64,000 nt of DNA from contig NZ_AQWU01000066.1 in the NCBI RefSeq assembly GCF_000376265.1, positions 1 through 64,000 on the forward strand, given 5' to 3'. A program made the position numbers and the translations under genes. The notes below the pieces were generated by a model, which ran no database searches, was not told where the DNA came from, and was given only the letters and a program-made list of their open reading frames with translations. Each line of letters begins with the position of its first letter. Positions within the stretch are counted from its first letter, which is position 1. This stretch comes from Thermus igniterrae ATCC 700962 (GTDB lineage Bacteria; Deinococcota; Deinococci; Deinococcales; Thermaceae). Positions 1 to 64,000 of the stretch are shown piece after piece.

Positions 1-247
1 GGCGGAGGTCGGCCATGGGCTTGCCTTGGTTGTAGCGGTGGAGGGTGTCCCGGACCCAGCGGGTGGAGTAGCCCAGGGTTTGGGCGACTTTTGGGATGGG
101 GTGGCCGGTGGCGAGGAGCCAGAGGGCGTGCCAGCGGGAGCGTTCTATGGGGTCTTGGCTTTCCCGGTACAGGGCGTGAAGGTTATCCGGGTGATGCTGC
201 AGCTTGAGTTGCAGCCGGGGGCGGCGTTGGTGTTTGGCGAGGTCCAT
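1..247 (-). CDS. IS630-like transposase, N-terminal part (cut by window edge)
   Basis: Reading the minus strand from an ATG at 247 gives an open frame of 82 codons that runs off the window. It begins MDLAKHQRRPRLQ and contains a helix-turn-helix of the kind found at the N-terminus of IS630-family transposases, with the pieces LWLLATGHPIPKVAQTLGYS and RWVRDTLHRYNQG. The catalytic DDE domain would lie outside the window. No Shine-Dalgarno sequence precedes the ATG; a TAGAAT box ends 6 bases upstream. The frame lies inside DNA that interrupts the next gene. The family assignment rests on the HTH alone. Confidence 0.7.
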   Translation of the reverse strand, partial: MDLAKHQRRPRLQLKLQHHPDNLHALYRESQDPIERSRWHALWLLATGHPIPKVAQTLGYSTRWVRDTLHRYNQGKPMADLR

Positions 248-253
248 GGCCCC

Positions 254-259
254 ATTCTA
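254..259 (-). promoter_or_regulatory. -10 box of the transposase, leaderless arrangement
   Basis: On the minus strand TAGAAT is followed by six bases and then the ATG at 247. There is no Shine-Dalgarno sequence, so transcription would begin at or next to the start codon. No convincing -35 was found. Confidence 0.4.
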
Positions 260-400
260 CGGGAGAGGACTAGGGGGATTTCTTATGAGTCCACCCCGGG
301 CGATGCCCAGGAGGAGGTCAAACTCCTCCTCCCGGACCTGGTCCGCCAGCCTCCGGGTGAGGCGGAGGAGGTCCTCCCAGGAAAGCCAGAGCCTCTCCAT
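257..400 (-). pseudogene. Truncated phosphoribosyltransferase, disrupted by IS insertion
   Basis: The frame starts with ATG at 400 and encodes 47 residues. It begins MERLWLSWEDLLRLTRRLAD and reaches LLLGIARGGLI, the strand-and-turn that opens a type I phosphoribosyltransferase fold in xanthine/hypoxanthine-type enzymes. After GGLI the reading frame leaves the family pattern (RNPPSPLP) and stops at 257-259, within the inserted element. A whole enzyme would be about 150 residues or more and would contain the PRPP-binding DD..TG loop, which is missing. Its start overlaps the stop of the aspartokinase gene by one base, so it was probably translated from the same transcript. The substrate cannot be told from this fragment. 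Confidence 0.65.
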
Positions 401-885
401 CAGGGCCTGTCCAGCTCAAAGGCCTGGTGCACGGCCCGCAAGGCGGCCTCAGCGTACTGGGCGGGGATGATGACCGAGATGCGCACCTCGCTGGTGGCGA
501 TCATCTCAATGTTGGCCCCCACGCCGGCCACCGCCTGGAACATCCTGGCGGGGATTTCCGGGGCCGAGGCCAGGCCCACGCCCACGATGGAGACCTTGGC
601 GATGTCCGGGCGCAGGATGGCCTCACCGCCGATTTCCGCCAGGACGGGCTCTAAGGCCTCGAGGGCCTCCTGGGCGAAGTCCTTCTTCACGGTGAAGGCC
701 ATCTGCTGCCGCGAGGGGTCGTGGCCGGGCACTCCCTGGATGATCATGTCCACGGCGATGCCCCGCTCCGCCAGGGCCTGGAAGACCTTGGCGGCAATCC
801 CCGGCTGATCGGGAATGCCGATGAGCCCGATCTGGGCGTGGTCCAGGTCCAGGGCCGCCCCCGTCACCGTCTTGCCCATTTCCAT
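400..885 (-). CDS. Aspartokinase beta subunit from an internal in-frame start
   Basis: On the minus strand, inside lysC, AAAGGAGGT (complement of about 889-897) lies four bases before an in-frame ATG at 885. Translation from there gives 161 residues beginning MEMGKTVTGAALD, which covers the two ACT domains only. A 161-residue beta subunit made from the same gene is established for Thermus aspartokinase, where alpha and beta form an alpha2beta2 enzyme. The strong site in the middle of a gene and the exact length match make this call secure. The beta chain has no catalytic motif and is regulatory. Confidence 0.85.
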   Translation of the reverse strand: MEMGKTVTGAALDLDHAQIGLIGIPDQPGIAAKVFQALAERGIAVDMIIQGVPGHDPSRQQMAFTVKKDFAQEALEALEPVLAEIGGEAILRPDIAKVSIVGVGLASAPEIPARMFQAVAGVGANIEMIATSEVRISVIIPAQYAEAALRAVHQAFELDRP

Positions 886-1617
886 GTTGACCTCCTTTAC
901 CAGGGTACCGGGATTGTAGGAAAAACTGGAGCGCACGTGGAGCACCACCCCGTAGCGCTTGGCGTAGTAGACCGCCCGGGGGTGGAGGACCCGCGCCCCC
1001 AGGGCCGCCATCTCCAGCATCTGGTCGTAGCCGATGACCTCTAGCTTGCGGGCCTCGGGAATCAGGTGGGGGTCGGTGGTGTAGACCCCCTCGGTATCCG
1101 TGTAGATCTCGCACTCCCTGGCCCCCAGGGCGGCGGCGATGGCCACCGCGGTGGTGTCCGAGCCGCCGCGGCCCAAGGTGGTGATCTCCCCCTCCCGGGT
1201 GGTGCCCATGAAGCCGGCAATCACCGCCACATACCCCTCTTCCAGGGCCTTGAGGATGCGCGAGGGGTCCACGGACAGGATGCGGGCATCCCCGAAGCGC
1301 CCGTCGGTGAGGATGCCGATCTGGTGCTGCACGAACCCCCGGGCAGGGATGCCCATGGCCCAAAGCTGCATGGAAAGCAGGGCCACCGAGACCTGCTCCC
1401 CCGTGGTGGTGAGGAGGTCCAGCTCCCGGAAAGGGGGTCTCGGGTTCACCCGCTTGGCCAGGGCGATGAGCTCGTCGGTGGTGTGGCCCATGGCCGAGAC
1501 CACCACCGCAAGTTTATGCCCCTTCTCCCGATAGTGGGCGATCCGCTGGGCCACCTTGTGGATGCGCTCCAGGTCGCCCACAGAGGTGCCGCCGTACTTC
1601 TGAACCACCAGGGCCAC
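400..1617 (-). CDS. lysC: Aspartokinase alpha subunit
   Basis: Phosphorylates L-aspartate with ATP, the first step towards lysine, threonine and methionine. The protein is 405 residues, the length of the Thermus alpha subunit. The kinase signature KYGGTS is at residues 7-12, GRGGSD at 149-154 and TDTEGVYTTDP at 173-183; the last third holds two ACT regulatory domains. It starts with GTG at 1617, preceded by a clear AAGGAGG. An internal ribosome-binding site starts the beta subunit at residue 245. The gene is divergent from the methyltransferase-sigA pair, and an IS-truncated phosphoribosyltransferase follows it. Feedback control through the ACT domains is expected from the family, by threonine in characterised Thermus enzymes, but is not visible in the sequence. 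Confidence 0.95.
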   Translation of the reverse strand: MALVVQKYGGTSVGDLERIHKVAQRIAHYREKGHKLAVVVSAMGHTTDELIALAKRVNPRPPFRELDLLTTTGEQVSVALLSMQLWAMGIPARGFVQHQIGILTDGRFGDARILSVDPSRILKALEEGYVAVIAGFMGTTREGEITTLGRGGSDTTAVAIAAALGARECEIYTDTEGVYTTDPHLIPEARKLEVIGYDQMLEMAALGARVLHPRAVYYAKRYGVVLHVRSSFSYNPGTLVKEVNMEMGKTVTGAALDLDHAQIGLIGIPDQPGIAAKVFQALAERGIAVDMIIQGVPGHDPSRQQMAFTVKKDFAQEALEALEPVLAEIGGEAILRPDIAKVSIVGVGLASAPEIPARMFQAVAGVGANIEMIATSEVRISVIIPAQYAEAALRAVHQAFELDRP

Positions 1618-1656
1618 GCTCGCCTCCTTCCCGCCCAGGGGGCGGTTTGAGGAGGA

Positions 1657-1685
1657 ATACTATCACATTTGCCCTCCTCCCCCAA
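1657..1685 (-). promoter_or_regulatory. lysC promoter
   Basis: Minus strand: -35 TTGGGG (1685-1680), 17-base spacer, -10 TAGTAT (1662-1657). The leader that follows holds a small hairpin, CCGCCC/GGGCGG at 1631-1645, directly before the Shine-Dalgarno sequence. This could affect translation, but nothing shows that it does. Confidence 0.5.
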
Positions 1686-1697
1686 GCCCCGTATTCT
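1669..1697 (+). promoter_or_regulatory. Promoter of the rsmC-like/sigA transcript
   Basis: -35 TTGCCC (1669-1674), 17-base spacer, -10 TATTCT (1692-1697). The GTG start follows 8 bases later without a Shine-Dalgarno sequence, so the mRNA would be leaderless or nearly so. It overlaps the divergent lysC promoter almost completely, so the two may compete for polymerase. Confidence 0.55.
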
Positions 1698-1705
1698 GGG
1701 GAGAC

Positions 1706-2835
1706 GTGAGCCTTACCTTGGAGGAATACCACCGCCTCACCCCCCTGCCTCGGCCCGGAGGGGTGCTCTACGTGAAGCCCGGGGCCCGGGGCTATCGCGA
1801 CCCGGTCTACGACCTGCTGCAACGGGTGGTGGCCCCCTTCGGCCAACGGGCCCTGGACCTGAACCCGGGCGTGGGTTGGGGAAGCCTGCCCCTGGAGGGC
1901 CGGATGGCGGTGGAACGCCTGGAGACCTCGCGGGCCGCCTTCCGTTGCCTGGAGGCAAGCGGCCTAAAGGCCCGGCTGGCCCCCCCCTGGGAAGCCGAGG
2001 AGGGGGTTTTCGACCTGGTGGTCCTGGCCCTGCCCGCGGGCCGGGGCACAGCCTACGTGCAGGCCAGCCTGGTGGCGGCGGCCCGGGCCCTGCGGATGGG
2101 AGGGCGGCTTTACCTGGCGGGGGACAAGAACAAGGGGTTTGAACGCTACTTCAAGGAGGCCCGGGCCCTTCTGGGCTACGGGGAGGTGCTGGAGCGAAAG
2201 GGCCCCGTCCGCGTGGCCCTGCTGGAAAAGGAACGGGAGGCCCCACCCCTCCCTCCCCTGTGGCAGAGCTTCCGCGCCCCCCTCCTGGGCGAGGCCTACA
2301 CCTTTTTCCACCTCCCCGGGGTCTTTTCCGCGGGCAAGGTGGACAGGGCCTCGGTCCTCCTCCTCGAGGCCCTACGGGGGGAGGTGGGCCTGGGGGGGCT
2401 GAGGGAAAAGGCGGTCCTGGACCTGGGGGCCGGCTACGGGGCCCTCACCCTGCCCCTGGTCCGCCTGGGGGCCCGGGTGGTGGCCGTGGAGGACGACCTG
2501 GTCTCGGTGCTCTCCCTGAAGAAGAGCCTGGAGGCCAACCACCTCAGCGCTAGGGTCCTCCATTCTGACGTGGACGAGGCCTTGACGGAGGAGGAGCGGT
2601 TTGACATCATAGTAACGAACCCCCCCTTTCACGTGGGGGGTGCGGTCATCCTGGATGTGGCCCAGGCTTTTGTGGAAGCGGCGGCGGCCCGGCTGAAGCC
2701 GGGCGGTGGGTTTTTCCTGGTGGCCAACCCTTTCCTCAAGTACGAGCCCCTTCTGGAAGAGCGCTTTGGCGCCTTCAGGACCCTTTTGGTAAGGGAGTAC
2801 AAGGTGCTCTTTGCCCTCAAGGAGGGAGGTCGGCG

Positions 2836-2839
<4 letters not shown>
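1706..2839 (+). CDS. rsmC: Class I SAM-dependent rRNA methyltransferase, RsmC-like
   Basis: A 377-residue protein with two methyltransferase-like halves, as in RsmC. The N-terminal half is degenerate. The C-terminal half has the SAM-binding strand [15 protein letters not shown] followed by the acidic VAVEDD, and the catalytic NPPFH motif at about residue 305. RsmC enzymes methylate N2 of a guanine (G1207 in E. coli) in 16S rRNA of the small ribosomal subunit. The start is GTG at 1706. The stop overlaps the TTG start of sigA by four bases, so the two are translationally coupled. The exact nucleotide modified in this organism is inferred. Confidence 0.8.
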
Positions 2840-4188
<1,349 letters not shown>

Positions 4189-4199
4189 CCCCTTCCCCG

Positions 4200-4232
4200 C
4201 CCCGGGCGGGCTTTTCCCGCCCGGGGCCTTTT
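4200..4232 (+). terminator. Rho-independent terminator of sigA
   Basis: A perfect 11-bp stem CCCCGGGCGGG/CCCGCCCGGGG (4200-4210 and 4216-4226) with loop CTTTT is followed by CCTTTT. It ends four bases before the next start codon. Confidence 0.9.
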
Positions 4233-4236
4233 CGCC

Positions 4237-5070
4237 ATGGAAACCTCCTCCCTCCTGGCCCTGGGTTTTGGCCTCCTTTCCGCCCTCACCTGGGGGGCAG
4301 GGGACTTTGGGGGTGGGATGGCCTCCAGGCGCACCCACCCCCAGGGGGTGGTCCTCTGGGTCTCCCTCCTGGGCTTTCTGCTCTTCCTCCTCCTGGCCCT
4401 TCTCCTGCGCGAGCCCCTGCGGGAAGGGGACCTTCCCTTCGCCCTCCTGGGCGGGGCCTCGGGGACCCTGGGGCTTCTTGGCCTGTACCGCGCCCTGGCC
4501 CAAGGGGCCATGAGCCTGGCCGCCCCAGTGGCGGGGGTGGTGGGGGCAGCCCTCCCCGTGGCCTTAGGGACCCTCTGGGAGGGCCCGCCCGGCCTCCTTC
4601 CCGCCCTGGGCATGGGGGCAGGCCTCCTCGGGGTGTGGCTGGCCTCGAGGCCCGAGGGAAGGGCCAAGCCCGCCGGCCTCCCCTGGGCCTTCTTGGCGGG
4701 GGTAGGCTTCGGGGGTTACTTCGCCCTCATGGACCGGGTGGAGGGCCTCCTCTGGCCCGCCGCCTTGGCCAAGCTCACCGCCTTCCTCCTGGTCCTGGCC
4801 CACGGCCTCCTGGCCTGGCCCAGGCCCTGGCCTCCCCTGCGGGGCAGGCCCTGGGTCCTCCTGGCGGGGTTAGGGGACGCCGGGGGGAACCTCTTCTTCC
4901 TCCTGGCGGCGCAAAGCGGCCGTCTGGACGTGGCTGCGGTGACCTCCTCCTTCTACCCGGCCTTCACCGTGCTCCTGGCCTGGGCCCTCTTGGGGGAGCG
5001 GCTGGGGCGAAGCCGGCTTCTGGGCCTGGGGTTCAGCCTCCTGGCCCTGGGCCTCATCGCCCTGGGCTAG
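4237..5070 (+). CDS. EamA/DMT-family membrane transporter
   Basis: A 277-residue, very hydrophobic protein with about ten predicted membrane helices in two EamA repeats. The first repeat contains LTWGAGDFGGG and the second contains DAGGNLFFLLAAQSG near the C-terminus. This drug/metabolite transporter superfamily exports amino acids, nucleosides or other small metabolites; no substrate can be assigned. The ATG at 4237 sits right after the sigA terminator with no Shine-Dalgarno sequence and no good -10 box, so how it is transcribed is unclear. It converges on the LigT-like gene, and the two 3' ends overlap by 17 bases. Confidence 0.8.
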   Translation: METSSLLALGFGLLSALTWGAGDFGGGMASRRTHPQGVVLWVSLLGFLLFLLLALLLREPLREGDLPFALLGGASGTLGLLGLYRALAQGAMSLAAPVAGVVGAALPVALGTLWEGPPGLLPALGMGAGLLGVWLASRPEGRAKPAGLPWAFLAGVGFGGYFALMDRVEGLLWPAALAKLTAFLLVLAHGLLAWPRPWPPLRGRPWVLLAGLGDAGGNLFFLLAAQSGRLDVAAVTSSFYPAFTVLLAWALLGERLGRSRLLGLGFSLLALGLIALG

Positions 5071-5563
5071 GGCCCAGGGGGAAGCGGGCCACCTCCACCA
5101 GGTGAGCCTCCCCCTGGTCTCTCACCAGCACCGCCTCCTTCACCAAAAAGGAACCCCGGGGCGGGGGAGGAAGGCTTGCGGCAAGCGCCTTCGCCGCCTC
5201 CTCCGAAAGCCCCAGGGCCAGGGTGAGGTGGGGGAGGTAGCTGGGCCCCTCAATCTCCTTGAGGGGGGGGGCCAGGGGCTCCAGGGCGTGGTAGAGGCGG
5301 CGGAAGGGGGTGCCCCCGTAGGCCCGGAGGTAGACCACCCCCTGGGGAAAGTACCCCCAGCCGCCGAGGCGCAGGCGAAAGGGGGCATGGCCGCGCAGGA
5401 TGCCTGCTAAGGCGATCTTCAGGGCCTCCTCCTCGTAGGGCCAGTCAAAGGGCTGGCGCAGGTTGAGGTGGGGAGGGCCGAAACCCCGCACCCCGTGGAG
5501 GGTCTGGAGGCTTTCCATAAATTGCCCCAGGTCCCCCGGCGGCCATACCAGCACCCCGTACAC
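5054..5563 (-). CDS. LigT-like 2H phosphoesterase family protein
   Basis: From a GTG at 5563 the protein is 169 residues and resembles the 2'-5' RNA ligase/cyclic phosphodiesterase (2H) superfamily. Two histidine motifs are spaced as expected: HLNLRQP at residue 32 and HLTLALG in the second half. The canonical motif is HxT or HxS, so the first one (HxN) departs from the active-site rule and activity may be altered. Longer reading to 5638 would overlap the upstream amidohydrolase gene by 58 bases. The GTG at 5563 is preferred because TATACT lies 6 bases upstream, as for other leaderless genes here. The substrate is unknown. Confidence 0.65.
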   Translation of the reverse strand: MYGVLVWPPGDLGQFMESLQTLHGVRGFGPPHLNLRQPFDWPYEEEALKIALAGILRGHAPFRLRLGGWGYFPQGVVYLRAYGGTPFRRLYHALEPLAPPLKEIEGPSYLPHLTLALGLSEEAAKALAASLPPPPRGSFLVKEAVLVRDQGEAHLVEVARFPLGPSPGR

Positions 5564-5569
5564 GGCGCC

Positions 5570-5575
5570 AGTATA
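5570..5575 (-). promoter_or_regulatory. -10 box of the LigT-like gene, leaderless arrangement
   Basis: Minus-strand TATACT, then GGCGCC, then the GTG start at 5563. There is no Shine-Dalgarno sequence. The box lies just beyond the stop codon of the upstream amidohydrolase gene. Confidence 0.5.
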
Positions 5576-5580
5576 CCGGG

Positions 5581-6954
5581 CTAAAAAAGCTCCAGCCTGC
5601 CCCGGTAGACCCGGCCCACCGGCCTCCCCCCCTCCCACAGGGTGAGGTCCGCCCGCAGGCCCGGGGCCAGGCGGCCGTAGTCCCCCCAGCCCGCCGCCCG
5701 GGCGGCCCCTTCCGTGTGGGCCCAGAGCACCGCCTCGGGGGGAAGGCTCTCCTCGGGGCAGAGGGGATGCTGGGTGGCCGCCAGGAGGTTCTCGGCGTAC
5801 TCAGGCTTAGCCACCGGGGCGTCGGAGCCGAAGGCCAGGGGAAGCCCGGTGGCCCAAAGGCTACGGAAGCGGAAGGCCTCCTCCGGGGGAAACCCGTAGG
5901 CCCGCACCAGGTGCTGGTCCAAAAGGAGGTGGAGGGGCTGGAGGGAAAGGGCCAGGGGAAGGCCCTGGAAGCGGGGAAGCTCCTCCTTTCGCACGTGTTG
6001 CACGTGCTCCAGGCGCAGGGTGAGCCCCTTGGCCCGGGCCAGGGGGGCAAGCTCCTGGAAGACCCCCAAGACCCCGGCCACCGCCCGGGTGCCGATGGCG
6101 TGCACCGCCAGGGTGAACCCGGCCTTCAGGGCCTCTTTGCCCTCCTCCTTTAGGACCTCGAGGCCGTCCAAGGGCATGCCCAGGGAGCCGTCGGGGTAGG
6201 GGGTGTGCATCCAGGCGGTGCGGCTTCCCAAAGCGCCGTCGGCGAAGAACTTGACCCCCGCCAGGTGCAGGTCCCCGTACCACCCCGGCCTCCGGCCCCG
6301 CCAGGCCCCCCTGGGCAGGGCCCACCAGAGCCGCACCGGCAACTCCAGGGCCAAGGCCCAGTCCAGGGCCTCCGGGGGCTCGTAGCCCAGGGCGTGCACC
6401 GCGGTGTACCCCCTTTGGGCAAAGTCCTGCAGTCCCCGGCGGAGGTCCTCCGGGGAGGGCGGGGGCAGGTGGGGCTCCAAGGCCTCCTGGGCCCTCTCCA
6501 AAAGGTAGTAGGGCACCCCCTCGGGGTCCCGCAGGAAGGCCCCGCCCTCAGGAGGCTCGGCCCCCGGGCCCAGCCCGGCCTGCTGGGCGGCCAGGCGGTT
6601 GATCCAGGCGGAGTGGTGGTCCCGGCTCCTCAGGCACACTGGGTGCCCCGGGGCTGCCCGGTCCAGAAGCCCAGGAGGCGGTGGCTTGGGGAAGAGAAAC
6701 CCCCGTCCCTCCACCCAGCTCCCCGGGGGAAGCCCCCGGGCCGCCGCCGCCACCCGCTCGGCCGCTTCCTCCGGCGAGGCCACTCCCGTAAGGTCCAGCC
6801 CCCTTAAGGCCATGCCCCAGTAAAGGGGATGGGCGTGGGCGTCCTGGAGGCCAGGGGTGATGGCCTCGAGGCGAAGGCCCCTGGCGCCTTCCTCCACCCG
6901 GGCGATCCTCTCCCCCTCCAGCAAAAGGCTTTGTTTACCGTCCGTGAGCCACAC
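5581..6954 (-). CDS. Amidohydrolase family protein (YtcJ-type)
   Basis: A 457-residue metal-dependent hydrolase of the amidohydrolase_3 group. Visible features are the metal-binding DAHAHP (His 40 and 42), the family strand KFFADGALGSR in the middle, a histidine in RLEHVQH, and GSDAPVAKPE towards the C-terminus. Such enzymes hydrolyse amide or related bonds of small compounds; the substrate is not known. The start is GTG at 6954, with TAAACT five bases upstream, so it may be leaderless. Its neighbours give no pathway hint. It is divergent from the cytochrome c gene. Confidence 0.8.
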   Translation of the reverse strand: MWLTDGKQSLLLEGERIARVEEGARGLRLEAITPGLQDAHAHPLYWGMALRGLDLTGVASPEEAAERVAAAARGLPPGSWVEGRGFLFPKPPPPGLLDRAAPGHPVCLRSRDHHSAWINRLAAQQAGLGPGAEPPEGGAFLRDPEGVPYYLLERAQEALEPHLPPPSPEDLRRGLQDFAQRGYTAVHALGYEPPEALDWALALELPVRLWWALPRGAWRGRRPGWYGDLHLAGVKFFADGALGSRTAWMHTPYPDGSLGMPLDGLEVLKEEGKEALKAGFTLAVHAIGTRAVAGVLGVFQELAPLARAKGLTLRLEHVQHVRKEELPRFQGLPLALSLQPLHLLLDQHLVRAYGFPPEEAFRFRSLWATGLPLAFGSDAPVAKPEYAENLLAATQHPLCPEESLPPEAVLWAHTEGAARAAGWGDYGRLAPGLRADLTLWEGGRPVGRVYRGRLELF

Positions 6955-7029
6955 CCTGCAGTTTACGGGACATATTACCCTTGACTCAGGCCATAATGGG
7001 GGTGTGAGCTAAACCTGGAGGAGGTGGCT
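6955..7029. promoter_or_regulatory. Divergent promoter region, amidohydrolase and pentaheme cytochrome
   Basis: This 75-base gap is AT-richer than its surroundings. Minus-strand TAAACT (6965-6960) and TAATAT (6977-6972) are -10 candidates for the amidohydrolase. On the plus strand, TTGACT (6981-6986) resembles a -35 and CATAAT (6992-6997) a -10, but they are only 5 bases apart and cannot serve together. GGAGGAGGT at 7017-7025 is the ribosome-binding site of the cytochrome gene. Confidence 0.35.
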
Positions 7030-8142
7030 ATGAAAAAAGCCCTTTTTGCCCTCTTGGCCCTAGGTCTCATGGTGGCCTTTTCCAGCAAAGAGGCCATTCA
7101 GAAGGAGTGGGAGGCCAGCGCCCACAACAACGGGGTCATGGGGGCCAAAAGCCTGCCCCAGGCCACGGTGGAGGTACGGGCAGAAAACGCCGCCCACTGC
7201 GCCCGCTGCCACAGCGAGCAGGGGTTCTTGGCCTGGCTGAACCAGCTGAAGAAGGGGAACCCCGGCAACCTGGTGGGGCCTGATGGCAAGGCGGCCACGG
7301 TGGACTACCTGCGCTCCTTAGGCCTCACCCAGGCCCAGGTGAAGCCCATCACCTGCAAGACCTGCCACGACGACGACGGCGATCTCCGCCTGGTCCACGA
7401 CACCCCCATGCTGCCCGCGGGCTTCCGGGCGGTGGGCGTGGGGAGCGGGGCGCTGTGCATGGCCTGCCACAACACCCGCAACGGGCGCATCACCTGGAAC
7501 GCCGCCGATGCCGGCCGCTACACCTCCCCCCACTACTCCGCGGAGGCCGATGTCATCCTGGGCAAGAACGGCTACTTCGTGGACGACACCCGGGAGTGGA
7601 ATAACCCCCATGCCTTCTTCACCGGGGGCTCCTGCTCCACCTGCCACATGAGCCTATCCGGTAAGGACTACACCGCCCACACCTTCAAGACCCCGGAGAA
7701 CCTCTGCGCCTCCTGCCACGGGGCCAAGTACACCAAGGAGATGGTCCAGGACAACACCGAGCACCTCATGTCCCTGGTGCGCACCATGGTGAACGCCAAG
7801 GTGCTGGCGGTGCGGGACCGCATCAAGACGGTGCGGGCCTACAACCCCGACACCGGCCAGTTCACCCCCAACGTCCAGGTGAAGGCCCCCGTGTACCGGG
7901 TGGACATCGTCTCCTTCGGCGGGCAGCTGGGCTTCAAGATGGACCTCACGGACGGCACCACCCTCTGGAGCCAGCTGGGGGACATCCGCGACGAGAAGGG
8001 CCAGCCCGTCTTCTCCACCAAGGACCCTGTGGTGCGGGCCGCCTGGAACTACATCCTGGTGAAGTACGACGGCTCCAAGGGCATCCACAACCCCACCTAC
8101 ACCCGGGCCCTCCTCCTGGCCACGGTGGAGGCCCTGAGGTAA
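7030..8142 (+). CDS. Secreted pentaheme cytochrome c
   Basis: The 370-residue protein starts at the ATG at 7030, five bases after GGAGGAGGT; an upstream GTG at 7024 lies inside that site. It has a signal peptide MKKALFALLALGLMVAFSS. Five heme c attachment motifs are visible: CARCH (about residue 57), CKTCH (109), CMACH (143), CSTCH (202) and CASCH (226). The last 140 residues have none. It should be an electron carrier or reductase outside the cytoplasmic membrane. There is no CXXCK motif, which argues against NrfA nitrite reductase. A strong terminator makes it monocistronic. The nearby psr genes suggest, but do not prove, a link to anaerobic respiration. Confidence 0.8.
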   Translation: MKKALFALLALGLMVAFSSKEAIQKEWEASAHNNGVMGAKSLPQATVEVRAENAAHCARCHSEQGFLAWLNQLKKGNPGNLVGPDGKAATVDYLRSLGLTQAQVKPITCKTCHDDDGDLRLVHDTPMLPAGFRAVGVGSGALCMACHNTRNGRITWNAADAGRYTSPHYSAEADVILGKNGYFVDDTREWNNPHAFFTGGSCSTCHMSLSGKDYTAHTFKTPENLCASCHGAKYTKEMVQDNTEHLMSLVRTMVNAKVLAVRDRIKTVRAYNPDTGQFTPNVQVKAPVYRVDIVSFGGQLGFKMDLTDGTTLWSQLGDIRDEKGQPVFSTKDPVVRAAWNYILVKYDGSKGIHNPTYTRALLLATVEALR

Positions 8143-8158
8143 GGGACCCTGCCAGGAC

Positions 8159-8185
8159 CCCCCGGGGGCTCCCCCCGGGGGTTTT
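8159..8185 (+). terminator. Rho-independent terminator of the cytochrome gene
   Basis: A perfect 10-bp stem, CCCCCGGGGG repeated at 8159-8168 and 8172-8181 with a 3-base loop, is followed by TTTT. Confidence 0.85.
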
Positions 8186-8193
8186 GCCGTAGC

Positions 8194-8691
8194 ATGGGAG
8201 GCGTGGACCGCACCTACCTCTACCGGGGCCGCATCCTGAACCTGGCCCTGGAGGGTCGTTACGAGATCGTGGAGCACAAGCCGGCGGTGGCGGTCATCGC
8301 CCTGAGGGAGGGGAAGATGCTCTTCGTGCGCCAGCACCGTCCGGCGGTGGGCCTAGCCCCCCTGGAGATCCCCGCAGGGCTCATGGAACCGGGAGAAGAA
8401 CCCCTGGAGGCCGCCAAGCGGGAGCTGGCCGAGGAGACCGGCCTCACAGGCCGCCTCACCTACCTCTTCAGCTACTTCGTCTCCCCCGGGTTCACCGACG
8501 AGAAGACCTACGTCTTCCTGGCGGAGGACCTGCGGGAAGCCGAGGCCACCCCGGACGAGGACGAGGCCATTGAGGTGGTCTGGCTGGAGCCAGAAAAGGC
8601 CCTGGAACTTCACCAAAAAGGGGAGGTGGAGTTCTCCGCCACCGGCATCGTGGGCATCCTCTACCACCATGCTTTTCTCCGAGGTGGCTGA
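8194..8691 (+). CDS. Nudix hydrolase, ADP-ribose pyrophosphatase
   Basis: 165 residues. The Nudix box is intact: G-LMEPG-E-EPLEAAK-RE-LAEE-TGL in the middle of the protein. The rest closely follows the T. thermophilus ADP-ribose pyrophosphatase (Ndx4-type, about 170 residues), including EIPAGLMEPGE and FSYFVSPGFTDEKTYVF. It cleaves ADP-ribose to AMP and ribose 5-phosphate with Mg2+ or similar metals, a cleanup role in the cytoplasm. The ATG at 8194 gives a slightly shorter N-terminus than the known protein. The 3' end overlaps the start of ribF by 23 bases, so the two form an operon. Confidence 0.9.
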   Translation: MGGVDRTYLYRGRILNLALEGRYEIVEHKPAVAVIALREGKMLFVRQHRPAVGLAPLEIPAGLMEPGEEPLEAAKRELAEETGLTGRLTYLFSYFVSPGFTDEKTYVFLAEDLREAEATPDEDEAIEVVWLEPEKALELHQKGEVEFSATGIVGILYHHAFLRGG

Positions 8692-9553
8692 CGTCCCCAA
8701 GGGGCCCAAGGTGGTGGCCGTGGGCTCCTTTGACGGGGTTCACCTGGGCCACCAGCACCTCCTGCGCCAGGCCCTGGCCGAGGCCAAGGCCCTCCACCAG
8801 CCCCTTTTGGTCTACACCTTTGACCCGCCCACCAAGGTCTTCACCCGGGGGGAGGGCTTCCTCATGGACCTCACGGAGAAGGTGGAGGCCCTGAGGGCCC
8901 TGGGGGTGGAGCTCATCCTGGCGGTGCCCTTCAACGAAACCTTCGCCCGGCGTCCGGCGGAGGAGTTCCTGGAGGACCTAAGGACCCTGGGGGCCAGCCG
9001 CATCTACGTGGGGGAGGACTTCCGCTTTGGCCGGGGCCGGGGCGGGGACCCCGAGGCCCTGGCCCGGGTGGCCCCCACCCGGGTGGTGCCCCTTCTGGCC
9101 TTAGGGGGGGAGCCGGTGAAGTCCAGCCGCATCCGCGCCCTTCTCCAAGAGGGCAGGGTGGAGGAGGCCCGCCACCTCCTGGGCCGCCCCTACGGGGCCT
9201 ATGGGGTGGTGGTGGAGGGGGAGAAGCTGGGAAGGAGGCTCTCCTTCCCCACCGCCAACCTGGCGGTCCACCCCCTGAAGGTCCTTCCCCCCGGGGTCTA
9301 TGCGGTGGAGGCCATGGGGGACTTCGGGCGGTACAAGGGGGTGGCCAACGTGGGCACGAGGCCCACGCTGGGGGGCGGGGAGAGGCGGCTTGAGGTCCAC
9401 CTCCTGGGCTTCGCCGGGGAGCTTTACGGGGAGGAGGTGCGCCTCCTTTTCCTCAAGCACCTGCGCCAGGAAAGGCGTTTTGAGAGCCTCGAGGCCCTGA
9501 AGGCCCAGATCGCCCAGGACGTGGCCGCGGCCCGGGCCTACTTTGGGCTTTAG
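8669..9553 (+). CDS. ribF: Bifunctional riboflavin kinase / FAD synthetase
   Basis: Makes FMN from riboflavin and ATP, then FAD from FMN and ATP. The ATG at 8669 gives 294 residues, near the usual 300-315. The N-terminal FAD-synthetase domain begins VVAVGSFDGVHLGHQHLL, with the nucleotidyltransferase motif GxFDGVHxGH, and has SSRIRALL later. The C-terminal kinase domain holds RRLSFPTANL and GVANVGTRPT. Longer in-frame reading upstream lies inside the Nudix gene and was rejected. It overlaps the Nudix gene by 23 bases. Confidence 0.93.
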   Translation: MLFSEVADVPKGPKVVAVGSFDGVHLGHQHLLRQALAEAKALHQPLLVYTFDPPTKVFTRGEGFLMDLTEKVEALRALGVELILAVPFNETFARRPAEEFLEDLRTLGASRIYVGEDFRFGRGRGGDPEALARVAPTRVVPLLALGGEPVKSSRIRALLQEGRVEEARHLLGRPYGAYGVVVEGEKLGRRLSFPTANLAVHPLKVLPPGVYAVEAMGDFGRYKGVANVGTRPTLGGGERRLEVHLLGFAGELYGEEVRLLFLKHLRQERRFESLEALKAQIAQDVAAARAYFGL

Positions 9554-9579
9554 GGACACCTCTCCCCCGTCCCTTCCCC

Positions 9580-9585
9580 TAAGCT
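9580..9585 (+). promoter_or_regulatory. -10 box of the histidine kinase gene, leaderless arrangement
   Basis: TAAGCT is followed by six bases and the GTG start at 9592. There is no Shine-Dalgarno sequence and the -35 is weak. Confidence 0.35.
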
Positions 9586-9591
9586 GGAACT

Positions 9592-10557
9592 GTGGACTGC
9601 GCCCGCCTGGCCGAGGCCTTGAGCGGGGCCCGGGGGAAGCAGGAGGTGTTCCGCCGGGCCCTTGCCGCCCTCGAGGCCGAGGGCATCATCCGTTGCGGGG
9701 AGGCCTACGGGGTGGGGGAAGGGCTCAAACTCTACCAGATGCAGGGGTGTCGCACCACCTGCCCCCTGGTGGCCCACTCCCGGGCCCTAGCGGAGGAGGC
9801 CCTGCAACGGGGGGAAAAGGTGGTGGATGGGCCTTTCGTGGCCCTGCCCATCCGCCAGGGGGAGAAGACCCTGGCGGTGCTGGTGCTGAGCCTGGCAGAA
9901 GGGCAGGAACTCCCCGAAGCCCTTCCCGCCCTCCTCCTCCTGGCCCTGAAGCGCCCGGGGCTGGAGCTGGCCGGGCGCCTCCTTTGGGCCCAGGAGGAGG
10001 AAAGGCGCCGGGTGGGGCGGGAGCTGCACGACGGGGTGGGAAGCCTCCTCACCGCCGCTCTCCTCACCCTCAAGGTGGCCGAACGGCGCCCGGAGAAGCT
10101 CCCCGAGGCCCGGGCCCGGGTGGCCGAGGCCCTGGAGGAGGTGCGTAGGCTCTCCCAGGAGCTCCGCATGCCCCTTCTGGACGACCTGGGCCTGGATGAG
10201 GCCCTGAGGCGCTACCTGGAGGGGTACCGCCGGCATGGCCTCGAGGTGGAGGCCCGCCTCCAGGTACCCCCTCTGCCCAAGGAGAAGGAGGTAGCCCTCT
10301 TCCGGGTGGTGCAGGAAGCCCTCACCAACGTCCTGCGCCACGCCCGGGCGGGGCGGGTCAAGGTGGAGCTCTGGCCCGAAGGGGACCGGCTTTTTGGCCT
10401 GGTGGAGGACGATGGGGTGGGCTTTGACCCGGAGTCCACCCCGCCTTCCGTGGGGCTTCTGGGCATGCAGGAACGCATCCAGGGCCTGGGGGGTAGCCTG
10501 GTGCTGCGCTCGGCCCCGGGCCAGGGAACCCGGGTGGAGTTCGGGGTGCCCCTATGA
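9592..10557 (+). CDS. Cytoplasmic sensor histidine kinase (NarX/NreB type) with a cysteine-containing sensor domain
   Basis: 321 residues with no membrane segment. Residues 1-125 form a GAF-like sensor domain containing Cys3, Cys35, Cys53 and Cys57. The HisKA_3 dimerisation helix follows, with the phosphorylated His146 in RVGRELHDGVG, then an HATPase_c domain with VQEALTNVLRHA and EDDGVGFDPES. Four cysteines in the input domain recall NreB-type kinases that sense oxygen through an iron-sulfur cluster; that is inference. It overlaps the response regulator by four bases. The position directly before the psr genes suggests it controls them. The input signal is not shown by the sequence. Confidence 0.85.
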   Translation: MDCARLAEALSGARGKQEVFRRALAALEAEGIIRCGEAYGVGEGLKLYQMQGCRTTCPLVAHSRALAEEALQRGEKVVDGPFVALPIRQGEKTLAVLVLSLAEGQELPEALPALLLLALKRPGLELAGRLLWAQEEERRRVGRELHDGVGSLLTAALLTLKVAERRPEKLPEARARVAEALEEVRRLSQELRMPLLDDLGLDEALRRYLEGYRRHGLEVEARLQVPPLPKEKEVALFRVVQEALTNVLRHARAGRVKVELWPEGDRLFGLVEDDGVGFDPESTPPSVGLLGMQERIQGLGGSLVLRSAPGQGTRVEFGVPL

Positions 10558-11150
10558 GGGTGGTGTTGGTGGAGGACCACCACCTGGTGCGCAAGGGGCT
10601 TAGCCTCCTCCTGGAGGAGGGAGGGCACCAGGTGGTGGCGGAGTTCGCCAGCGCCGAGGAGGCCCTGGCCACCCCCTGGGAGGCCGAAGTGGTCCTCCTG
10701 GACCTGAACCTGCCGGGGATGGGGGGCCTAGAGGCCCTCCCCCACCTGGCCCAAAGGGCCAAGGTGCTGGTGGTCTCCATGCACAACGAACCCGCCTACG
10801 TGGCCCGGGCCTTTGCCCTGGGGGCCCGGGGTTACCTGCCCAAAGACGCCCTGGACCAAGACCTCCTGGAGGCCCTAGCGCGCCTTTCCCAAGGCCTCCG
10901 CTACCTCCACCCGAGCCTGACCGAAGCCCTCCTGGAGGGGCAGGCAGAGCCCGGCCCCGAGGTCCTTTCCGAAAGGGAGAGGGCCGTGGTGGCCCTCCTG
11001 GCCCAGGGCTACACCCTCTCCCAGGTGGCCGAGCGCCTGGGGCTTTCCGTGAAGACCGCTTCCACCTACAAGCAACGGGCCCTGAACAAGCTGGGCCTCA
11101 TGGACACCCCCGAGCTGGTGCGCTGGGCCAGGGAGCACGGCCTGGCCTGA
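10554..11150 (+). CDS. Response regulator, NarL/FixJ family
   Basis: 198 residues. The receiver domain has Asp8, the phosphoacceptor Asp50 in VVLLDLNLPGMGG and Lys97 in GYLPKDA. The LuxR-type DNA-binding domain fills residues 135-198 (LSERERAVVALLAQGYTLSQ, then SVKTASTYKQRALNKLG). It is the partner of the overlapping kinase. It should bind DNA as a dimer at an inverted repeat; TTGGGA-N6-TCCCAA ten bases after its stop is a candidate. It ends 124 bases before the torD-psr operon. Confidence 0.92.
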   Translation: MRVVLVEDHHLVRKGLSLLLEEGGHQVVAEFASAEEALATPWEAEVVLLDLNLPGMGGLEALPHLAQRAKVLVVSMHNEPAYVARAFALGARGYLPKDALDQDLLEALARLSQGLRYLHPSLTEALLEGQAEPGPEVLSERERAVVALLAQGYTLSQVAERLGLSVKTASTYKQRALNKLGLMDTPELVRWAREHGLA

Positions 11151-11159
11151 GGGCCCTGA

Positions 11160-11177
11160 TTGGGACATTCTTCCCAA
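11160..11177 (+). promoter_or_regulatory. Inverted repeat, candidate operator for the psr operon
   Basis: TTGGGA-N6-TCCCAA is a perfect 6+6 inverted repeat in the gap between the response regulator and the psr genes. The right half is followed by a second copy of GGACATT, 16 bases after the first. A further imperfect hairpin lies near 11203-11228 (AGAGGG-AAAA-CCCTCT). No standard -10/-35 pair is clear in this gap, which fits a promoter that needs an activator. Confidence 0.4.
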
Positions 11178-11274
11178 GGACATTTGCCTTAGGAGAACTT
11201 CCGACAGGGAGAGGGAAAACCCTCTGTCTCGTGAAAGAAGGGGCAAGCCCTAGCCTGAGGCCAGGAGGTGAGGC

Positions 11275-11802
11275 ATGGAACTCCTGGGCTGGGTCACAGC
11301 AAGCCTCTTCGCCCCACCGGGGGAGGCCTTCTTCCGGGAGCTCTCCGCGGGCACCCTGGAGGAGGCGCTGGAGGAGCTCACGGGCCACCCCGTGGCCCTG
11401 CCCCAGGTGGCTCCCTCCGAGCTCCAGGCCGCCTACACCGCCCTCTTCGTCAGCAACCCGAGCGGGCTCCCCGCCCCCCCCTACGCGGGCTATGCCCTGG
11501 ACGGGGAGCTCTTCGGCCCCTCCTACCACCGGCTTCTGGAGCTCTACCGGGAGGGGGGCCTCGAGGTCCAGGAAACCTGGCGCGACCTCCCCGACCACCT
11601 CTCGGCCCTGGGGGAGGCCATCGCCCTCCTGAACCCCAGACGGCCCGACCTCTCCCGCCGCCTGGTCCAGGAGTTCCTTCACCCCTGGCTGAAACGCTTT
11701 GGCCCGGCGGTAAAAGCCCACGACCCCACCGGCTTCTATCGCGAGCTGGTGGAACTTTTAGAGGAGGCCATCCATGCAAAGACGGGAGTTTCTGAAGCTT
11801 AG
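11275..11802 (+). CDS. TorD/DmsD-family chaperone for the molybdoenzyme PsrA
   Basis: 175 residues, all-helical composition. It has the TorD-like N-terminal segment ELLGWVTASLFAPP, an ELQAAYTALFV block and a C-terminal LVQEFLHPWLKRFG helix. Members bind the twin-arginine signal of molybdenum enzymes and hold export until the cofactor is inserted. The start is ATG at 11275 after AGGAGGTGAGGC. It overlaps psrA by 29 bases, so co-translation is likely. The pairing with a Tat-signal enzyme supports the role; sequence similarity alone is weak in this family. Confidence 0.75.
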   Translation: MELLGWVTASLFAPPGEAFFRELSAGTLEEALEELTGHPVALPQVAPSELQAAYTALFVSNPSGLPAPPYAGYALDGELFGPSYHRLLELYREGGLEVQETWRDLPDHLSALGEAIALLNPRRPDLSRRLVQEFLHPWLKRFGPAVKAHDPTGFYRELVELLEEAIHAKTGVSEA

Positions 11803-14071
11803 CGCCCTGGGTGTGGGGGCCATGGCCTTGCGGGGAAGCGGCCCCGCCAAAGCCCTCAAGGCCCCCTGGTACGCCCAGGAAGTAAAGAGCGTCTACCAGA
11901 TCTGCGAGGGATGCTTCTGGCGATGCGGCATCGTGGCCCACGCCGTGGGCAACCGGGTCTACAAGGTGGAGGGGTACGAGGCCAACCCCAAAAGCCGGGG
12001 CCGGCTCTGCCCCCGGGGCCAGGGGGCTCCCCAGACCACCTACGACCCCGACCGCCTGAAGCGCCCCCTCATCCGGGTGGAGGGGAGCCAGCGCGGGGAG
12101 GGCAAGTACCGGGTAGCCACCTGGGAGGAGGCCTTAGACCACATCGCCAAGAAGATGCTGGAGATCCGCGAAAAGTACGGCCCCGAGGCCATCGCCTTCT
12201 TCGGCCACGGCACCGGGGACTACTGGTTCGTGGACTTCCTGCCCGCCGCCTGGGGCAGCCCCAACGCCGCCAAGCCCTCCGTTTCCCTCTGCACCGCTCC
12301 CCGGGAGGTGGCCTCCCAGTGGGTCTTCGGCCGTCCCATCGGCGGCCACGAGCCCATTGACTGGGAAAACGCCCGCTACATCGTCCTCATCGGCCACCAC
12401 ATCGGCGAGGACACCCACAACACCCAGCTCCAGGACTTCGCCCTGGCCCTGAAAAACGGGGCCAAGGTGGTGGTGGTGGACCCCCGCTTCTCCACCGCCG
12501 CCGCCAAGGCCCACCGATGGCTCCCCATCAAGCCGGGCACCGACACCGCCCTGCTCCTGGCCTGGATCCACGTGCTCATCTACGAGGACCTCTACGACAA
12601 GGAATACGTGGCCAAGTACACGGTGGGCTTTGAGGAGCTCAAGGCCCACGTAAAGGACTTCACCCCCGAGTGGGCCGAGAAGCACACGGAAATCCCCGCC
12701 CAGGTGATCCGGGAGGTGGCCCGGGAGATGGCCGCCCACAAGCCCAGGGCGGTCCTTCCCCCCACCCGGCACAACGTCTGGTACGGGGACGACACCTACC
12801 GGGTCATGGCCCTCCTCTACGTGAACGTCCTCCTGGGCAACTACGGCCGCCCCGGGGGGTTCTACATTGCCCAAAGCCCCTACCTGGAGAAGTACCCCCT
12901 GCCCCCCCTGCCCCTGGAGCCGGCGGCAGGCGGGTGCTCGGGGCCCTCGGGGGGCGACCACGAGCCCGAGGGCTTCAAACCCCGGGCGGACAAGGGCAAG
13001 TTCTTCGCCCGCTCCACCGCCATCCAGGAGCTCATTGAGCCCATGATCACCGGGGAGCCCTACCCCATCAAGGGGCTCTTCGCCTACGGCATCAACCTCT
13101 TCCACTCCATCCCCAATGTGCCCCGCACCAAGGAGGCCCTGAAAAACCTGGACCTCTACGTGGCCATTGACGTCCTGCCCCAGGAGCACGTGATGTGGGC
13201 GGATGTCATCTTGCCCGAGGCCACCTACCTGGAGCGCTACGACGATTTTGTCCTGGTGGCCCACAAAACCCCCTTCATCCAGCTAAGGACCCCCGCCCAC
13301 GAGCCCCTCTTTGACACCAAGCCCGGCTGGTGGATTGCCCGGGAGCTGGGCCTCAGGCTGGGGCTGGAGCAGTACTTCCCCTGGAAGACCATTGAGGAGT
13401 ACCTGGAGACCCGGCTCCAGAGCCTGGGCCTGGACCTGGAGACCATGAAGGGCATGGGTACCCTGGTGCAACGGGGCAAGCCCTGGCTGGAGGACTGGGA
13501 GAAGGAAGGCCGCCTCCCCTTCGGCACGGCCTCGGGGAAGATAGAGCTCTATTGCCAGCGGTTCAAGGAAGCCGGCCACCAGCCCCTGCCCGTCTTCACC
13601 CCCCCGGAGGAACCCCCGGAAGGCTTCTACCGGCTCCTCTACGGCCGGAGCCCGGTGCACACCTTCGCCCGCACCCAGAACAACTGGGTCCTGATGGAGA
13701 TGGACCCCGAGAACGAGGTCTGGATCCACAAGGAGGAGGCCAAGCGGCTGGGCCTGAAGGAGGGGGACTACGTGATGCTGGTGAACCAGGACGGGGTGAA
13801 GGAAGGCCCCGTGCGGGTCAAACCCACGGCCAGGATTCGCAAGGACTGCGTGTACATCGTCCACGGCTTCGGCCACAAGGCCCCCCTCATGCGCCTGGCC
13901 CACGGGCGCGGCGCCTCCGACAACTACCTGCAGACCCGGTACAAGCTGGACCCCATCTCCGGCGGGGCCGGCCTGCGGGTGAACTTCGTGAGGCTGGAGA
14001 AGGCGGAAAGGCCCAGGCTACCCTCCCTTACTGGGCTGGCCAAGCGCCCCTTTGACGAAAGGAGGATGTGA
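11774..14071 (+). CDS. psrA: Polysulfide reductase catalytic subunit A (molybdopterin)
   Basis: 765 residues, the length of T. thermophilus PsrA. It begins with a twin-arginine signal (RREFLKLSALGVGAMAL). The iron-sulfur cluster is held by Cys44, Cys47, Cys51 and Cys79 (CEGCFWRC and RLCPRG). Cys173 in SLCTAPRE is the expected molybdenum ligand. The molybdopterin guanine dinucleotide domains follow, ending with a NWVLMEMDPENEVWIH-type dinucleotide-binding domain. It reduces polysulfide (or related sulfur compounds) to sulfide outside the membrane, taking electrons through PsrB and PsrC from quinol. Related enzymes reduce thiosulfate or tetrathionate, so the true substrate is inferred. Confidence 0.9.
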   Translation: MQRREFLKLSALGVGAMALRGSGPAKALKAPWYAQEVKSVYQICEGCFWRCGIVAHAVGNRVYKVEGYEANPKSRGRLCPRGQGAPQTTYDPDRLKRPLIRVEGSQRGEGKYRVATWEEALDHIAKKMLEIREKYGPEAIAFFGHGTGDYWFVDFLPAAWGSPNAAKPSVSLCTAPREVASQWVFGRPIGGHEPIDWENARYIVLIGHHIGEDTHNTQLQDFALALKNGAKVVVVDPRFSTAAAKAHRWLPIKPGTDTALLLAWIHVLIYEDLYDKEYVAKYTVGFEELKAHVKDFTPEWAEKHTEIPAQVIREVAREMAAHKPRAVLPPTRHNVWYGDDTYRVMALLYVNVLLGNYGRPGGFYIAQSPYLEKYPLPPLPLEPAAGGCSGPSGGDHEPEGFKPRADKGKFFARSTAIQELIEPMITGEPYPIKGLFAYGINLFHSIPNVPRTKEALKNLDLYVAIDVLPQEHVMWADVILPEATYLERYDDFVLVAHKTPFIQLRTPAHEPLFDTKPGWWIARELGLRLGLEQYFPWKTIEEYLETRLQSLGLDLETMKGMGTLVQRGKPWLEDWEKEGRLPFGTASGKIELYCQRFKEAGHQPLPVFTPPEEPPEGFYRLLYGRSPVHTFARTQNNWVLMEMDPENEVWIHKEEAKRLGLKEGDYVMLVNQDGVKEGPVRVKPTARIRKDCVYIVHGFGHKAPLMRLAHGRGASDNYLQTRYKLDPISGGAGLRVNFVRLEKAERPRLPSLTGLAKRPFDERRM

Positions 14072-14658
14072 TGCCCCGCTACGCCATGGCCATTGACCTA
14101 AGCCTCTGCGTGGGCTGCGCCGCCTGCGCCGTGGCCTGCAAGATGGAAAACGAGGTCCCTCCCGGGGTCTTCAACCTCTGGATCCGGGAGCGGGAGGTGG
14201 GGGAATACCCCAACCTGGTGGTGGAGTTCCGCCCCGAGCAGTGCCTGCACTGCGAAAACCCCCCTTGCGTGCCCGTCTGCCCCACGGGGGCCAGCTACCA
14301 GACCAAAGACGGCCTGGTGCTGGTAGACCCCAAAAAGTGCATCGCCTGCGGGGCCTGCATTGCCGCCTGCCCCTACGATGCCCGCTACCTGCACCCGGCA
14401 GGTTACGTGAGCAAGTGCACCTTCTGCGCCCACCGGCTGGAAAAGGGCAAGGTGCCGGCCTGCGTGGAGACCTGCCCCACCTACTGCCGCACCTTTGGCG
14501 ACCTGGAGGACCCGGAAAGCCCCGTGGCCAAGGCCCTTAAGGCGGCAGAGCGGGTGGACGTGCTAAGGCCCGAGCAGGGTACAAGGCCCAAGCTCTTCTA
14601 CCTGAACGCCCCTTCCAAGAAGGGGCTCACCCGGGAAAGCGAGGTGCACCATGGCTGA
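14071..14658 (+). CDS. psrB: Polysulfide reductase iron-sulfur subunit B
   Basis: 195 residues starting at the ATG at 14071, which overlaps the psrA stop; GGAGG lies at 14061. Sixteen cysteines for four [4Fe-4S] clusters are visible: CVGCAACAVAC (13-23), CLHCENPPCVPVC (58-70), CIACGACIAAC (90-100), and C116/C119/C131/C135. It carries electrons from the membrane subunit to PsrA. There is no signal of its own, and it is probably exported bound to PsrA, as known for the family. Confidence 0.92.
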   Translation: MPRYAMAIDLSLCVGCAACAVACKMENEVPPGVFNLWIREREVGEYPNLVVEFRPEQCLHCENPPCVPVCPTGASYQTKDGLVLVDPKKCIACGACIAACPYDARYLHPAGYVSKCTFCAHRLEKGKVPACVETCPTYCRTFGDLEDPESPVAKALKAAERVDVLRPEQGTRPKLFYLNAPSKKGLTRESEVHHG

Positions 14659-15412
14659 GTTCTACGGCCTCCCCAACGCCCAGGAGTTCTGGCACTGGAC
14701 CAACGCCCTCCACTTCGTCCTGGTAGGGCTGGCAGGAGGTGTGGCCCTTCTGGCCGCCCTCCTCCACCTTAAAGGGGATGCGGAGGCCCGGCGCTACACC
14801 CTCTACGCTCTCATGCTCATCGCCCTGGACCTCTTCATCCTCTGGGCCGAGTCCCCCGCCCGCTTCCGCTTCACCCACATCTGGCTTTTCCTTTCCTTCC
14901 ACCCCACAAGCCCCATCTGGTGGGGGGCCTGGGGCCTGGGGCTTGGCTTCCTCACCGGGGGGCTCCTCTACCTGGGCAAGGGGTCCCAGCGGGCCCTGGC
15001 CTGGGCCCTCCTGGTTTTCAGCCTGGTGGCCCTCTCCTACCCGGGCCTGGCCCTGGCGGTAAACCTCAACCGCCCCCTTTGGAATGGGCTCATGGCAGGG
15101 CTTTTCCCCCTCACCGCCTTGGTCTTGGCCCTGGGCCTGGCGGCCCTCCTCAAAAGCCCCTGGGCCCTTTTCCCCTTGCGGGTGCTGGCGGGGGCTTCCC
15201 TGCTCCTCGCCCTCCTCTACCCCCTCACCCTTCCGCCGGAGGCCCGGGGGCACCTTCTGGAGGAGGCAGGGTTCTGGTACGGGCTTTTCCTCCTCCTGGG
15301 CCTCGGGACTTTCTGGCAAGAACGCCTGGCCCCCTGGGCGGGGCTTTTGGCGGCGGCAGGCCTCAGGGCCCTCCTGGTCCTGGCAGGCCAGTGGCAAGGT
15401 CTTGGCCTTTAG
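14651..15412 (+). CDS. psrC: Polysulfide reductase membrane subunit C (NrfD family)
   Basis: 253 residues with about eight membrane helices, the same size as T. thermophilus PsrC. It anchors PsrAB, oxidises menaquinol and passes electrons to PsrB. The N-terminal EFYGLPNAQEFWHWTNALHF is a recognisable family start. It overlaps psrB by eight bases. A rhodanese gene follows after 37 bases in the same direction. Confidence 0.9.
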   Translation: MAEFYGLPNAQEFWHWTNALHFVLVGLAGGVALLAALLHLKGDAEARRYTLYALMLIALDLFILWAESPARFRFTHIWLFLSFHPTSPIWWGAWGLGLGFLTGGLLYLGKGSQRALAWALLVFSLVALSYPGLALAVNLNRPLWNGLMAGLFPLTALVLALGLAALLKSPWALFPLRVLAGASLLLALLYPLTLPPEARGHLLEEAGFWYGLFLLLGLGTFWQERLAPWAGLLAAAGLRALLVLAGQWQGLGL

Positions 15413-15449
15413 GGGTTATGGCCCCTAGGGAATGCGAAGGAGGTACACG

Positions 15450-15890
15450 ATGAAAGGCACGAAGAAGCTGGCTTGGTTGGGTCTTCTGCTGGTGCTTCCG
15501 GTTCTGGCGCAGGCTACCACGGTCACCTACTCCGCCCTCACGGTGCGGGAGCTGGGCAACTTCCTCATGAACCTGCCCACTGGGTTCTACGCCATCGCCC
15601 CGGCCGCGGCCAAGAACATGATGGACACCGTGGACGTCTTCATCCTGGATGTGCGCGAGCCCAATGAGTTTGCGGGTGAACGCATCCAGGGAGCGGTGAA
15701 CATCCCCATCCGCGATCTGCCCAAGCGGGTGGGCGAGCTGCCCAAGGGCAAGCCCATCATCGTCTACTGCAAGGTGGGGCACCGGGGCTCCATGGCCATG
15801 ATGTTCCTCCGGGGCCAGGGCTACAACGTGCAGAGCATCAGCGGTGGCCTGGACGGCTGGAAGAACGCGGGTCTGCCCGTGGTGAAGTAG
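15450..15890 (+). CDS. Secreted rhodanese-like sulfurtransferase
   Basis: 146 residues from the ATG at 15450, after AGGAGGTACACG. Residues 1-22 are a signal peptide ending AQA. A single rhodanese domain follows with the DVREPNEF motif and the active-site loop CKVGHRG (Cys107). Rhodaneses carry sulfane sulfur on that cysteine. Being exported and last in the psr operon, it could bind polysulfide or hand sulfur to PsrA; a polysulfide-binding rhodanese (Sud) does this in Wolinella. This link is inference from position. Confidence 0.85.
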   Translation: MKGTKKLAWLGLLLVLPVLAQATTVTYSALTVRELGNFLMNLPTGFYAIAPAAAKNMMDTVDVFILDVREPNEFAGERIQGAVNIPIRDLPKRVGELPKGKPIIVYCKVGHRGSMAMMFLRGQGYNVQSISGGLDGWKNAGLPVVK

Positions 15891-15902
15891 GCTAGGAAGG
15901 CT

Positions 15903-15933
15903 GGGGGCGGGGCCAAAGCCCCGCCCCCTTTTT
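15903..15933 (+). terminator. Rho-independent terminator of the psr operon
   Basis: A perfect 11-bp stem GGGGGCGGGGC/GCCCCGCCCCC (15903-15913, 15918-15928), loop CAAA, then TTTTT. It touches the stop codon of the convergent gcvPB. Confidence 0.9.
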
Positions 15934-17353
15934 ATTCGTCAAAGTAGGTGAGCTTGGGGCTTCGGTTGGCCCTAAGCTCGTCCAGGCGGCGGACCGGGGT
16001 GGAGTAAGGGGCACCCTCCAGCCACTCCTTGGGCTTTTGCAAAAGCTCGCCCAGGGCCTCGGCAAAGGCCTCGAGGGTCTCCTTGCCCTCGGTCTCCGTG
16101 GGCTCCACCATCAGGGCCTCCTTGACGATGAGGGGGAAGTAGACCGTGGGGGGGTGGAAGCCCAGCTCCAAAAGCCCCTTGGCCAGATCCAGGGCGCGGA
16201 AGCCCTGGGGGGGCTGGGCCACGAACTCGTGCATGCACGGGGCGTCGTAGGGCACGCGGAAACCCTTTTCCTTCAGGAGCTCCTTGAGGTAGCGGGCGTT
16301 GAGCACGGAAAGGGCCGCGGCCTTCTTAAGGCCCTCCAGGCCCAGGGTGCGGATGTAGACCCAGGCCCGCACCAGGGCCAGGAAGTTGCCGTAGAAGCTC
16401 CGCACGCGGCCGATGCTCTTGGGACGCTGGAAGTCCAGGTAGAAGCCCTCCTCCCCCCGGGCCACCGTGGGCACGGGCAGGTAGGGGGCCAGGTGGGCCT
16501 TCACCCCCACGGGGCCGGAACCGGGCCCGCCCCCGCCGTGGGGGACGGTAAAGGTCTTGTGGAGGTTGAGGTGCACCACGTCAAAGCCCATGTCCCCGGG
16601 CCGGGCCCAGCCCATGATGGCGTTCAGGTTGGCCCCGTCGTAGTAGAGCTGGACCCCGGCCTCCTTGGCCAGGCGGGAGATCTCCAGGATGCGTCGCTCA
16701 AAGAGGCCCAGGGTGTTGGGGTTGGTGAGCATGATGGCGGCCACGTGGGGGCCCAGCTCCCGCTTGAGGGCCTCGAGGTCCACCTCCCCATCAGGGCCCG
16801 AGGGCACCTCCTTCACCTCGTAGCCCGCCATGCTGGCGGTGGCGGGGTTGGAGCCGTGGGCGGAGTCGGGCACCAAGACGAGCCGCCGCTCCTTCCCCTC
16901 CCCCCGGTCCTCGTGGTAGGCGCGGATGATGAGGATGCCCGTAAGCTCCCCGTGGGCCCCGGCCGCGGGCTGCAGGGTGATCTCGTCCATCCCGGTGATG
17001 GCCTTCAGGTACTCCCCCAGCTCCCACATGAGCTGCAAGGCCCCCTGGACCGTCTGGGGATCCTGGTAGGGGTGCAGGTAGGCGAAAAGGTGCACCGCCT
17101 CCTCGTGGAGCTTGGGGTTGTACTTCATGGTGCAGGAGCCCAAGGGGTAGAAGGTGGTGTCCACCCCCACCTGGCGGCGGGAGAGGCCGGTGTAGTGGCG
17201 CACCAGGGTGAGCTCGTCCACCTCGGGGAGGCGGGGCGGGTCCTGGCGCAGGAAGGCCTGGGGGATGTAGGCCTCCGCCCGGGGCACCTCCTTGACCAGC
17301 TTTAGGCCGCGCCTACCCTTGCGGCTCCGCTCAAAGATCAGGGGAAAGCTCAT
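15932..17353 (-). CDS. gcvPB: Glycine decarboxylase (P protein) subunit 2
   Basis: 473 residues, the C-terminal half of the P protein, split into two chains as in Thermus. Pyridoxal phosphate should bind the lysine in [17 protein letters not shown]. Other family blocks are [17 protein letters not shown] and [12 protein letters not shown]. With subunit 1 it decarboxylates glycine and loads the aminomethyl group on the lipoyl arm of GcvH. The start is ATG at 17353, overlapping the gcvPA stop by four bases. Confidence 0.95.
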
Positions 17354-18666
17354 GCCAGCACCTCCTTCAGGGCGTCCCGAAGGGCAAGAAGGTCCGCCTC
17401 CGTGTGAAGCTCGGTGGCGGCAAAAAGGGCTAGGTTCTCCCCGTACTCCCGGGGCACCGGGGTGGCGGCGTGGAAGCCCCTTTGGGCCAGGGCCCGGCGC
17501 ACCGCCTCCGGGGGCTTGGGAAGCCGCAGGACGAACTCGTTGAAGAAGGGCTCCGGGGTGAAGGGCTCCACCCCGGGGATCTCCCGGAGAAGCCCATAGA
17601 GGCGGTGGGCCGCGGCCACCCCCGCCAGGGCCACCTCCTTAAGCCCCTCCGGGCCCAGGGCCGCCAGGTACATGGCCCCCATGAGGGCGGTGAGCTGGGC
17701 GTTGGTGGTGATGTTGCTCTTGGCCTTGGCCCTGCGGATGTACTGCTCCCGGGCCTGCAGGGTGAGGATGAAGCCCCGCTTCCCCTCCACGTCCCGGGTC
17801 TCGGAGACCAGCCGCCCGGGAAGCTGGCGCACGAAGGCCTTCTTGGTGGCCAAATACCCGAAGTGGGGCCCGCCGAAGCCCAGGGGCAGGCCCAGGACCT
17901 GCCCGTCCCCCACGGCGATGTCCGCCCCGTAGGCCCCAGGGGGCTTGAGGAGGCCCAGGGAGAGGGGATCGGCCACGGCCACAAAAAGGGCCCCCGCCCC
18001 GTGGGCCGCCTCGGCCAGGGGGGCCAGGTCCTCCAGGGCCCCCAGGAAGTTGGGGTTTTGGGCCACCACCGCCCCCACGTCCTCCGGCACCGCCACCCTT
18101 GGGGTCCTGCCCCCTTCCAGGGACAGGGTGAGGAGCTCTGCCCCCACCGCCTCCAGGTAGCTCCGAAGGACCTCCCGGTACTCGGGGTGGACCCCCTGGG
18201 AGACCAGGACCCGCATCCTCCCCGTCTCCCGCAGGGCCAGGAGGACCCCTTCCGCCAAGGCGGTGGCCCCGTCGTACATGGAGGCGTTGGCCACCTCGAG
18301 GCCCGTGAGCTCAGCCATCATGGTCTGGTACTCAAAGGTGGCCTGCAGGACCCCCTGGCTCACCTCGGGCTGGTAGGGGGTGTAGGCGGTGAGGAACTCC
18401 CCGCGGGCGCCCAGGGCCTGGACCACGGGCGGCGTGTGGTGGCTCCGCACCCCACCCCCCAGAAAGGCCTTGGGGGCGGGCTTGTTCTTCTCCGAAAGGC
18501 GCCTCAGGGCCTCCAGCACCGCCCACTCCGGCTCGGGCTCGGGCAGGGCGATGGGGGGGTTCAGGATCTCCGGGGGCAGGTGGGCGAAGAGGTCCTCCAA
18601 GCGCTCTGCCCCCACCCGCTCCAGCATGGCCCGGATCTCTTCCTCCGTGTGGGGCGTGTAGTCCAT
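17350..18666 (-). CDS. gcvPA: Glycine decarboxylase (P protein) subunit 1
   Basis: The ATG at 18666 gives 438 residues beginning [19 protein letters not shown], the known Thermus form; AAGGATGA lies 7 bases upstream. A TTG six codons earlier is less likely. It carries blocks such as [15 protein letters not shown] and [14 protein letters not shown]. It forms the active P protein with GcvPB. A 108-base gap to gcvH contains a terminator-like hairpin, so its expression may be set separately from gcvT-gcvH. Confidence 0.94.
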
Positions 18667-18686
18667 AGGTTCATCCTTAAACAAAG

Positions 18687-18711
18687 GGCCCGGGCCATTT
18701 GACCCGGGGCC
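18687..18711 (-). promoter_or_regulatory. Terminator-like hairpin inside the gcv operon
   Basis: On the minus strand GGCCCCGGG pairs with CCCGGGCC, with one bulged base and an 8-base loop, and CTTTGTTT follows. It lies about 20 bases upstream of gcvPA. It looks like a weak intrinsic terminator or attenuator. Confidence 0.4.
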
Positions 18712-18774
18712 ACAGAGGGGCCTCCCACCCCGGCTAAGGGCCGGGCGCCGAGGGACCCCCGCTTCGCCATAGGC

Positions 18775-19161
<387 letters not shown>

Positions 19162-19179
19162 AGCGCCTCCTAACCCCCG

Positions 19180-20229
19180 CTATTTTAGCGGCACAAAGGG
19201 CAAGGGGCTAAGGGAAGCCCGTACCGCTTTGCCCCGGATCTCCACGCTCAGGGGCTCCTGGGCGTCCTCCGCCACGTAGGCCAGGGCGATGCCCTTCTCC
19301 AGGAGGGGGGAGAACCCGCCGCTGGTGACGCGGCCCACCTCCCGTTCCCCGGAAAGGACCCGGTAGCCCTCCCGGGGAATGCCCGTCTCCAGCACCAGCC
19401 CCACCAGCCGCTCCCGGCAGGCCTGGGCCAGCATGGCCTCCTTCCCCAAGAAGTCCTTCTCCCGCTTCACCACCCAGGCCCAGGGGGTGCAGAGGGGATT
19501 GGTCTCCTCGGTGAGCTCGTGGCCGTAGAGGGGGAAACCCGCCTCCAGGCGCAGGGTGTCCCGCGCCCCCAGGCCCGCGGGGGTGGCCCCGGCCTCGAGG
19601 AGGGCCTCAAAGACCGGCTCCGCGTCCTCGGGGGCCAGGAAGAGCTCAAAGCCGTCCTCCCCCGTGTACCCCGTGCGGGCCAGGCGGGCAGGCCTCCCCG
19701 CCACCCGGGCCTCAAAGACCTCGTTCTTCCTGCGGGAGGCCAGGTCGGCCTCGGTGAGGCCCTGGAGGAGGGCCGCCGCCTTGGGCCCCTGGAGGGCCAG
19801 GAGGGCCGTGTCCTGGGAAAGGTCCGTAAGCTCCACCCGGAACCCCTGGGCCAGGTGGCGGAGGTGGGCCAGGTCCTTGGCCATGTTGGCGGCGTTCACC
19901 ACCATGAGGTAGGCGTCCTCCCCCAGGCGGTAGAGGTAGATGTCGTCCACCACGCCCCCTTGGGGGTTGGGGAGCATGGAGTACTGGGCCCGGCCCACCC
20001 TGAGCTTGGCCACATCGTTCACCGTGGCCCACTGGAGGAAGGGGAGGGCCTCGGGGCCCTGCACCAGGAACTCCCCCATGTGGCTCACGTCAAAGAGCCC
20101 GGCCCCCCGGCGCACCGCCAGGTGCTCCTCGCGGATGGAGGTGTACTGGAGGGGCAGGGCAAAGCCGGCGAACTCCACCATCCGCCCCCCGTGGCGCAGG
20201 TGGGCCTCGTAAAGCGGGGTCCTCTTCAT
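19180..20229 (-). CDS. gcvT: Glycine cleavage system T protein (aminomethyltransferase)
   Basis: 349 residues. Transfers the methylene group from the H protein to tetrahydrofolate, releasing ammonia. Blocks include GAGLFDVSHMGEFLVQG near the start, ARTGYTGEDGFELFL, and LRLEAGFPLYGHEL. It is the first gene of gcvT-gcvH-gcvPA-gcvPB. A TAGGAT box ends 9 bases before the ATG. Only 45 bases separate it from herA, too short for a glycine riboswitch. Confidence 0.95.
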   Translation of the reverse strand: MKRTPLYEAHLRHGGRMVEFAGFALPLQYTSIREEHLAVRRGAGLFDVSHMGEFLVQGPEALPFLQWATVNDVAKLRVGRAQYSMLPNPQGGVVDDIYLYRLGEDAYLMVVNAANMAKDLAHLRHLAQGFRVELTDLSQDTALLALQGPKAAALLQGLTEADLASRRKNEVFEARVAGRPARLARTGYTGEDGFELFLAPEDAEPVFEALLEAGATPAGLGARDTLRLEAGFPLYGHELTEETNPLCTPWAWVVKREKDFLGKEAMLAQACRERLVGLVLETGIPREGYRVLSGEREVGRVTSGGFSPLLEKGIALAYVAEDAQEPLSVEIRGKAVRASLSPLPFVPLK

Positions 20230-20274
20230 GGCAACCCCATCCTACCGGCAGAAGGGGGGTTCCCCAACCCCGCC

Positions 20275-22002
20275 TCAGAAGAGCTCCCGGCGCAGGGCCT
20301 CCGCGGAGTTATCCTCCAAGACCTCCTCCCGCTTGGTGGCCCAGGCGGGAAAGGGGAAGCGCACCAGAAGGGGAACGGGAATCTCCGGCTGGTGGAGGAT
20401 CACCCAGCCCTGGGGCAGGATCAGGGCCCGCTGGCGGAAGGAGGCCGGGAGGTAGCGGTACTCGGGGCGCTCGGCCTCGGCGGCGTCCAGGCGGCCCACC
20501 ACCCGGATGGCGGCGTTGCCCACCACCCGGCGCTCCACCTCGCTGGCGGTCTGCTGGGCCCCGATGAGGATCACCCCCAGGGAGCGCCCCCGTTCGGCGA
20601 TGTCCAGGAGGACGTCCTTGATGGGGCTCTCCTCCTCCCGGGGGGCGTACTTGTTGAGCTCGTCCAGGACGATGAAGACCCGCCCCCGGTACTGCCCCCG
20701 CTCCTTGCGCTCAAAGAGGTCCTTGAGGAGGCTACCCACCACGAACATCTGCGCCTGGGGGGAGAGCTTGGCCAGGTCCACCACGTGGACCTGCTCCCCC
20801 TTGAGGGGGTCGGGGGGGTTGCCCGGGCGGTCGCCGCGGATGAGGTGGGCCACGTTCTCCACGCTGGCCCTGAGGCGGCGCACGAAGGCCTCGAGGGTCC
20901 CCCGGGCCTGCCGGGCGGTCCAGGCCCTGTCCCCCTCCCCCTCCCCGGCCTCCGGCCCCAGGAGCTTGTACTCCAGGTAGCGCACCAGGTCGGCGAAGCC
21001 CTTCAGGCGCGCCTTGCCCAGGGCGTCAAAGGTGAGGCCCTCGGGAAGGTCAGCCTCCTCCCAGTCCTCCACCAGGAGATGGGGTCCCTTCTGCCCCTCG
21101 GCCAGCCGGCGGAGCTTCTCCGTCACGTGGGCGATGAGGAAACCCAGGTTGGTCATGGCCCCGCGGTCGGCGAAGAGGAAGGGCAGAAGCCCCCGGCTGG
21201 CGAACTGGACCAGGTCCCAGTGGTAGGCCTTCACCTTGGCGTCCAGGCGGGTGTCCAGGTCGGGGAGGTAGCCTTCCTTCTTGGGGGGGGCCAGGAAGGC
21301 CACGCTGCCGAAGGGGGTGGCGGGAAGGCCCAAGCGGGCGTACTCCTCCTTGGCCTCCTCCGTGAGGCGGTTGTTGGGCTTGTCCAGGAAGAAGAGGTCC
21401 TCCCCCTTCACGTTGAAGAGGAGGACCTTGGCCTGGTGGGCGTCCTCGAGGGCCCCGCTCTCCAAGAGGCTTTTGAGGAGGAAGGTGGCGTAGCTGGTCT
21501 TGGCCGCCACCCCGCTGATGCCGGAGATGTTCACGTGCCCCCCCTTGACCCCGTTGAGGAACTCCAGGTTGAGGTAGGCCACCTCCCCGTTTTTCAGAAG
21601 CCCCGCGGGAAGCTTAGTGCTCCCCCGCTGGTTGCGCATGGCGTCGTAGTAGAGGGCCAGCTCCAGGTCCTCCGCCTCCGCCAGGTAGACGGGGGAGCCG
21701 GGGTCGGGGGGGAAGAACTCCTCGGGGAGGATGCGGGTCACGCTCACGTGGGCCACATAGGCCAGGCTCACGGGGATCTTCCCCTCCACGGCCAGGAAGG
21801 TGTCCGTGTCGTACCCCTCGCCCTCGTGGGCCTTGGCCACGTGGTCCACCATGCCGAAGTAGCGCACCTTGCCCACCTTGGGGTGGAACCCCTCCACCAC
21901 CACCAGATCGTCCAGGCGGAGGAGCCCCTCCCCCTCCACCCCCACCCAGAACTCCAGGGGGGTGGCCTCGCGCCTTCCCAGCACCACGCCAATGCGCTCC
22001 AC
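20275..22002 (-). CDS. herA: HerA-type DNA translocase/helicase
   Basis: 575 residues. After a HAS-barrel-like N-terminal domain comes the Walker A GISGVAAKT (161-169). Walker B is VFIVLDE (442-448), followed by a sensor-like VILIGAQQT. HerA forms a hexameric ring that pumps DNA and works with the nuclease NurA in end processing during repair. It starts with GTG at 22002, sharing one base with the nurA stop, so the two are coupled. A weak hairpin (GGGGTT/AACCCC, 20256-20271) follows its stop. No mre11 or rad50 is beside it. Confidence 0.85.
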   Translation of the reverse strand: MERIGVVLGRREATPLEFWVGVEGEGLLRLDDLVVVEGFHPKVGKVRYFGMVDHVAKAHEGEGYDTDTFLAVEGKIPVSLAYVAHVSVTRILPEEFFPPDPGSPVYLAEAEDLELALYYDAMRNQRGSTKLPAGLLKNGEVAYLNLEFLNGVKGGHVNISGISGVAAKTSYATFLLKSLLESGALEDAHQAKVLLFNVKGEDLFFLDKPNNRLTEEAKEEYARLGLPATPFGSVAFLAPPKKEGYLPDLDTRLDAKVKAYHWDLVQFASRGLLPFLFADRGAMTNLGFLIAHVTEKLRRLAEGQKGPHLLVEDWEEADLPEGLTFDALGKARLKGFADLVRYLEYKLLGPEAGEGEGDRAWTARQARGTLEAFVRRLRASVENVAHLIRGDRPGNPPDPLKGEQVHVVDLAKLSPQAQMFVVGSLLKDLFERKERGQYRGRVFIVLDELNKYAPREEESPIKDVLLDIAERGRSLGVILIGAQQTASEVERRVVGNAAIRVVGRLDAAEAERPEYRYLPASFRQRALILPQGWVILHQPEIPVPLLVRFPFPAWATKREEVLEDNSAEALRRELF

Positions 22003-22883
22003 TACCCACCTCCCAGATGCCGGGCCAGGATGCGGCCCACCACCTCCCGGCTCCCCATGCGCCGGGCCAGCTCCCGCTCCAGCCCCCCCACGGGGGTAAG
22101 GTTCTGGGGGGCGCGGGGGTCTTTGACCGGGTGGGAGGCCAGGGGAGGAAAAAGGCTTAAGGAGAGGTCCGCCAGGGCCAAAAACCCCTCCCCCAAGGGG
22201 GTCTCCACCCGCAAGAGGCCCGCCTGGGGCGGCCGGAAGCCCTCCGGGGGCAGGGGCAGGCGCAGGTACCAGCTGGCCAGCTCCTGCCCCTTCCGGCGGA
22301 CCCGGAAGGCAGGGGTCCGCTCCCCCGGCCTCAGGGCCCAGAGGAGGGCCTCCCGCTCCCTGGGCAGGTAGCGCACCCAGTGGGTCTTGATGTAGCCCAA
22401 AACCCCCTGCCGTTCCAGGCGCACGGGGCCGTCCAGCAAAAGAAGCCCCCCGGAAAGCCCCCGGGCCACCTCCGCCTCCAGGAGGGAGCGGGCCTGGCGT
22501 AAACCCTCCTGCAGGGCCTCGAGGGTCCCCTCGGCGGGGAAGGGCTCATAGACCAGCTCCCCTACCGCCAGGGGTTCGGAGAGGCCCACCCCCACCCGGC
22601 GCACCACCGGCTCCAGCAGGCGCATCCGCCCCCCCTCCCAGACCACCGCTCCCGCGGCCACCGCCCCCAGGAGGGCCAGCCGCCGCCCCTCGGCGATCAG
22701 GGCCTCCACCCGCTCCCTCCCGTCCAGGAAGTAAAGGGGCTCGGGCCAGGGCCTTGGGGGGGCGCTTTTGGCCTCCCAGGGGTCCTCCAGGGGCCAGAAG
22801 CCCTCCGGCTCCCCCGCCTGGGGGAAGGAAGCCTCCCCCGCCCCTGTAGGGGAAAGCTCCAGGGCGAAAAGCCGCCAGGCCAT
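22002..22883 (-). CDS. nurA: NurA-type nuclease
   Basis: 293 residues. The NurA motif FLDGRERV places a metal-binding aspartate at residue 54, and LLLLDGPV places a second at 151. The C-terminal SHPVKDPRAPQN and the LERELARRMGSREV helix also fit the family. NurA is a 5'-3' nuclease that needs HerA for processive DNA resection. The next gene is herA with a one-base overlap. TAATCT lies 6 bases before the ATG and overlaps the end of the malic enzyme gene, so the pair seems to have its own promoter. Confidence 0.8.
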   Translation of the reverse strand: MAWRLFALELSPTGAGEASFPQAGEPEGFWPLEDPWEAKSAPPRPWPEPLYFLDGRERVEALIAEGRRLALLGAVAAGAVVWEGGRMRLLEPVVRRVGVGLSEPLAVGELVYEPFPAEGTLEALQEGLRQARSLLEAEVARGLSGGLLLLDGPVRLERQGVLGYIKTHWVRYLPREREALLWALRPGERTPAFRVRRKGQELASWYLRLPLPPEGFRPPQAGLLRVETPLGEGFLALADLSLSLFPPLASHPVKDPRAPQNLTPVGGLERELARRMGSREVVGRILARHLGGG

Positions 22884-22887
22884 GCCC

Positions 22888-24618
22888 CTAGATTACCGGG
22901 GCCGGGCGGTAGGGCAGGTACCGGGGCTCCCAGAAGCGGCTTTGCACGAAGGCCAAAAGGCCCTCCAGGTCCAGCCCCTGCACCCTTTCCTCCTCCGCCA
23001 CCCCTTCCTCCAGGGCCTTTTGCATCACCCGGGCGGCCACGTAAGGGGAGACCTCCCGCAGGCGGGCCACCGGGGGGTAGAGAAGCTCAGGGAAGTGGGC
23101 CCGGGTGAAGTCGTAAAGGGCGTAGGCCGCCTCCAGCACCATCCCGTCCGTGACCTCCCGCGCCCGGGCCAGGACCGCCCCCAGGCCAAGCCCCGGGAAG
23201 ATGAAGGCGTTGTTCCCCTGGCCCACGGGGATGACCCGGCCCATGTAGCCCACGGGGGGGAAGGGGCTTCCCGCCGCCACCAGGGCCCGGCCCTCCGTCC
23301 AGTAGATGAGGTCGTCGGGCAGGGCCTCGCTGGCGGAGGTGGGGTTGGAAAGGGGGAAGATGACGGGCCGCTCGGTGTGGGCCAGCATGGCCCGGACCAC
23401 GGGCTCGGTGAAGCTCCCCCCCTGGCCGGAAAGCCCCAGGAGGACGGTGGCCCGGGCGTTCTGGATGGTCTCCAGGAGGTTGGGGTAGGCCCCGGAGAAG
23501 CGCCAGCCCGCTACGCGCTCCGCCTTCTGCGCATAGGGCCGCTTGTAGGCCTCCATGCCCCGCCCCTCCAGGAGGAGGCCCTTGGAGTCCAGAACCAGGA
23601 CCCGGGCCCGGGCCTCCTCCTCGGAAAGCCCCTCCCGCTTCATCCCCTCCACCAGGGCCCAGGCCACGCCAATCCCTCCGGCCCCTGCCCCGTAGACCAC
23701 CACCACCTGGTGGGAAAGCCTCTCCCCCTTGAGGTGGCAGGCGGAGAGCACCCCGGCCAGGGCCACCGCCCCCGTGCCCTGGATGTCGTCGTTGAAGGAG
23801 GGCACCACCTTGCGGTAGCGCTCCAGTACCTCAAAGGCCTTCTCCTTGGCGAAGTCCTCCCACTGGATGAGGGCCTTGGGGTAGCGCCGCCGCACCGCTT
23901 CCACGAAGCGGTCCAGGAAGCGGTAGTAGGCCTCCCCCGTGAGGCGCCGGTGCCGCACCCCCAGGTACAGGGGGTCCTTGAGGAGGTCCTCCCGGTCGGT
24001 GCCCACGTCCAGCTCCACGGGCAGGGTCTTGTCGGGGCCCACCCCCCCCACCGCGGTGTACAGGGTGAGCTTGCCGATGCTGATGGCCATGCCGCCATAT
24101 CCCTGGTCGCCGATGCCCAGGATGGCGGAGGAGTCCGTGGCCACGATGAGCCGCACCTCCTCCAGGGGCACGTTGGCCAGGGCCTCCTCCAGGTGGTCTA
24201 TGTTCCTGGTGCTGGCGGTGAAGCCCCGGGGATAGCGGTAGATGTGGGAGAACTCCCGCACCGCCTCCCCCACGGTGGGGGTGTAGAGGATGGGGAGCAT
24301 CTCCTCCAGGTGGTCCACCAGAAGGGCGTAGAAGAGGACCTCGTTGCGGTCCTGGAGGTGGCGGAGGTAGATGTGCTTCTCCAGGGGGGAGGTCTGGAGG
24401 CGGTAGCGGCGGTAGACCCTTTCCTTTTGCTCCTCCAGGGTGTTCACATGGGGGGGAAGGAGGCCTTCCAGGCCCAAAAGCCTTCGCTCCTCCTCGGTGA
24501 AGGCCGTGCCCTTGTTGAGGAGGGGAAGCCTGAGGAGGAGAAAGCCCGTCACGTAGGGTTCCAGGTAGCGCTCGCCCCGTTCGTCCCGCTTGACGTCGTA
24601 GTAGCGGCTGACCGGCAT
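22888..24618 (-). CDS. NAD(P)-dependent malic enzyme
   Basis: 576 residues, the long malic-enzyme form. Oxidatively decarboxylates malate to pyruvate. Family motifs are YTPTVGEA (112-119), [13 protein letters not shown] (161-173), [15 protein letters not shown] and the nucleotide-binding [10 protein letters not shown]. Whether it uses NAD or NADP is not clear from inspection. The start is ATG at 24618. It sits between a SufT-like gene and nurA-herA in the same direction; a common function is not evident. Confidence 0.93.
22890..22895 (-). promoter_or_regulatory. -10 box of nurA-herA, leaderless arrangement
   Basis: Minus-strand TAATCT is formed by the last codons and stop of the malic enzyme gene. 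Six bases later comes the nurA ATG. Confidence 0.4.
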
Positions 24619-24680
24619 GGTCCTATTCTTTCACCCCTACCAGGCAGGGGCTAGGGGGCAAACCTCCCGGGCCAGGAGGG

Positions 24681-25025
24681 CTAGACGTTGAAGCCGAACA
24701 TGCGCATCATGCGCTTGCCCTCTTCCGTCATCCGGGCCGGGGTCCAAGGGGGGGTCCAGACGAACTCCACGTTCACCCCCTGCACCCCAGGCAGGCGCAT
24801 GACCGCCATCTCCGCGTCCGCCTTGACCACGTCCTGGGCGGGGCAACCGATGGCGGTGAGGGTCATGGTCACGTCCACCACGCCGTTTTCGTGAACCTCC
24901 ACGTCGTAGACCAGGCCCAGGTCCACGATGTTCACCGGGATCTCCGGGTCGTAGACCACCTTGAGGGCCTCGAGGACCTGCTCCTTGGTGGGAAGGGCGG
25001 AACCTTCCTGGCGCACCTCGTCCAT
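24681..25025 (-). CDS. SufT/MIP18-family iron-sulfur assembly factor
   Basis: 114 residues from the ATG at 25025. It is a single DUF59/MIP18 domain with DPEIPVNIVDLGLVYDVEV and the conserved cysteine in TAIGCPAQDVV. Such proteins help mature [4Fe-4S] proteins; PaaD of phenylacetate oxidation is a relative, but no paa genes are here. An upstream GTG at 25043 is possible but not preferred. TATCCT lies 7 bases before the ATG. A weak hairpin (CCTCC/GGAGG, 24663-24679) follows the stop. Confidence 0.85.
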   Translation of the reverse strand: MDEVRQEGSALPTKEQVLEALKVVYDPEIPVNIVDLGLVYDVEVHENGVVDVTMTLTAIGCPAQDVVKADAEMAVMRLPGVQGVNVEFVWTPPWTPARMTEEGKRMMRMFGFNV

Positions 25026-25032
25026 GCCCCTA

Positions 25033-25038
25033 AGGATA
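25033..25038 (-). promoter_or_regulatory. -10 box of the SufT-like gene, leaderless arrangement
   Basis: Minus-strand TATCCT is followed by 7 bases and the ATG at 25025, with no Shine-Dalgarno sequence. Confidence 0.4.
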
Positions 25039-25083
25039 CCCAAGACCCCCTTCCCGGCTACCCTCTTGGGCCACCATCCCGAC

Positions 25084-25089
25084 TATAAT
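25084..25089 (+). promoter_or_regulatory. -10 box for the riboswitch-terC transcript
   Basis: A consensus TATAAT. Transcription should begin near 25096, just before the riboswitch. The -35 region is weak (TTGGGC is only 12 bases upstream). Confidence 0.6.
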
Positions 25090-25095
25090 GACCTT

Positions 25096-25205
25096 CGGTT
25101 GGGGAGTAGCCCCAAGGCCAGCCTCCCGTCAGGACGGGCCTAAGCCCCGGGGGCTGGGGGCAAGAAGCCTGGGCGAGACCACCGCAGAAAGCGGTGGTCT
25201 ATTTC
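25096..25205 (+). promoter_or_regulatory. yybP-ykoY (Mn2+) riboswitch candidate
   Basis: The leader holds the class hallmarks: a 5' GGTTGGGGAGTAGCC (25098-25112 region) and a 3' GGCGAGACC (25172-25180), with paired arms between them such as CCCGTC/GACGGG. The 3' element is the strand that closes P1 in this class. It also starts the terminator stem at 25176-25200, so ligand binding and termination would exclude each other: Mn2+-bound aptamer lets terC be read. The downstream TerC-family gene is a classic target. The fold was traced by eye only. Confidence 0.75.
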
Positions 25206-25208
25206 TTT
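25176..25208 (+). terminator. Riboswitch expression-platform terminator
   Basis: A perfect 10-bp stem AGACCACCGC/GCGGTGGTCT (25176-25185, 25191-25200), loop AGAAA, then ATTTCTTT. The 5' arm includes the GAGACC of the aptamer. Confidence 0.75.
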
Positions 25209-25219
25209 GGAGGTAACGC

Positions 25220-25912
25220 ATGGAAGCTGGAGTTTTTTCCGTAATCCTCATCCTGGTGGCCCTCGAGGTGATCCTTTCCGCCGACAACGCCCTTATCCTA
25301 GGGGTCATCGTCCAGAAACTTCCCGTCCACCTGAGGAAGAAAGCCCTTTTCTACGGCATCCTAGGGGCCTACGTGTTCAGGGGCCTGGCCCTCCTCTTCG
25401 CTGCCTTGGTCATCAAGCTCTGGTGGGTCCAAATTCTGGGGGCGGCCTACCTCCTCTTCATCGCCTTCCGCCACTTCCTCAAGCCCGAGGAGGGCCACAC
25501 CGCCCCCCTGGAGGTGAGCGCCGCCCACTTCTGGAAGGTGGTGGCCCAGGTGGAGCTCATGGACCTGGCCTTCGCCGTGGACTCGGTGCTGGTGGCCGTG
25601 GCCCTTTCCGACAAGCTCTGGGTCATCTACACCGGGGTCTTCCTGGGCATCCTGGCCCTGAGGATGCTGGCCAGCCTGGTGGTGGTCCTCCTGGACCGCT
25701 ACCCCCGCTTCAAACACCTGGCCTACGTGGTGGTGGGCCTGGCCGGGGTGAAGCTGGCCCTCGGGGGATGGGACAAGCTGGTGAAGGAGGCCCTCCACCA
25801 CCCCGAGCTGGCGGTGGGCCTGGACAAGGAGGCCTTCAGCCTGCTCATTTTGGGCGTCCTCCTTCTGGGAAGCCTCTGGGCCCTGCGCAAGCCCGCCCCC
25901 CAGCCCTCCTGA
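25220..25912 (+). CDS. TerC/Alx-family membrane protein, probable Mn2+ exporter
   Basis: 230 residues, about seven membrane helices. Both signature acidic motifs are present: LSADNALILG near residue 20 and MDLAFAVDSVLVAVA in the middle. TerC/Alx proteins export manganese or load it into exported proteins. GGAGGT lies 5 bases before the ATG. The candidate Mn2+ riboswitch upstream supports the manganese role. The DedA gene follows 7 bases after its stop. Confidence 0.88.
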   Translation: MEAGVFSVILILVALEVILSADNALILGVIVQKLPVHLRKKALFYGILGAYVFRGLALLFAALVIKLWWVQILGAAYLLFIAFRHFLKPEEGHTAPLEVSAAHFWKVVAQVELMDLAFAVDSVLVAVALSDKLWVIYTGVFLGILALRMLASLVVVLLDRYPRFKHLAYVVVGLAGVKLALGGWDKLVKEALHHPELAVGLDKEAFSLLILGVLLLGSLWALRKPAPQPS

Positions 25913-25919
25913 GGTGGGC

Positions 25920-26453
25920 ATGCTGGCCTGGCTCTCGGCCCTCCTGCTCTTCCTGGAGGTGGGCTTTCCCTTCGGCCTCCTCGTCCCCGGAGGGGATACC
26001 CTCCTCCTGGCCCTGGGGGCCCTGGCGGGGGAGGGCCGGCTTTCCCTCTTCCCCCTCCTGCCCCTCCTCTTCCTGGGAAGCTTCCTGGGGCACGGGGTAG
26101 GGTACGGCTTGGGGAAGGCTCTGGGCCCCAAGATTCGGGAGCGCCTCCCCGAGGGGACCAGGAAGCGGGCCGAAGGGGTCCTCCTGCGCTTTGGCCCCTC
26201 CGCCCTCCTTCTGGCCCCCTTCGTGCCCGGGTTGCGCACCGCCATTCCCCTCCTGATGGGGGCCCTGGGCTTTCCCCTGCCCGCCTACCTCCTCCTCTCC
26301 GCCGTGGGGAGCCTCCTCTGGACCCAGGGGCTCGTCCTGCTGGCCTACTTCCTGGGGCAGCGGGTCTCCCCCTGGCTCCTCTGGCCGGCCCTTTTCCTCC
26401 TCGCCCTCCTTCCCCTCCTTTGGCGCCGGAGGAAGTCCAAATCCCAGGCCTAG
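25920..26453 (+). CDS. DedA-family membrane protein
   Basis: 177 residues from the ATG at 25920, after GAGGTGG. It has the DedA pattern: an N-terminal re-entrant FPFGLLVPGGDTLLLALGAL segment, an FLGSFLGHGVGYGLGK block and an RF.P....APFVPGLRT block. DedA proteins flip or maintain membrane lipids (undecaprenyl phosphate or phosphatidylethanolamine in studied cases). It is probably in the riboswitch-controlled transcript with terC. Its stop overlaps the convergent sbtB stop by four bases (shared CTAG). Confidence 0.85.
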   Translation: MLAWLSALLLFLEVGFPFGLLVPGGDTLLLALGALAGEGRLSLFPLLPLLFLGSFLGHGVGYGLGKALGPKIRERLPEGTRKRAEGVLLRFGPSALLLAPFVPGLRTAIPLLMGALGFPLPAYLLLSAVGSLLWTQGLVLLAYFLGQRVSPWLLWPALFLLALLPLLWRRRKSKSQA

Positions 26454-26752
26454 ACGTACTTCTCCCCGCGCACCACCCAGACGTTTTCCACGTAGGCGAT
26501 CACCGCGTAGTGGGGGAAGTAGGCCTCCTGAAGCCGGGCGAGGATCTTCAGGGCCACCTCCTCGGGGACGATGGTCTCCAGGCGGATGTTCTGCCCCTCC
26601 CAGTCCACGCTGCGCATCCCCCGGGAGCCCTCCCCCCGGGCGGCCACAATGGTGTAGCCCTTGGCCCCCAGGCGCTTGACCTCCTCCACCAACTTCTTCT
26701 CCAAAAGGCTTTCCGCCACGATGGTCACCAGCTTCAAGGGCACCAGGTCCAT
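26450..26752 (-). CDS. PII-like regulator of SbtA (SbtB-like)
   Basis: 100 residues with a ferredoxin-like PII fold. GYTIVAARGEGSRGMR matches the T-loop segment of SbtB (GKGSR-like), and ENVWVVRGEKYV closes the protein. The redox C-terminal CGPxGC extension of some cyanobacterial SbtB proteins is absent. SbtB binds adenine nucleotides (cAMP, AMP, ADP) and blocks the bicarbonate carrier SbtA. The gene starts 3 bases after the sbtA stop, which supports the pairing. Confidence 0.8.
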   Translation of the reverse strand: MDLVPLKLVTIVAESLLEKKLVEEVKRLGAKGYTIVAARGEGSRGMRSVDWEGQNIRLETIVPEEVALKILARLQEAYFPHYAVIAYVENVWVVRGEKYV

Positions 26753-26755
26753 GCC

Positions 26756-27712
26756 TCACCTCCCCAGGGCCACGGCCAGGGCGTGGTAGAGGGGAATCCC
26801 CAAGACCAGGTTAAAGGGAAAGGTCACCGCCAGACTGGCCGCCAGGTACAGGCTGGGGTTGGCCTCAGGCAGGGCGATGCGCACCGCCGCGGGAGCGGCG
26901 ATGTAGCTGGCGCTGGCCGACATGGCCCCCAAGACCGTGGCCCCCCCCACGGAAAGCCCCACCAGGTGGCCCAGGTAGACCCCCAGGGCCCCGTGGAAAA
27001 GGGGCAGGAGGGTGCCGAAGAGGACCAGGCGGAAGCCCACCTGCCTTAAGGCGGAAAACCTCGAGGCCGCCACCATGCCCAGGTCCATGAGGAAGAGGGT
27101 GAGGGCCCCGTAAAAGGGGTCCACGAAAAAGGGCTTGACCCGCTCCATCCCCGCTTCACCGGAAAGGGCCCCGATGCCCAGCCCTCCCAGGAGGAGGACC
27201 ACGCTCTTGCCCGTGAGCACCTCCCGCAGGGCCTCGCCCAGGTCTCCCCCACCGCGCTTGGCCAAAAGGAGGGCCAGGACGATGCCCGGCACCTCCAGGA
27301 GGGCCACCAGGGTGGGCATGAACCCCTCGGGCCGGTGCCCCACCGCCTGGGCAAAGGTGAGGGCCGCCAGGAAGGTGACCGCGGAGACCGAGCCGTAGTG
27401 GGCGGCCAAGGCCCCAGCATCGGGGCGGGAAACCCCCAGGAAGCGGCGGGCCACGGCATAGCCCAAAAGGGGCCGGAAAAGGCCCAGGAAGAGGGTGGCC
27501 AGAGCGGGCAGGAGGAGCAGGAGGAGGGGGGTCTTGGAGAGCTCCACCCCTCCCTTAAAGCCGATGGCGAAGAGGAGGTAGATGGACAAGGCGGTGTACA
27601 TGGCCTCGGGGAAGGCCAGATCGCTCTTCACCAGCCGGGCCAAAACCCCCAGGGCGAAGGCGAGGACCATGGGGGAAAGGAGGTTGAGCCTGAGGAGCTC
27701 TAAAGCGTCCAT
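26756..27712 (-). CDS. SbtA-family sodium-dependent bicarbonate transporter
   Basis: 318 residues, about ten membrane helices in two inverted halves. The family motifs [16 protein letters not shown] and [17 protein letters not shown] are clear. In cyanobacteria SbtA takes up HCO3- with Na+ to concentrate carbon. Thermus does not fix carbon by photosynthesis, so here it may feed carboxylases such as PurK (whose gene is divergent next to it) or serve in pH or ion balance. That is speculation. It is paired with sbtB. Confidence 0.85.
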
Positions 27713-27745
27713 ACCCCGGCTTCTACCACGCGGGGGCAGGCTTGG

Positions 27746-27751
27746 TACAAT
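27746..27751 (+). promoter_or_regulatory. -10 box of purE-purK, leaderless arrangement
   Basis: TACAAT is followed by 8 bases and the purE ATG at 27760. No Shine-Dalgarno sequence. Confidence 0.5.
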
Positions 27752-27759
27752 CCGGTACG

Positions 27760-28254
27760 ATGCGGCCTTTGGTGGGCGTCATCATGGGCTCCAAGTCGGA
27801 TTGGGAAACCCTGCGGCACGCGGCGGAGACCCTCGAGGCCCTGGAAATCCCCTACGAGGTGCGCGTGGTCTCCGCCCACCGCACCCCGGACCTCATGGCG
27901 GAATACGCCAAGACCGCCCAGGAGCGGGGCCTCCTGGTGATCATCGCCGGGGCCGGGGGAGCGGCCCACCTCCCGGGGATGACCGCGGCCCACACCCCCC
28001 TGCCGGTCCTGGGGGTGCCCGTGGAAAGCCGCGCCCTCAAGGGCCTGGACTCCCTGCTTTCCATCGTGCAGATGCCCGCGGGGGTTCCCGTGGGCACCCT
28101 GGCCATCGGCAAGGCGGGAGCGGTGAACGCCGCGCTTCTGGCGGCCAGCATCGTGGGGCTTTCCCATCCCGAGGTGATGGCGCGGCTGGTGGCCTACCGC
28201 CAGGCCCAGACCGAGGCCGTCCTGGCCCACCCCGACCCCCGGGAGGAAGGATGA
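27760..28254 (+). CDS. purE: N5-carboxyaminoimidazole ribonucleotide mutase
   Basis: 164 residues. Converts N5-CAIR to CAIR in purine synthesis. Motifs are [10 protein letters not shown] near the start, VSAHRTPD and [15 protein letters not shown]. The ATG at 27760 is preferred to an in-frame GTG at 27742, because that codon lies upstream of the TACAAT box. The stop overlaps the purK start (ATGA). Confidence 0.95.
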
Positions 28255-29342
28255 GGGTGGGCGTCCTGGGCGGGGGCCAGCTGGGGCGGATGCTGGCCCT
28301 GGCCGGCTACCCCTTAGGCCTCACCTTCCGCTTCCTGGACCCCTCCCCCGAGGCCTGCGCCGGCCAGGTGGGGGAGCTTCGGGTGGGGAGCTTTCAAGAC
28401 CCCCAGGCCCTGGAAGGCTTCGCCCAGGGGCTGGACCTGGTCACCTACGAGTTTGAAAACGTGCCCGTGGAGGCGGCCCGCTTCCTGGCCCAAAGGCTTC
28501 CCGTCTATCCCCCCCCCAAGGCCCTGGAGGTGGCCCAGGACCGGCTTGCGGAAAAAACCTTCATGCGGGGGCTGGGCGTGCCCACACCCCCCTTCCAGCC
28601 GGTGGACACCCTGGAGGAGCTGGAGGAGGCCCTGGAGGGCGTGGGCCTTCCCGCCCTCCTCAAGACCCGCCGGGGAGGCTATGACGGCAAGGGACAGGCC
28701 CTGGTGCGCACCCCTGAAGAGGCCCGGGAGGCCTTCCTGGCCCTAGGGGGGCGCGGCCTTCTCCTAGAGGGGTTCGTCCCCTTTGACCGGGAGGTCTCCC
28801 TGCTGGGGGTGCGGGGCCGGGAGGGGGAGGTGGCCTTCTACCCCCTGGTGGAAAACCGCCACCAGGGGGGCATCCTCCGCCTCTCCCTGGCCCCGGCCCC
28901 CGGGCTCAGCCCGGGCCTCCAGGCCAAGGCCGAGGGGTACCTGGGAAGGGCCCTCGAGGCCTTGGGCTACGTGGGCGTCCTGGCCGTGGAGTTCTTCCAG
29001 GTGGGAGAGGAGCTCCTCTTCAACGAGATGGCCCCCCGGGTGCACAACTCCGGCCACTGGACCATAGAGGGGGCGGAGACCAGCCAGTTTGAAAACCACC
29101 TCCGGGCCCTCCTGGGCCTGCCCCTGGGGAGCACCGCCCCCCGGGGGGTGAGCGCCATGGCCAACCTGATCGGCCTTAAACCCGACTTCGCCCGGGTCCT
29201 GGCCCTGCCCGGGGCCCACCTCCACTGGTACGGCAAGGCGGTGCGCCCAGGGCGCAAGGTGGGCCACATCACCCTGCGCCGGGAGGGGTGGGAGGCCCTG
29301 GAAGCCGACCTGCCCCGCCTCCTGGACCTGGCCGAGGGCTAG
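28251..29342 (+). CDS. purK: N5-carboxyaminoimidazole ribonucleotide synthase
   Basis: 363 residues, an ATP-grasp enzyme. Makes N5-CAIR from AIR, bicarbonate and ATP, the step before PurE. It begins [19 protein letters not shown] and has the ATP-grasp blocks [13 protein letters not shown] and [14 protein letters not shown]. It needs bicarbonate, so the adjacent sbtA may be relevant. It overlaps purE by four bases. Confidence 0.95.
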
Positions 29343-29350
29343 GGTATAAT
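29322..29350 (+). promoter_or_regulatory. Promoter of the PaaK-like gene
   Basis: -35 CTGGAC (29322-29327), 17-base spacer, consensus -10 TATAAT (29345-29350). It lies across the end of purK. AAAGGAGG follows before the ATG at 29372. Confidence 0.65.
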
Positions 29351-29371
29351 CCCCGGCAAAGGAGGCCGGAC

Positions 29372-30508
29372 ATGGACCGTTTGCAGAGGCTCAGGGAGGT
29401 GGTGCGCGCGGCCAAGGACCACCCCGTGTACCGGGAGAAGTTCAAAGGGGTGGACCCGGAAGGACTCACCCTGGAAAACCTCCAGGAGCTCCCCCTCACC
29501 ACCCGGGAGGAGTGGGTGGCCTACCTCAAGGAAAACCCCCGGCCCCCCGAGGGGGCAAGCCTCATGCACCTCACCCCCAGCCCCCTCATGGGCTGGATGC
29601 CGGAATACCTCTCCCAGGAGGACCTCCGCTACCAAACGGAGGCCCTGGCCGCCCACTATCGGCGCCTGGGCCTGGTGGGGAAGCGGGTGCTGGTGGCCTT
29701 CAGCTACCACGTCTTCGCCGGGGGGTGGCTCTTTCACCAGGCCCTTTGGCGGGCGGGGAACCTGGTCTTCCCCCATGGGCCCGGGGAGGCCTCCCGCATC
29801 GCCGAGATCGGCCAGGCCTACGGCTTTGACGTGCTGGTGACCAACCCCTCCTTCGCCCTGAAGGTGGGGCAGGCGGGGGGCAGGTTCAGCCTCCTCCTGG
29901 CGGGCGGGGAGCCTTTCACCTCCGTGCCTGGTTTCCGGGAGAAGGTGGAGGCCCTCCTGGGGTGCACGGCCCTGGACGCCTACGGCACCAGCGAGCTGGG
30001 CATCGTGGCCGGGGAGCGCCTGGAGAAGGACGGGCTTTGGGAGATCCCCGAGATGGCCGTCCTGGAGGTGCTGGACCCCGAGACCCTGAAGCCCGTGCCC
30101 GATGGGGAAAAGGGGGAGCTGGTGGTGACGGCCCTGAGCCGCACCCTCATGCCCATGGTGCGCTTCCGCACCGGGGACCTGGCCATCGCCGAGAGGCGGG
30201 AAGGGCTCACCGTCCTGCCCCGGGGGGTCTTCGGCCGCACGGACCAGATGGTGAAGGTGAAGGGGGTGAAGCTCTACCCCACGGAGCTGGCCCCCATCCT
30301 GGGGGGGTTCGGCCTGGACCCCAGGGGGTTCCAGGTGGTGGTGGAGCGGAAGCTGGAGGGCACAGATAAGCTCGTGCTGCGCCTCAAGGCGGAGAAGGTG
30401 CCCCCGGGCCTCCTCGAGGCCCTGGCCAAGGCCACCGGCCTGCGGGTGGACGAGGTGGAGCTGGTGGGCGAGCTGGAAGGGGGCCTGGTGGTGGACCGGA
30501 GGTTCTAG
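29372..30508 (+). CDS. Phenylacetate-CoA ligase-like (PaaK family) AMP-binding protein
   Basis: 378 residues from the ATG at 29372, shorter than PaaK proper (about 430). It has a DAYGTSELG adenylation motif, the MVRFRTGDLA segment and the C-terminal hinge GRTDQMVKVKGVKLYP. The usual serine-rich P-loop is replaced by LTPSPLMGW. Members activate aryl or other carboxylic acids as CoA thioesters. No other phenylacetate genes are near, and the gene has its own promoter, so the substrate is uncertain. A terminator follows. Confidence 0.75.
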   Translation: MDRLQRLREVVRAAKDHPVYREKFKGVDPEGLTLENLQELPLTTREEWVAYLKENPRPPEGASLMHLTPSPLMGWMPEYLSQEDLRYQTEALAAHYRRLGLVGKRVLVAFSYHVFAGGWLFHQALWRAGNLVFPHGPGEASRIAEIGQAYGFDVLVTNPSFALKVGQAGGRFSLLLAGGEPFTSVPGFREKVEALLGCTALDAYGTSELGIVAGERLEKDGLWEIPEMAVLEVLDPETLKPVPDGEKGELVVTALSRTLMPMVRFRTGDLAIAERREGLTVLPRGVFGRTDQMVKVKGVKLYPTELAPILGGFGLDPRGFQVVVERKLEGTDKLVLRLKAEKVPPGLLEALAKATGLRVDEVELVGELEGGLVVDRRF

Positions 30509-30522
30509 GCGCCTGAGCCAAC

Positions 30523-30555
30523 GCCCTGCCCCCGGGGGCAGGGCTTGTTACGTTT
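30523..30555 (+). terminator. Rho-independent terminator of the PaaK-like gene
   Basis: A perfect 22-base palindrome, GCCCTGCCCCC then GGGGGCAGGGC (30523-30544), followed by TTGTTACGTTT. Confidence 0.8.
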
Positions 30556-30612
30556 CTCTCATGATGGAGGGGTATACTCCCTGCCAAAGCAACGGGGCCC
30601 TTGCGCTATAGT
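30549..30612 (+). promoter_or_regulatory. Tandem promoter candidates of the PfkB gene
   Basis: First: TTACGT (30549-30554), 18 bases, TATACT (30573-30578). Second: CTGCCA (30582-30587), 19 bases, TATAGT (30607-30612). GGAGGCGAG precedes the ATG at 30650. Confidence 0.45.
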
Positions 30613-30649
30613 GAGGGCAAACCCTGTGCCTTGGGCAGAAGGAGGCGAG

Positions 30650-31570
30650 ATGCGGTTCTTCGTGGTGGGCGACGTTTCCGTGGACCTACTCTTTTTCGTG
30701 GAGCGAATACCAGAACCAGGGGAGGAGATCCCCTCCCGGCGGGCCCTGATGAAGCCGGGGGGGGCCGGGGGCACCCTGGCGGCCCAGCTGGCCAGCCTGG
30801 GCCACCGGGTCTACCTGGCGGGCCGGGTAGGCCAGGACCCCTTTGCCGAGCTGGCCCTAAGCCGGGTGCGGGAAGCGGGGGTGGACCTACGGCACCTGCA
30901 GGAAGACCCTGAGCACACCACGAGCTCCGTCCTCATCCTCCTGGTGCCCGGAGGGGAGCGGGCCATGGTGAGCGCCGAGGGGGCCAGCCGGCACCTGGAC
31001 CCCTCCCTCTTCAAGCCCCGCTTCCTGGACCAGGCGGACGCCGTGGTCCTCTCCGCCTACAGCCTGGTGGGTGGGCCCTCCCGCAGCTACGCCGTGGAGG
31101 TGCTGGAGGCGGCCAGGAAGCGGGAGATGCCCATCTTCGCCGACCTGGGCACGGGAGCGGTGCGGGCGGCGAGGAAGGAACTCCTCAAACACCTGCGGGG
31201 GGTAAGCTGGCTCCTCATGAACCAGACGGAGCTTTTGGCCCTCACGGGTGCCCCTTCCCTCTCCGAGGGGGTGGCCCAGCTCCGCCAGGAAGGCTTTGCC
31301 CACCTGGCCATCAAGGTGGGGGCCATGGGCTCCATCGTGGTGACCCCGGAGGGGGAGGAGCTGGTGGAGCCCTTTCCGGTGGAGGACATCGTGGACTCCA
31401 CGGGGGCGGGGGACGCCTACACCGCCGCCTTTGCCCATGCCATCCTCTCGGGGAAGCCCCCGGTGGCGGCGGCCCGCCTGGCCAACCTGGCCGGAGCCCT
31501 GGCCGCCACCGCCATCGGGGCCCAGGGGCGGCTCCTGCGGCTAGAGGACCTGGAAGTAGCCGCGGGCTAG
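30650..31570 (+). CDS. PfkB-family sugar or nucleoside kinase
   Basis: 306 residues from the ATG at 30650, 3 bases after GGAGGCGAG-type spacing. The N-terminal sugar-site motif MKPGGAGGTLAAQLASLG and the C-terminal catalytic DSTGAGDAYTAAFA are intact, the latter with the base aspartate. The family phosphorylates ribose, fructose, ketodeoxygluconate, adenosine and others; this one is not resolved. Its 3' end overlaps the convergent hisH by 30 bases. Confidence 0.85.
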   Translation: MRFFVVGDVSVDLLFFVERIPEPGEEIPSRRALMKPGGAGGTLAAQLASLGHRVYLAGRVGQDPFAELALSRVREAGVDLRHLQEDPEHTTSSVLILLVPGGERAMVSAEGASRHLDPSLFKPRFLDQADAVVLSAYSLVGGPSRSYAVEVLEAARKREMPIFADLGTGAVRAARKELLKHLRGVSWLLMNQTELLALTGAPSLSEGVAQLRQEGFAHLAIKVGAMGSIVVTPEGEELVEPFPVEDIVDSTGAGDAYTAAFAHAILSGKPPVAAARLANLAGALAATAIGAQGRLLRLEDLEVAAG

Positions 31571-32137
31571 GGCCAAAAACTCCAGCCCCGCCCGCCCGCT
31601 CTTCTCGGGGTGGAACTGGGGAGCCAGGAGGTTCTCCTTGGCCAGGAGGGCGGTGAAGGGGGTACCCTCGTACTCCCCCTGGCCCAGGGAAAAGGGCGTG
31701 AGGGGGCCGAAGTAGGAGTTGGCGAAGTAGAAGTGGCGCCCGGAAAGCCCGGCGAAGGCCCCAGCGAAGGCCACCTGGTTCCAGCCCATCTGGGGCACGC
31801 GCCCCCGGGGAAAGCGGCGCACGGTGCCCGGAACGAGGCCCAGGCCCCCCACCCCGGGGGCCTCCTCGCTGGCCTCGTAGAGGACCTGCATGCCCACGCA
31901 GATGCCCAGGAAGGGAAGCCCCCTTTCCAGGTGGGCCAGAACCCGCTCGGCAAAGCCGCTTCCCCGAAAGGCCGCCATCACCTGGCCGAAGTGCCCCTGG
32001 CCGGGCAGAACCAGGAGGTCGGCCTCGAGGTAAGCCCCGGGGTCGGAGGCCACCCAGACGGTGAATCCGGTGGCCTCGAGGGCCTTGGCCGCGCTGCGCA
32101 GGTTGCCCGAGCCGTAGTCAATCAGAAGCGCCCGCAT
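31541..32137 (-). CDS. hisH: Imidazole glycerol phosphate synthase, glutaminase subunit
   Basis: 198 residues. The triad of the class I glutamine amidotransferase is present: Cys80 in FLGICVGMQ, and His and Glu in APQFHPEKSG. It supplies ammonia to HisF (not in this window). The start is ATG at 32137, one base after the hisB stop. Reading further upstream would run into hisB and was rejected. Confidence 0.95.
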   Translation of the reverse strand: MRALLIDYGSGNLRSAAKALEATGFTVWVASDPGAYLEADLLVLPGQGHFGQVMAAFRGSGFAERVLAHLERGLPFLGICVGMQVLYEASEEAPGVGGLGLVPGTVRRFPRGRVPQMGWNQVAFAGAFAGLSGRHFYFANSYFGPLTPFSLGQGEYEGTPFTALLAKENLLAPQFHPEKSGRAGLEFLALARGYFQVL

Positions 32138-32138
32138 A

Positions 32139-32723
32139 TCACAAAAGCCCCTTGGTGCTGGGCACCCCCTCGCCGGTAAGCCGGGTGGCCCGGTGCAGGG
32201 CCCGGGCCACGGCCTTGAAGCTGGCCTCCACCACGTGGTGGGCCTCCCGTCCCGCAAGGAGCCTGAGGTGCAGGGTGAGGCGGCCGTGGTTCACCAGGCC
32301 GCGCAGGAACTCCCGCAGGTGGTAGTGGTTCACCCTCCCGGCCTCCCCCACCACGGGCCAGGCCTCGGGGCGGTACTCCAGGTGGGGCCTGCCCGATAGG
32401 TCCAGCACGCAGAGCACCAGGGTCTCGTCCATGGGGGCGAAGGCCTCCGCGTACCGCTCCAGGCCCGCCCCCTCCCCCAGGGCCTCCCGCAGGGCCATGC
32501 CCAGGGCGATGCCCACGTCCTCCACCAGGTGGTGGACGTCCACCTCCAGGTCCCCCCGGGCCTCCACCTCCAGGAAGAAGCGGCCGTGCCGCTGGAGTTG
32601 CAGGAGCATGTGGTCCAGGAAGGGGAGGCCCGTGGCCACCTTGCCCCCCACGGGGCCGTCTAGGCCCAGGCGGAGGCGCACCCAGGTCTCCGCCGTGGCC
32701 CGCTCCACCAGGGCCTCACGCAT
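32139..32723 (-). CDS. hisB: Imidazoleglycerol-phosphate dehydratase
   Basis: 194 residues, the monofunctional bacterial form. The metal-binding histidine clusters are LPFLDHML, DVHHLVEDVGI and AHHVVEASFKA. It removes water from imidazoleglycerol phosphate in histidine synthesis. It overlaps hisC by eight bases and precedes hisH by one. Confidence 0.96.
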   Translation of the reverse strand: MREALVERATAETWVRLRLGLDGPVGGKVATGLPFLDHMLLQLQRHGRFFLEVEARGDLEVDVHHLVEDVGIALGMALREALGEGAGLERYAEAFAPMDETLVLCVLDLSGRPHLEYRPEAWPVVGEAGRVNHYHLREFLRGLVNHGRLTLHLRLLAGREAHHVVEASFKAVARALHRATRLTGEGVPSTKGLL

Positions 32724-33759
32724 AGGCCACCCCGAAGGCCGCCCGCAAGAAGGCGTCCATCTCCTCCTTGGCCCCGATGGTCACCCGCAGGCACCCCGCC
32801 AGGCCGGGGTAGTGGTCCTGGCGGCGCACCAAAACCCCCTGGGCCAGGAGGTGGGCAAAGGCCTCGGCCGCATGGGGGGTCCGCACCAGGAGGAAGTTGG
32901 CGTGGCTGGGGTAGGGGCGCCAGGTGGGATGGTCCTTTAGGGCCTGGTAGACCCGCTCCCGCTCCTTCCGCACGAGGGCCGCCACCCTCTCCGCATACCC
33001 CGGGTTCTCCAGGACCACCTCCAGGATGGCCCCGGTGTGGGCGGGCAGAACGAAGGGGGGCAAGACCTCCCGCACCACCGCCGCCACCTCCGGGGCCGCC
33101 AGGAGGTAGCCCGCCCGGACGCCCCCCAGGGAGAAGGCCTTGGAAAAGGTGCGCAACAGGGCCACATGGGGGTTGTCCCGGCCCAAGCGGCTCAGGTCCG
33201 TGCCGGCGAACTCGCGGTAGGCCTCGTCCAGCACCAAAAGCCCCCCCACCTCCCTGGCCCGCTCCGCCAGGGCCTCCAGGGCCTCCTCGGGAAAGAGTGC
33301 CCCCGTGGGGGCGTGGGGGTTGGGAAGGAACAAGACCCCGCCCTGGAAGACAGCCAGGAGGGCCTCTAGGTCCAGGGAAAACCCCTCCCCCAGGGGCACG
33401 GCCCGGTAGGGGGTCCCCGCCACCCGGGCGGCGTGGGCGTAGTGGGGGAAGGAGGGAGCCAGGTCCAGCACGGACTCCGCCGCCAGGCTCAGGGCCAGGA
33501 TGAGGAGGTTGGAGCCGGGGGAGAGCACCACCCCCTCCTCCGGCCAGCCCACCTGGGCCGCCAGGCGCCGCCTGAGCCCCTCCGCATGGATTTCTGGGTA
33601 GCGGTTCCAGGGAAGGCGGGCCATGCGGCGCAGGGCCTCTTCCTTGAGGGCCTGGGGCAGGTCAAAGGGGCTTTCGTTCTGGTCCAGCTTCACCGGGGCC
33701 TCCACCTTCTTATAGGGGTAAGGGGAAAGACCCCGGAGGTGCGCCTTAAAGGCCCGCAT
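32716..33759 (-). CDS. hisC: Histidinol-phosphate aminotransferase
   Basis: 347 residues, a fold-type I PLP enzyme. Key pieces are KLDQNESPFDLP near the start, LLVLDEAYREFAG, and the PLP lysine in LRTFSKAFSLGG. It converts imidazole-acetol phosphate to histidinol phosphate with glutamate. It is first in hisC-hisB-hisH. The thiL stop lies 15 bases upstream, so thiL may be in the same transcript. Confidence 0.95.
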   Translation of the reverse strand: MRAFKAHLRGLSPYPYKKVEAPVKLDQNESPFDLPQALKEEALRRMARLPWNRYPEIHAEGLRRRLAAQVGWPEEGVVLSPGSNLLILALSLAAESVLDLAPSFPHYAHAARVAGTPYRAVPLGEGFSLDLEALLAVFQGGVLFLPNPHAPTGALFPEEALEALAERAREVGGLLVLDEAYREFAGTDLSRLGRDNPHVALLRTFSKAFSLGGVRAGYLLAAPEVAAVVREVLPPFVLPAHTGAILEVVLENPGYAERVAALVRKERERVYQALKDHPTWRPYPSHANFLLVRTPHAAEAFAHLLAQGVLVRRQDHYPGLAGCLRVTIGAKEEMDAFLRAAFGVAYA

Positions 33760-33774
33760 GGGAAGAGTATAGCC

Positions 33775-34710
33775 CTAGAAGTGGGCGTACCCCTGGCGGG
33801 GCACTGGCCTCCCCCGTAGGAAAACCCCCTCCCCCTCCCCCACCCGCCCGGCGCGGAAGAGCTCCAGGCCCACGGCTCGGGCCCGGGCCAGCACCTCCCC
33901 TTCCGCCTCGAGGGGCACCACCAGGACCGCCTCAAACTCCTCCCCCCCGTAAAGCACCAGCTCCTGGGCCCCCTCCTCATCCCCGGCGAAGGCCAGGACA
34001 TCAGGGTAGAGGGGAAGGGCCTCCAGCTCCACCCGCACCCCCAGCTCGGAAAGCTGCCACAGGGTCTCCGCCAGGCCGTCCGAGGAGTCCAGGCTCCCCC
34101 GCAGGTGGCCGGCCAGGGCCAGGAGCTCCAGGCGGGGCAGGGGGTAGAAGGCGGCCTCCCGAATCCGGGGGAAAGCCTCCAGGGAGCGCCCGGCGTAGTG
34201 GGCCCGGATGGCCGCCCCCGTCCTGCCCCAGCGGTCCCCGGCCAGGTAGAGGAGGTCCCCGGGCTGGGCCCGCCGGGGCAGGGGGGCCTCGGCCTGGGCG
34301 AAGCCGGAGACGGTGAGGGCCACCTCCGCCCCGGCGTTGGTGTCCCCCCCGAGGAGGGGGGCCCCCAGCCTCCTGGCAGCCTCCGCCGCCCCCTGGACCA
34401 GGGCCAGGGCGAAGTCCTCCTCCAGGTCCGGGGGCAGGAAGAGCCCCAGGGTAAAGCCCAAGGGCCGCCCCATCTTGGCCAGGAGGTCGGAGGCCGTGGC
34501 CGCCACCCCCCGCCACCCCACCTCAAAGGGCCCCATGCCGGCAAGGGCCACTTCCCGGTAGGAGAAGCCGTCGGTCTTCAGGAGCCAGGCCACCCCCTCC
34601 CACCACACCCCCCCGGCATCGTCCCCCGGGGGCAAGGGGGCCTCCTGGGGATAGCCCAGGGGGGCCAGCTTCCGGAGGAGGGCCCGCTCACCCAGGTCCT
34701 TAAGCCGCAT
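33775..34710 (-). CDS. thiL: Thiamine-monophosphate kinase
   Basis: 311 residues. Phosphorylates thiamine monophosphate to the diphosphate cofactor. It has GDDAGGVWW near the start, a long PurM-like middle with LLGGDTNAG, and SLDSSDGLAETL. The start is ATG at 34710. It lies directly upstream of hisC and divergent from the ComB-like gene, with only 27 bases between the two start codons. Confidence 0.92.
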   Translation of the reverse strand: MRLKDLGERALLRKLAPLGYPQEAPLPPGDDAGGVWWEGVAWLLKTDGFSYREVALAGMGPFEVGWRGVAATASDLLAKMGRPLGFTLGLFLPPDLEEDFALALVQGAAEAARRLGAPLLGGDTNAGAEVALTVSGFAQAEAPLPRRAQPGDLLYLAGDRWGRTGAAIRAHYAGRSLEAFPRIREAAFYPLPRLELLALAGHLRGSLDSSDGLAETLWQLSELGVRVELEALPLYPDVLAFAGDEEGAQELVLYGGEEFEAVLVVPLEAEGEVLARARAVGLELFRAGRVGEGEGVFLRGRPVPRQGYAHF

Positions 34711-34721
34711 ACGCCCAGGCT

Positions 34722-34731
34722 AGGGTATCAT
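34722..34731. promoter_or_regulatory. Overlapping divergent -10 boxes, thiL and comB-like gene
   Basis: Plus strand: TATCAT (34726-34731), 6 bases, then the GTG at 34738. Minus strand: TACCCT (34727-34722), 11 bases, then the ATG at 34710. The two boxes share bases, so polymerase could serve only one direction at a time. Confidence 0.45.
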
Positions 34732-34737
34732 GGCGGG

Positions 34738-35454
34738 GTGTGCCGGGTTGACCTGTGCCTGACGCCGACCCAGGGCCCCCTGGTCCTGGTGGAGGTCCTG
34801 CCCGCAGGCAGCGTCCTGACCCTCCTTCTGGCCCAGGGGGCAGCCGAGGTCTGGGTGGCCCCCGGGCCCAAGGTGGCCCGCCTCCTGGCCGAGAGCCTGG
34901 GGAAGGAGGCCTTCCTCCTGGGCGAGGCCGAGGGCTTCCCCCCGGAAGGCTTCCACGGCCGCCTCTCCCTGGTGGACCTCGAGGGAGCCAGGGTGGAGGG
35001 GAAAAGGGCCGTCCTGGTGGCCCCCATCCTGAACGCAAGCCTCCTTCCCGGGGAAGAAGAGGTCTACCTCGCCAACCTGCGCAACGCCAAGGCCGCCCTT
35101 GAGCTCCTCCGGCCCCTACCCCAGCTCACCCTCCGCCCCGCCGGGGCCCCCAAGCCCCTCCTTTCGGCGGTGGTGGCGGCGGGTTTCCTGCAGAGGCGGC
35201 TCCAGCCCGAAGCCCCGCCCACCCTGACCACCGCCCTCCTCAAGGCCTTCCCCGACCCCCAGGAGGCCCTCTTCCAAAGCCCCGAGGGCCAGGCCCTGCA
35301 CAAGGAGGGGCGCACGGAGGAGCTGGCCCGGGCCAGCCTCATCGGGGTGGACCCGGTGGTACCCAGGCTGGCGGAGGTACGCCTCTTCCCGCAACGGGAG
35401 TTCGGCCTGAGCCAGGACCGGTACGCCCAGAGGTTCGTGGCATGGAGCGCTTAG
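34738..35454 (+). CDS. ComB-like 2-phosphosulfolactate phosphatase family protein
   Basis: 238 residues from the GTG at 34738. The fold markers of the ComB family are an N-terminal VEVLPAGSVLTLLL block, LSLVDLEGARVEGKRAVL, NLRNAKAALE, and a C-terminal DPVVPRLAEVRLFP. In methanogens ComB makes sulfolactate for coenzyme M, but many bacteria that lack coenzyme M have it. No comA or comC is nearby, so the true substrate here is unknown. It overlaps the glycosyltransferase gene by 13 bases. Confidence 0.75.
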   Translation: MCRVDLCLTPTQGPLVLVEVLPAGSVLTLLLAQGAAEVWVAPGPKVARLLAESLGKEAFLLGEAEGFPPEGFHGRLSLVDLEGARVEGKRAVLVAPILNASLLPGEEEVYLANLRNAKAALELLRPLPQLTLRPAGAPKPLLSAVVAAGFLQRRLQPEAPPTLTTALLKAFPDPQEALFQSPEGQALHKEGRTEELARASLIGVDPVVPRLAEVRLFPQREFGLSQDRYAQRFVAWSA

Positions 35455-36146
35455 AAATCCTGGGGCTGCCCCTGGACCCGGTGGGCATGGAGGAGGCCCT
35501 TGCCCGGGTCCAGGGATTTCTGGAGGGGCCGGGCACCCACCAGGTGGTCACCCTGAATCCCGAAATCGTCGTCCGGGCCCAGGAGGACGAGGCCCTGAGG
35601 CGGGCCATCCTCGAGGCCGAGCTGGTCACCCCGGATGGGGTGGGCATCCTCTGGGCGGCCAAGCGGCTCCTGGGCCGGGAGCTTAAGGAGCGGGTCACCG
35701 GGGTGGACCTCACCCTAGCCCTTTTCCGGCGCTTCCCCGGCATCCGGGTCTACCTTCTGGGAGGGAAGCCCGGCGTAGCGGAGCGAGCAGCGGAAGAGGC
35801 CCAAAGGCTCGGGGCCCAGGTGGTGGGGGTGCACCACGGCTACTTCCAGGAGGAGGCCCCGGTGGTGGCCGACATCCGGGCCAAAGCCCCCGATCTCCTC
35901 CTGGTGGGCATGGGGGAGCGCCAGGAGACCTTCATCCACCGCCATAAGGCCCACCTGGGGGCCAGGGTGGCCATGGGCGTAGGGGGCACCCTGGACGTGC
36001 TGGCGGGGGAGGCTTGGCGTCCGCCCCTCTGGGCCCAGCGCCTGGGGGTGGAGTGGCTACTTAGGGTGGGGCTCGACCCCAAGCGCTGGAAACGGGCTCC
36101 CCGGCTTTTCCGCTTCGCCCACATGGTCCTCAGGGAAAGGCGCTAG
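35442..36146 (+). CDS. WecG/TagA/CpsF-family glycosyltransferase
   Basis: 234 residues, the usual size. The conserved blocks are HQVVTLNPEIVV, LVTPDGVGILW, VYLLGGKPG, LLLVGMGERQETFI, MGVGGTLDVLAG and a C-terminal RRAPRLFRF-like tail. These enzymes add N-acetylmannosamine-type sugars to lipid-linked carriers in cell-surface polymers. The sugar is not known here. It lies between the ComB-like and TPR genes in one direction. Confidence 0.88.
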   Translation: MERLEILGLPLDPVGMEEALARVQGFLEGPGTHQVVTLNPEIVVRAQEDEALRRAILEAELVTPDGVGILWAAKRLLGRELKERVTGVDLTLALFRRFPGIRVYLLGGKPGVAERAAEEAQRLGAQVVGVHHGYFQEEAPVVADIRAKAPDLLLVGMGERQETFIHRHKAHLGARVAMGVGGTLDVLAGEAWRPPLWAQRLGVEWLLRVGLDPKRWKRAPRLFRFAHMVLRERR

Positions 36147-36155
36147 AATGCGCCC

Positions 36156-38045
36156 ATGAAGCGCGCTTCGGCCCTTTTCCTCCTCCTGGGGCTTGCCCTG
36201 GCCCAGGGCCTGGTCGTACCCTTTGAGGGCCCCCAGGGGTTCCGCCTGGCCCAGGCCTTCGCCGAGGGGCTGAAGGCCCCGCCCCCCCCCCTGCTGGCCC
36301 TGCTTTTGCCCGACCTGCCCTGGCGGGACAGCTACGACCTGGTGGGGGGGCTTTACACCCCGGCGGGGGCCCGCCTGGCCCTCTCGGCCACGGGGGCGGA
36401 CTGGGTCCTCCTGGGACGGCAGGAGGAAGGGGGCCTGCGGCTCTTCCTGGCCCGGAAGGGGGGGGTCAAGGGAGGGCTCTTCGCCAGCCCGGCCCTGGCC
36501 TGGCTCTGGCTCCAGGGGGAGGGGCTGGCCCCCAGGTTCCGCCCCCTTCCCGAGCCCAAAGCCTCGGAGGAGGCCCTGCGGGCCCTGGCCCAGGGGGAAA
36601 GCCCCGACCCCCTGCACCAATCGGCCCTGGACCTGAAGGAAGGAAGGGGGGCAGGGCTTCTGGAGGGCATCCTTCCCAGGCGCCTCCTCCTCCTGTGGCA
36701 GGGTGAGCTTCCCCCCGCCTACCGCCTCTTCGCCCTCCTTTCCCAGGGCAGGCGGGAGGAGGCCTTGGCCCTAGCCGCCACCCTGCAGGAGGGCGACCTC
36801 CTGGAGCGCACCGCCAGCCACCTGGTCTACCGGGCCCTCGAGGACCCCCGCTGGCAGGCCTCGGCCCGCGCCCTGGCCCGGGCCTTCCCCGAGCTTCCCC
36901 TGGCCTGGGAGGAGGTGAGCTTCGCCGCCTTTGCGGAAGGAAAGGGGGAAGAGGCCAAGGAGGCCCTGCAGAAGGCCCTGGCCCTCCGGCCCGACCACTG
37001 GCTCTACTGGACCAACCTGGGCTGGGCCCTCTACCTCACCGGGGACCTTCCCCGGGCTCTTCTGGCCTCAAAAAGGGCGGTAGCCCTGCGGCCCAACGCC
37101 ACCGCGTACTACAACCTGGGCCTCTTCCGGGCCATCTACGGGGACTTCCTGGGAGCCAAGGCCGCCTACGACCGGGCCCTGCGCCTGGACGAAGGGGAGG
37201 AGTTCCGGGAGGCCCTGAAGGACCTAAAGGAGCGGCAAGAGCCCCTGACCCGCTTCTTCCAGGCCTACCTGGCGGAGCGGGCCGGCCTTCCCGCCGCCGA
37301 GGGCTACCGGGCCTTCCTGGAAGCCCACCCCAAGCACCCCGCCGCCCCCATGGCCCGCCGGGCCCTAACCCGCCTGGACCAGGGGGAAGTGCGCCTGGCC
37401 CTCCTCCGGCTCAGCCTCATCCCCGGGGACCTGGACGCCAGACCCTTCCGCGCCCAGGAAGCGGTCTTCCCCGAGGTACGCCTGGAGGGGGTGCCCTACC
37501 TGCCCCAAGGGGCCCTGGAAACCCGGCTCTGGCGAGAGGGGAACCTGGTGGCCCAGGAGAAGAAACCCCTGGGCTTTCCCCCCCTTACCGCGGGCCTCGA
37601 GGCCGTGGCCCCCGCCGTGAGCCTGCCCGAGCCGGGGCGGTACACCCTGGAGGTCCGCTACGGCCAGGCCCAGGCCCTCCTTCCCCTGGAGGTGGGGCCG
37701 CCCAGCCTGGCCCGGCGCCTGTACGCCCTGGGCCTCGAGGCCAAGGACCTCTCCGACCGCCCCCTCCTCACCCCCAAGGAGGCCCTGGGGGAAAAGGGGG
37801 AGGAGCTCCTTCTGGAGAGGACGCGGCAGGCCCTCAAGGAAGCCGCCCCCCTGGCCACCGCCCCCCGCCTCACCGCCCCCCTGACCAAGGGGCTTTACCG
37901 TGGCAAAAGCGTGCGGGAGCTCCTGCAAAATCCCACCCTGGAGATGGTGCAGACATTCTTTCAGGCCGTCCTGGAGGCCCCGGAACTGCTGGCGGAAAAC
38001 GACGTGGTCAACGCCCTGGTGAACTGGCTCCTTCAGGAGCCGTAA
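36156..38045 (+). CDS. Secreted TPR-repeat protein, function unknown
   Basis: 629 residues with a signal peptide (MKRASALFLLLGLALAQG). Residues about 265-350 hold two to three TPR-like helical pairs (for example HWLYWTNLGWALYLTGDLPRA and TAYYNLGLFRAIYGDFLGA, both ending in a proline- or alanine-type turn). The N-terminal 130 residues and the C-terminal 200 are not recognised. TPRs mediate protein contacts, so it may scaffold an envelope complex. It is 9 bases from the glycosyltransferase stop. Confidence 0.75.
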   Translation: MKRASALFLLLGLALAQGLVVPFEGPQGFRLAQAFAEGLKAPPPPLLALLLPDLPWRDSYDLVGGLYTPAGARLALSATGADWVLLGRQEEGGLRLFLARKGGVKGGLFASPALAWLWLQGEGLAPRFRPLPEPKASEEALRALAQGESPDPLHQSALDLKEGRGAGLLEGILPRRLLLLWQGELPPAYRLFALLSQGRREEALALAATLQEGDLLERTASHLVYRALEDPRWQASARALARAFPELPLAWEEVSFAAFAEGKGEEAKEALQKALALRPDHWLYWTNLGWALYLTGDLPRALLASKRAVALRPNATAYYNLGLFRAIYGDFLGAKAAYDRALRLDEGEEFREALKDLKERQEPLTRFFQAYLAERAGLPAAEGYRAFLEAHPKHPAAPMARRALTRLDQGEVRLALLRLSLIPGDLDARPFRAQEAVFPEVRLEGVPYLPQGALETRLWREGNLVAQEKKPLGFPPLTAGLEAVAPAVSLPEPGRYTLEVRYGQAQALLPLEVGPPSLARRLYALGLEAKDLSDRPLLTPKEALGEKGEELLLERTRQALKEAAPLATAPRLTAPLTKGLYRGKSVRELLQNPTLEMVQTFFQAVLEAPELLAENDVVNALVNWLLQEP

Positions 38046-38106
38046 CGCTGTAACGCCCGCGTAACGCCGGGGAGGGCCTATACTAACCCCGGTCTCATTA
38101 GACCGG
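38042..38106 (+). promoter_or_regulatory. Promoter with three GTAACGC repeats and a palindrome at the start site
   Basis: GTAACGC occurs at 38042-38048, 38050-38056 and 38061-38067. TATACT (38079-38084) follows, and there is no recognisable -35: the repeats occupy that place. Just downstream, CCGGTCT-CATT-AGACCGG (38089-38106) is a perfect 7+7 inverted repeat at the expected transcription start. An activator on the repeats and a repressor or RNA hairpin at the palindrome are possible. Confidence 0.5.
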
Positions 38107-38123
38107 ATTGGAGGCGAATTCAC

Positions 38124-39377
38124 ATGGGTATTTCGGTGTATTGGCGTTTGGGTGTTTTGGCGTTGCTGGCCGCTTTGGGGGCGTGTTCCAGCCCCCAAGG
38201 GGTGGGCCCCAACATGGTGGTGCCGGGCCCCCGGGACGATGCCGGAGGCGACCCCGCCCAGGCCTGTGGGAGCGTGGCCAAGGCCCCCATGGGCCAAGTG
38301 GGGGAGATGACCGTGTGGAACAACGGGACCACCCTCTTCGTGCGGCTTGCCGCAACCGCCCCGTGGCAACTCACGGAAAGCCATGCCTATGCGGGCATCG
38401 CCGCCCCGGGAGGCTGGTGGAGCTTCCCTGCCCAGGCCGTCCACGACCCCTACGTGAACACCTTCACCTACGCCTTCCCCTTGGCCAACCTGGGCGTGAA
38501 CCCAGGGGACACCCTAAAGGTGGCTGGCCACGCCTTCCTCCTCACCCCCAGCTACCGCTTCGCGGAAGGGAAGGCCCAGATGGAGTTCACGGTCCAGCGG
38601 TGCGAAAACGCCCCACCCCCTCCCGGCAAGGACATCGTAGTCTTCAACGACATCAACCCCTTTGACAACGAGAGCATGGCCAACCCCAACAACCAGCTCA
38701 TGGTGCGCAACCTGGTGAACTACACCCACCCAGGCCCCCGCGGTACGGGGACCAAGGTCCTCTTTGACCGGGGGCGGAACTCGGTGTGCGGGGGGACCGG
38801 CGAATGCAGCGATGGCGAGCTGAGCACCATGCGCAGCGTCATCCAAGGGGAAGGGTTCACCATCCAGGAGCTGAACTCGACTCAAGGCTCTATCACCAGC
38901 TTGCCCGGCGATGTCAAGGTCATCTTCCTCTGGAACCCCACGGAAACCTTCGCCAACGGGGAGATCAACGTGCTGAAGCAGTTCGCCAGCGAAGGCGGGC
39001 GCGTGGTCTTCATCGGGGAATGGCAGGGCTACTACGACGCCATCACCCTGGAAAACGACTTCCTGGGCAAGATGGGCGCGGTGATGACCAACACCGGCCA
39101 GGCGGTGGACTGCGGCTACAACACCCTGCCCCAGGCCTCTTTGCGCCCGCACCAGATCACCCAGGGGATGACGAACGTGACCATCGCCTGCTCCTCGGTG
39201 CTGGTGCCAGGCCCCAACGACTACCCCCTTTACTACGACTCCACCAACACCAAGGTCCTCTCCGCCGTGGCCACCATAGACATCACGCCCCTGCCCCTCA
39301 CGCAGGCCAGGCCGCTGCAGATGACCCCTCAGGCCATTCACCCAGGGCTTAACCCTCGGTCATCCACCGGCTACTGA
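38124..39377 (+). CDS. Lipoprotein with a GATase-like domain, function unknown
   Basis: 417 residues. The lipobox LGAC puts the lipidated cysteine at residue 21. GGAGG lies upstream of the ATG. The middle (from about residue 170, KDIVVFNDINPF) alternates strands and helices with VIFLWNPTE and GGRVVFIGEW, resembling glutamine-amidotransferase-like or GldG-like domains without their catalytic residues. Six further cysteines could form disulfides. The first 20 codons use more T-ending codons than the neighbouring genes. It has its own promoter and terminator. Confidence 0.7.
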   Translation: MGISVYWRLGVLALLAALGACSSPQGVGPNMVVPGPRDDAGGDPAQACGSVAKAPMGQVGEMTVWNNGTTLFVRLAATAPWQLTESHAYAGIAAPGGWWSFPAQAVHDPYVNTFTYAFPLANLGVNPGDTLKVAGHAFLLTPSYRFAEGKAQMEFTVQRCENAPPPPGKDIVVFNDINPFDNESMANPNNQLMVRNLVNYTHPGPRGTGTKVLFDRGRNSVCGGTGECSDGELSTMRSVIQGEGFTIQELNSTQGSITSLPGDVKVIFLWNPTETFANGEINVLKQFASEGGRVVFIGEWQGYYDAITLENDFLGKMGAVMTNTGQAVDCGYNTLPQASLRPHQITQGMTNVTIACSSVLVPGPNDYPLYYDSTNTKVLSAVATIDITPLPLTQARPLQMTPQAIHPGLNPRSSTGY

Positions 39378-39391
39378 GGAGGCAAAAGCCA

Positions 39392-39420
39392 ACCTCCCGC
39401 CCTTAAGGCGGGAGGTTTTT
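39392..39420 (+). terminator. Rho-independent terminator of the lipoprotein gene
   Basis: A 10-bp stem ACCTCCCGCC/GGCGGGAGGT (39392-39401, 39407-39416), loop CTTAA, then TTTT. It touches the CCA end of the convergent tRNA gene. Confidence 0.85.
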
Positions 39421-39495
39421 GGTGGAGCCGACGGGACTCGAACCCGTGACCTCCTGAGTGCGATTCAGGCGCGCTCCCAGCTGCGCCACGGCCCC
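39420..39495 (-). tRNA. tRNA-Ala, anticodon CGC
   Basis: 76 bases on the minus strand, folding as a full cloverleaf: acceptor stem GGGGCCG/CGGCTCC, D stem GCGC/GCGC, anticodon stem CCTGA/TCAGG with loop ATCGCAC, T stem ACGGG/CCCGT with TTCGAGT, discriminator A, and an encoded CCA. The G3:U70 pair, the alanine identity element, is present. The anticodon CGC (39462-39460) reads GCG. Confidence 0.95.
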
Positions 39496-39532
39496 ATGCG
39501 CCCTATATGGTAGCCGGGGGCTTGGGCCTTGT

Positions 39533-39871
39533 CTAGTCCCCTTCCCTAAGCCGCACCTCCACCCGGCCGCCCTTGTCCTTCACCGAAAGGGTGGCCTTGG
39601 CCTTGCCCTTGCGGTACTCCGCCTTCCACTCCGCCTTCTTTACCTCGTACTTGGTGCGCACCCAGCCCCGGCGGCGCAGGTCCTCGTCGTGGTAGCGGAA
39701 GACCGCCTCCGCCCGGGAGTAGCCGTAGACCACCAGAACCCCCTTGGGCTCCACCACCCGCTCCACCACCACCGCCTGGGGAAAGAGGTCCACCACCAGG
39801 GTGCCGGTGATGCGGACCTCGAGGGCCCAGGCCAGGCCCAAAAGGGGAAGGAACAGGATCCAGTTCCGCAT
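39533..39871 (-). CDS. Small secreted protein, function unknown
   Basis: 112 residues with a signal peptide (MRNWILFLPLLGLAWA). The mature part begins EVRITGTLVVDLFP and is basic near the middle (RRRGWVRTKYEVKKAEWKAE). It has no cysteine. It is not recognised. The stop lies 38 bases upstream of the tRNA-Ala 5' end on the same strand, and the gene is divergent from the Rad52-like gene. Confidence 0.65.
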   Translation of the reverse strand: MRNWILFLPLLGLAWALEVRITGTLVVDLFPQAVVVERVVEPKGVLVVYGYSRAEAVFRYHDEDLRRRGWVRTKYEVKKAEWKAEYRKGKAKATLSVKDKGGRVEVRLREGD

Positions 39872-39921
39872 GGGCCAAGCCTACCCTCCCGAGGGGGCTG
39901 GGAGGTGAGTTTTCGCTAAAG

Positions 39922-39927
39922 TACACT
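39922..39927 (+). promoter_or_regulatory. -10 box of the Rad52-like gene, leaderless arrangement
   Basis: TACACT, six bases, then the GTG start at 39934. The AAAGG directly before the GTG is too close to serve as a ribosome-binding site. Confidence 0.45.
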
Positions 39928-39933
39928 TAAAGG

Positions 39934-40562
39934 GTGGACGAAGTCTGGCGGAAACTTTCCGAGCCCTTTCCCCCAGGGGAGGTGCAGTGGCGCATAGAGG
40001 CCCTTTCCCGGGACAAAAAACGCGCCCTGGTGGTGCCCTACGTGGACGCCCGCACCGTCTTGGACCGGCTGGACCGGGTGGTGGGGCCCGAGGGATGGCA
40101 CGATGCCTACGAGGTCCTGGCGGATGGGGAACGGGTGGTCCGGGACGAGCGGGGGGAAAGGCGGGAACGCCTGGTGGAGGTCAAGTGCCGCCTCACCCTC
40201 CTGGGCGTCACCAAGGAGGACGTAGGGGAGGGGGACTCCCTCAAGGCGGCCTTCTCCGACGCCCTGAAGCGGGCGGCGGTGAAGTTCGGCGTGGGGCGCT
40301 ACCTCTACCGGTTGGAAAAGCAGTGGGTGGAGTACGACGCGGAAAAGAACCGCTTCACCCCACCCAAGCTGCCGGAGTCCGAGGAGGTCCTCGAGGAGGA
40401 GAAACCCGAGGCCCACCGCCTCATTGACCAGCTCCTGGAGCGGCTAAAGGAAAAGGGGCTAGGCCGGGAAGCGGCCAAAATCATTACCAAATACGGCGGC
40501 TACGGCAAGACCCCGGAGGAGACCCGGCGCCTCTATGGGGAACTCCGGGCCCTGTACAAGGG

Positions 40563-40566
<4 letters not shown>
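39934..40566 (+). CDS. Rad52/Rad22-family (DdrA-like) DNA repair protein
   Basis: 210 residues from the GTG at 39934. The N-terminal 130 residues carry Rad52/DdrA blocks: LSRDKKRALVVPYVDARTV, PEGWHDAYEVL, VKCRLTLLG, and the DALKRAAVKFGVGRYLY helix. The C-terminal 70 residues are charged and end with a short helical domain (GLGREAAKIITKYGGYGKTP). DdrA of Deinococcus protects 3' DNA ends; Rad52 anneals single strands. Which applies here is not known. It overlaps the phosphatase gene by four bases. Confidence 0.85.
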
Positions 40567-42120
<1,554 letters not shown>

Positions 42121-42135
42121 GGGGACCCGGCAAAC

Positions 42136-42159
42136 CTACACCGCGGTGTAGCTCTTTTT
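42136..42159 (+). terminator. Palindrome with T-run, probable terminator of the rsmA operon
   Basis: CTACACCGCGGTGTAG (42136-42151) is a perfect 16-base palindrome followed by CTCTTTTT. As RNA it would form a 6-bp stem with a CGCG loop. Its symmetry also suits a protein operator; a further GGTGTAG half-site occurs at 42202-42208. Confidence 0.55.
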
Positions 42160-42216
42160 CTTACGATAAGCAGGGCACTTACACTGATTAGCCCCGGGGG
42201 TGGTGTAGCCCGCCCC

Positions 42217-42244
42217 TTTTGTCCCGAGGGTGGGGTGGTAAGAT
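42217..42244 (+). promoter_or_regulatory. Candidate promoter of the complex I operon
   Basis: TTTTGT (42217-42222), 16 bases, TAAGAT (42239-42244). An alternative -10 is TACACT at 42180-42185. The 198-base gap between rsmA and nuoA is the longest in the window. Confidence 0.4.
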
Positions 42245-42255
42245 GGGCGGGAAAT

Positions 42256-42290
42256 GAGGCGGGGTGGTGGGGGTGCTGGAGCCCCGCCTC
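42256..42290 (+). promoter_or_regulatory. Leader hairpin of the complex I operon
   Basis: GAGGCGGGG (42256-42264) pairs perfectly with CCCCGCCTC (42282-42290), 9 bp, with a 17-base G-rich loop. No T-run follows, so it is not a terminator. It lies between the promoter candidate and the ribosome-binding site AGGAGGGG of nuoA. Confidence 0.5.
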
Positions 42291-42318
42291 GTGAAGAGAT
42301 GCACGAAAGGAGGGGACC

Positions 42319-42678
42319 TTGGCGCCAATCGCGGAGTATGTGAACGTCCTGATCTACTTGGGGGTGGCCCTCTTCATCGGGGTGGCGGCCCTGGTGGTGG
42401 GGGCCATCCTGGGCCCCAAGAAGCCGGGCCGGGCCAAGCTCATGCCCTACGAGTCGGGCAACGACCCCGCCGGGGAGGTGCGGCGTTTTCCCGTGCACTT
42501 CTACGTGGTGGCCATGCTCTTCATTCTCTTTGACGTGGAGGTGGCCTTCCTCTGGCCCTATGCGGTGAGCGCAGGAGGGCTTGGCCTCTACGGCTTTCTG
42601 GGGGTGCTGGGCTTCACCCTCCTCCTCTTTGTGGGCTTCCTCTACGAGTGGTGGAAGGGGGTGATGCGGTGGCACTGA
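42319..42678 (+). CDS. nuoA: NADH-quinone oxidoreductase subunit Nqo7 (NuoA)
   Basis: 119 residues, as in T. thermophilus Nqo7. The start is TTG at 42319 after AAAGGAGGGGACC. Three membrane helices; the first loop holds YESGNDPAG, which lies near the quinone site. It is the first gene of the 14-gene operon and overlaps nuoB by 10 bases. Confidence 0.96.
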
Positions 42679-43214
42679 AGGACCTCTTTGAGCGGGACGT
42701 CCAGGAGCTGGAGCGGGAGGGCATCCTCTTCACCACCCTGGAGAAGCTGGTGGCCTGGGGGCGTTCCAACTCCCTCTGGCCCGCCACCTTCGGCCTGGCC
42801 TGCTGCGCCATTGAGATGATGGCCTCCACCGACGCCAGAAACGACCTGGCCCGCTTCGGGAGCGAGGTCTTCCGGGCAAGCCCCCGCCAGGCGGACGTGA
42901 TGATCGTGGCGGGCCGGCTTTCCAAGAAGATGGCCCCTGTCATGCGGCGGGTCTGGGAGCAGATGCCCGACCCCAAGTGGGTGATCTCCATGGGGGCCTG
43001 CGCCAGCTCAGGGGGGATGTTCAACAACTACGCCATCGTGCAGAACGTGGACTCGGTGGTGCCGGTGGACGTGTACGTGCCCGGCTGCCCCCCGCGCCCC
43101 GAGGCCCTCATCTATGCGGTGATGCAGCTACAGAAAAAGGTGCGGGGCCAGGCGGTCAACGAGCGGGGCGAGAGGCTTCCCCCCGTGGCCGCCTGGAAGC
43201 GCGCCAGGGGGTGA
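42669..43214 (+). CDS. nuoB: NADH-quinone oxidoreductase subunit Nqo6 (NuoB)
   Basis: 181 residues from the GTG at 42669. It holds cluster N2, the last electron carrier before quinone, through Cys45, Cys46, Cys111 and Cys140 (LACCAIE, GACASSG, PGCPPRP). It starts inside the end of nuoA, overlapping it by 10 bases. Confidence 0.97.
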
Positions 43215-43217
43215 GGT

Positions 43218-43838
43218 ATGCGGCTCAATAGGGTGCTGGAAGAAGCCCGGGCCAAGGGCTACACCATAGAGGATAACGGCCTCGGCAACCTCTGGGTGGT
43301 GATGCCCCGGGAGGCCTTCAAGGAGGAGATGGTCCACTACAAGGCCCTGGGCTTTAACTACCTGGCGGACATCGTGGGCCTGGACTACCTGGAGTACCCG
43401 GACCCCCGGCCCGAGCGCTTCAGCGTGGTCTATGAGCTGGTCTCCCTGCCGGGGTGGCAGGACGGGGACGGAAGCCGCTTCTTCGTCCGGGTCTATGTGC
43501 CCGAGAAGGACCCCCGCCTGCCCACGGTCACCGACCTCTGGGGGAGCGCCAACTTCCTGGAGCGGGAGGTCTACGACATGTTCGGCATCGTATTTGAAGG
43601 GCACCCCGACCTGCGGAAGATCCTCACCCCGGAGGACCTCGAGGGCCACCCCCTGCGCAAGGACTTCCCCCTGGGGGAGACCCCCACCCTCTTCCGCGAG
43701 GGGCGCTTCATCGTGCCCAGCGAGTTCCGGGCCTCCCTTACCGGGAAGAACCCCGGCCTCACCCTATACCGGGGCGGTAGCCGCAAGGGGTACCGGGCCC
43801 TTTGGGCCGATCTCATGAAGGCCAAGGAGGTCAAATGA
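43218..43838 (+). CDS. nuoC: NADH-quinone oxidoreductase subunit Nqo5 (NuoC)
   Basis: 206 residues, a 30-kDa-type subunit. The signature [20 protein letters not shown] and LRKDFPL are present. It supports the peripheral arm next to Nqo4 and Nqo6. Three bases follow the nuoB stop, and the end overlaps nuoD by four. Confidence 0.96.
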
Positions 43839-45055
43839 AGGACTACCTGGACCTGGACCCAAGGGTGGCGGAGGAGCCCAGGGAGCTCCGCACCGAGGTC
43901 ATGACCCTGAACGTGGGGCCGCAACACCCCTCCACCCACGGGGTCTTGCGGGTGGTGGTCACCCTCTCGGGCGAGGAGGTGCTGGACCTCGTCCCCCACA
44001 TCGGCTATCTCCACACGGGCTTTGAGAAGAACATGGAGTTCCGGACGTATACGCAGGTGATCACGTATACGCCCCGGATGGACTACCTCCACTCCTTCGC
44101 CCACGACCTGGCCTACGCCCTGGCGGTGGAGCGGCTGGTGGGGGCGGTGGTGCCTCCCAGGGCGGAGACCATCCGCATCCTCCTCAACGAGCTCTCCCGC
44201 CTGGCCAGCCACCTGGTCTTCCTGGGCACCGGGCTTCTGGACCTGGGGGCCCTCACCCCCTTCTTCTACGCCTTCCGGGAGCGAGAGGCCATCCTGGACC
44301 TCTTTGAGTGGGTGACGGGCCAGCGCTTCCACCACAACTACATCCGCATCGGGGGGGTGAAGGAGGACCTGCCGGAGGAGTTCGTTCCCGAGTTGAAGAA
44401 GCTCCTGGAGGTGCTCCCCCACCGCATTGACGAGTACGAGGCCCTCTTCGCGGAAAGCCCCATCTTCCACGAGCGGGCCCGGGGGGTGGGGGTCATCCCC
44501 CCGGAGGTGGCCATCCACCTGGGGCTTACCGGGGGGTCCCTGCGGGCCAGCGGGGTGAACTACGATGTGCGCAAGGCCTACCCCTACGGCGGGTACGAGA
44601 CCTACCAGTTTGACGTGCCCCTGGGGGAGCACGGGGACGTGTTTGACCGGATGATCGTCCGCATCCGGGAGATGCGGGAGTCGGTGAAGATCATAAGGCA
44701 GGCCCTGGAGCGGCTGGAGCCCGGCCCGGTGCGCGACCCCAACCCCCAGATCACCCCGCCTCCCCGCCACCTCCTGGAGACCTCCATGGAGGCGGTCATC
44801 TACCACTTCAAGCACTACACCGAGGGCTTCCACCCCCCCAAGGGGGAGGTCTACGTGCCCACGGAAAGCGCCCGCGGGGAGCTGGGCTACTACATCGTCT
44901 CCGACGGGGGAAGCATGCCCTACCGGGTCAAGGTGCGGGCCCCCAGCTTCGTCAACCTGCAAAGCCTCCCCTACGCCTGCAAGGGAGAGCAGGTGCCGGA
45001 CATGGTGGCCATCATCGCCAGCCTGGACCCGGTGATGGGGGACGTGGACCGCTGA
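43835..45055 (+). CDS. nuoD: NADH-quinone oxidoreductase subunit Nqo4 (NuoD)
   Basis: 406 residues from the ATG at 43835; the N-terminus is a few residues shorter than in T. thermophilus (409). It forms the quinone cavity with Nqo6: the N-terminal [14 protein letters not shown] loop holds the quinone-binding histidine. The C-terminus ends DPVMGDVDR as in the family. The next gene starts 21 bases on. Confidence 0.96.
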
Positions 45056-45076
45056 GAGGCCGCTTGAGGAGGGAAG

Positions 45077-45622
45077 ATGGGGTTTTTTGACGACAAGCAG
45101 GACTTCCTGGAAGAGACCTTCGCCAAATACCCGCCCGAGGGGCGCCGGGCCGCCATCATGCCCCTGTTGCGGCGGGTGCAGCAGGAAGAAGGCTGGATCA
45201 GGCCTGAGCGGGTGGAGGAGATCGCCAGGCTCACCGGCACCACGGCCACCGAGGTCCTGGGGGTGGCAAGTTTTTACAGCTACTACCAGTTCGTGCCCAC
45301 GGGAAAGTACCACCTCCAGGTCTGCGCCACCCTGAGCTGCAAGCTGGCCGGGGCGGAGGAGCTTTGGGACTACCTCACGGAGGAGCTGGGCATCGCCCCC
45401 GGGGAGGTGACCCCGGACGGGCTTTTCAGCGTGCAGAAGGTGGAGTGCCTGGGGTCCTGCCACACCGCCCCTGTGGTGCAGGTGAACGACGAACCCTATG
45501 TGGAATGCGTGACCCGGGCGAGGCTTGAGGCGCTTCTGGAGGGCCTTAAGGCGGGCAAGCGCATCGAGGAGATCGAGCTCCCCGGCAAATGCGGGCACCA
45601 CGTGCACGAGGTGGAAGTATGA
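45077..45622 (+). CDS. nuoE: NADH-quinone oxidoreductase subunit Nqo2 (NuoE)
   Basis: 181 residues, thioredoxin-like. The [2Fe-2S] cluster N1a is bound by Cys83, Cys88, Cys124 and Cys128 (CATLSC and CLGSC). It starts with ATG at 45077 after AGGAGGGAAG and overlaps nuoF by four bases. Confidence 0.97.
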
Positions 45623-46932
45623 CGGGGCCCATCGTTTCCGGACACGACCCCCGGTTCGTCCGCACCCTCTACGCCCACGTGGGCCAGGAGGGGAGCTGGA
45701 CGCTGGACTACTACCTGCGCCACGGGGGGTACGAGACGGCCAAACGGGTGCTGAAGGAGAAGACCCCTGAGGAGGTCATAGAGGAGGTCAAGCGCTCGGG
45801 GCTCCGGGGTCGGGGCGGGGCGGGCTTCCCCACCGGGCTCAAGTGGAGCTTCATGCCCAAGGACGGGCAGCAGCACTACCTCATCTGCAACGCGGACGAG
45901 TCCGAGCCCGGAAGCTTCAAGGACCGCTACATCCTGGAGGACGTCCCCCACCTCCTCATTGAGGGGATGATCCTGGCCGGGTACGCCATCCGGGCCACCA
46001 TCGGCTACATCTACGTGCGGGGCGAGTACCGGCGGGCGGCGGACCGCCTCGAGGCCGCCATCCGCGAGGCCCGCGCCCGGGGCTACCTGGGGAAGAACCT
46101 CTTCGGCACGGACTTCTCCTTTGACCTCCACGTGCACCGGGGGGCCGGGGCCTACATCTGCGGGGAGGAGACCGCCCTCATGAACTCCCTGGAGGGCCTC
46201 CGGGCCAACCCCCGGCTCAAGCCCCCCTTCCCCGCCCAGTCCGGGCTCTGGGGCAAGCCCACCACCATCAACAACGTGGAGACCCTGGCCGCGGTGGTGC
46301 CCATCCTGGAACGGGGGGCGGACTGGTTCGCCCAGATGGGCACCGACCAGTCCAAGGGGATGAAGCTTTACCAGGTCTCGGGCCCCGTGCGGCGCCCCGG
46401 GGTCTACGAGCTCCCCATGGGCACCACCTTCCGCGAGCTCCTCTACGACTGGGCGGGAGGCCCCCTGGAGCCCATCCAGGCCATCATTCCCGGGGGTTCC
46501 TCCACCCCTCCCCTGCCCTTCACCGAGGAGGTCCTGGACACCCCCATGAGCTACGAGCACCTGCAGGCCCAGGGCTCCATGCTGGGCACCGGAGGCGTGA
46601 TCCTCATCCCGGAGAGGGTAAGCATGGTGGACGCCATGTGGAACGTGACCCGCTTCTACGCCCACGAGTCCTGCGGCAAGTGCACCCCCTGCCGGGAGGG
46701 GGTGGCGGGGTTCATGGTGAACCTCTTCGCCAAGATCGGCTCGGGCCAGGGGGAGGAAGGGGACGTGGAGACCCTGGAGGCCCTCCTGCCCCTCATTGAG
46801 GGCCGTAGCTTCTGCCCCCTGGCAGACGCCGCGGTCTGGCCGGTGAAGGGTTCTCTGAAGCACTTCAAGGCGCAGTACCTGAGCCTGGCGCGGGAAAAGC
46901 AGCCCGTACCCAGGCCGAGCCTATGGAGGTGA
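45619..46932 (+). CDS. nuoF: NADH-quinone oxidoreductase subunit Nqo1 (NuoF), NADH-binding
   Basis: 437 residues from the ATG at 45619. It binds NADH and [19 protein letters not shown] and the [13 protein letters not shown] loop are intact. Cluster N3 uses the cysteines of [12 protein letters not shown] and the later SFCPLAD. Electrons enter complex I here. It overlaps nuoG by 10 bases. Confidence 0.97.
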
Positions 46933-49286
46933 AGGTGGTCAGGGTCAAGGTAAACGACCGCGTGGTGGAAGTGCCCCCGGGGACTAGCGTCATGGATGCG
47001 GTGTTCCACGCGGGGTATGACGTGCCCCTCTTCTGCTCGGAAAAGCACCTCTCCCCCATCGGGGCCTGCCGCATGTGCCTGGTGCGCGTCGGCCTGCCCA
47101 AGAAGGGACCCGACGGCAAGCCGGTGCTGGACGCCAAGGGGGAGCCGGAGATCGCCTGGCAGCCCAAGCTGGCGGCGAGCTGCGTGACCCCGGTGGCGGA
47201 GGGGATGGTGGTGGACACCCTCTCCGACCTGGTGAAGGAGGCCCAGGCGGGGATGGTGGAGTTCACCCTCCTCAACCACCCCCTGGACTGCCCCACCTGC
47301 GACAAGGGCGGGGCCTGCGAGCTCCAGGACCGCACGGTGGAGTACGGGCTCTACGAGAAGTACTACCAGAAAGCCCCCCTGGAGCTTCCCGTGTACACCC
47401 GCTTTGCGTTCACCCGCCGCCACGTGGACAAGCACCACCCCCTCTCCCCCTTCGTGGTCCTGGACCGGGAGCGGTGCATCCACTGCAAGCGGTGCGTGCG
47501 CTACTTTGAGGAGGTCCCCGGGGACGAGGTGCTGGACTTCATTGAGCGGGGCGTGCACACCTTCATCGGCACCATGGACTTCGGCCTGCCCTCGGGCTTC
47601 TCCGGGAACATCACGGACATCTGCCCGGTAGGAGCCCTCCTGGACCTCACCGCCCGCTTCCGGGCCCGCAACTGGGAGATGGAGGAAACCCCCACCAGCT
47701 GCGCCCTGTGCCCCGTGGGGTGCGGCATCACCGTGGATACCCGCAGCGGGGAGCTCTTGCGCATCCGTGCCCGGGAGGTGCCTGAGGTCAACGAAATCTG
47801 GCTTTGCGACGCGGGCCGCTTCGGCCACGAGTGGGCCGACCAAAACCGCCTCAAGCGGCCCCTGGTGCGCAAGAACGGCCGCCTGGAGGAGGCCTCCTGG
47901 GAGGAGGCCTTCGCCGCCCTGCGGGAGGGGCTCAAGGAGGCCCGCCGGGAAGAGGTGGGTCTCTACCTGCCCCAGGACGCCACCCTCGAGGAGGGCCTGA
48001 TGGCCGCGGAGCTGGCCAAGGCCCTCAAGACCCCCCACCTGGACTTCCAGGGCCGCACCGCCGCCCCAGCCAGCCTCTTCCCCCCGGCCACCCTGGAGGA
48101 GCTCCTCCTGGCCGACTTCGCCCTCGTCCTGGGCGACCCCACGGAGGAGGCCCCCATCCTTCACCTCCGCCTCTCCGAGTTCGTCCGCGACCTCAAGCCC
48201 CCCTTCCGCTTCCAGCACGGGACCCCCTTCGCCGACCTGCAGATCCGGGAGAGGATGTTCCGGCGCCTGGACAAGATGGCCGTCTTCGCCCCCTACCGCA
48301 CCCCCCTCATGCGCTGGGCCGCCGTACACGGGGTCCACGCCCCCGGGGAGGAGCGGGAGGTCCTCCTAGCCCTCCTTGGGGAGAAGGAGGCCAGCGGCCC
48401 GGTCCAGCAGGCCAAGGAGGCCTGGGAGAAGGCGGAACGCCCCGTGCTCCTCCTGGGGGCCGGGGTGTTGCAGGACAGCGTGGCCGCGGAGAGGGCCAGG
48501 CTCCTGGCCGAGCGCAAGGGGGCCAAGGTCCTGGCCATGACCCCAGCGGCTAACGCCCGGGGCCTCGAGGCCATGGGGGTCTGGCCCGGGGAGAAGGGCG
48601 CCGCCTGGGACGAAGCCGGGGCCCCCTACGCTTACTACGGTTTCGTGCCCCCCGAGGCCGCCCTTCGGGAAAAGCGCTTCGTGGTCATGCACCTAAGCCA
48701 CCTCCACCCCCTGGCCGAGCGGTACGCCCACGTGGTCTTCCCCGCCCCCACCTTCTACGAGAAGCGGGGGCACCTGGTGAACCTGGAGGGCCGGGTCCTC
48801 CCCCTCACCCCCGCCCCCATTGAGAACGGGGAGGCGGAAGGCGCCCTCCAGGTCCTGGCCCTGCTGGCCGAGGCCCTGGGGGTGAGACCTCCCTTCCGGC
48901 TCCACCTCGAGGCGGAAAAGGAACTCCGGGCCCGGAAGGTCCCATCCCCCATGGGCCTTCTGGCCTACCGCACCAAGGTCCTGCGGCCCAAGCCCCAGGA
49001 AGGACGCCTATTCCTCAGACCCACCATGTGGCGGGAGGCCCAGGGGGTGGGGAAGGCGGCCCAGGCCACGGTGAGGGAGCTTTGGGTCCACCCGGAAACC
49101 GCCCGGGCCGAGGCCCTGGTGGAAGGGGCCAAGGTGGCGGTGGAGACCCCCTACGGCCCCGTAGAGGCCCGGGTGGCCCTGCGGGAGGACCTGCCCAAGG
49201 GCTTTCTCTACCTCTCCGCCCTCGGTCCCCTGGCCGGGCGCCGGGCCGAGGCCAGGATCCTGGTCCCCACGGGAGGTGAGGCATGA
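46923..49286 (+). CDS. nuoG: NADH-quinone oxidoreductase subunit Nqo3 (NuoG)
   Basis: 787 residues (783 in T. thermophilus). Clusters by position: [2Fe-2S] at Cys38/49/52/87; [4Fe-4S] with His119 and Cys123/126/132; a third with Cys185/188/191 and Cys234; and the extra N7 cluster with Cys260/263/267/295, which only some bacteria keep. A molybdopterin-oxidoreductase-like domain without cofactor follows. It overlaps nuoH by four bases. Confidence 0.96.
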
Positions 49287-50374
49287 ACTACCCCCTGGAC
49301 CCCTACTGGGTGGTGGCCCTGAAGGCCCTCTTGGTGGTGATCGGCCTCCTCACCGCCTTCGCCTTCATGACCCTCATTGAGCGCCGGCTCCTCGCCCGCT
49401 TTCAGATCCGCCTGGGACCCAACCGGGTGGGGCCCTCCGGCCTGCTCCAGCCCGTGGCCGACGCCATCAAGAGCATCTTCAAGGAAGACCTAGTGGTGGA
49501 AAAGGCTGACCGGGTGCTCTTCGTCCTGGCCCCCCTCATCGGGGTGGTCTTCGCCCTCCTGGCCTTTGGGGCCATCCCCTTCGGCCCCCCGGGAAGCTTC
49601 TTCGGCTACCAGCCCTGGGTCCTCAACCTGGACCTGGGCCTCCTCTACCTCTTCGCCGTGAGCGAGATGGCCATCTACGGCATCTTCCTGGCGGGATGGG
49701 CCTCGGGGAGCAAATACAGCCTCCTGGGCTCCTTGCGCTCCTCGGCCAGCCTCATCAGCTACGAGCTCGGCCTGGGCATCGCCCTCCTGGCCCCGGTGCT
49801 CCTGGTGGGAAGCCTGAACCTCCAGGACATCGTGAACTGGCAGAAGGAAAACGGCTGGCTCTTCCTCTACGCCTTCCCCGCCTTCTTGGTCTACGCCATC
49901 GCCGCCCTGGCCGAGGCCGCCAGAACGCCCTTTGACCTCCCGGAGGCGGAGCAGGAGCTGGTGGGGGGATACCACACGGAGTACAGCTCCATCAAGTGGG
50001 CCCTCTTCCAGATGACGGAGTACATCCACTTCATCACCGCCAGCGCCCTCATCCCCACCCTCTTCCTGGGCGGCTGGACCATGCCCTTCCTGGAGGTGCC
50101 CTACCTCTGGATGTTCCTCAAAATCGCCTTCTTCCTCTTCCTCTTCATCTGGATCCGGGCTACCTGGTTCCGCCTGCGCTACGACCAGCTCCTGCGCTTC
50201 GGCTGGGGCTTCCTCTTCCCGGTAGCCCTGGTGTGGTTCCTCATCACCGCCTTGGTGGTGGCCCTGGGCCTGCCCAGGAGCTACCTCCTCTACCTCTCTG
50301 CCCTGAGCTTCCTGGTGCTCCTGGCCGGGCTTTTCTACAGCCCCAAGCCCGTACGTAAAGGAGGTGGCGCATGA
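49283..50374 (+). CDS. nuoH: NADH-quinone oxidoreductase subunit Nqo8 (NuoH)
   Basis: 363 residues, about nine membrane helices. It links the quinone cavity to the membrane arm: [33 protein letters not shown] and [12 protein letters not shown] are the charged loops known to line the channel. It overlaps nuoI by four bases. Confidence 0.97.
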
Positions 50375-50919
50375 CCCTGAAAGCCCTGGCGCAAAGCCTG
50401 GGGATCACCCTCAAGTACCTCTTCTCCAAACCCGTCACCGTCCCCTATCCCGATGCCCCCGTGGCCCTCAAGCCCCGCTTCCATGGCCGCCACGTGCTCA
50501 CCCGGCACCCCAACGGCCTGGAGAAGTGCATTGGCTGCAGCCTCTGCGCCGCCGCCTGCCCCGCCTACGCCATCTACGTGGAACCGGCGGAGAACGACCC
50601 GGAAAACCCGGTTTCCGCCGGGGAGCGGTACGCCAAGGTGTACGAGATCAACATGCTCCGGTGCATCTTCTGCGGGCTTTGCGAAGAGGCCTGCCCCACC
50701 GGGGCCATCGTGCTGGGCTACGACTTTGAGATGGCGGACTACCAGTACTCCGACCTCATCTACGGCAAGGAGGACATGCTGGTGGACGTGATGGGCACCA
50801 AGCCCCAGCGCCGGGAGGCCAAGATGACCGGCAAGGCGGTGAAACCCGGCTATGTGGTCCCCTACGTGCGCCCGGAGCTGGAGGGCTTCCGCGCCCCCAC
50901 GGAAGGAGGGAAGAAGTGA
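50371..50919 (+). CDS. nuoI: NADH-quinone oxidoreductase subunit Nqo9 (NuoI)
   Basis: 182 residues. Two [4Fe-4S] clusters: Cys53/56/59/63 ([11 protein letters not shown]) and Cys98/101/104/108 ([11 protein letters not shown]), each with the fourth ligand crossing over in the usual ferredoxin pattern. They pass electrons towards Nqo6. It overlaps nuoJ by four bases. Confidence 0.97.
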
Positions 50920-51455
50920 GCCCCTTGGAAGCCTTGGCCCTCCTCTTCCTCCTGGGAACCGGGGTCCTGGTGGTCACCCTGCGGAACGCCATCCACGCCG
51001 CCCTGGCCCTCATCGCCAACTTCCTGGTCCTAGCCGGGCTTTACGTGGCCCTGGACGCCAGGTTCCTGGGCTTCATCCAGATCATCGTGTATGCCGGGGC
51101 CATCGTAGTCCTCTTCCTCTTCGTCATCATGCTCCTCTTCGCCGCCCAAGGGGAGGTGGGCTTTGACCCCCTGGTGCGCAGCAAGCCCCTAGCCCTCCTG
51201 CTGGCCCTGGGGGTGGCGGGGGTACTCCTCTCGGGGCTTTGGGGGCTCAGGCTCGCCTTCACCCAGAACCTAGAGGGGGGCCTGCCCCAGGCCCTGGGGC
51301 CCCTCCTCTACGGGGACTGGCTCCTGGTGCTCCTGGCCGTGGGATTTTTGCTCATGGCGGCCACGGTGGTGGCGGTGGCCCTGGTCCAGCCCACCCGTCC
51401 CCTGGACGCCCTAAGGCCCGAGGAGCGTAAGGAGGAGAAGGAGGTGGTGCGGTGA
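50916..51455 (+). CDS. nuoJ: NADH-quinone oxidoreductase subunit Nqo10 (NuoJ)
   Basis: 179 residues, five membrane helices; T. thermophilus has 176. It starts with GTG at 50916. The helix-3 segment [19 protein letters not shown], which contains the pi-bulge seen in known structures, is conserved. It overlaps nuoK by four bases. Confidence 0.95.
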
Positions 51456-51739
51456 GCTACCTCCTGGCCTCTGCCCTCCTCTTCGCCCTGGGGGTCTACG
51501 GGGTCCTGACCCGCAGGACCGCCATTCTGGTCTTCCTCTCCATAGAGCTCATGCTGAACGCCGCCAACCTCTCCCTGGTGGGCTTTGCCCGGGCCTACGG
51601 CCTGGAAGGGCAGGTGGCGGCCCTCATGGTGATCGCCATCGCCGCCGCGGAGGTGGCCGTGGGCCTGGGCCTCATCGTGGCCATCTTCCGCCACCGGGAG
51701 AGCACCGCGGTGGACGACCTCTCCGAGCTTAGGGGGTGA
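51452..51739 (+). CDS. nuoK: NADH-quinone oxidoreductase subunit Nqo11 (NuoK)
   Basis: 95 residues, three membrane helices, as in T. thermophilus. It starts with GTG at 51452. The two membrane glutamates of the proton path lie in [12 protein letters not shown] and [13 protein letters not shown]. Its stop overlaps the nuoL start by one base. Confidence 0.96.
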
Positions 51740-53559
51740 TGATGCTTCTCCTCACGATTCTGCTTCCCCTCTTGGGCTTTGCCCTCCTGGGGCTCTTCGG
51801 CAAGCGCATGAAAGAACCCTTTCCCGGGGTCATCGCCTCCGGGCTGGTCCTGGCCTCCTTCCTCATCGGGGTGGGGCTTCTTTTGCGGGGGGAAAGCCAT
51901 TTCCACGCGGAGTGGCTTCCCGGCATTCCCTTCAGCCTCCTCCTGGACCCCCTTTCGGGCTTCATGCTCATCATCGTGACCGGGGTGGGCTTCCTCATTC
52001 ACGTCTACGCCATCGGCTACATGCACGGGGACCCGGGCTTTAGCCGCTTCTTCGCCTACTTCAACTTCTTCATCGCCATGATGCTCACCCTGGTCCTGGC
52101 CGACAGCTACCCGGTGATGTTCATCGGCTGGGAGGGGGTGGGCCTGGCCAGCTTCCTCCTCATCGGCTTCTGGTACAAAAACGCCCAGTACGCCGACTCC
52201 GCCCGCAAGGCCTTCATCGTGAACCGCATCGGCGACCTGGGCTTCATGCTGGGCATGGCCATCCTCTGGGCCCTTTACGGCACGCTTTCCATCAGCGAGC
52301 TCAGGGAGGCCCTGGAGGGCCCCCTCAAGAACCCCTCCCTCCTGGCCCTGGCGGGGCTTCTCCTCTTCCTGGGGGCGGTGGGCAAGAGCGCCCAGGTGCC
52401 CCTCATGGTCTGGCTCCCCGACGCCATGGCCGGCCCCACCCCCGTCTCCGCCCTCATCCACGCGGCCACCATGGTGACCGCGGGGGTCTACCTCATCGCC
52501 CGGAGCTCCTTCCTCTACAGCGCCCTTCCCGATGTCTCCTACACCATCGCCGTCATCGGCCTCCTGACCGCCTTCTACGGGGCCCTTTCCGCCTTCGGGC
52601 AGACGGATATCAAGAAGATCGTGGCCTACTCCACCATCAGCCAGCTGGGGTACATGTTCCTGGCCGCGGGGGTGGGGGCCTACTGGGTGGCCCTCTTCCA
52701 CGTCTTCACCCATGCCTTCTTCAAGGCCCTCCTCTTCCTGGCCTCCGGCTCGGTAATCCACGCCCTGGGCGGGGAGCAGGACGTGCGCAAGATGGGCGGG
52801 CTCTGGAAGCACCTGCCCGCCACCCGATGGCACGGCCTGATCGGGGCCCTGGCCTTAGGGGGGCTTCCCCTCCTCTCGGGGTTCTGGTCCAAGGACGCCA
52901 TCCTCACCGCCACCCTCACCCACCCCTTCGGGGGGGTGGGGTTCTACGTGGGGGCGCTCCTGGTGGCGGTGCTCACGGCCATGTACGCCATGCGCTGGTT
53001 CGTCCTGGTCTTCCTGGGGGAGGAGCGGGGCCACCACCACCCCCACGAGGCCCCTCCGGTCATGCTCTGGCCCAACCACCTCCTGGCCCTGGGCTCCCTC
53101 CTGGCGGGGTACTTGGCCCTGCCCCACCCCCTGCCCAACCTCCTGGAGCCCTTCCTCAAGCCCACCCTGGCGGAGCTTGAGTACCACCACCTCTCCCTGG
53201 GGGTGGAGTGGGGCCTGATCGCCCTCTCGGGAGCGGTGGCCCTCCTGGGGCTCTGGCTGGGCTACACCTTCTTCCAGAGGAAAGTCCTGCCCGGGTGGTA
53301 CCTGCGCTTTGAAGCCTGGAGCCGGGAAAGCTTCTATGTGGACCAGGTGTACAACGCCCTCCTGGTGAACCCCTTAAAGGCCTTGGCCGAGGCCCTCTTC
53401 TATGGGGATGGCGGCCTCCTTCGGGGCTACTTTGGCCTAGGGAGCGGGGTGCGCCAAGTAGGGCAGGGCCTTGCCCGCCTGCAGGCCGGCTACCTTAGGG
53501 TCTACGCCCTTCTTTTCGTGCTGGGCGTGCTGCTCCTTCTGGGGGTGATGCGGTGGTAG
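51739..53559 (+). CDS. nuoL: NADH-quinone oxidoreductase subunit Nqo12 (NuoL), antiporter-like
   Basis: 606 residues from the ATG at 51739, matching the T. thermophilus length. An in-frame GTG (51736) and ATG (51742) are alternatives. Antiporter-like motifs [38 protein letters not shown] and [10 protein letters not shown] are present. The long C-terminal lateral helix and the final membrane helix are in the last 100 residues. It pumps protons. It overlaps nuoM by seven bases. Confidence 0.96.
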
Positions 53560-54962
53560 TCTTGGCGATCCTCCTACCCATCCTGTTGGGCCTCCTGCTC
53601 CTCCTGGGCCTGCCCCGGTGGCTTGGGGTCCTGGGGGCAGGGGCCAGCTTCCTCCTCAACCTCTACCTCTTCCTGGCCCACCCCGGAGGGGTGGCCTACG
53701 GGGTCAAGGCCCCGCTCCTGCCCGGAGCCGGGGTGTACTGGGCCTTTGGCCTGGACGGGCTTTCCGCCCTCTTCTTCCTCACGGTGGGCCTCACCGTCTT
53801 TCTGGGAGCGCTGGTGGCCAAGGTGGAGGGGCGGTTTTTAGGTCTGGCCCTCCTCATGGAGGGCCTCCTCCTGGGGCTTTTCGCCGCCCGGGACCTTCTG
53901 GTCTTCTACGTCTTCTTTGAGGCGGCCCTGATCCCCGCCCTCCTCATGCTCTACTTCTATGGGGGTGAGGGACGGCTTAGGGCCATCTACACCTTCCTCC
54001 TCTTCACCCTGGCGGGCTCCTTGCCCATGCTGGCCGCCATCCTGGCGGTGAAGGTCCTGGGAGGAAGCCCCAGCTTCCTCCTGGAAGACCTCCTGGCCCA
54101 CCCCGTGCAGGGGGGCGCGGCCTTATGGGTCTTCCTGGGCTTTGCCCTGGCCTTCGCCGTCAAGACCCCCCTCTTCCCCGTTCACGCCTGGCTTCCCCTC
54201 TTCCACCAGGAAAACCACCCCTCGGGCCTGGCCGACGCCCTGGGCACCCTGTACAAGGTGGGGGTCTTCGCCTTCTTCCGCTTTGCCATTCCCCTGGCCC
54301 CGGAAGGGTTTGCGGAAGCCCAGGGCCTTCTCCTCTTCCTGGCCGCGCTAGGAGCAGTTTACGGGGCCTGGGTGGCCTTCTCCGCCCGGGACTTCAAAAC
54401 CCTCCTGGCCTATGCCGGGGTGTCCCACATGGGGGTGGCTGCCTTGGGCATCTTCTCGGGCACCCCCGAGGGGGCCCTGGGGGGGCTTTACCTCCTGGCG
54501 GCCAGCGGGGTGTACACCGGGGGGCTTTTCCTCCTGGCGGGGCGGCTTTACGAGAGGCTCCACACCCTGGAGATCGGCCGCTTCCGGGGCCTGGCGGCCA
54601 GCGCCCCCGGGATGGCCGCTTTGGCCCTCTTCCTCTTCCTGGCCATGGTGGGGCTTCCTGGGCTTTCCGGCTTCCCCGGGGAGCTCCTTACCCTCCTCGG
54701 GGCCTACAAGGCGAGCCCCTGGCTTGCCGCCTTGGCCTTCTTCTCGGTGATCGCCGGGGCAGCCTATGCCCTCACCGCCTTCCAGCGGACCTTCTGGGAG
54801 GAGGGCCCTAAGGGCATCGGGGACCTGGAGGGGGCCGAGTGGCCCTTCGCTGCCCTGGCGGTGGCGGCCCTGGTGCTCATGGGGGTCTTCCCCGGGTTCT
54901 TCCTCGAGGGCCTTAAGCCCCTGGCCGAGGCCTTCGCCCAACTTCTAGGAGGTGGCGCATGA
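53553..54962 (+). CDS. nuoM: NADH-quinone oxidoreductase subunit Nqo13 (NuoM), antiporter-like
   Basis: 469 residues, as in T. thermophilus, with about 14 membrane helices. It starts with GTG at 53553. The proton-path residues lie in [20 protein letters not shown] and [18 protein letters not shown]. It overlaps nuoN by four bases. Confidence 0.96.
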
Positions 54963-56242
54963 CCCTCCTGGTCCTGAGCGCGTTCTCCGTGGCCCTCACC
55001 CTTCTGGGCTTCTTCGTCTCCGTACCCCTTTTCAAGCGCCTCACCATCCTGGGGCTTTCCCTGGGCCTCCTCGCCCTCCTTCTCACCTGGGGGAAGCCCT
55101 TTGCCTTCGGGCCCTACCAGGTGGACGGCATCTCCCAGGTCTTCACCCTGCTTGCCCTTCTCGGGGCCCTTTGGACGGTGGGCCTGGTGCGCACCCGCCG
55201 CTTTGAGTTCCACCTGCTGGTCCTCTATGCCGCCACCGGCATGCACCTTTTGGCCTCCACCCAGAACCTGGTCCTGATGCTGGTGGCCCTCGAGGCCCTC
55301 TCCCTGCCCCTCTACGCCCTGGCCACCTGGCGGCGGGGGGAGGGTCTCGAGGCCGCCCTCAAGTACTTCCTTCTGGGGGCCCTGGCCGCGGCCTTCTTCC
55401 TCTACGGCACCGCCCTCCACTATGGGGCCACGGGTAGCCTCCTGGCGGGCACCCCTGGGGAGGGGCCCCTCTATGCCCTGGCCCTGGGCCTCCTCCTGGT
55501 GGGCCTGGGCTTCAAGGTGGCCTTGGCCCCCTTCCACTTCTGGACCCCGGACGTGTACCAGGGAAGCCCCACCCCCGTGGTCCTCTTCATGGCCACCGCG
55601 GTGAAGGCGGCGGCCTTTGCCGCCCTCCTGCGGGTGGCCGCCCCCGGGGTGCCGGAGGCCCTCACCCTCCTTATCGCCCTCTCGGTGGTCCTCGGGAACC
55701 TGGCCGCCTTGTCCCAGAAGGAGGCCAAGCGCCTCCTCGCCTACTCCTCCATCGCCCACGCGGGGTACATGGCCCTGGCCCTCTACACCGGCAACGCCCA
55801 GGCCCTGGGCTTCTACCTCCTCACCTACGTGCTGGCCACCGGCCTGGCCTTTGCCGTACTTAGCGAGGTCTCTGCCGACCGCGTGCCCCTGGAAAGCCTC
55901 CGGGGCCTCTTCCACCGGGACCCCCTCCTGGGCCTGGCCCTCCTGGTGGCCGCCCTCTCCCTCCTGGGCCTGCCCCCCCTGGCGGGCTTCTGGGGCAAGT
56001 ACCTGGTCTTCAGCGAGGCCGCCCGCGTGGGGGCCTGGGGGGTTTTGGTGCTGGCCCTCCTCACCAGCGCCGTGAGCGCCTACTACTACCTGGCCCTGGG
56101 CCTCGCCCCCTTCCAGAAGGGGGAAGGACAGGCGGCCCCCAGGCCCCTGGCCCGCGGGGTGGCCCTGCTGGTGGCCCTCCTCCTCCTGCTCCTGGGCCTT
56201 TTCCCGGGCACCCTCCTTCCTGCCCTGGCCGCAGGTGGCTAA
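54959..56242 (+). CDS. nuoN: NADH-quinone oxidoreductase subunit Nqo14 (NuoN), antiporter-like
   Basis: 427 residues, as in T. thermophilus, about 14 membrane helices. Motifs are VALEALSLPLYALA, GLGFKVALAPFHFWTPDVYQ and SSIAHAGYMALAL. It is the last gene of the operon, and an intrinsic terminator with a UUCG loop follows 12 bases after the stop. Confidence 0.96.
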   Translation: MTLLVLSAFSVALTLLGFFVSVPLFKRLTILGLSLGLLALLLTWGKPFAFGPYQVDGISQVFTLLALLGALWTVGLVRTRRFEFHLLVLYAATGMHLLASTQNLVLMLVALEALSLPLYALATWRRGEGLEAALKYFLLGALAAAFFLYGTALHYGATGSLLAGTPGEGPLYALALGLLLVGLGFKVALAPFHFWTPDVYQGSPTPVVLFMATAVKAAAFAALLRVAAPGVPEALTLLIALSVVLGNLAALSQKEAKRLLAYSSIAHAGYMALALYTGNAQALGFYLLTYVLATGLAFAVLSEVSADRVPLESLRGLFHRDPLLGLALLVAALSLLGLPPLAGFWGKYLVFSEAARVGAWGVLVLALLTSAVSAYYYLALGLAPFQKGEGQAAPRPLARGVALLVALLLLLLGLFPGTLLPALAAGG

Positions 56243-56254
56243 AAACCCCTTGCG

Positions 56255-56289
56255 CAAGGGGGCTCTTCGGAGCCCCCTTGTTCTTCTTT
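56255..56289 (+). terminator. Rho-independent terminator of the complex I operon
   Basis: An 11-bp stem CAAGGGGGCTC/GAGCCCCCTTG (56255-56265, 56270-56280) closed by a TTCG tetraloop, then TTCTTCTTT. Confidence 0.9.
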
Positions 56290-56318
56290 CCCCACCCCTC
56301 TAGAGTGGAGGCAAGGAC

Positions 56319-56699
56319 ATGGAAGACCCCTCGGCCCGTCTGCCCAAGGAGCTTCTCCGCAAGAATCCCTTGGCCTACGTGCGCCAGGGGGCTGAGGGCC
56401 TACCCAAGGACCTGCAGGGGGCTTGGCTTCTCGGGGTGGTGAGCGGTTTCCTCTGGCCCGAGGCCCCGCCCCCCCGGGACCTGAAGGCCCTTTTCCGCCG
56501 CATGGAGGGCGCCTGGCAGGAGGCCGAGGCCTACTTTTGGGAAAACGGCCTAGACTTCCCCGTTCTGGTGAGCGAGTGGGCCAGGAGTGCCCTAGAGCCC
56601 CTGCTGCACCGGAAGCGCCTCCCGGAGTTTGCCCACCTAGCCCAGGCCTTCTGCCAGGGGAAGGCCCTGGGGCAGGCCCTCCGCCGGCTTGCCTCCTAA
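56319..56699 (+). CDS. Small cytoplasmic protein, function unknown
   Basis: 126 residues, mostly helical, with no signal peptide or membrane segment. It has a proline-rich turn (WPEAPPPRDLKALFRRMEG) in the middle and a basic C-terminus. GGAGG lies 7 bases before the ATG. TAGAGT at about 56301-56306 is a weak -10 candidate. The stop overlaps the convergent arginase stop. No family was recognised. Confidence 0.65.
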   Translation: MEDPSARLPKELLRKNPLAYVRQGAEGLPKDLQGAWLLGVVSGFLWPEAPPPRDLKALFRRMEGAWQEAEAYFWENGLDFPVLVSEWARSALEPLLHRKRLPEFAHLAQAFCQGKALGQALRRLAS

Positions 56700-57565
56700 A
56701 GGATGCGCTTGCCCAGGAGGCTCAAGGCCAGGCCCACCATCATCTCTGCCGTACGGTTCCTCTCGTCCAGGATGGGGTTCACCTCCACCAGGTCCAGGCT
56801 TCGCACCTGGCCCGACTGGGCCAGGATCTCCATGAGGAGGTGGGCCTCCCGGTAGGTGAGCCCCCCAGGCACCGGGGTCCCCACCCCGGGGGCCAGGGTG
56901 GGGTCCAGGACGTCCGCGTCCAGGGAGACGTGGAGGGGAAGGCCCTCAAGCCTGGCCAGAACCTCCTCGGCGATGCGGGCCACCCCCAGGCGGTCCACCT
57001 CGTGCATGGTGTAGACGGCCACGCCCATCTCCCGCAGGAGGCGCTTCTCCCCCGGGTCCAGGCTCCGCACCCCGATGAGCACCACGTCCTTGGGGTCCAC
57101 GGCGTGGAAGGCCTCCGTGAGCCGGGGGTGGCCCAGGCCGCAAAGCACGGCCAGGGGCATGCCGTGGATGTTGCCGCTGGGGCTGGTCTCTGGGGTGTTG
57201 AAGTCCCCGTGGGCGTCCACCCAGATGACCCCCATGCGGCCCCGGGCCACCCCGGAGACCGAGCCCATGCTTAAGGAGTGGTCCCCCCCGAGGACGATGG
57301 GGAAGACGCCCTCCGGGAGCGCCTTTAGCCTTTCCTTAAGCTCCAGGGCCGCCTGGCGGATCTCCTCCAGGTAGGAGGCGTGGCGCCGGGCCCTGAGGGT
57401 CTCCGCCAGGGGGACCCGCACGTCCCCCAGGTCCTCCACCCCATAGCCCAGGGCCTCCAGTTCCTCCAGGAGCCGGGCGTAGCGCAGGGCCGAAGGCCCC
57501 ATGTCCACCCCGCGCCGTCCCGCCCCCAGGTCCATGGGCACGCCGATCACCGCTACCCGGTCCAT
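56696..57565 (-). CDS. rocF: Arginase
   Basis: 289 residues from the ATG at 57565. Hydrolyses arginine to ornithine and urea. The manganese ligands are in GGDHSLSMGS, VDAHGDFNTPE and SLDADVLDPTLAPG; the C-terminal EVNPILDERNRTAE is typical. A GTG-rich extension upstream to 57592 is less likely. TAGCAT lies 7 bases before the ATG. Neither urease nor ornithine genes are in the window. Confidence 0.93.
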   Translation of the reverse strand: MDRVAVIGVPMDLGAGRRGVDMGPSALRYARLLEELEALGYGVEDLGDVRVPLAETLRARRHASYLEEIRQAALELKERLKALPEGVFPIVLGGDHSLSMGSVSGVARGRMGVIWVDAHGDFNTPETSPSGNIHGMPLAVLCGLGHPRLTEAFHAVDPKDVVLIGVRSLDPGEKRLLREMGVAVYTMHEVDRLGVARIAEEVLARLEGLPLHVSLDADVLDPTLAPGVGTPVPGGLTYREAHLLMEILAQSGQVRSLDLVEVNPILDERNRTAEMMVGLALSLLGKRIL

Positions 57566-57572
57566 GGGGGGC

Positions 57573-57578
57573 ATGCTA
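57573..57578 (-). promoter_or_regulatory. -10 box of rocF, leaderless arrangement
   Basis: Minus-strand TAGCAT, then seven bases (GCCCCCC) and the ATG at 57565. The C-run cannot act as a Shine-Dalgarno sequence. Confidence 0.35.
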
Positions 57579-57646
57579 GCAGAAACCCCCATGCACCGCC
57601 CGGGAAGTTTATGCCCCCCCCCCTAGGAAAAAGGCCTTTTCGGGGC

Positions 57647-57652
57647 TATACT
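57647..57652 (+). promoter_or_regulatory. -10 box of the yceD gene, leaderless arrangement
   Basis: TATACT, seven bases, then the ATG at 57660. TAGGAA lies 17 bases upstream as a poor -35. Confidence 0.5.
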
Positions 57653-57659
57653 TGTAAGG

Positions 57660-58196
57660 ATGGAACACCGCGAGGTGGCAAGCATCAACCTGGCCCGCCT
57701 CCTGAAGGAGGGCGGCACCACCCGGGCCGCCGGGGTGGTGCGGAAGGCCTTCCAGGTGGGGGAGGAGCGCTTTCTCCTGGAAGGCGAGGCCTCCTGGAAG
57801 GTGGCGGTCTCCGCGGTGGGGGGGGACGAGTACTGGCTCTCCGGGGAGGTGAAGGGCACGGTGCTCATGGAGTGCCGCCGTTGCCTCAGGCCCACCCCCA
57901 CCCCCATCCACGCCCATTTCCAGCACCTCCTCCGCTACCAGCAGGGCCTTCCGGAGGTGGTCTTCCACGAGGAGGCGGAGGACGAGTACTACGCCTTCGG
58001 CGGGCCCGACCTGGACCTCATGCCCTTCCTCACCGAGGCCTTCGTGACGGAAATGCCCTACACCGTCCTCTGCCACGAGGGATGCAAGGGGCTTTGCCCG
58101 GTGTGCGGAGCCGACCGCAACCTGGTGGACTGCGGCCACGAGGCCGGACTCCAGCACCCCCTCCTGGGCCTCAAAGACCTCCTTTCCGAACTCTAG
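57660..58196 (+). CDS. YceD/DUF177 family protein
   Basis: 178 residues. The two cysteine pairs of the family are CRRC in the middle and CHEGCKGLCPVCG near the C-terminus, a likely metal site. YceD is encoded next to rpmF in most bacteria and is linked to 23S rRNA and 50S ribosome assembly. Here too rpmF follows, after 61 bases and its own promoter. Confidence 0.9.
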   Translation: MEHREVASINLARLLKEGGTTRAAGVVRKAFQVGEERFLLEGEASWKVAVSAVGGDEYWLSGEVKGTVLMECRRCLRPTPTPIHAHFQHLLRYQQGLPEVVFHEEAEDEYYAFGGPDLDLMPFLTEAFVTEMPYTVLCHEGCKGLCPVCGADRNLVDCGHEAGLQHPLLGLKDLLSEL

Positions 58197-58211
58197 CGGG
58201 TCTGCTATACT
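58183..58211 (+). promoter_or_regulatory. rpmF promoter and leader
   Basis: TTTCCG (58183-58188), 17 bases, TATACT (58206-58211). The leader has a G-run/C-run hairpin GGGGGGC/GCCCCCC (58226-58232, 58235-58241) before ACGGAGG and the ATG. Confidence 0.55.
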
Positions 58212-58257
58212 ACCAGGGGTTTAGCGGGGGGCCTGCCCCCCCCACGGAGGACTGGAG

Positions 58258-58440
58258 ATGGCCAAGCACCCTGTACCCAAGAAGAAGACCTCTAAGGCGC
58301 GGCGCGACGCCCGCAGGAGCCACCACGCCCTGACCCCCCCGACCCTGGTGCCCTGCCCCGAGTGCAAGGCCATGAGGCCCCCCCACACCGTCTGCCCGGA
58401 GTGCGGCTACTACGACGGGCGCAAGGTGCTGGAAGTCTAG
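58258..58440 (+). CDS. rpmF: 50S ribosomal protein L32
   Basis: 60 residues, as in Thermus L32. The basic N-terminus ([20 protein letters not shown]) is followed by a zinc ribbon with CPEC and CPEC pairs. GGAGG lies 8 bases before the ATG. A terminator and a separate fabH promoter follow. Confidence 0.97.
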
Positions 58441-58458
58441 ACCGGGTCAAGACTCCCT

Positions 58459-58488
58459 GGCCCCGGCCCCCGGGGCCTCAACTTTTTT
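58459..58488 (+). terminator. Rho-independent terminator of rpmF
   Basis: An 8-bp stem GGCCCCGG/CCGGGGCC (58459-58466, 58470-58477), 3-base loop, then TCAACTTTTTT. Confidence 0.8.
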
Positions 58489-58501
58489 CATGCCCACTGG
58501 G

Positions 58502-58507
58502 TATAGT
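58502..58507 (+). promoter_or_regulatory. -10 box of fabH-fabD-fabG
   Basis: TATAGT lies 25 bases before the fabH start; the region upstream (TCAACT, 18 bases away) is a weak -35. AGGAGGT precedes the ATG at 58532. Confidence 0.5.
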
Positions 58508-58531
58508 GGGGCCCATGACAGGAGGTCAGGC

Positions 58532-59500
58532 ATGAGCGGCATCCTGGCCCTGGGGGCTTACGCCCCGCAGAGGGTCATGCGCAACGAGGAGTTTGAGGCC
58601 TACCTGGACACCTCCGACGAGTGGATCGTGACCCGCACCGGGATCCGGGAAAGGCGCATCGCCGCGGAGGACGAGTACACCTCGGACCTGGCCTTCCGCG
58701 CGGTGGAGGACCTCCTGGCCCGGCACCCGGGGGCCCTCGAGGGGGTGGACGGGGTGATCGTGGCCACCAACACCCCAGACGCCCTTTTCCCCGACACCGC
58801 CGCCCTGGTGCAGGCCCGCTTTGGCCTTCAAGCCTTCGCCTACGACCTCCTGGCGGGCTGCCCGGGCTGGCTCTACGGCCTGGCCCAGGCCCACGCCCTG
58901 GTGGAGGCGGGCCTGGCCCGCAAGGTGCTGGTGGTGGGGGCGGAGGCCCTCTCCAAGATCCTGGACTGGAACGACCGCTCCACCGCCGTGCTCTTCGGGG
59001 ACGGGGGCGGAGCGGCGGTGGTGGGAAGGGTGCGGGAGGGGTTTGGCTTCCGCTCCTTCGTGCTGGGGGCGGATGGGAGCGGAGCCAAGGAGCTCTACCA
59101 CGCCTGCGTGGCCCCGCGGCTTCCCGACGGCACCTCCATGCGCAACCGCCTCTACATGAACGGGCGGGAGGTCTTCAAGTTCGCCGTGCGGGTGATGAAC
59201 ACCGCCACCCTCGAGGCCATAGAGAAGGCAGGCCTGCACCCCGAGGACATCAAGGCCTTTGTCCCCCACCAGGCCAACCTGCGCATCATTGACGCCGCCC
59301 GGGAGCGCCTGGGCCTCCCCTGGGAGCGGGTGGTGGTGAACGTGGACCGCTTCGGCAACACCTCCACCGCCTCCATCCCCCTGGCCCTCAAGGAGGCGGT
59401 GGACGAGGGGCGCATCCAGGAGGGGGACCACGTGCTCCTGGTTTCCTTTGGCGCCGGGCTCACCTGGGCCGCGGCGGTCCTCACCTGGGGAGGGGCCTGA
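58532..59500 (+). CDS. fabH: 3-oxoacyl-ACP synthase III
   Basis: 322 residues from the ATG at 58532, the known T. thermophilus length. Starts fatty-acid synthesis by condensing acyl-CoA with malonyl-ACP. The catalytic triad is Cys110 (LLAGCPGWLYG), His246 (VPHQAN) and Asn276 (RFGNTSTAS). It overlaps fabD by one base. Confidence 0.96.
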   Translation: MSGILALGAYAPQRVMRNEEFEAYLDTSDEWIVTRTGIRERRIAAEDEYTSDLAFRAVEDLLARHPGALEGVDGVIVATNTPDALFPDTAALVQARFGLQAFAYDLLAGCPGWLYGLAQAHALVEAGLARKVLVVGAEALSKILDWNDRSTAVLFGDGGGAAVVGRVREGFGFRSFVLGADGSGAKELYHACVAPRLPDGTSMRNRLYMNGREVFKFAVRVMNTATLEAIEKAGLHPEDIKAFVPHQANLRIIDAARERLGLPWERVVVNVDRFGNTSTASIPLALKEAVDEGRIQEGDHVLLVSFGAGLTWAAAVLTWGGA

Positions 59501-60417
59501 TGTACGCCGCCCTTTTCCCGGGCCAAGGCTCCCAGCGGGTGGGGATGGGCCGGGCTCTTTACGAGGCTTTCCCCGCGGCCAAGGAAGTGCTGGAGCGGGC
59601 CGAGGCCACGCTCCCTGGCCTCCTTCGGGTGATGTGGGAGGGCCCCGAGGAGGCCCTCACCCTCACGGAAAACCAACAGCCCGCCCTCCTGGCGGTGGGC
59701 TACGCCGCCTACCGGGCCTTCCTGGCGGCAGGGGGGAAGGAACCCCTTTTGGCCGCGGGGCACTCCCTGGGGGAGTGGACCGCCCACGTGGCCGCGGGCA
59801 CCCTGGAACTGGAGGACGCCTTAAGGCTTGTGCGCCTGCGGGGAAGGTACATGCAAGAGGCCGTGCCCCCGGGGGAAGGGGCCATGGCCGCGGTGCTGAA
59901 GCTTCCCCTGGGGGAAATCCAAAGGGCCTTGGAAGGGCTTGAGGGGGTGGAGGTGGCCAACCTCAACGCCCCCGAACAGACGGTGCTTTCCGGGCGCAAA
60001 GAGGCGGTGGAGAAGGCGGCCGAACGGCTTAGGGAAAAACGGGCCCGCATCGTCTTCCTGCCCGTCTCCGCCCCCTTCCACTCCTCCCTGATGGCCCCCG
60101 CGCAAAAGCGCCTGGCCCAGGACCTGGCGGAAGTAGCCCTCAGGCGGCCCCGCTTCCCCGTCTACAGCAACGTGACCGCCAGGCCCGAGGAGGACCCGGA
60201 AAGAATCCGGGAGCTTCTCCTAAAGCAGATCACCAGCCCCGTGCGCTGGGTGGAGACCCTTTTGGACATGGAAGGGAGGGGGGTGAGGCGCTTTCTGGAG
60301 TTCGGCAGCGGGGAGGTGCTGAAGGGCCTGGTGGCCCGGACCCTCCCCGGCGCCCAGGTCCAGAGCGTCACCGACCCCGAAAGCCTGAAGCACGCCCTGG
60401 AGGTGGAGAATGCGTAA
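59500..60417 (+). CDS. fabD: Malonyl-CoA:ACP transacylase
   Basis: 305 residues. Moves malonyl from CoA to ACP. The nucleophile is Ser89 in AAGHSLGEW, and the catalytic histidine is in [18 protein letters not shown] at the start is typical. It overlaps fabG by eight bases. Confidence 0.96.
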
Positions 60418-61147
60418 AGCCCTAGTCACCGGAGCCAGCCGCGGCATCGGCCGGGCCATCGCCTTAAGGCTTGCCCGGGAAGGCTTTGCCCTGGCCATCC
60501 ACTACGGCCAGAACCGGGAAAAGGCCGAGGCGGTGGCCGAGGAGGCCAGGAGGCTGGGTAGCCCCCTGGTGGCCCTCCTGGGGGCCAACCTGCTGGAGGC
60601 GGAGGCCGCCACCCTCTTGGTCCACCAGGCGGCCGAGGTGCTGGGCGGGCTGGACACCCTGGTGAACAACGCCGGCATCACCCGGGACACCCTTTTGGTG
60701 CGCATGAAGGACGAGGACTGGGAGGTGGTCCTCGAGGCCAACCTCTCCGCCGCCTTCCGCACCACCCGGGAGGCCATCAAGCTGATGATGAAGGCCCGCT
60801 TCGGCCGCATCGTGAACATCACCAGCGTGGTGGGCCTCCTGGGCAACCCCGGCCAGGCCAACTACGTGGCCTCCAAGGCCGGGCTCATCGGCTTCACCCG
60901 GGCGGTGGCCAAGGAGTACGCCGGCCGGGGCATCACGGTGAACGCCGTGGCCCCCGGCTTCATCCAGACGGAGATGACGGAGAAACTCCCCCCCGAGGTG
61001 AAGGAGGCCTACCTCAAGTCCATCCCCGCTGGGCGCTTCGGCCAGCCCGAGGAGGTGGCCGAGGCCGTGGCCTTTTTGGTCTCCGAGGCCGCCGGCTACA
61101 TCACCGGCCAGACCCTGTGCGTGGACGGGGGGCTCACCCCCCACTGA
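60410..61147 (+). CDS. fabG: 3-oxoacyl-ACP reductase
   Basis: 245 residues, short-chain dehydrogenase fold. The NADPH site is TGASRGIG (7-14); the catalytic residues are Ser139, Tyr152 and Lys156 (YVASK). It reduces 3-oxoacyl-ACP in chain elongation. It is last in fabH-fabD-fabG; no acyl carrier protein gene follows, and livF converges 19 bases later. Confidence 0.95.
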
Positions 61148-61166
61148 GGGCCAAGGGGGTCGGGGC

Positions 61167-61997
61167 CTACATGAAGCGCTTCCGGCGCTTGTAGGCCTTG
61201 ACCTCCTTGAAGCTCTTCCGCCCACCCCCCTTGGCCACCCCCAGGTAGAACTCCTGCACGTCGGGGTTTTCCAGGAGGTAGTCCCGGTCTCCCTCCAGGA
61301 CGATGCGCCCCGTTTCCATGATGTAGCCGTAGTGGGCGATGGAAAGGGCCACCCGGGCGTTCTGCTCCACCACCAGCACCGTCACCCCCTCCTCGGCGTT
61401 CACCCGGGCCACGATGTCAAAGATCTCCCGCACCAAAAGAGGGGCCAGACCCAGGGAAGGCTCGTCCAGAAGGAGGAGGCGGGGCTTGGCCAAGAGGGCC
61501 CGGCCGATGGCGATCATCTGCTGCTCCCCTCCGGAGCAGTACCCCGCCAGGCGGTGCCGCAGGTCGGCCAGCCGGGGGAAGTAGTGGTAGATGCGCTCCA
61601 GCTCCTCCTTGAGGTGGACTTCCTTGCGGGTGAGGGTGCCTACCCGCAGGTTCTCCTCCACGGTGAGATGCTTGAAGACCCGCCGGCCCTCCAGCACCTG
61701 CACGATGCCCAGGCGCACGATCTCCTCGGGAGGGCGGCCGTGGATGGGCTCGCCCCGGTAAAGGATCTCCCCCCGGACCACCTCCCCGTCTTCGGGGATG
61801 AGGAGGCCGGAGATGGCCCGGAGCGTGGTGGTCTTCCCCGCCCCGTTAGGGCCCAGGAGGGCGGTGATGCGCCCCTCGGGCACCTTCAGGGAGACGCCGC
61901 GGAGCACCTGGATGATGTCGTGGTAGACCACCTCAATGTTGTTGACCAGGAGCAGGATGGGGCCCAAGTCCTCAGGACGCGTGGGGTTCAGGTCCAT
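61167..61997 (-). CDS. livF: Branched-chain amino acid ABC transporter ATPase, LivF type
   Basis: 276 residues. The ABC motifs are GPNGAGKTT (Walker A), SGGEQQ (signature) and LLLLDEPSLGLAP (Walker B). The C-terminal tail is basic (VKAYKRRKRFM) and longer than usual (LivF is about 235). It starts with ATG at 61997, with no Shine-Dalgarno sequence. The livK gene is upstream, with a hairpin between them. Confidence 0.88.
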   Translation of the reverse strand: MDLNPTRPEDLGPILLLVNNIEVVYHDIIQVLRGVSLKVPEGRITALLGPNGAGKTTTLRAISGLLIPEDGEVVRGEILYRGEPIHGRPPEEIVRLGIVQVLEGRRVFKHLTVEENLRVGTLTRKEVHLKEELERIYHYFPRLADLRHRLAGYCSGGEQQMIAIGRALLAKPRLLLLDEPSLGLAPLLVREIFDIVARVNAEEGVTVLVVEQNARVALSIAHYGYIMETGRIVLEGDRDYLLENPDVQEFYLGVAKGGGRKSFKEVKAYKRRKRFM

Positions 61998-62003
61998 GGC
62001 GGT

Positions 62004-62036
62004 AAAGGAAGGCCCGGGAGGAGGCCCCCCCGGGCC
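62004..62036 (-). terminator. Hairpin between livK and livF, terminator-like
   Basis: Minus strand: GGCCCGGG/CCCGGGCC (8 bp, 62036-62029 and 62018-62011), 10-base loop, then TTCCTTT. The short T-run makes it a weak terminator or an attenuator that lowers livF relative to livK. Confidence 0.5.
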
Positions 62037-62045
62037 GGCTAGGGG

Positions 62046-63242
62046 CTACTGGCCGTAGTGCACCTGGCGGAAGAGGAGGGAGGTGAAGGGCTCGGTGATG
62101 GGCACGAAGCGTCCTCCCTTGACCTCGAGGATCCTGAGCCCCTCCGCCCCGGTGCGCTCACTCTTGGTGAAGTCTACCTCAATGCCCTGCTTGGTAGAGA
62201 CCGCCAGGCCCGGCCTGAAAGCGTTGGGCCCGTTCATGCCCACGATGGCCTGGTAAACGGTCTCATTGGTCACCCGCTTGAAGCGCTCCTGGGCCCGCTT
62301 GATGGCCTCAACGGCGATGGCCGCCGCCAGCATGCCCGCGGTGTAGTTGTGGTTCTCCGCGTAGCTGGCCGGCCGCCCGAAGCGGGAGACCAGCTCCTTC
62401 TGCAGCCGGATGCCCGGGGTGTCCTCCTGGGGGGTGTAGTAGGGGCTGGCCCAGAGGAAGCCCTCCGCCGCCTCCCCTGCCAGGCTGATGAGGTCCACCC
62501 CGCCGGTGTACACCGCCCCCAGGTGGCGCATCTTCCCGGAAAGCCCCAGACGCCGGGTGTCCTTGAGGATGTTGGCCACGGGGCCGGCCACGTTCTGGTG
62601 CACCACGAACTCCACTCCCGCCGCCTCAAAGCGCCGGAGGAGGGCGGTGTTGTCCAGGTTGCCGCCACCCACCTCCTGCACGTCCACGATCTGGAGGCCC
62701 AGACGCTGGGCCGCCTTGCGGGCATCCTCCACGGGGGCACGCCCGAAGGGGGAGGGGTGGACCACCAGGGCCACCTTGGCCCCCTTCTTCTGCTTGGCCA
62801 CGTACTCCAGGAGGGCCACCACCTGCTCGGAGTAGGTGGAAACGGGGATGAAGAAGTAGTCCCCGTTGGGCGGGTCAATGAGGCCCACGTGGTTGGAGGC
62901 CGGCATGGTGACAATCTTCAGCTCCTGGACCAGGGCCTTCATCTGCAGCATCCCCCCGGTGCTGTAGCCCAGGTAGATGGGGATCTTGAAGCGGTCCACC
63001 GCCTCCTCAAAGAGGCGCTGCGTGGTGGCGTTATCGTAGCGGTCGTCCCGCACCACGCAGTTCAGGACCACCCCCGGGATGCTCCGGACCATGTGCCGGC
63101 AGTAGTCCTCAATCCCCGCTCCGTAGGGGGCCCCGGTCTCCGAGGTGGGCCCGGTGATGGCCCCCGACCAGAAGAGGGTCACCTGCTGCTGGCCCAAGGC
63201 CAGCCCCAACGCCGCCATCAGTCCTACCAACACCTTTTTCAT
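62046..63242 (-). CDS. livK: Branched-chain amino acid ABC transporter substrate-binding protein
   Basis: 398 residues with a signal peptide (MKKVLVGLMAALGLALG). It is a periplasmic-binding protein type I fold of the LivK/amide-binding family, beginning VTLFWSGAITGPTSETGAPYGAG and carrying VHQNVAGPVANILKD in the middle. The ligand (leucine-type amino acid or amide) is not certain. Its gene lies between the permease and the ATPase genes. Confidence 0.88.
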   Translation of the reverse strand: MKKVLVGLMAALGLALGQQQVTLFWSGAITGPTSETGAPYGAGIEDYCRHMVRSIPGVVLNCVVRDDRYDNATTQRLFEEAVDRFKIPIYLGYSTGGMLQMKALVQELKIVTMPASNHVGLIDPPNGDYFFIPVSTYSEQVVALLEYVAKQKKGAKVALVVHPSPFGRAPVEDARKAAQRLGLQIVDVQEVGGGNLDNTALLRRFEAAGVEFVVHQNVAGPVANILKDTRRLGLSGKMRHLGAVYTGGVDLISLAGEAAEGFLWASPYYTPQEDTPGIRLQKELVSRFGRPASYAENHNYTAGMLAAAIAVEAIKRAQERFKRVTNETVYQAIVGMNGPNAFRPGLAVSTKQGIEVDFTKSERTGAEGLRILEVKGGRFVPITEPFTSLLFRQVHYGQ

Positions 63243-63279
63243 GCTCCTCCCTCCATTCCCAACCCCTAAGGGGGGTTAC

Positions 63280-64000
63280 CTAGTACTTGAAGGGCCAGGT
63301 ACGGAAGTAGCTCCGCACCAGGCGCCACCAGTTGTAAAGCCCCCGGGGCTCAAACATGAGGAAGAGGACAATGATGAGGCCGAAGGCCAGAGGGCGGAGG
63401 GCGCTGGCCACGTCCACCCCCGCCACGCTGAACCCCAGGGCCTTGATCAGGTTGGAAAGGGACTCCATGTTCACGTCCAGGAGCACCAGGAAAAGAGGCC
63501 CGAGGAAACTGCCCACCAGGGTACCCAGCCCCCCCACGATGGCCATGGCCAGGTACTTCACCGAGTGGGCAAACACGTAGTCCTCAATGACCACCGCCCG
63601 GGACAGGTAGGCGTAGAGCACCCCCGCCACTCCGGCGTAAAAAGCCCCCAAGGCAAAGGCAAAGAGCTTGGTCCGCCCCGGGTCCATGCCCATGGCGTCC
63701 GCGGCCCGGTCGTTGTCCCGTACCGCCACCAGGGCCCGTCCATAACGGGTGCGCAGGAGGTTGCGGAAGAAGAGGGCCAGGAGGACTAGGGTGAAGAGGC
63801 TTGCGTAGTACCAGAAGTGGAAGTGGTTGCGGAAGCCCGCCTCGTAGCCGAAAAAGCTCGCCCGAGGCATGTCCATGGCCCCCCCCTGCTTCAGAAGGGG
63901 CATGTGCCCCACCGCCCATTCAAAGACCACCTGGAAGGCCAGAGTGGCCATGGCCAGATAGAGGTGCTTAACCCGGAGGCTGGGGATGCCCACCAGGAAG
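63280..64000 (-). CDS. livM: Branched-chain amino acid ABC transporter permease, LivM type (partial)
   Basis: An open frame of 240 codons enters from the right edge and ends at 63280; the N-terminus is missing. It has the LivM signature LYLAMATLAFQ, about six of the usual membrane helices, and LVAVRDNDRAADAMG in the cytoplasmic loop that contacts the ATPase. With livK and livF it forms an importer. LivH and LivG should lie outside the window. Confidence 0.9.
   Translation of the reverse strand, partial: FLVGIPSLRVKHLYLAMATLAFQVVFEWAVGHMPLLKQGGAMDMPRASFFGYEAGFRNHFHFWYYASLFTLVLLALFFRNLLRTRYGRALVAVRDNDRAADAMGMDPGRTKLFAFALGAFYAGVAGVLYAYLSRAVVIEDYVFAHSVKYLAMAIVGGLGTLVGSFLGPLFLVLLDVNMESLSNLIKALGFSVAGVDVASALRPLAFGLIIVLFLMFEPRGLYNWWRLVRSYFRTWPFKY

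Follow-up and report, generated by a model that had tools for sequence, protein, structure and literature searches.

Transport of bicarbonate by the SbtA family has been tested with cyanobacterial proteins (PMC4275256; PMC8352866), and SbtA-family transporters have also been studied in autotrophic Proteobacteria (PMC10880623). Work on SbtA has concerned its part in the photosynthetic CO2-concentrating mechanism, but members of the family are common in other bacteria too, most of them of a subtype without a substrate measurement in the literature found. In cyanobacteria, SbtB is reported to plug SbtA when bound to AMP or ADP and to be released by ATP; SbtBs that have no redox loop are described as responding mainly to the energy state (PMC10117731, PMC8352866, PMC10991534). 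As for the enzyme considered below, PurK has bicarbonate as a substrate, and a need for high CO2 is reported for purK mutants of cyanobacteria (PMC10880623). SbtA-like proteins of heterotrophs are already in print (PMC10117731; PMC10880623), as are transporter-or-carbonic-anhydrase patterns in Firmicutes and some archaea (PMC10880623). The association of sbtAB with purE-purK is apparently new, no paper describing it having been found in the one open-access library searched.

The locus lies in a window of 64,000 nucleotides (positions 1-64,000 of NZ_AQWU01000066.1, contig 66 of the 2.2 Mb genome of Thermus igniterrae ATCC 700962, GCF_000376265.1), in which the relevant features are:

25914..26453, plus strand: gene of a VTT/DedA-family membrane protein, convergent with sbtB
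26450..26752, minus strand: sbtB, PII-like protein of 100 aa, orthologue of TTHA0516 (2cz4), R44xxR47 kept, no Cys
26756..27712, minus strand: sbtA, PF05982 transporter of 318 aa with a SASYIA-type pocket (S110, V136, S269, A272)
27713..27759: divergent intergenic region, 47 bp from the sbtA start to the purE ATG
27760..28254, plus strand: purE, N5-CAIR mutase, start ATG at 27760, with a TTG at 27742
28251..29342, plus strand: purK, N5-CAIR synthase (HCO3- + ATP), overlapping purE by 4 bases

A sequence-only reading of this DNA had placed SbtA and SbtB side by side, divergent from purE-purK, and this arrangement is borne out. Both genes are intact open reading frames on the minus strand, with 3 bp between sbtA and the downstream sbtB, and the two divergent pairs are 47 bp apart. 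With Pfam, SbtA reaches 369.1 bits against Sbt_1 (PF05982, cut-off 27), covering positions 1-307 of the 308 of the profile, and SbtB 81.5 bits against P-II (PF00543). With NCBIfam, purE and purK match the equivalogs TIGR01162 (220.6 bits, cut-off 149.6) and TIGR01161 (384.6, cut-off 318.4), and no model matched SbtA or SbtB. The genome carries a single PF05982 gene. The VTT/DedA gene is probably not part of the module, since no DedA match was found at some Thermus loci.

In the divergent region, inspection of an alignment by eye places TACAAT at 27746-27751, ahead of a leaderless-looking purE, and a weak -10-like TGGTAGAAG on the minus strand for sbtA, roughly where the -35 of purE would be expected. 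The aligned promoter rows number 32, of which 31 are Thermus rows (some probably of the same species) and one is from a further locus (L184). TACAATCCGGTACGATG ahead of purE is unchanged in all 32, and the candidate sbtA -10 is weak or divergent in several. A scan for the sigma-70 consensus flagged neither of the two divergent promoters. On this by-eye reading, the putative promoters of sbtA and purE seem to overlap one another, and transcription of the two genes would then be coupled. Elsewhere in the window, the leader at 25098-25219 of a TerC/YkoY-family gene (25220-25912) contains a strong hairpin followed by a T-run (25176-25200). The NCBIfam model of that gene bears the name R_switched_YkoY; a riboswitch search of the leader with Rfam returned nothing at the gathering score and only weak, chance-like matches at E values up to 1.

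The reading that we prefer, and hold to be somewhat better than an even bet, is that of a Na+/HCO3- importer gated by adenylates, with PurK and other carboxylases as the users of its bicarbonate. SbtA would be a Na+-coupled elevator importer of bicarbonate and SbtB a PII-like plug, the T-loop of which, with AMP or ADP bound, would enter SbtA from the cytosol and stop transport. ATP would free SbtB from SbtA, and import would proceed at high ATP and close as AMP or ADP rises. In a Thermus cell with neither alpha nor beta carbonic anhydrase, the imported bicarbonate would be used by PurK, encoded across the shared 47 bp and transcribed outwards from it, and probably by other bicarbonate-using carboxylases. 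Since the adenine nucleotides that SbtB would sense are end products of the PurK pathway, import would be tuned to purine demand as well as to energy charge.

The transporter and its PII-like partner

The AF2 model of SbtA (pLDDT 91, pTM 0.90) has five SbtA entries as its best PDB matches, among them 8zor, Synechocystis SbtA (TM 0.91, Z 41.8, 2.1 A over 316 residues). By its superposition on 8zor, the model shows the 10-TM, 5+5 fold of SbtA. At the sequence level, the protein matches Slr1512 (7cye) with an E value of 8.5e-27, and the alignment makes its loop between the two halves about 50 residues shorter. Bicarbonate is reported to be held in Slr1512 by the side chains of Ser114, Tyr140, Ser324 and Ser327, alanine at any of these leaving 10-40 percent of activity (PMC8352866). 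The aligned Thermus residues are Ser110, Val136, Ser269 and Ala272: the serines S110 and S269 are kept and the two other side chains differ from those of the proven Slr1512-type transporter. This replacement of Tyr140 and Ser327, each needed in Slr1512 according to that same work (PMC8352866), counts against the preferred reading. The description of a complete SbtA in the sequence-only reading stands for the intact frame and the profile coverage, and has to be qualified for the shortened loop and for two of the four bicarbonate side chains.

The same pocket columns are nearly all of the Thermus type across the SbtA loci, cyanobacterial loci in the L036-L081 range included. This type combines Ser, then Val, Leu, Met, Ile or Ala, then Ser, and mostly Ala, with a SASYIA or SSYIA motif. 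A tyrosine at position 140 was found, among the sampled loci, only in L156, L157 and L190/L191, the last two being two contigs of one genome. As judged from these residues, the Thermus type is the main SbtA subtype in this sample, which is biased towards that type because similarity to the Thermus protein was one of the criteria by which it was collected. On sequence grounds, Thermus SbtA is a member of PF05982 outside the proven Slr1512 type; two of the four side chains of the bicarbonate site are replaced and the proven transporters belong to another subtype, so that bicarbonate is only its putative substrate.

Some loci depart from the simple pair. A second, divergent SbtA-like gene (L176:9639-10511, genome G095; 38 percent, motif AANAFYVTSP, 67 bits to PF05982) lies between purE and sbtA. 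Tandem SbtA genes (55 and 41 percent) occupy L016:6001-7953, where tblastn gave no adjoining SbtB. In large Planctomycetota genomes (L242, L243, L246 and L247), the SbtA matches are split by about 260-385 bp, as if the inter-half loop were much enlarged.

For SbtB, the solved relatives are TTHA0516 (2cz4, E 1.6e-55), to which it is near-identical over all 100 residues, and, as more distant orthologues, SbtB7001 of Cyanobium (5e-12) and Slr1513 of Synechocystis (3e-9). Two properties place it among the SbtBs, its PII family and a gene directly downstream of sbtA. The R43xxR46 of the Slr1513 ATP site, at the base of the T-loop and with a reported role towards the ATP phosphates (PMC10117731), corresponds to R44xxR47. 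The C-terminal CGPxGC redox loop (R-loop) is absent and the protein has no cysteine, so that the earlier description of a PII-like SbtB without the redox motif was accurate. The R-loop is not needed for SbtB membership, since, of 460 cyanobacterial SbtBs, only about half are reported to have it (PMC10991534). From its sequence, then, Thermus SbtB is of the simple kind, without the redox loop. Its T-loop is 5 aa shorter than in the two cyanobacterial SbtBs compared, and the plug may therefore work differently, a further point against the preferred reading.

Recurrence of the pairing with purE and purK

The sequence-only reading had proposed looking for the same gene order in other Thermus. PF05982 is present in 27/27 Thermus genomes, in all 27 with sbtB next to it and purE divergent, and purK follows purE within the sequence examined in 26. 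In one genome (G026), a transposase-like ORF, TnpB-like by eye, stands right after purE where purK is expected (L088:2976-3900). Among 20 loci from as many genomes of other Thermaceae, purE is within 2.5 kb of sbtA in 15 and within 6 kb in 18, the two misses ending at contig edges; two of these loci (L167, L179) have sbtAB between purK and purE. Outside Thermaceae, purE is near sbtA at 0/13 loci of other Deinococcota families.

A first, multi-phylum sample of loci was selected by SbtA alone. Outside Thermus, purE occurred near sbtA in three Verrucomicrobiota loci (L025, L026, L030), one of Planctomycetota (L078) and one of Nostoc (L039), the last with purE alone, at 1.7 kb. A further sample covered 294 Planctomycetota genomes, 49 of them over the SbtA cut-off, and 48 places were analysed, leaving out G030 (the same as L078), four fragments of G499 and G599, and two below-cut-off places in G533 and G610. 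Within 3 kb of sbtA, purE was found by tblastn in 10 of these 48 loci and purK in 9, as compared with 5/113 and 4/113 in the other non-Thermaceae loci; tblastn counts are given for Planctomycetota purE, ORF clustering there having called some antisense ORFs of purE. NCBIfam confirmed the purE or purK identity of all nine proteins submitted, from L214, L025, L030, L078, L231 and L240. As a control, the 3 kb flanks of these loci were queried with 65 proteins of the window (64 ORFs and purK): 61 control genes gave 11 matches in total in the 113 loci, at most 3 for one gene, and none in the 48 Planctomycetota loci. The corresponding Poisson expectation is 0.18 loci per control gene, a figure that ignores relatedness and is not used as a probability. 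In a Verrucomicrobiota sample, 25 places gave no purE near sbtA and the 26th over the cut-off (G029, the same as L030) gave one. This 1/26, together with the 0/13 of the non-Thermaceae Deinococcota, weighs against the preferred reading.

The order of the genes varies: purE-purK-sbtA-sbtB, purK-purE-sbtA-sbtB, sbtA-sbtB-purK-purE and sbtA-sbtB-purE-purK are all found, and the arrangement is divergent in Thermus. In a tree of 135 SbtA sequences, the purE-linked rows are scattered (14 parsimony changes) and occupy at least six separate places, set apart by forks of SH-aLRT of at least 95; this is a quick tree, with support weaker than bootstrap, built after the removal of eight long or split rows. 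The scattered recurrence, the varied gene orders and the near-zero controls make up the strongest evidence for a functional tie between sbtAB and purEK, and the pairing suggests a dedicated supply of bicarbonate for purine synthesis. The idea of a link between PurK and bicarbonate would have suffered from a neighbourhood unique to this genome; the neighbourhood recurs in Thermaceae, Planctomycetota and Verrucomicrobiota. Scarcity of CO2 at high temperature, the driver first imagined, is not adopted: the pairing is also carried by Planctomycetota and Verrucomicrobiota, and heat is not needed to explain it.

Carbonic anhydrases, other neighbours and alternative explanations

The explanation closest to our own is a general supply of inorganic carbon, in which SbtAB would stand in for carbonic anhydrase on behalf of all carboxylases, purEK being one consumer and PurK having no special role. 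It overlaps the preferred reading, so that the likelihoods given to the two do not sum to one, and we put its chances at about even. The Thermus genomes fit it, with beta carbonic anhydrase in 0/27 and the alpha class in 0/26. A gamma-carbonic-anhydrase-like hexapeptide protein is present in 26/26 and conserves three His positions, putative zinc ligands, found in YrdA of E. coli. One such gene lies at G000:C58:37052-37495. Of the alpha, beta and gamma classes searched in Thermus, absence applies to alpha and beta, and the gamma-like protein counts against the preferred reading. In genus g4 of Thermaceae, intact beta carbonic anhydrase occurs in 0/15 genomes with SbtA, versus 2/3 without it (p 0.02), which also agrees with a general supply, as do the one-or-the-other patterns that PMC10880623 reports in Firmicutes and in some archaea. 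Two SbtA-positive g4 genomes (L200 in G080, L201 in G094) have beta-carbonic-anhydrase genes interrupted by in-frame stops or by a change of frame, possibly as a result of sequencing errors.

On the other side, SbtA and carbonic anhydrase are both present in 3/4 genomes of genera g2 and g3, and Planctomycetota show no complementarity (carbonic anhydrase in 33/49 SbtA genomes versus 145/245 others, p 0.34), a result that speaks against both the general supply and the preferred reading. A general supply is also disfavoured by the 65 window queries, none of which recurs near sbtA apart from purE and purK, although carbonic anhydrase was the sole other bicarbonate enzyme queried. For 100 Deinococcota, the counts are 10 with both, 48 with SbtA only, 25 with carbonic anhydrase only and 17 with neither (Fisher p 1.7e-5, related genomes being treated as independent in this as in the other such tests); the exclusion is driven by the 26 Thermus genomes, without which p is 0.02. 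Family f5 shows no complementarity (p 0.69). A simple replacement of carbonic anhydrase by SbtA was accordingly rejected, the Deinococcota signal being driven by Thermus and absent in f5 and Planctomycetota. Elsewhere, of the 30 SbtA genomes examined, drawn from the 80 loci in the first sample, 25 have carbonic anhydrase. Post hoc, it was found in 4/11 purE-linked versus 29/38 unlinked Planctomycetota SbtA genomes (p 0.025); adding three linked Verrucomicrobiota, all positive and one by a partial match, gives 7/14 linked versus 51/64 unlinked (p 0.04). A sub-threshold carbonic anhydrase match (22.5 bits) was also seen shortly downstream of sbtAB in L162 (G063, contig 78:41531-41662).

A second explanation, which we consider unlikely, is that the substrate of SASYIA-type SbtA is formate or some other small carboxylate, carried inwards or outwards, the purine link then being one-carbon use through the formyl groups of PurN and PurH. 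It draws on Shewanella SO_3758, which shares the motif: the A269T change, and the wild type when placed in Zymomonas, are reported to raise formate tolerance, and the authors lean to efflux (PMC12093963), an observation that goes against bicarbonate import. It is also kept alive by a PurN gene (GAR formyltransferase) adjoining sbtAB in five loci of one Planctomycetota clade (L203, L205, L206, L207, L208), the identity having been checked with NCBIfam in L206 alone of the five. The recurrent neighbours point the other way. Ranked by frequency over the 113 non-Thermaceae loci, the neighbour clusters begin with SbtB, followed by beta carbonic anhydrase on the same strand (19/113, nearly always with Thermus-type SbtA) and by a LysR-type regulator (16/113), identities resting on Pfam for one representative of each cluster. 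Sets of SbtA, SbtB and carbonic anhydrase occur in L054, L056, L069 and L079, with the anhydrase first in L019 and L027, and carbonic anhydrase stands beside sbtA in 4/48 Planctomycetota loci. Since carbonic anhydrase and PurK both handle bicarbonate, these neighbours favour bicarbonate over formate as the substrate of Thermus-type SbtA; no formate gene appeared among the identified recurrent clusters, most small clusters being unnamed. In a Myxococcota locus (L012:4418-6718), an Mrp/complex-I-like antiporter gene directly follows sbtB and could supply the Na+ gradient.

Finally, a pairing without functional meaning, carried along as gene order was inherited or transferred, appears very improbable: part of it may be due to descent in Thermaceae and in the clade of Verrucomicrobiota and Planctomycetota, and many relatives have no purE pairing, but the six or more tree places, the several orders and orientations and the near-zero controls argue for a functional link.

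Comparison with known systems

If the preferred reading, import of bicarbonate for PurK and other carboxylases under adenylate control, is true, bicarbonate supply to purine synthesis would be a regulated step, and 2cz4, deposited as hypothetical, would gain a function. The pairing with purE-purK gives the Thermus-type SbtA subtype a concrete, testable role, and a heat-stable SbtAB pair could be used in structural work and carbon-uptake engineering. A bolder proposal can be ventured tentatively, although we would not bet on it: sbtAB-purEK would be a recurrent non-photosynthetic module, a PII-gated bicarbonate importer dedicated to purine carboxylation and repeatedly assembled in Deinococcota, Planctomycetota and Verrucomicrobiota, in which SbtB would exert end-product and energy-charge control and the SASYIA subtype would form a second class of bicarbonate transporter with a pocket of its own.

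Four described systems come close. TTHA0516 of Thermus thermophilus (2cz4) is a near-identical SbtB, deposited as a hypothetical protein with no function in its PDB listing; a search of the open-access literature found no paper on it. Shewanella oneidensis SO_3758 has the SASYIA motif in common with Thermus SbtA (S268-A273 in the numbering of the paper, PMC12093963) and differs by its formate-tolerance phenotype, the one phenotype found for this motif (PMC12093963). The SbtA-SbtB-carbonic anhydrase sets of cyanobacteria and others have the same SbtA subtype and an SbtB, with carbonic anhydrase as partner in place of purEK. The cyanobacterial pair Slr1512-Slr1513 of Synechocystis (7egk, 7egl, 7cyf, 8zor) shares family, fold and the sbtA-sbtB order, and the positions of Ser114 and Ser324 and the R43xxR46 of SbtB are conserved in Thermus. 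However, Thermus SbtA is only about 28 percent identical to Slr1512, with Tyr140>Val, Ser327>Ala and Asp325>Tyr and a shorter inter-half loop; its SbtB, as compared with Slr1513, has a T-loop 5 aa shorter and no CGPxGC; and, unlike the Synechocystis system, the Thermus pair belongs to a heterotroph and stands beside purEK.
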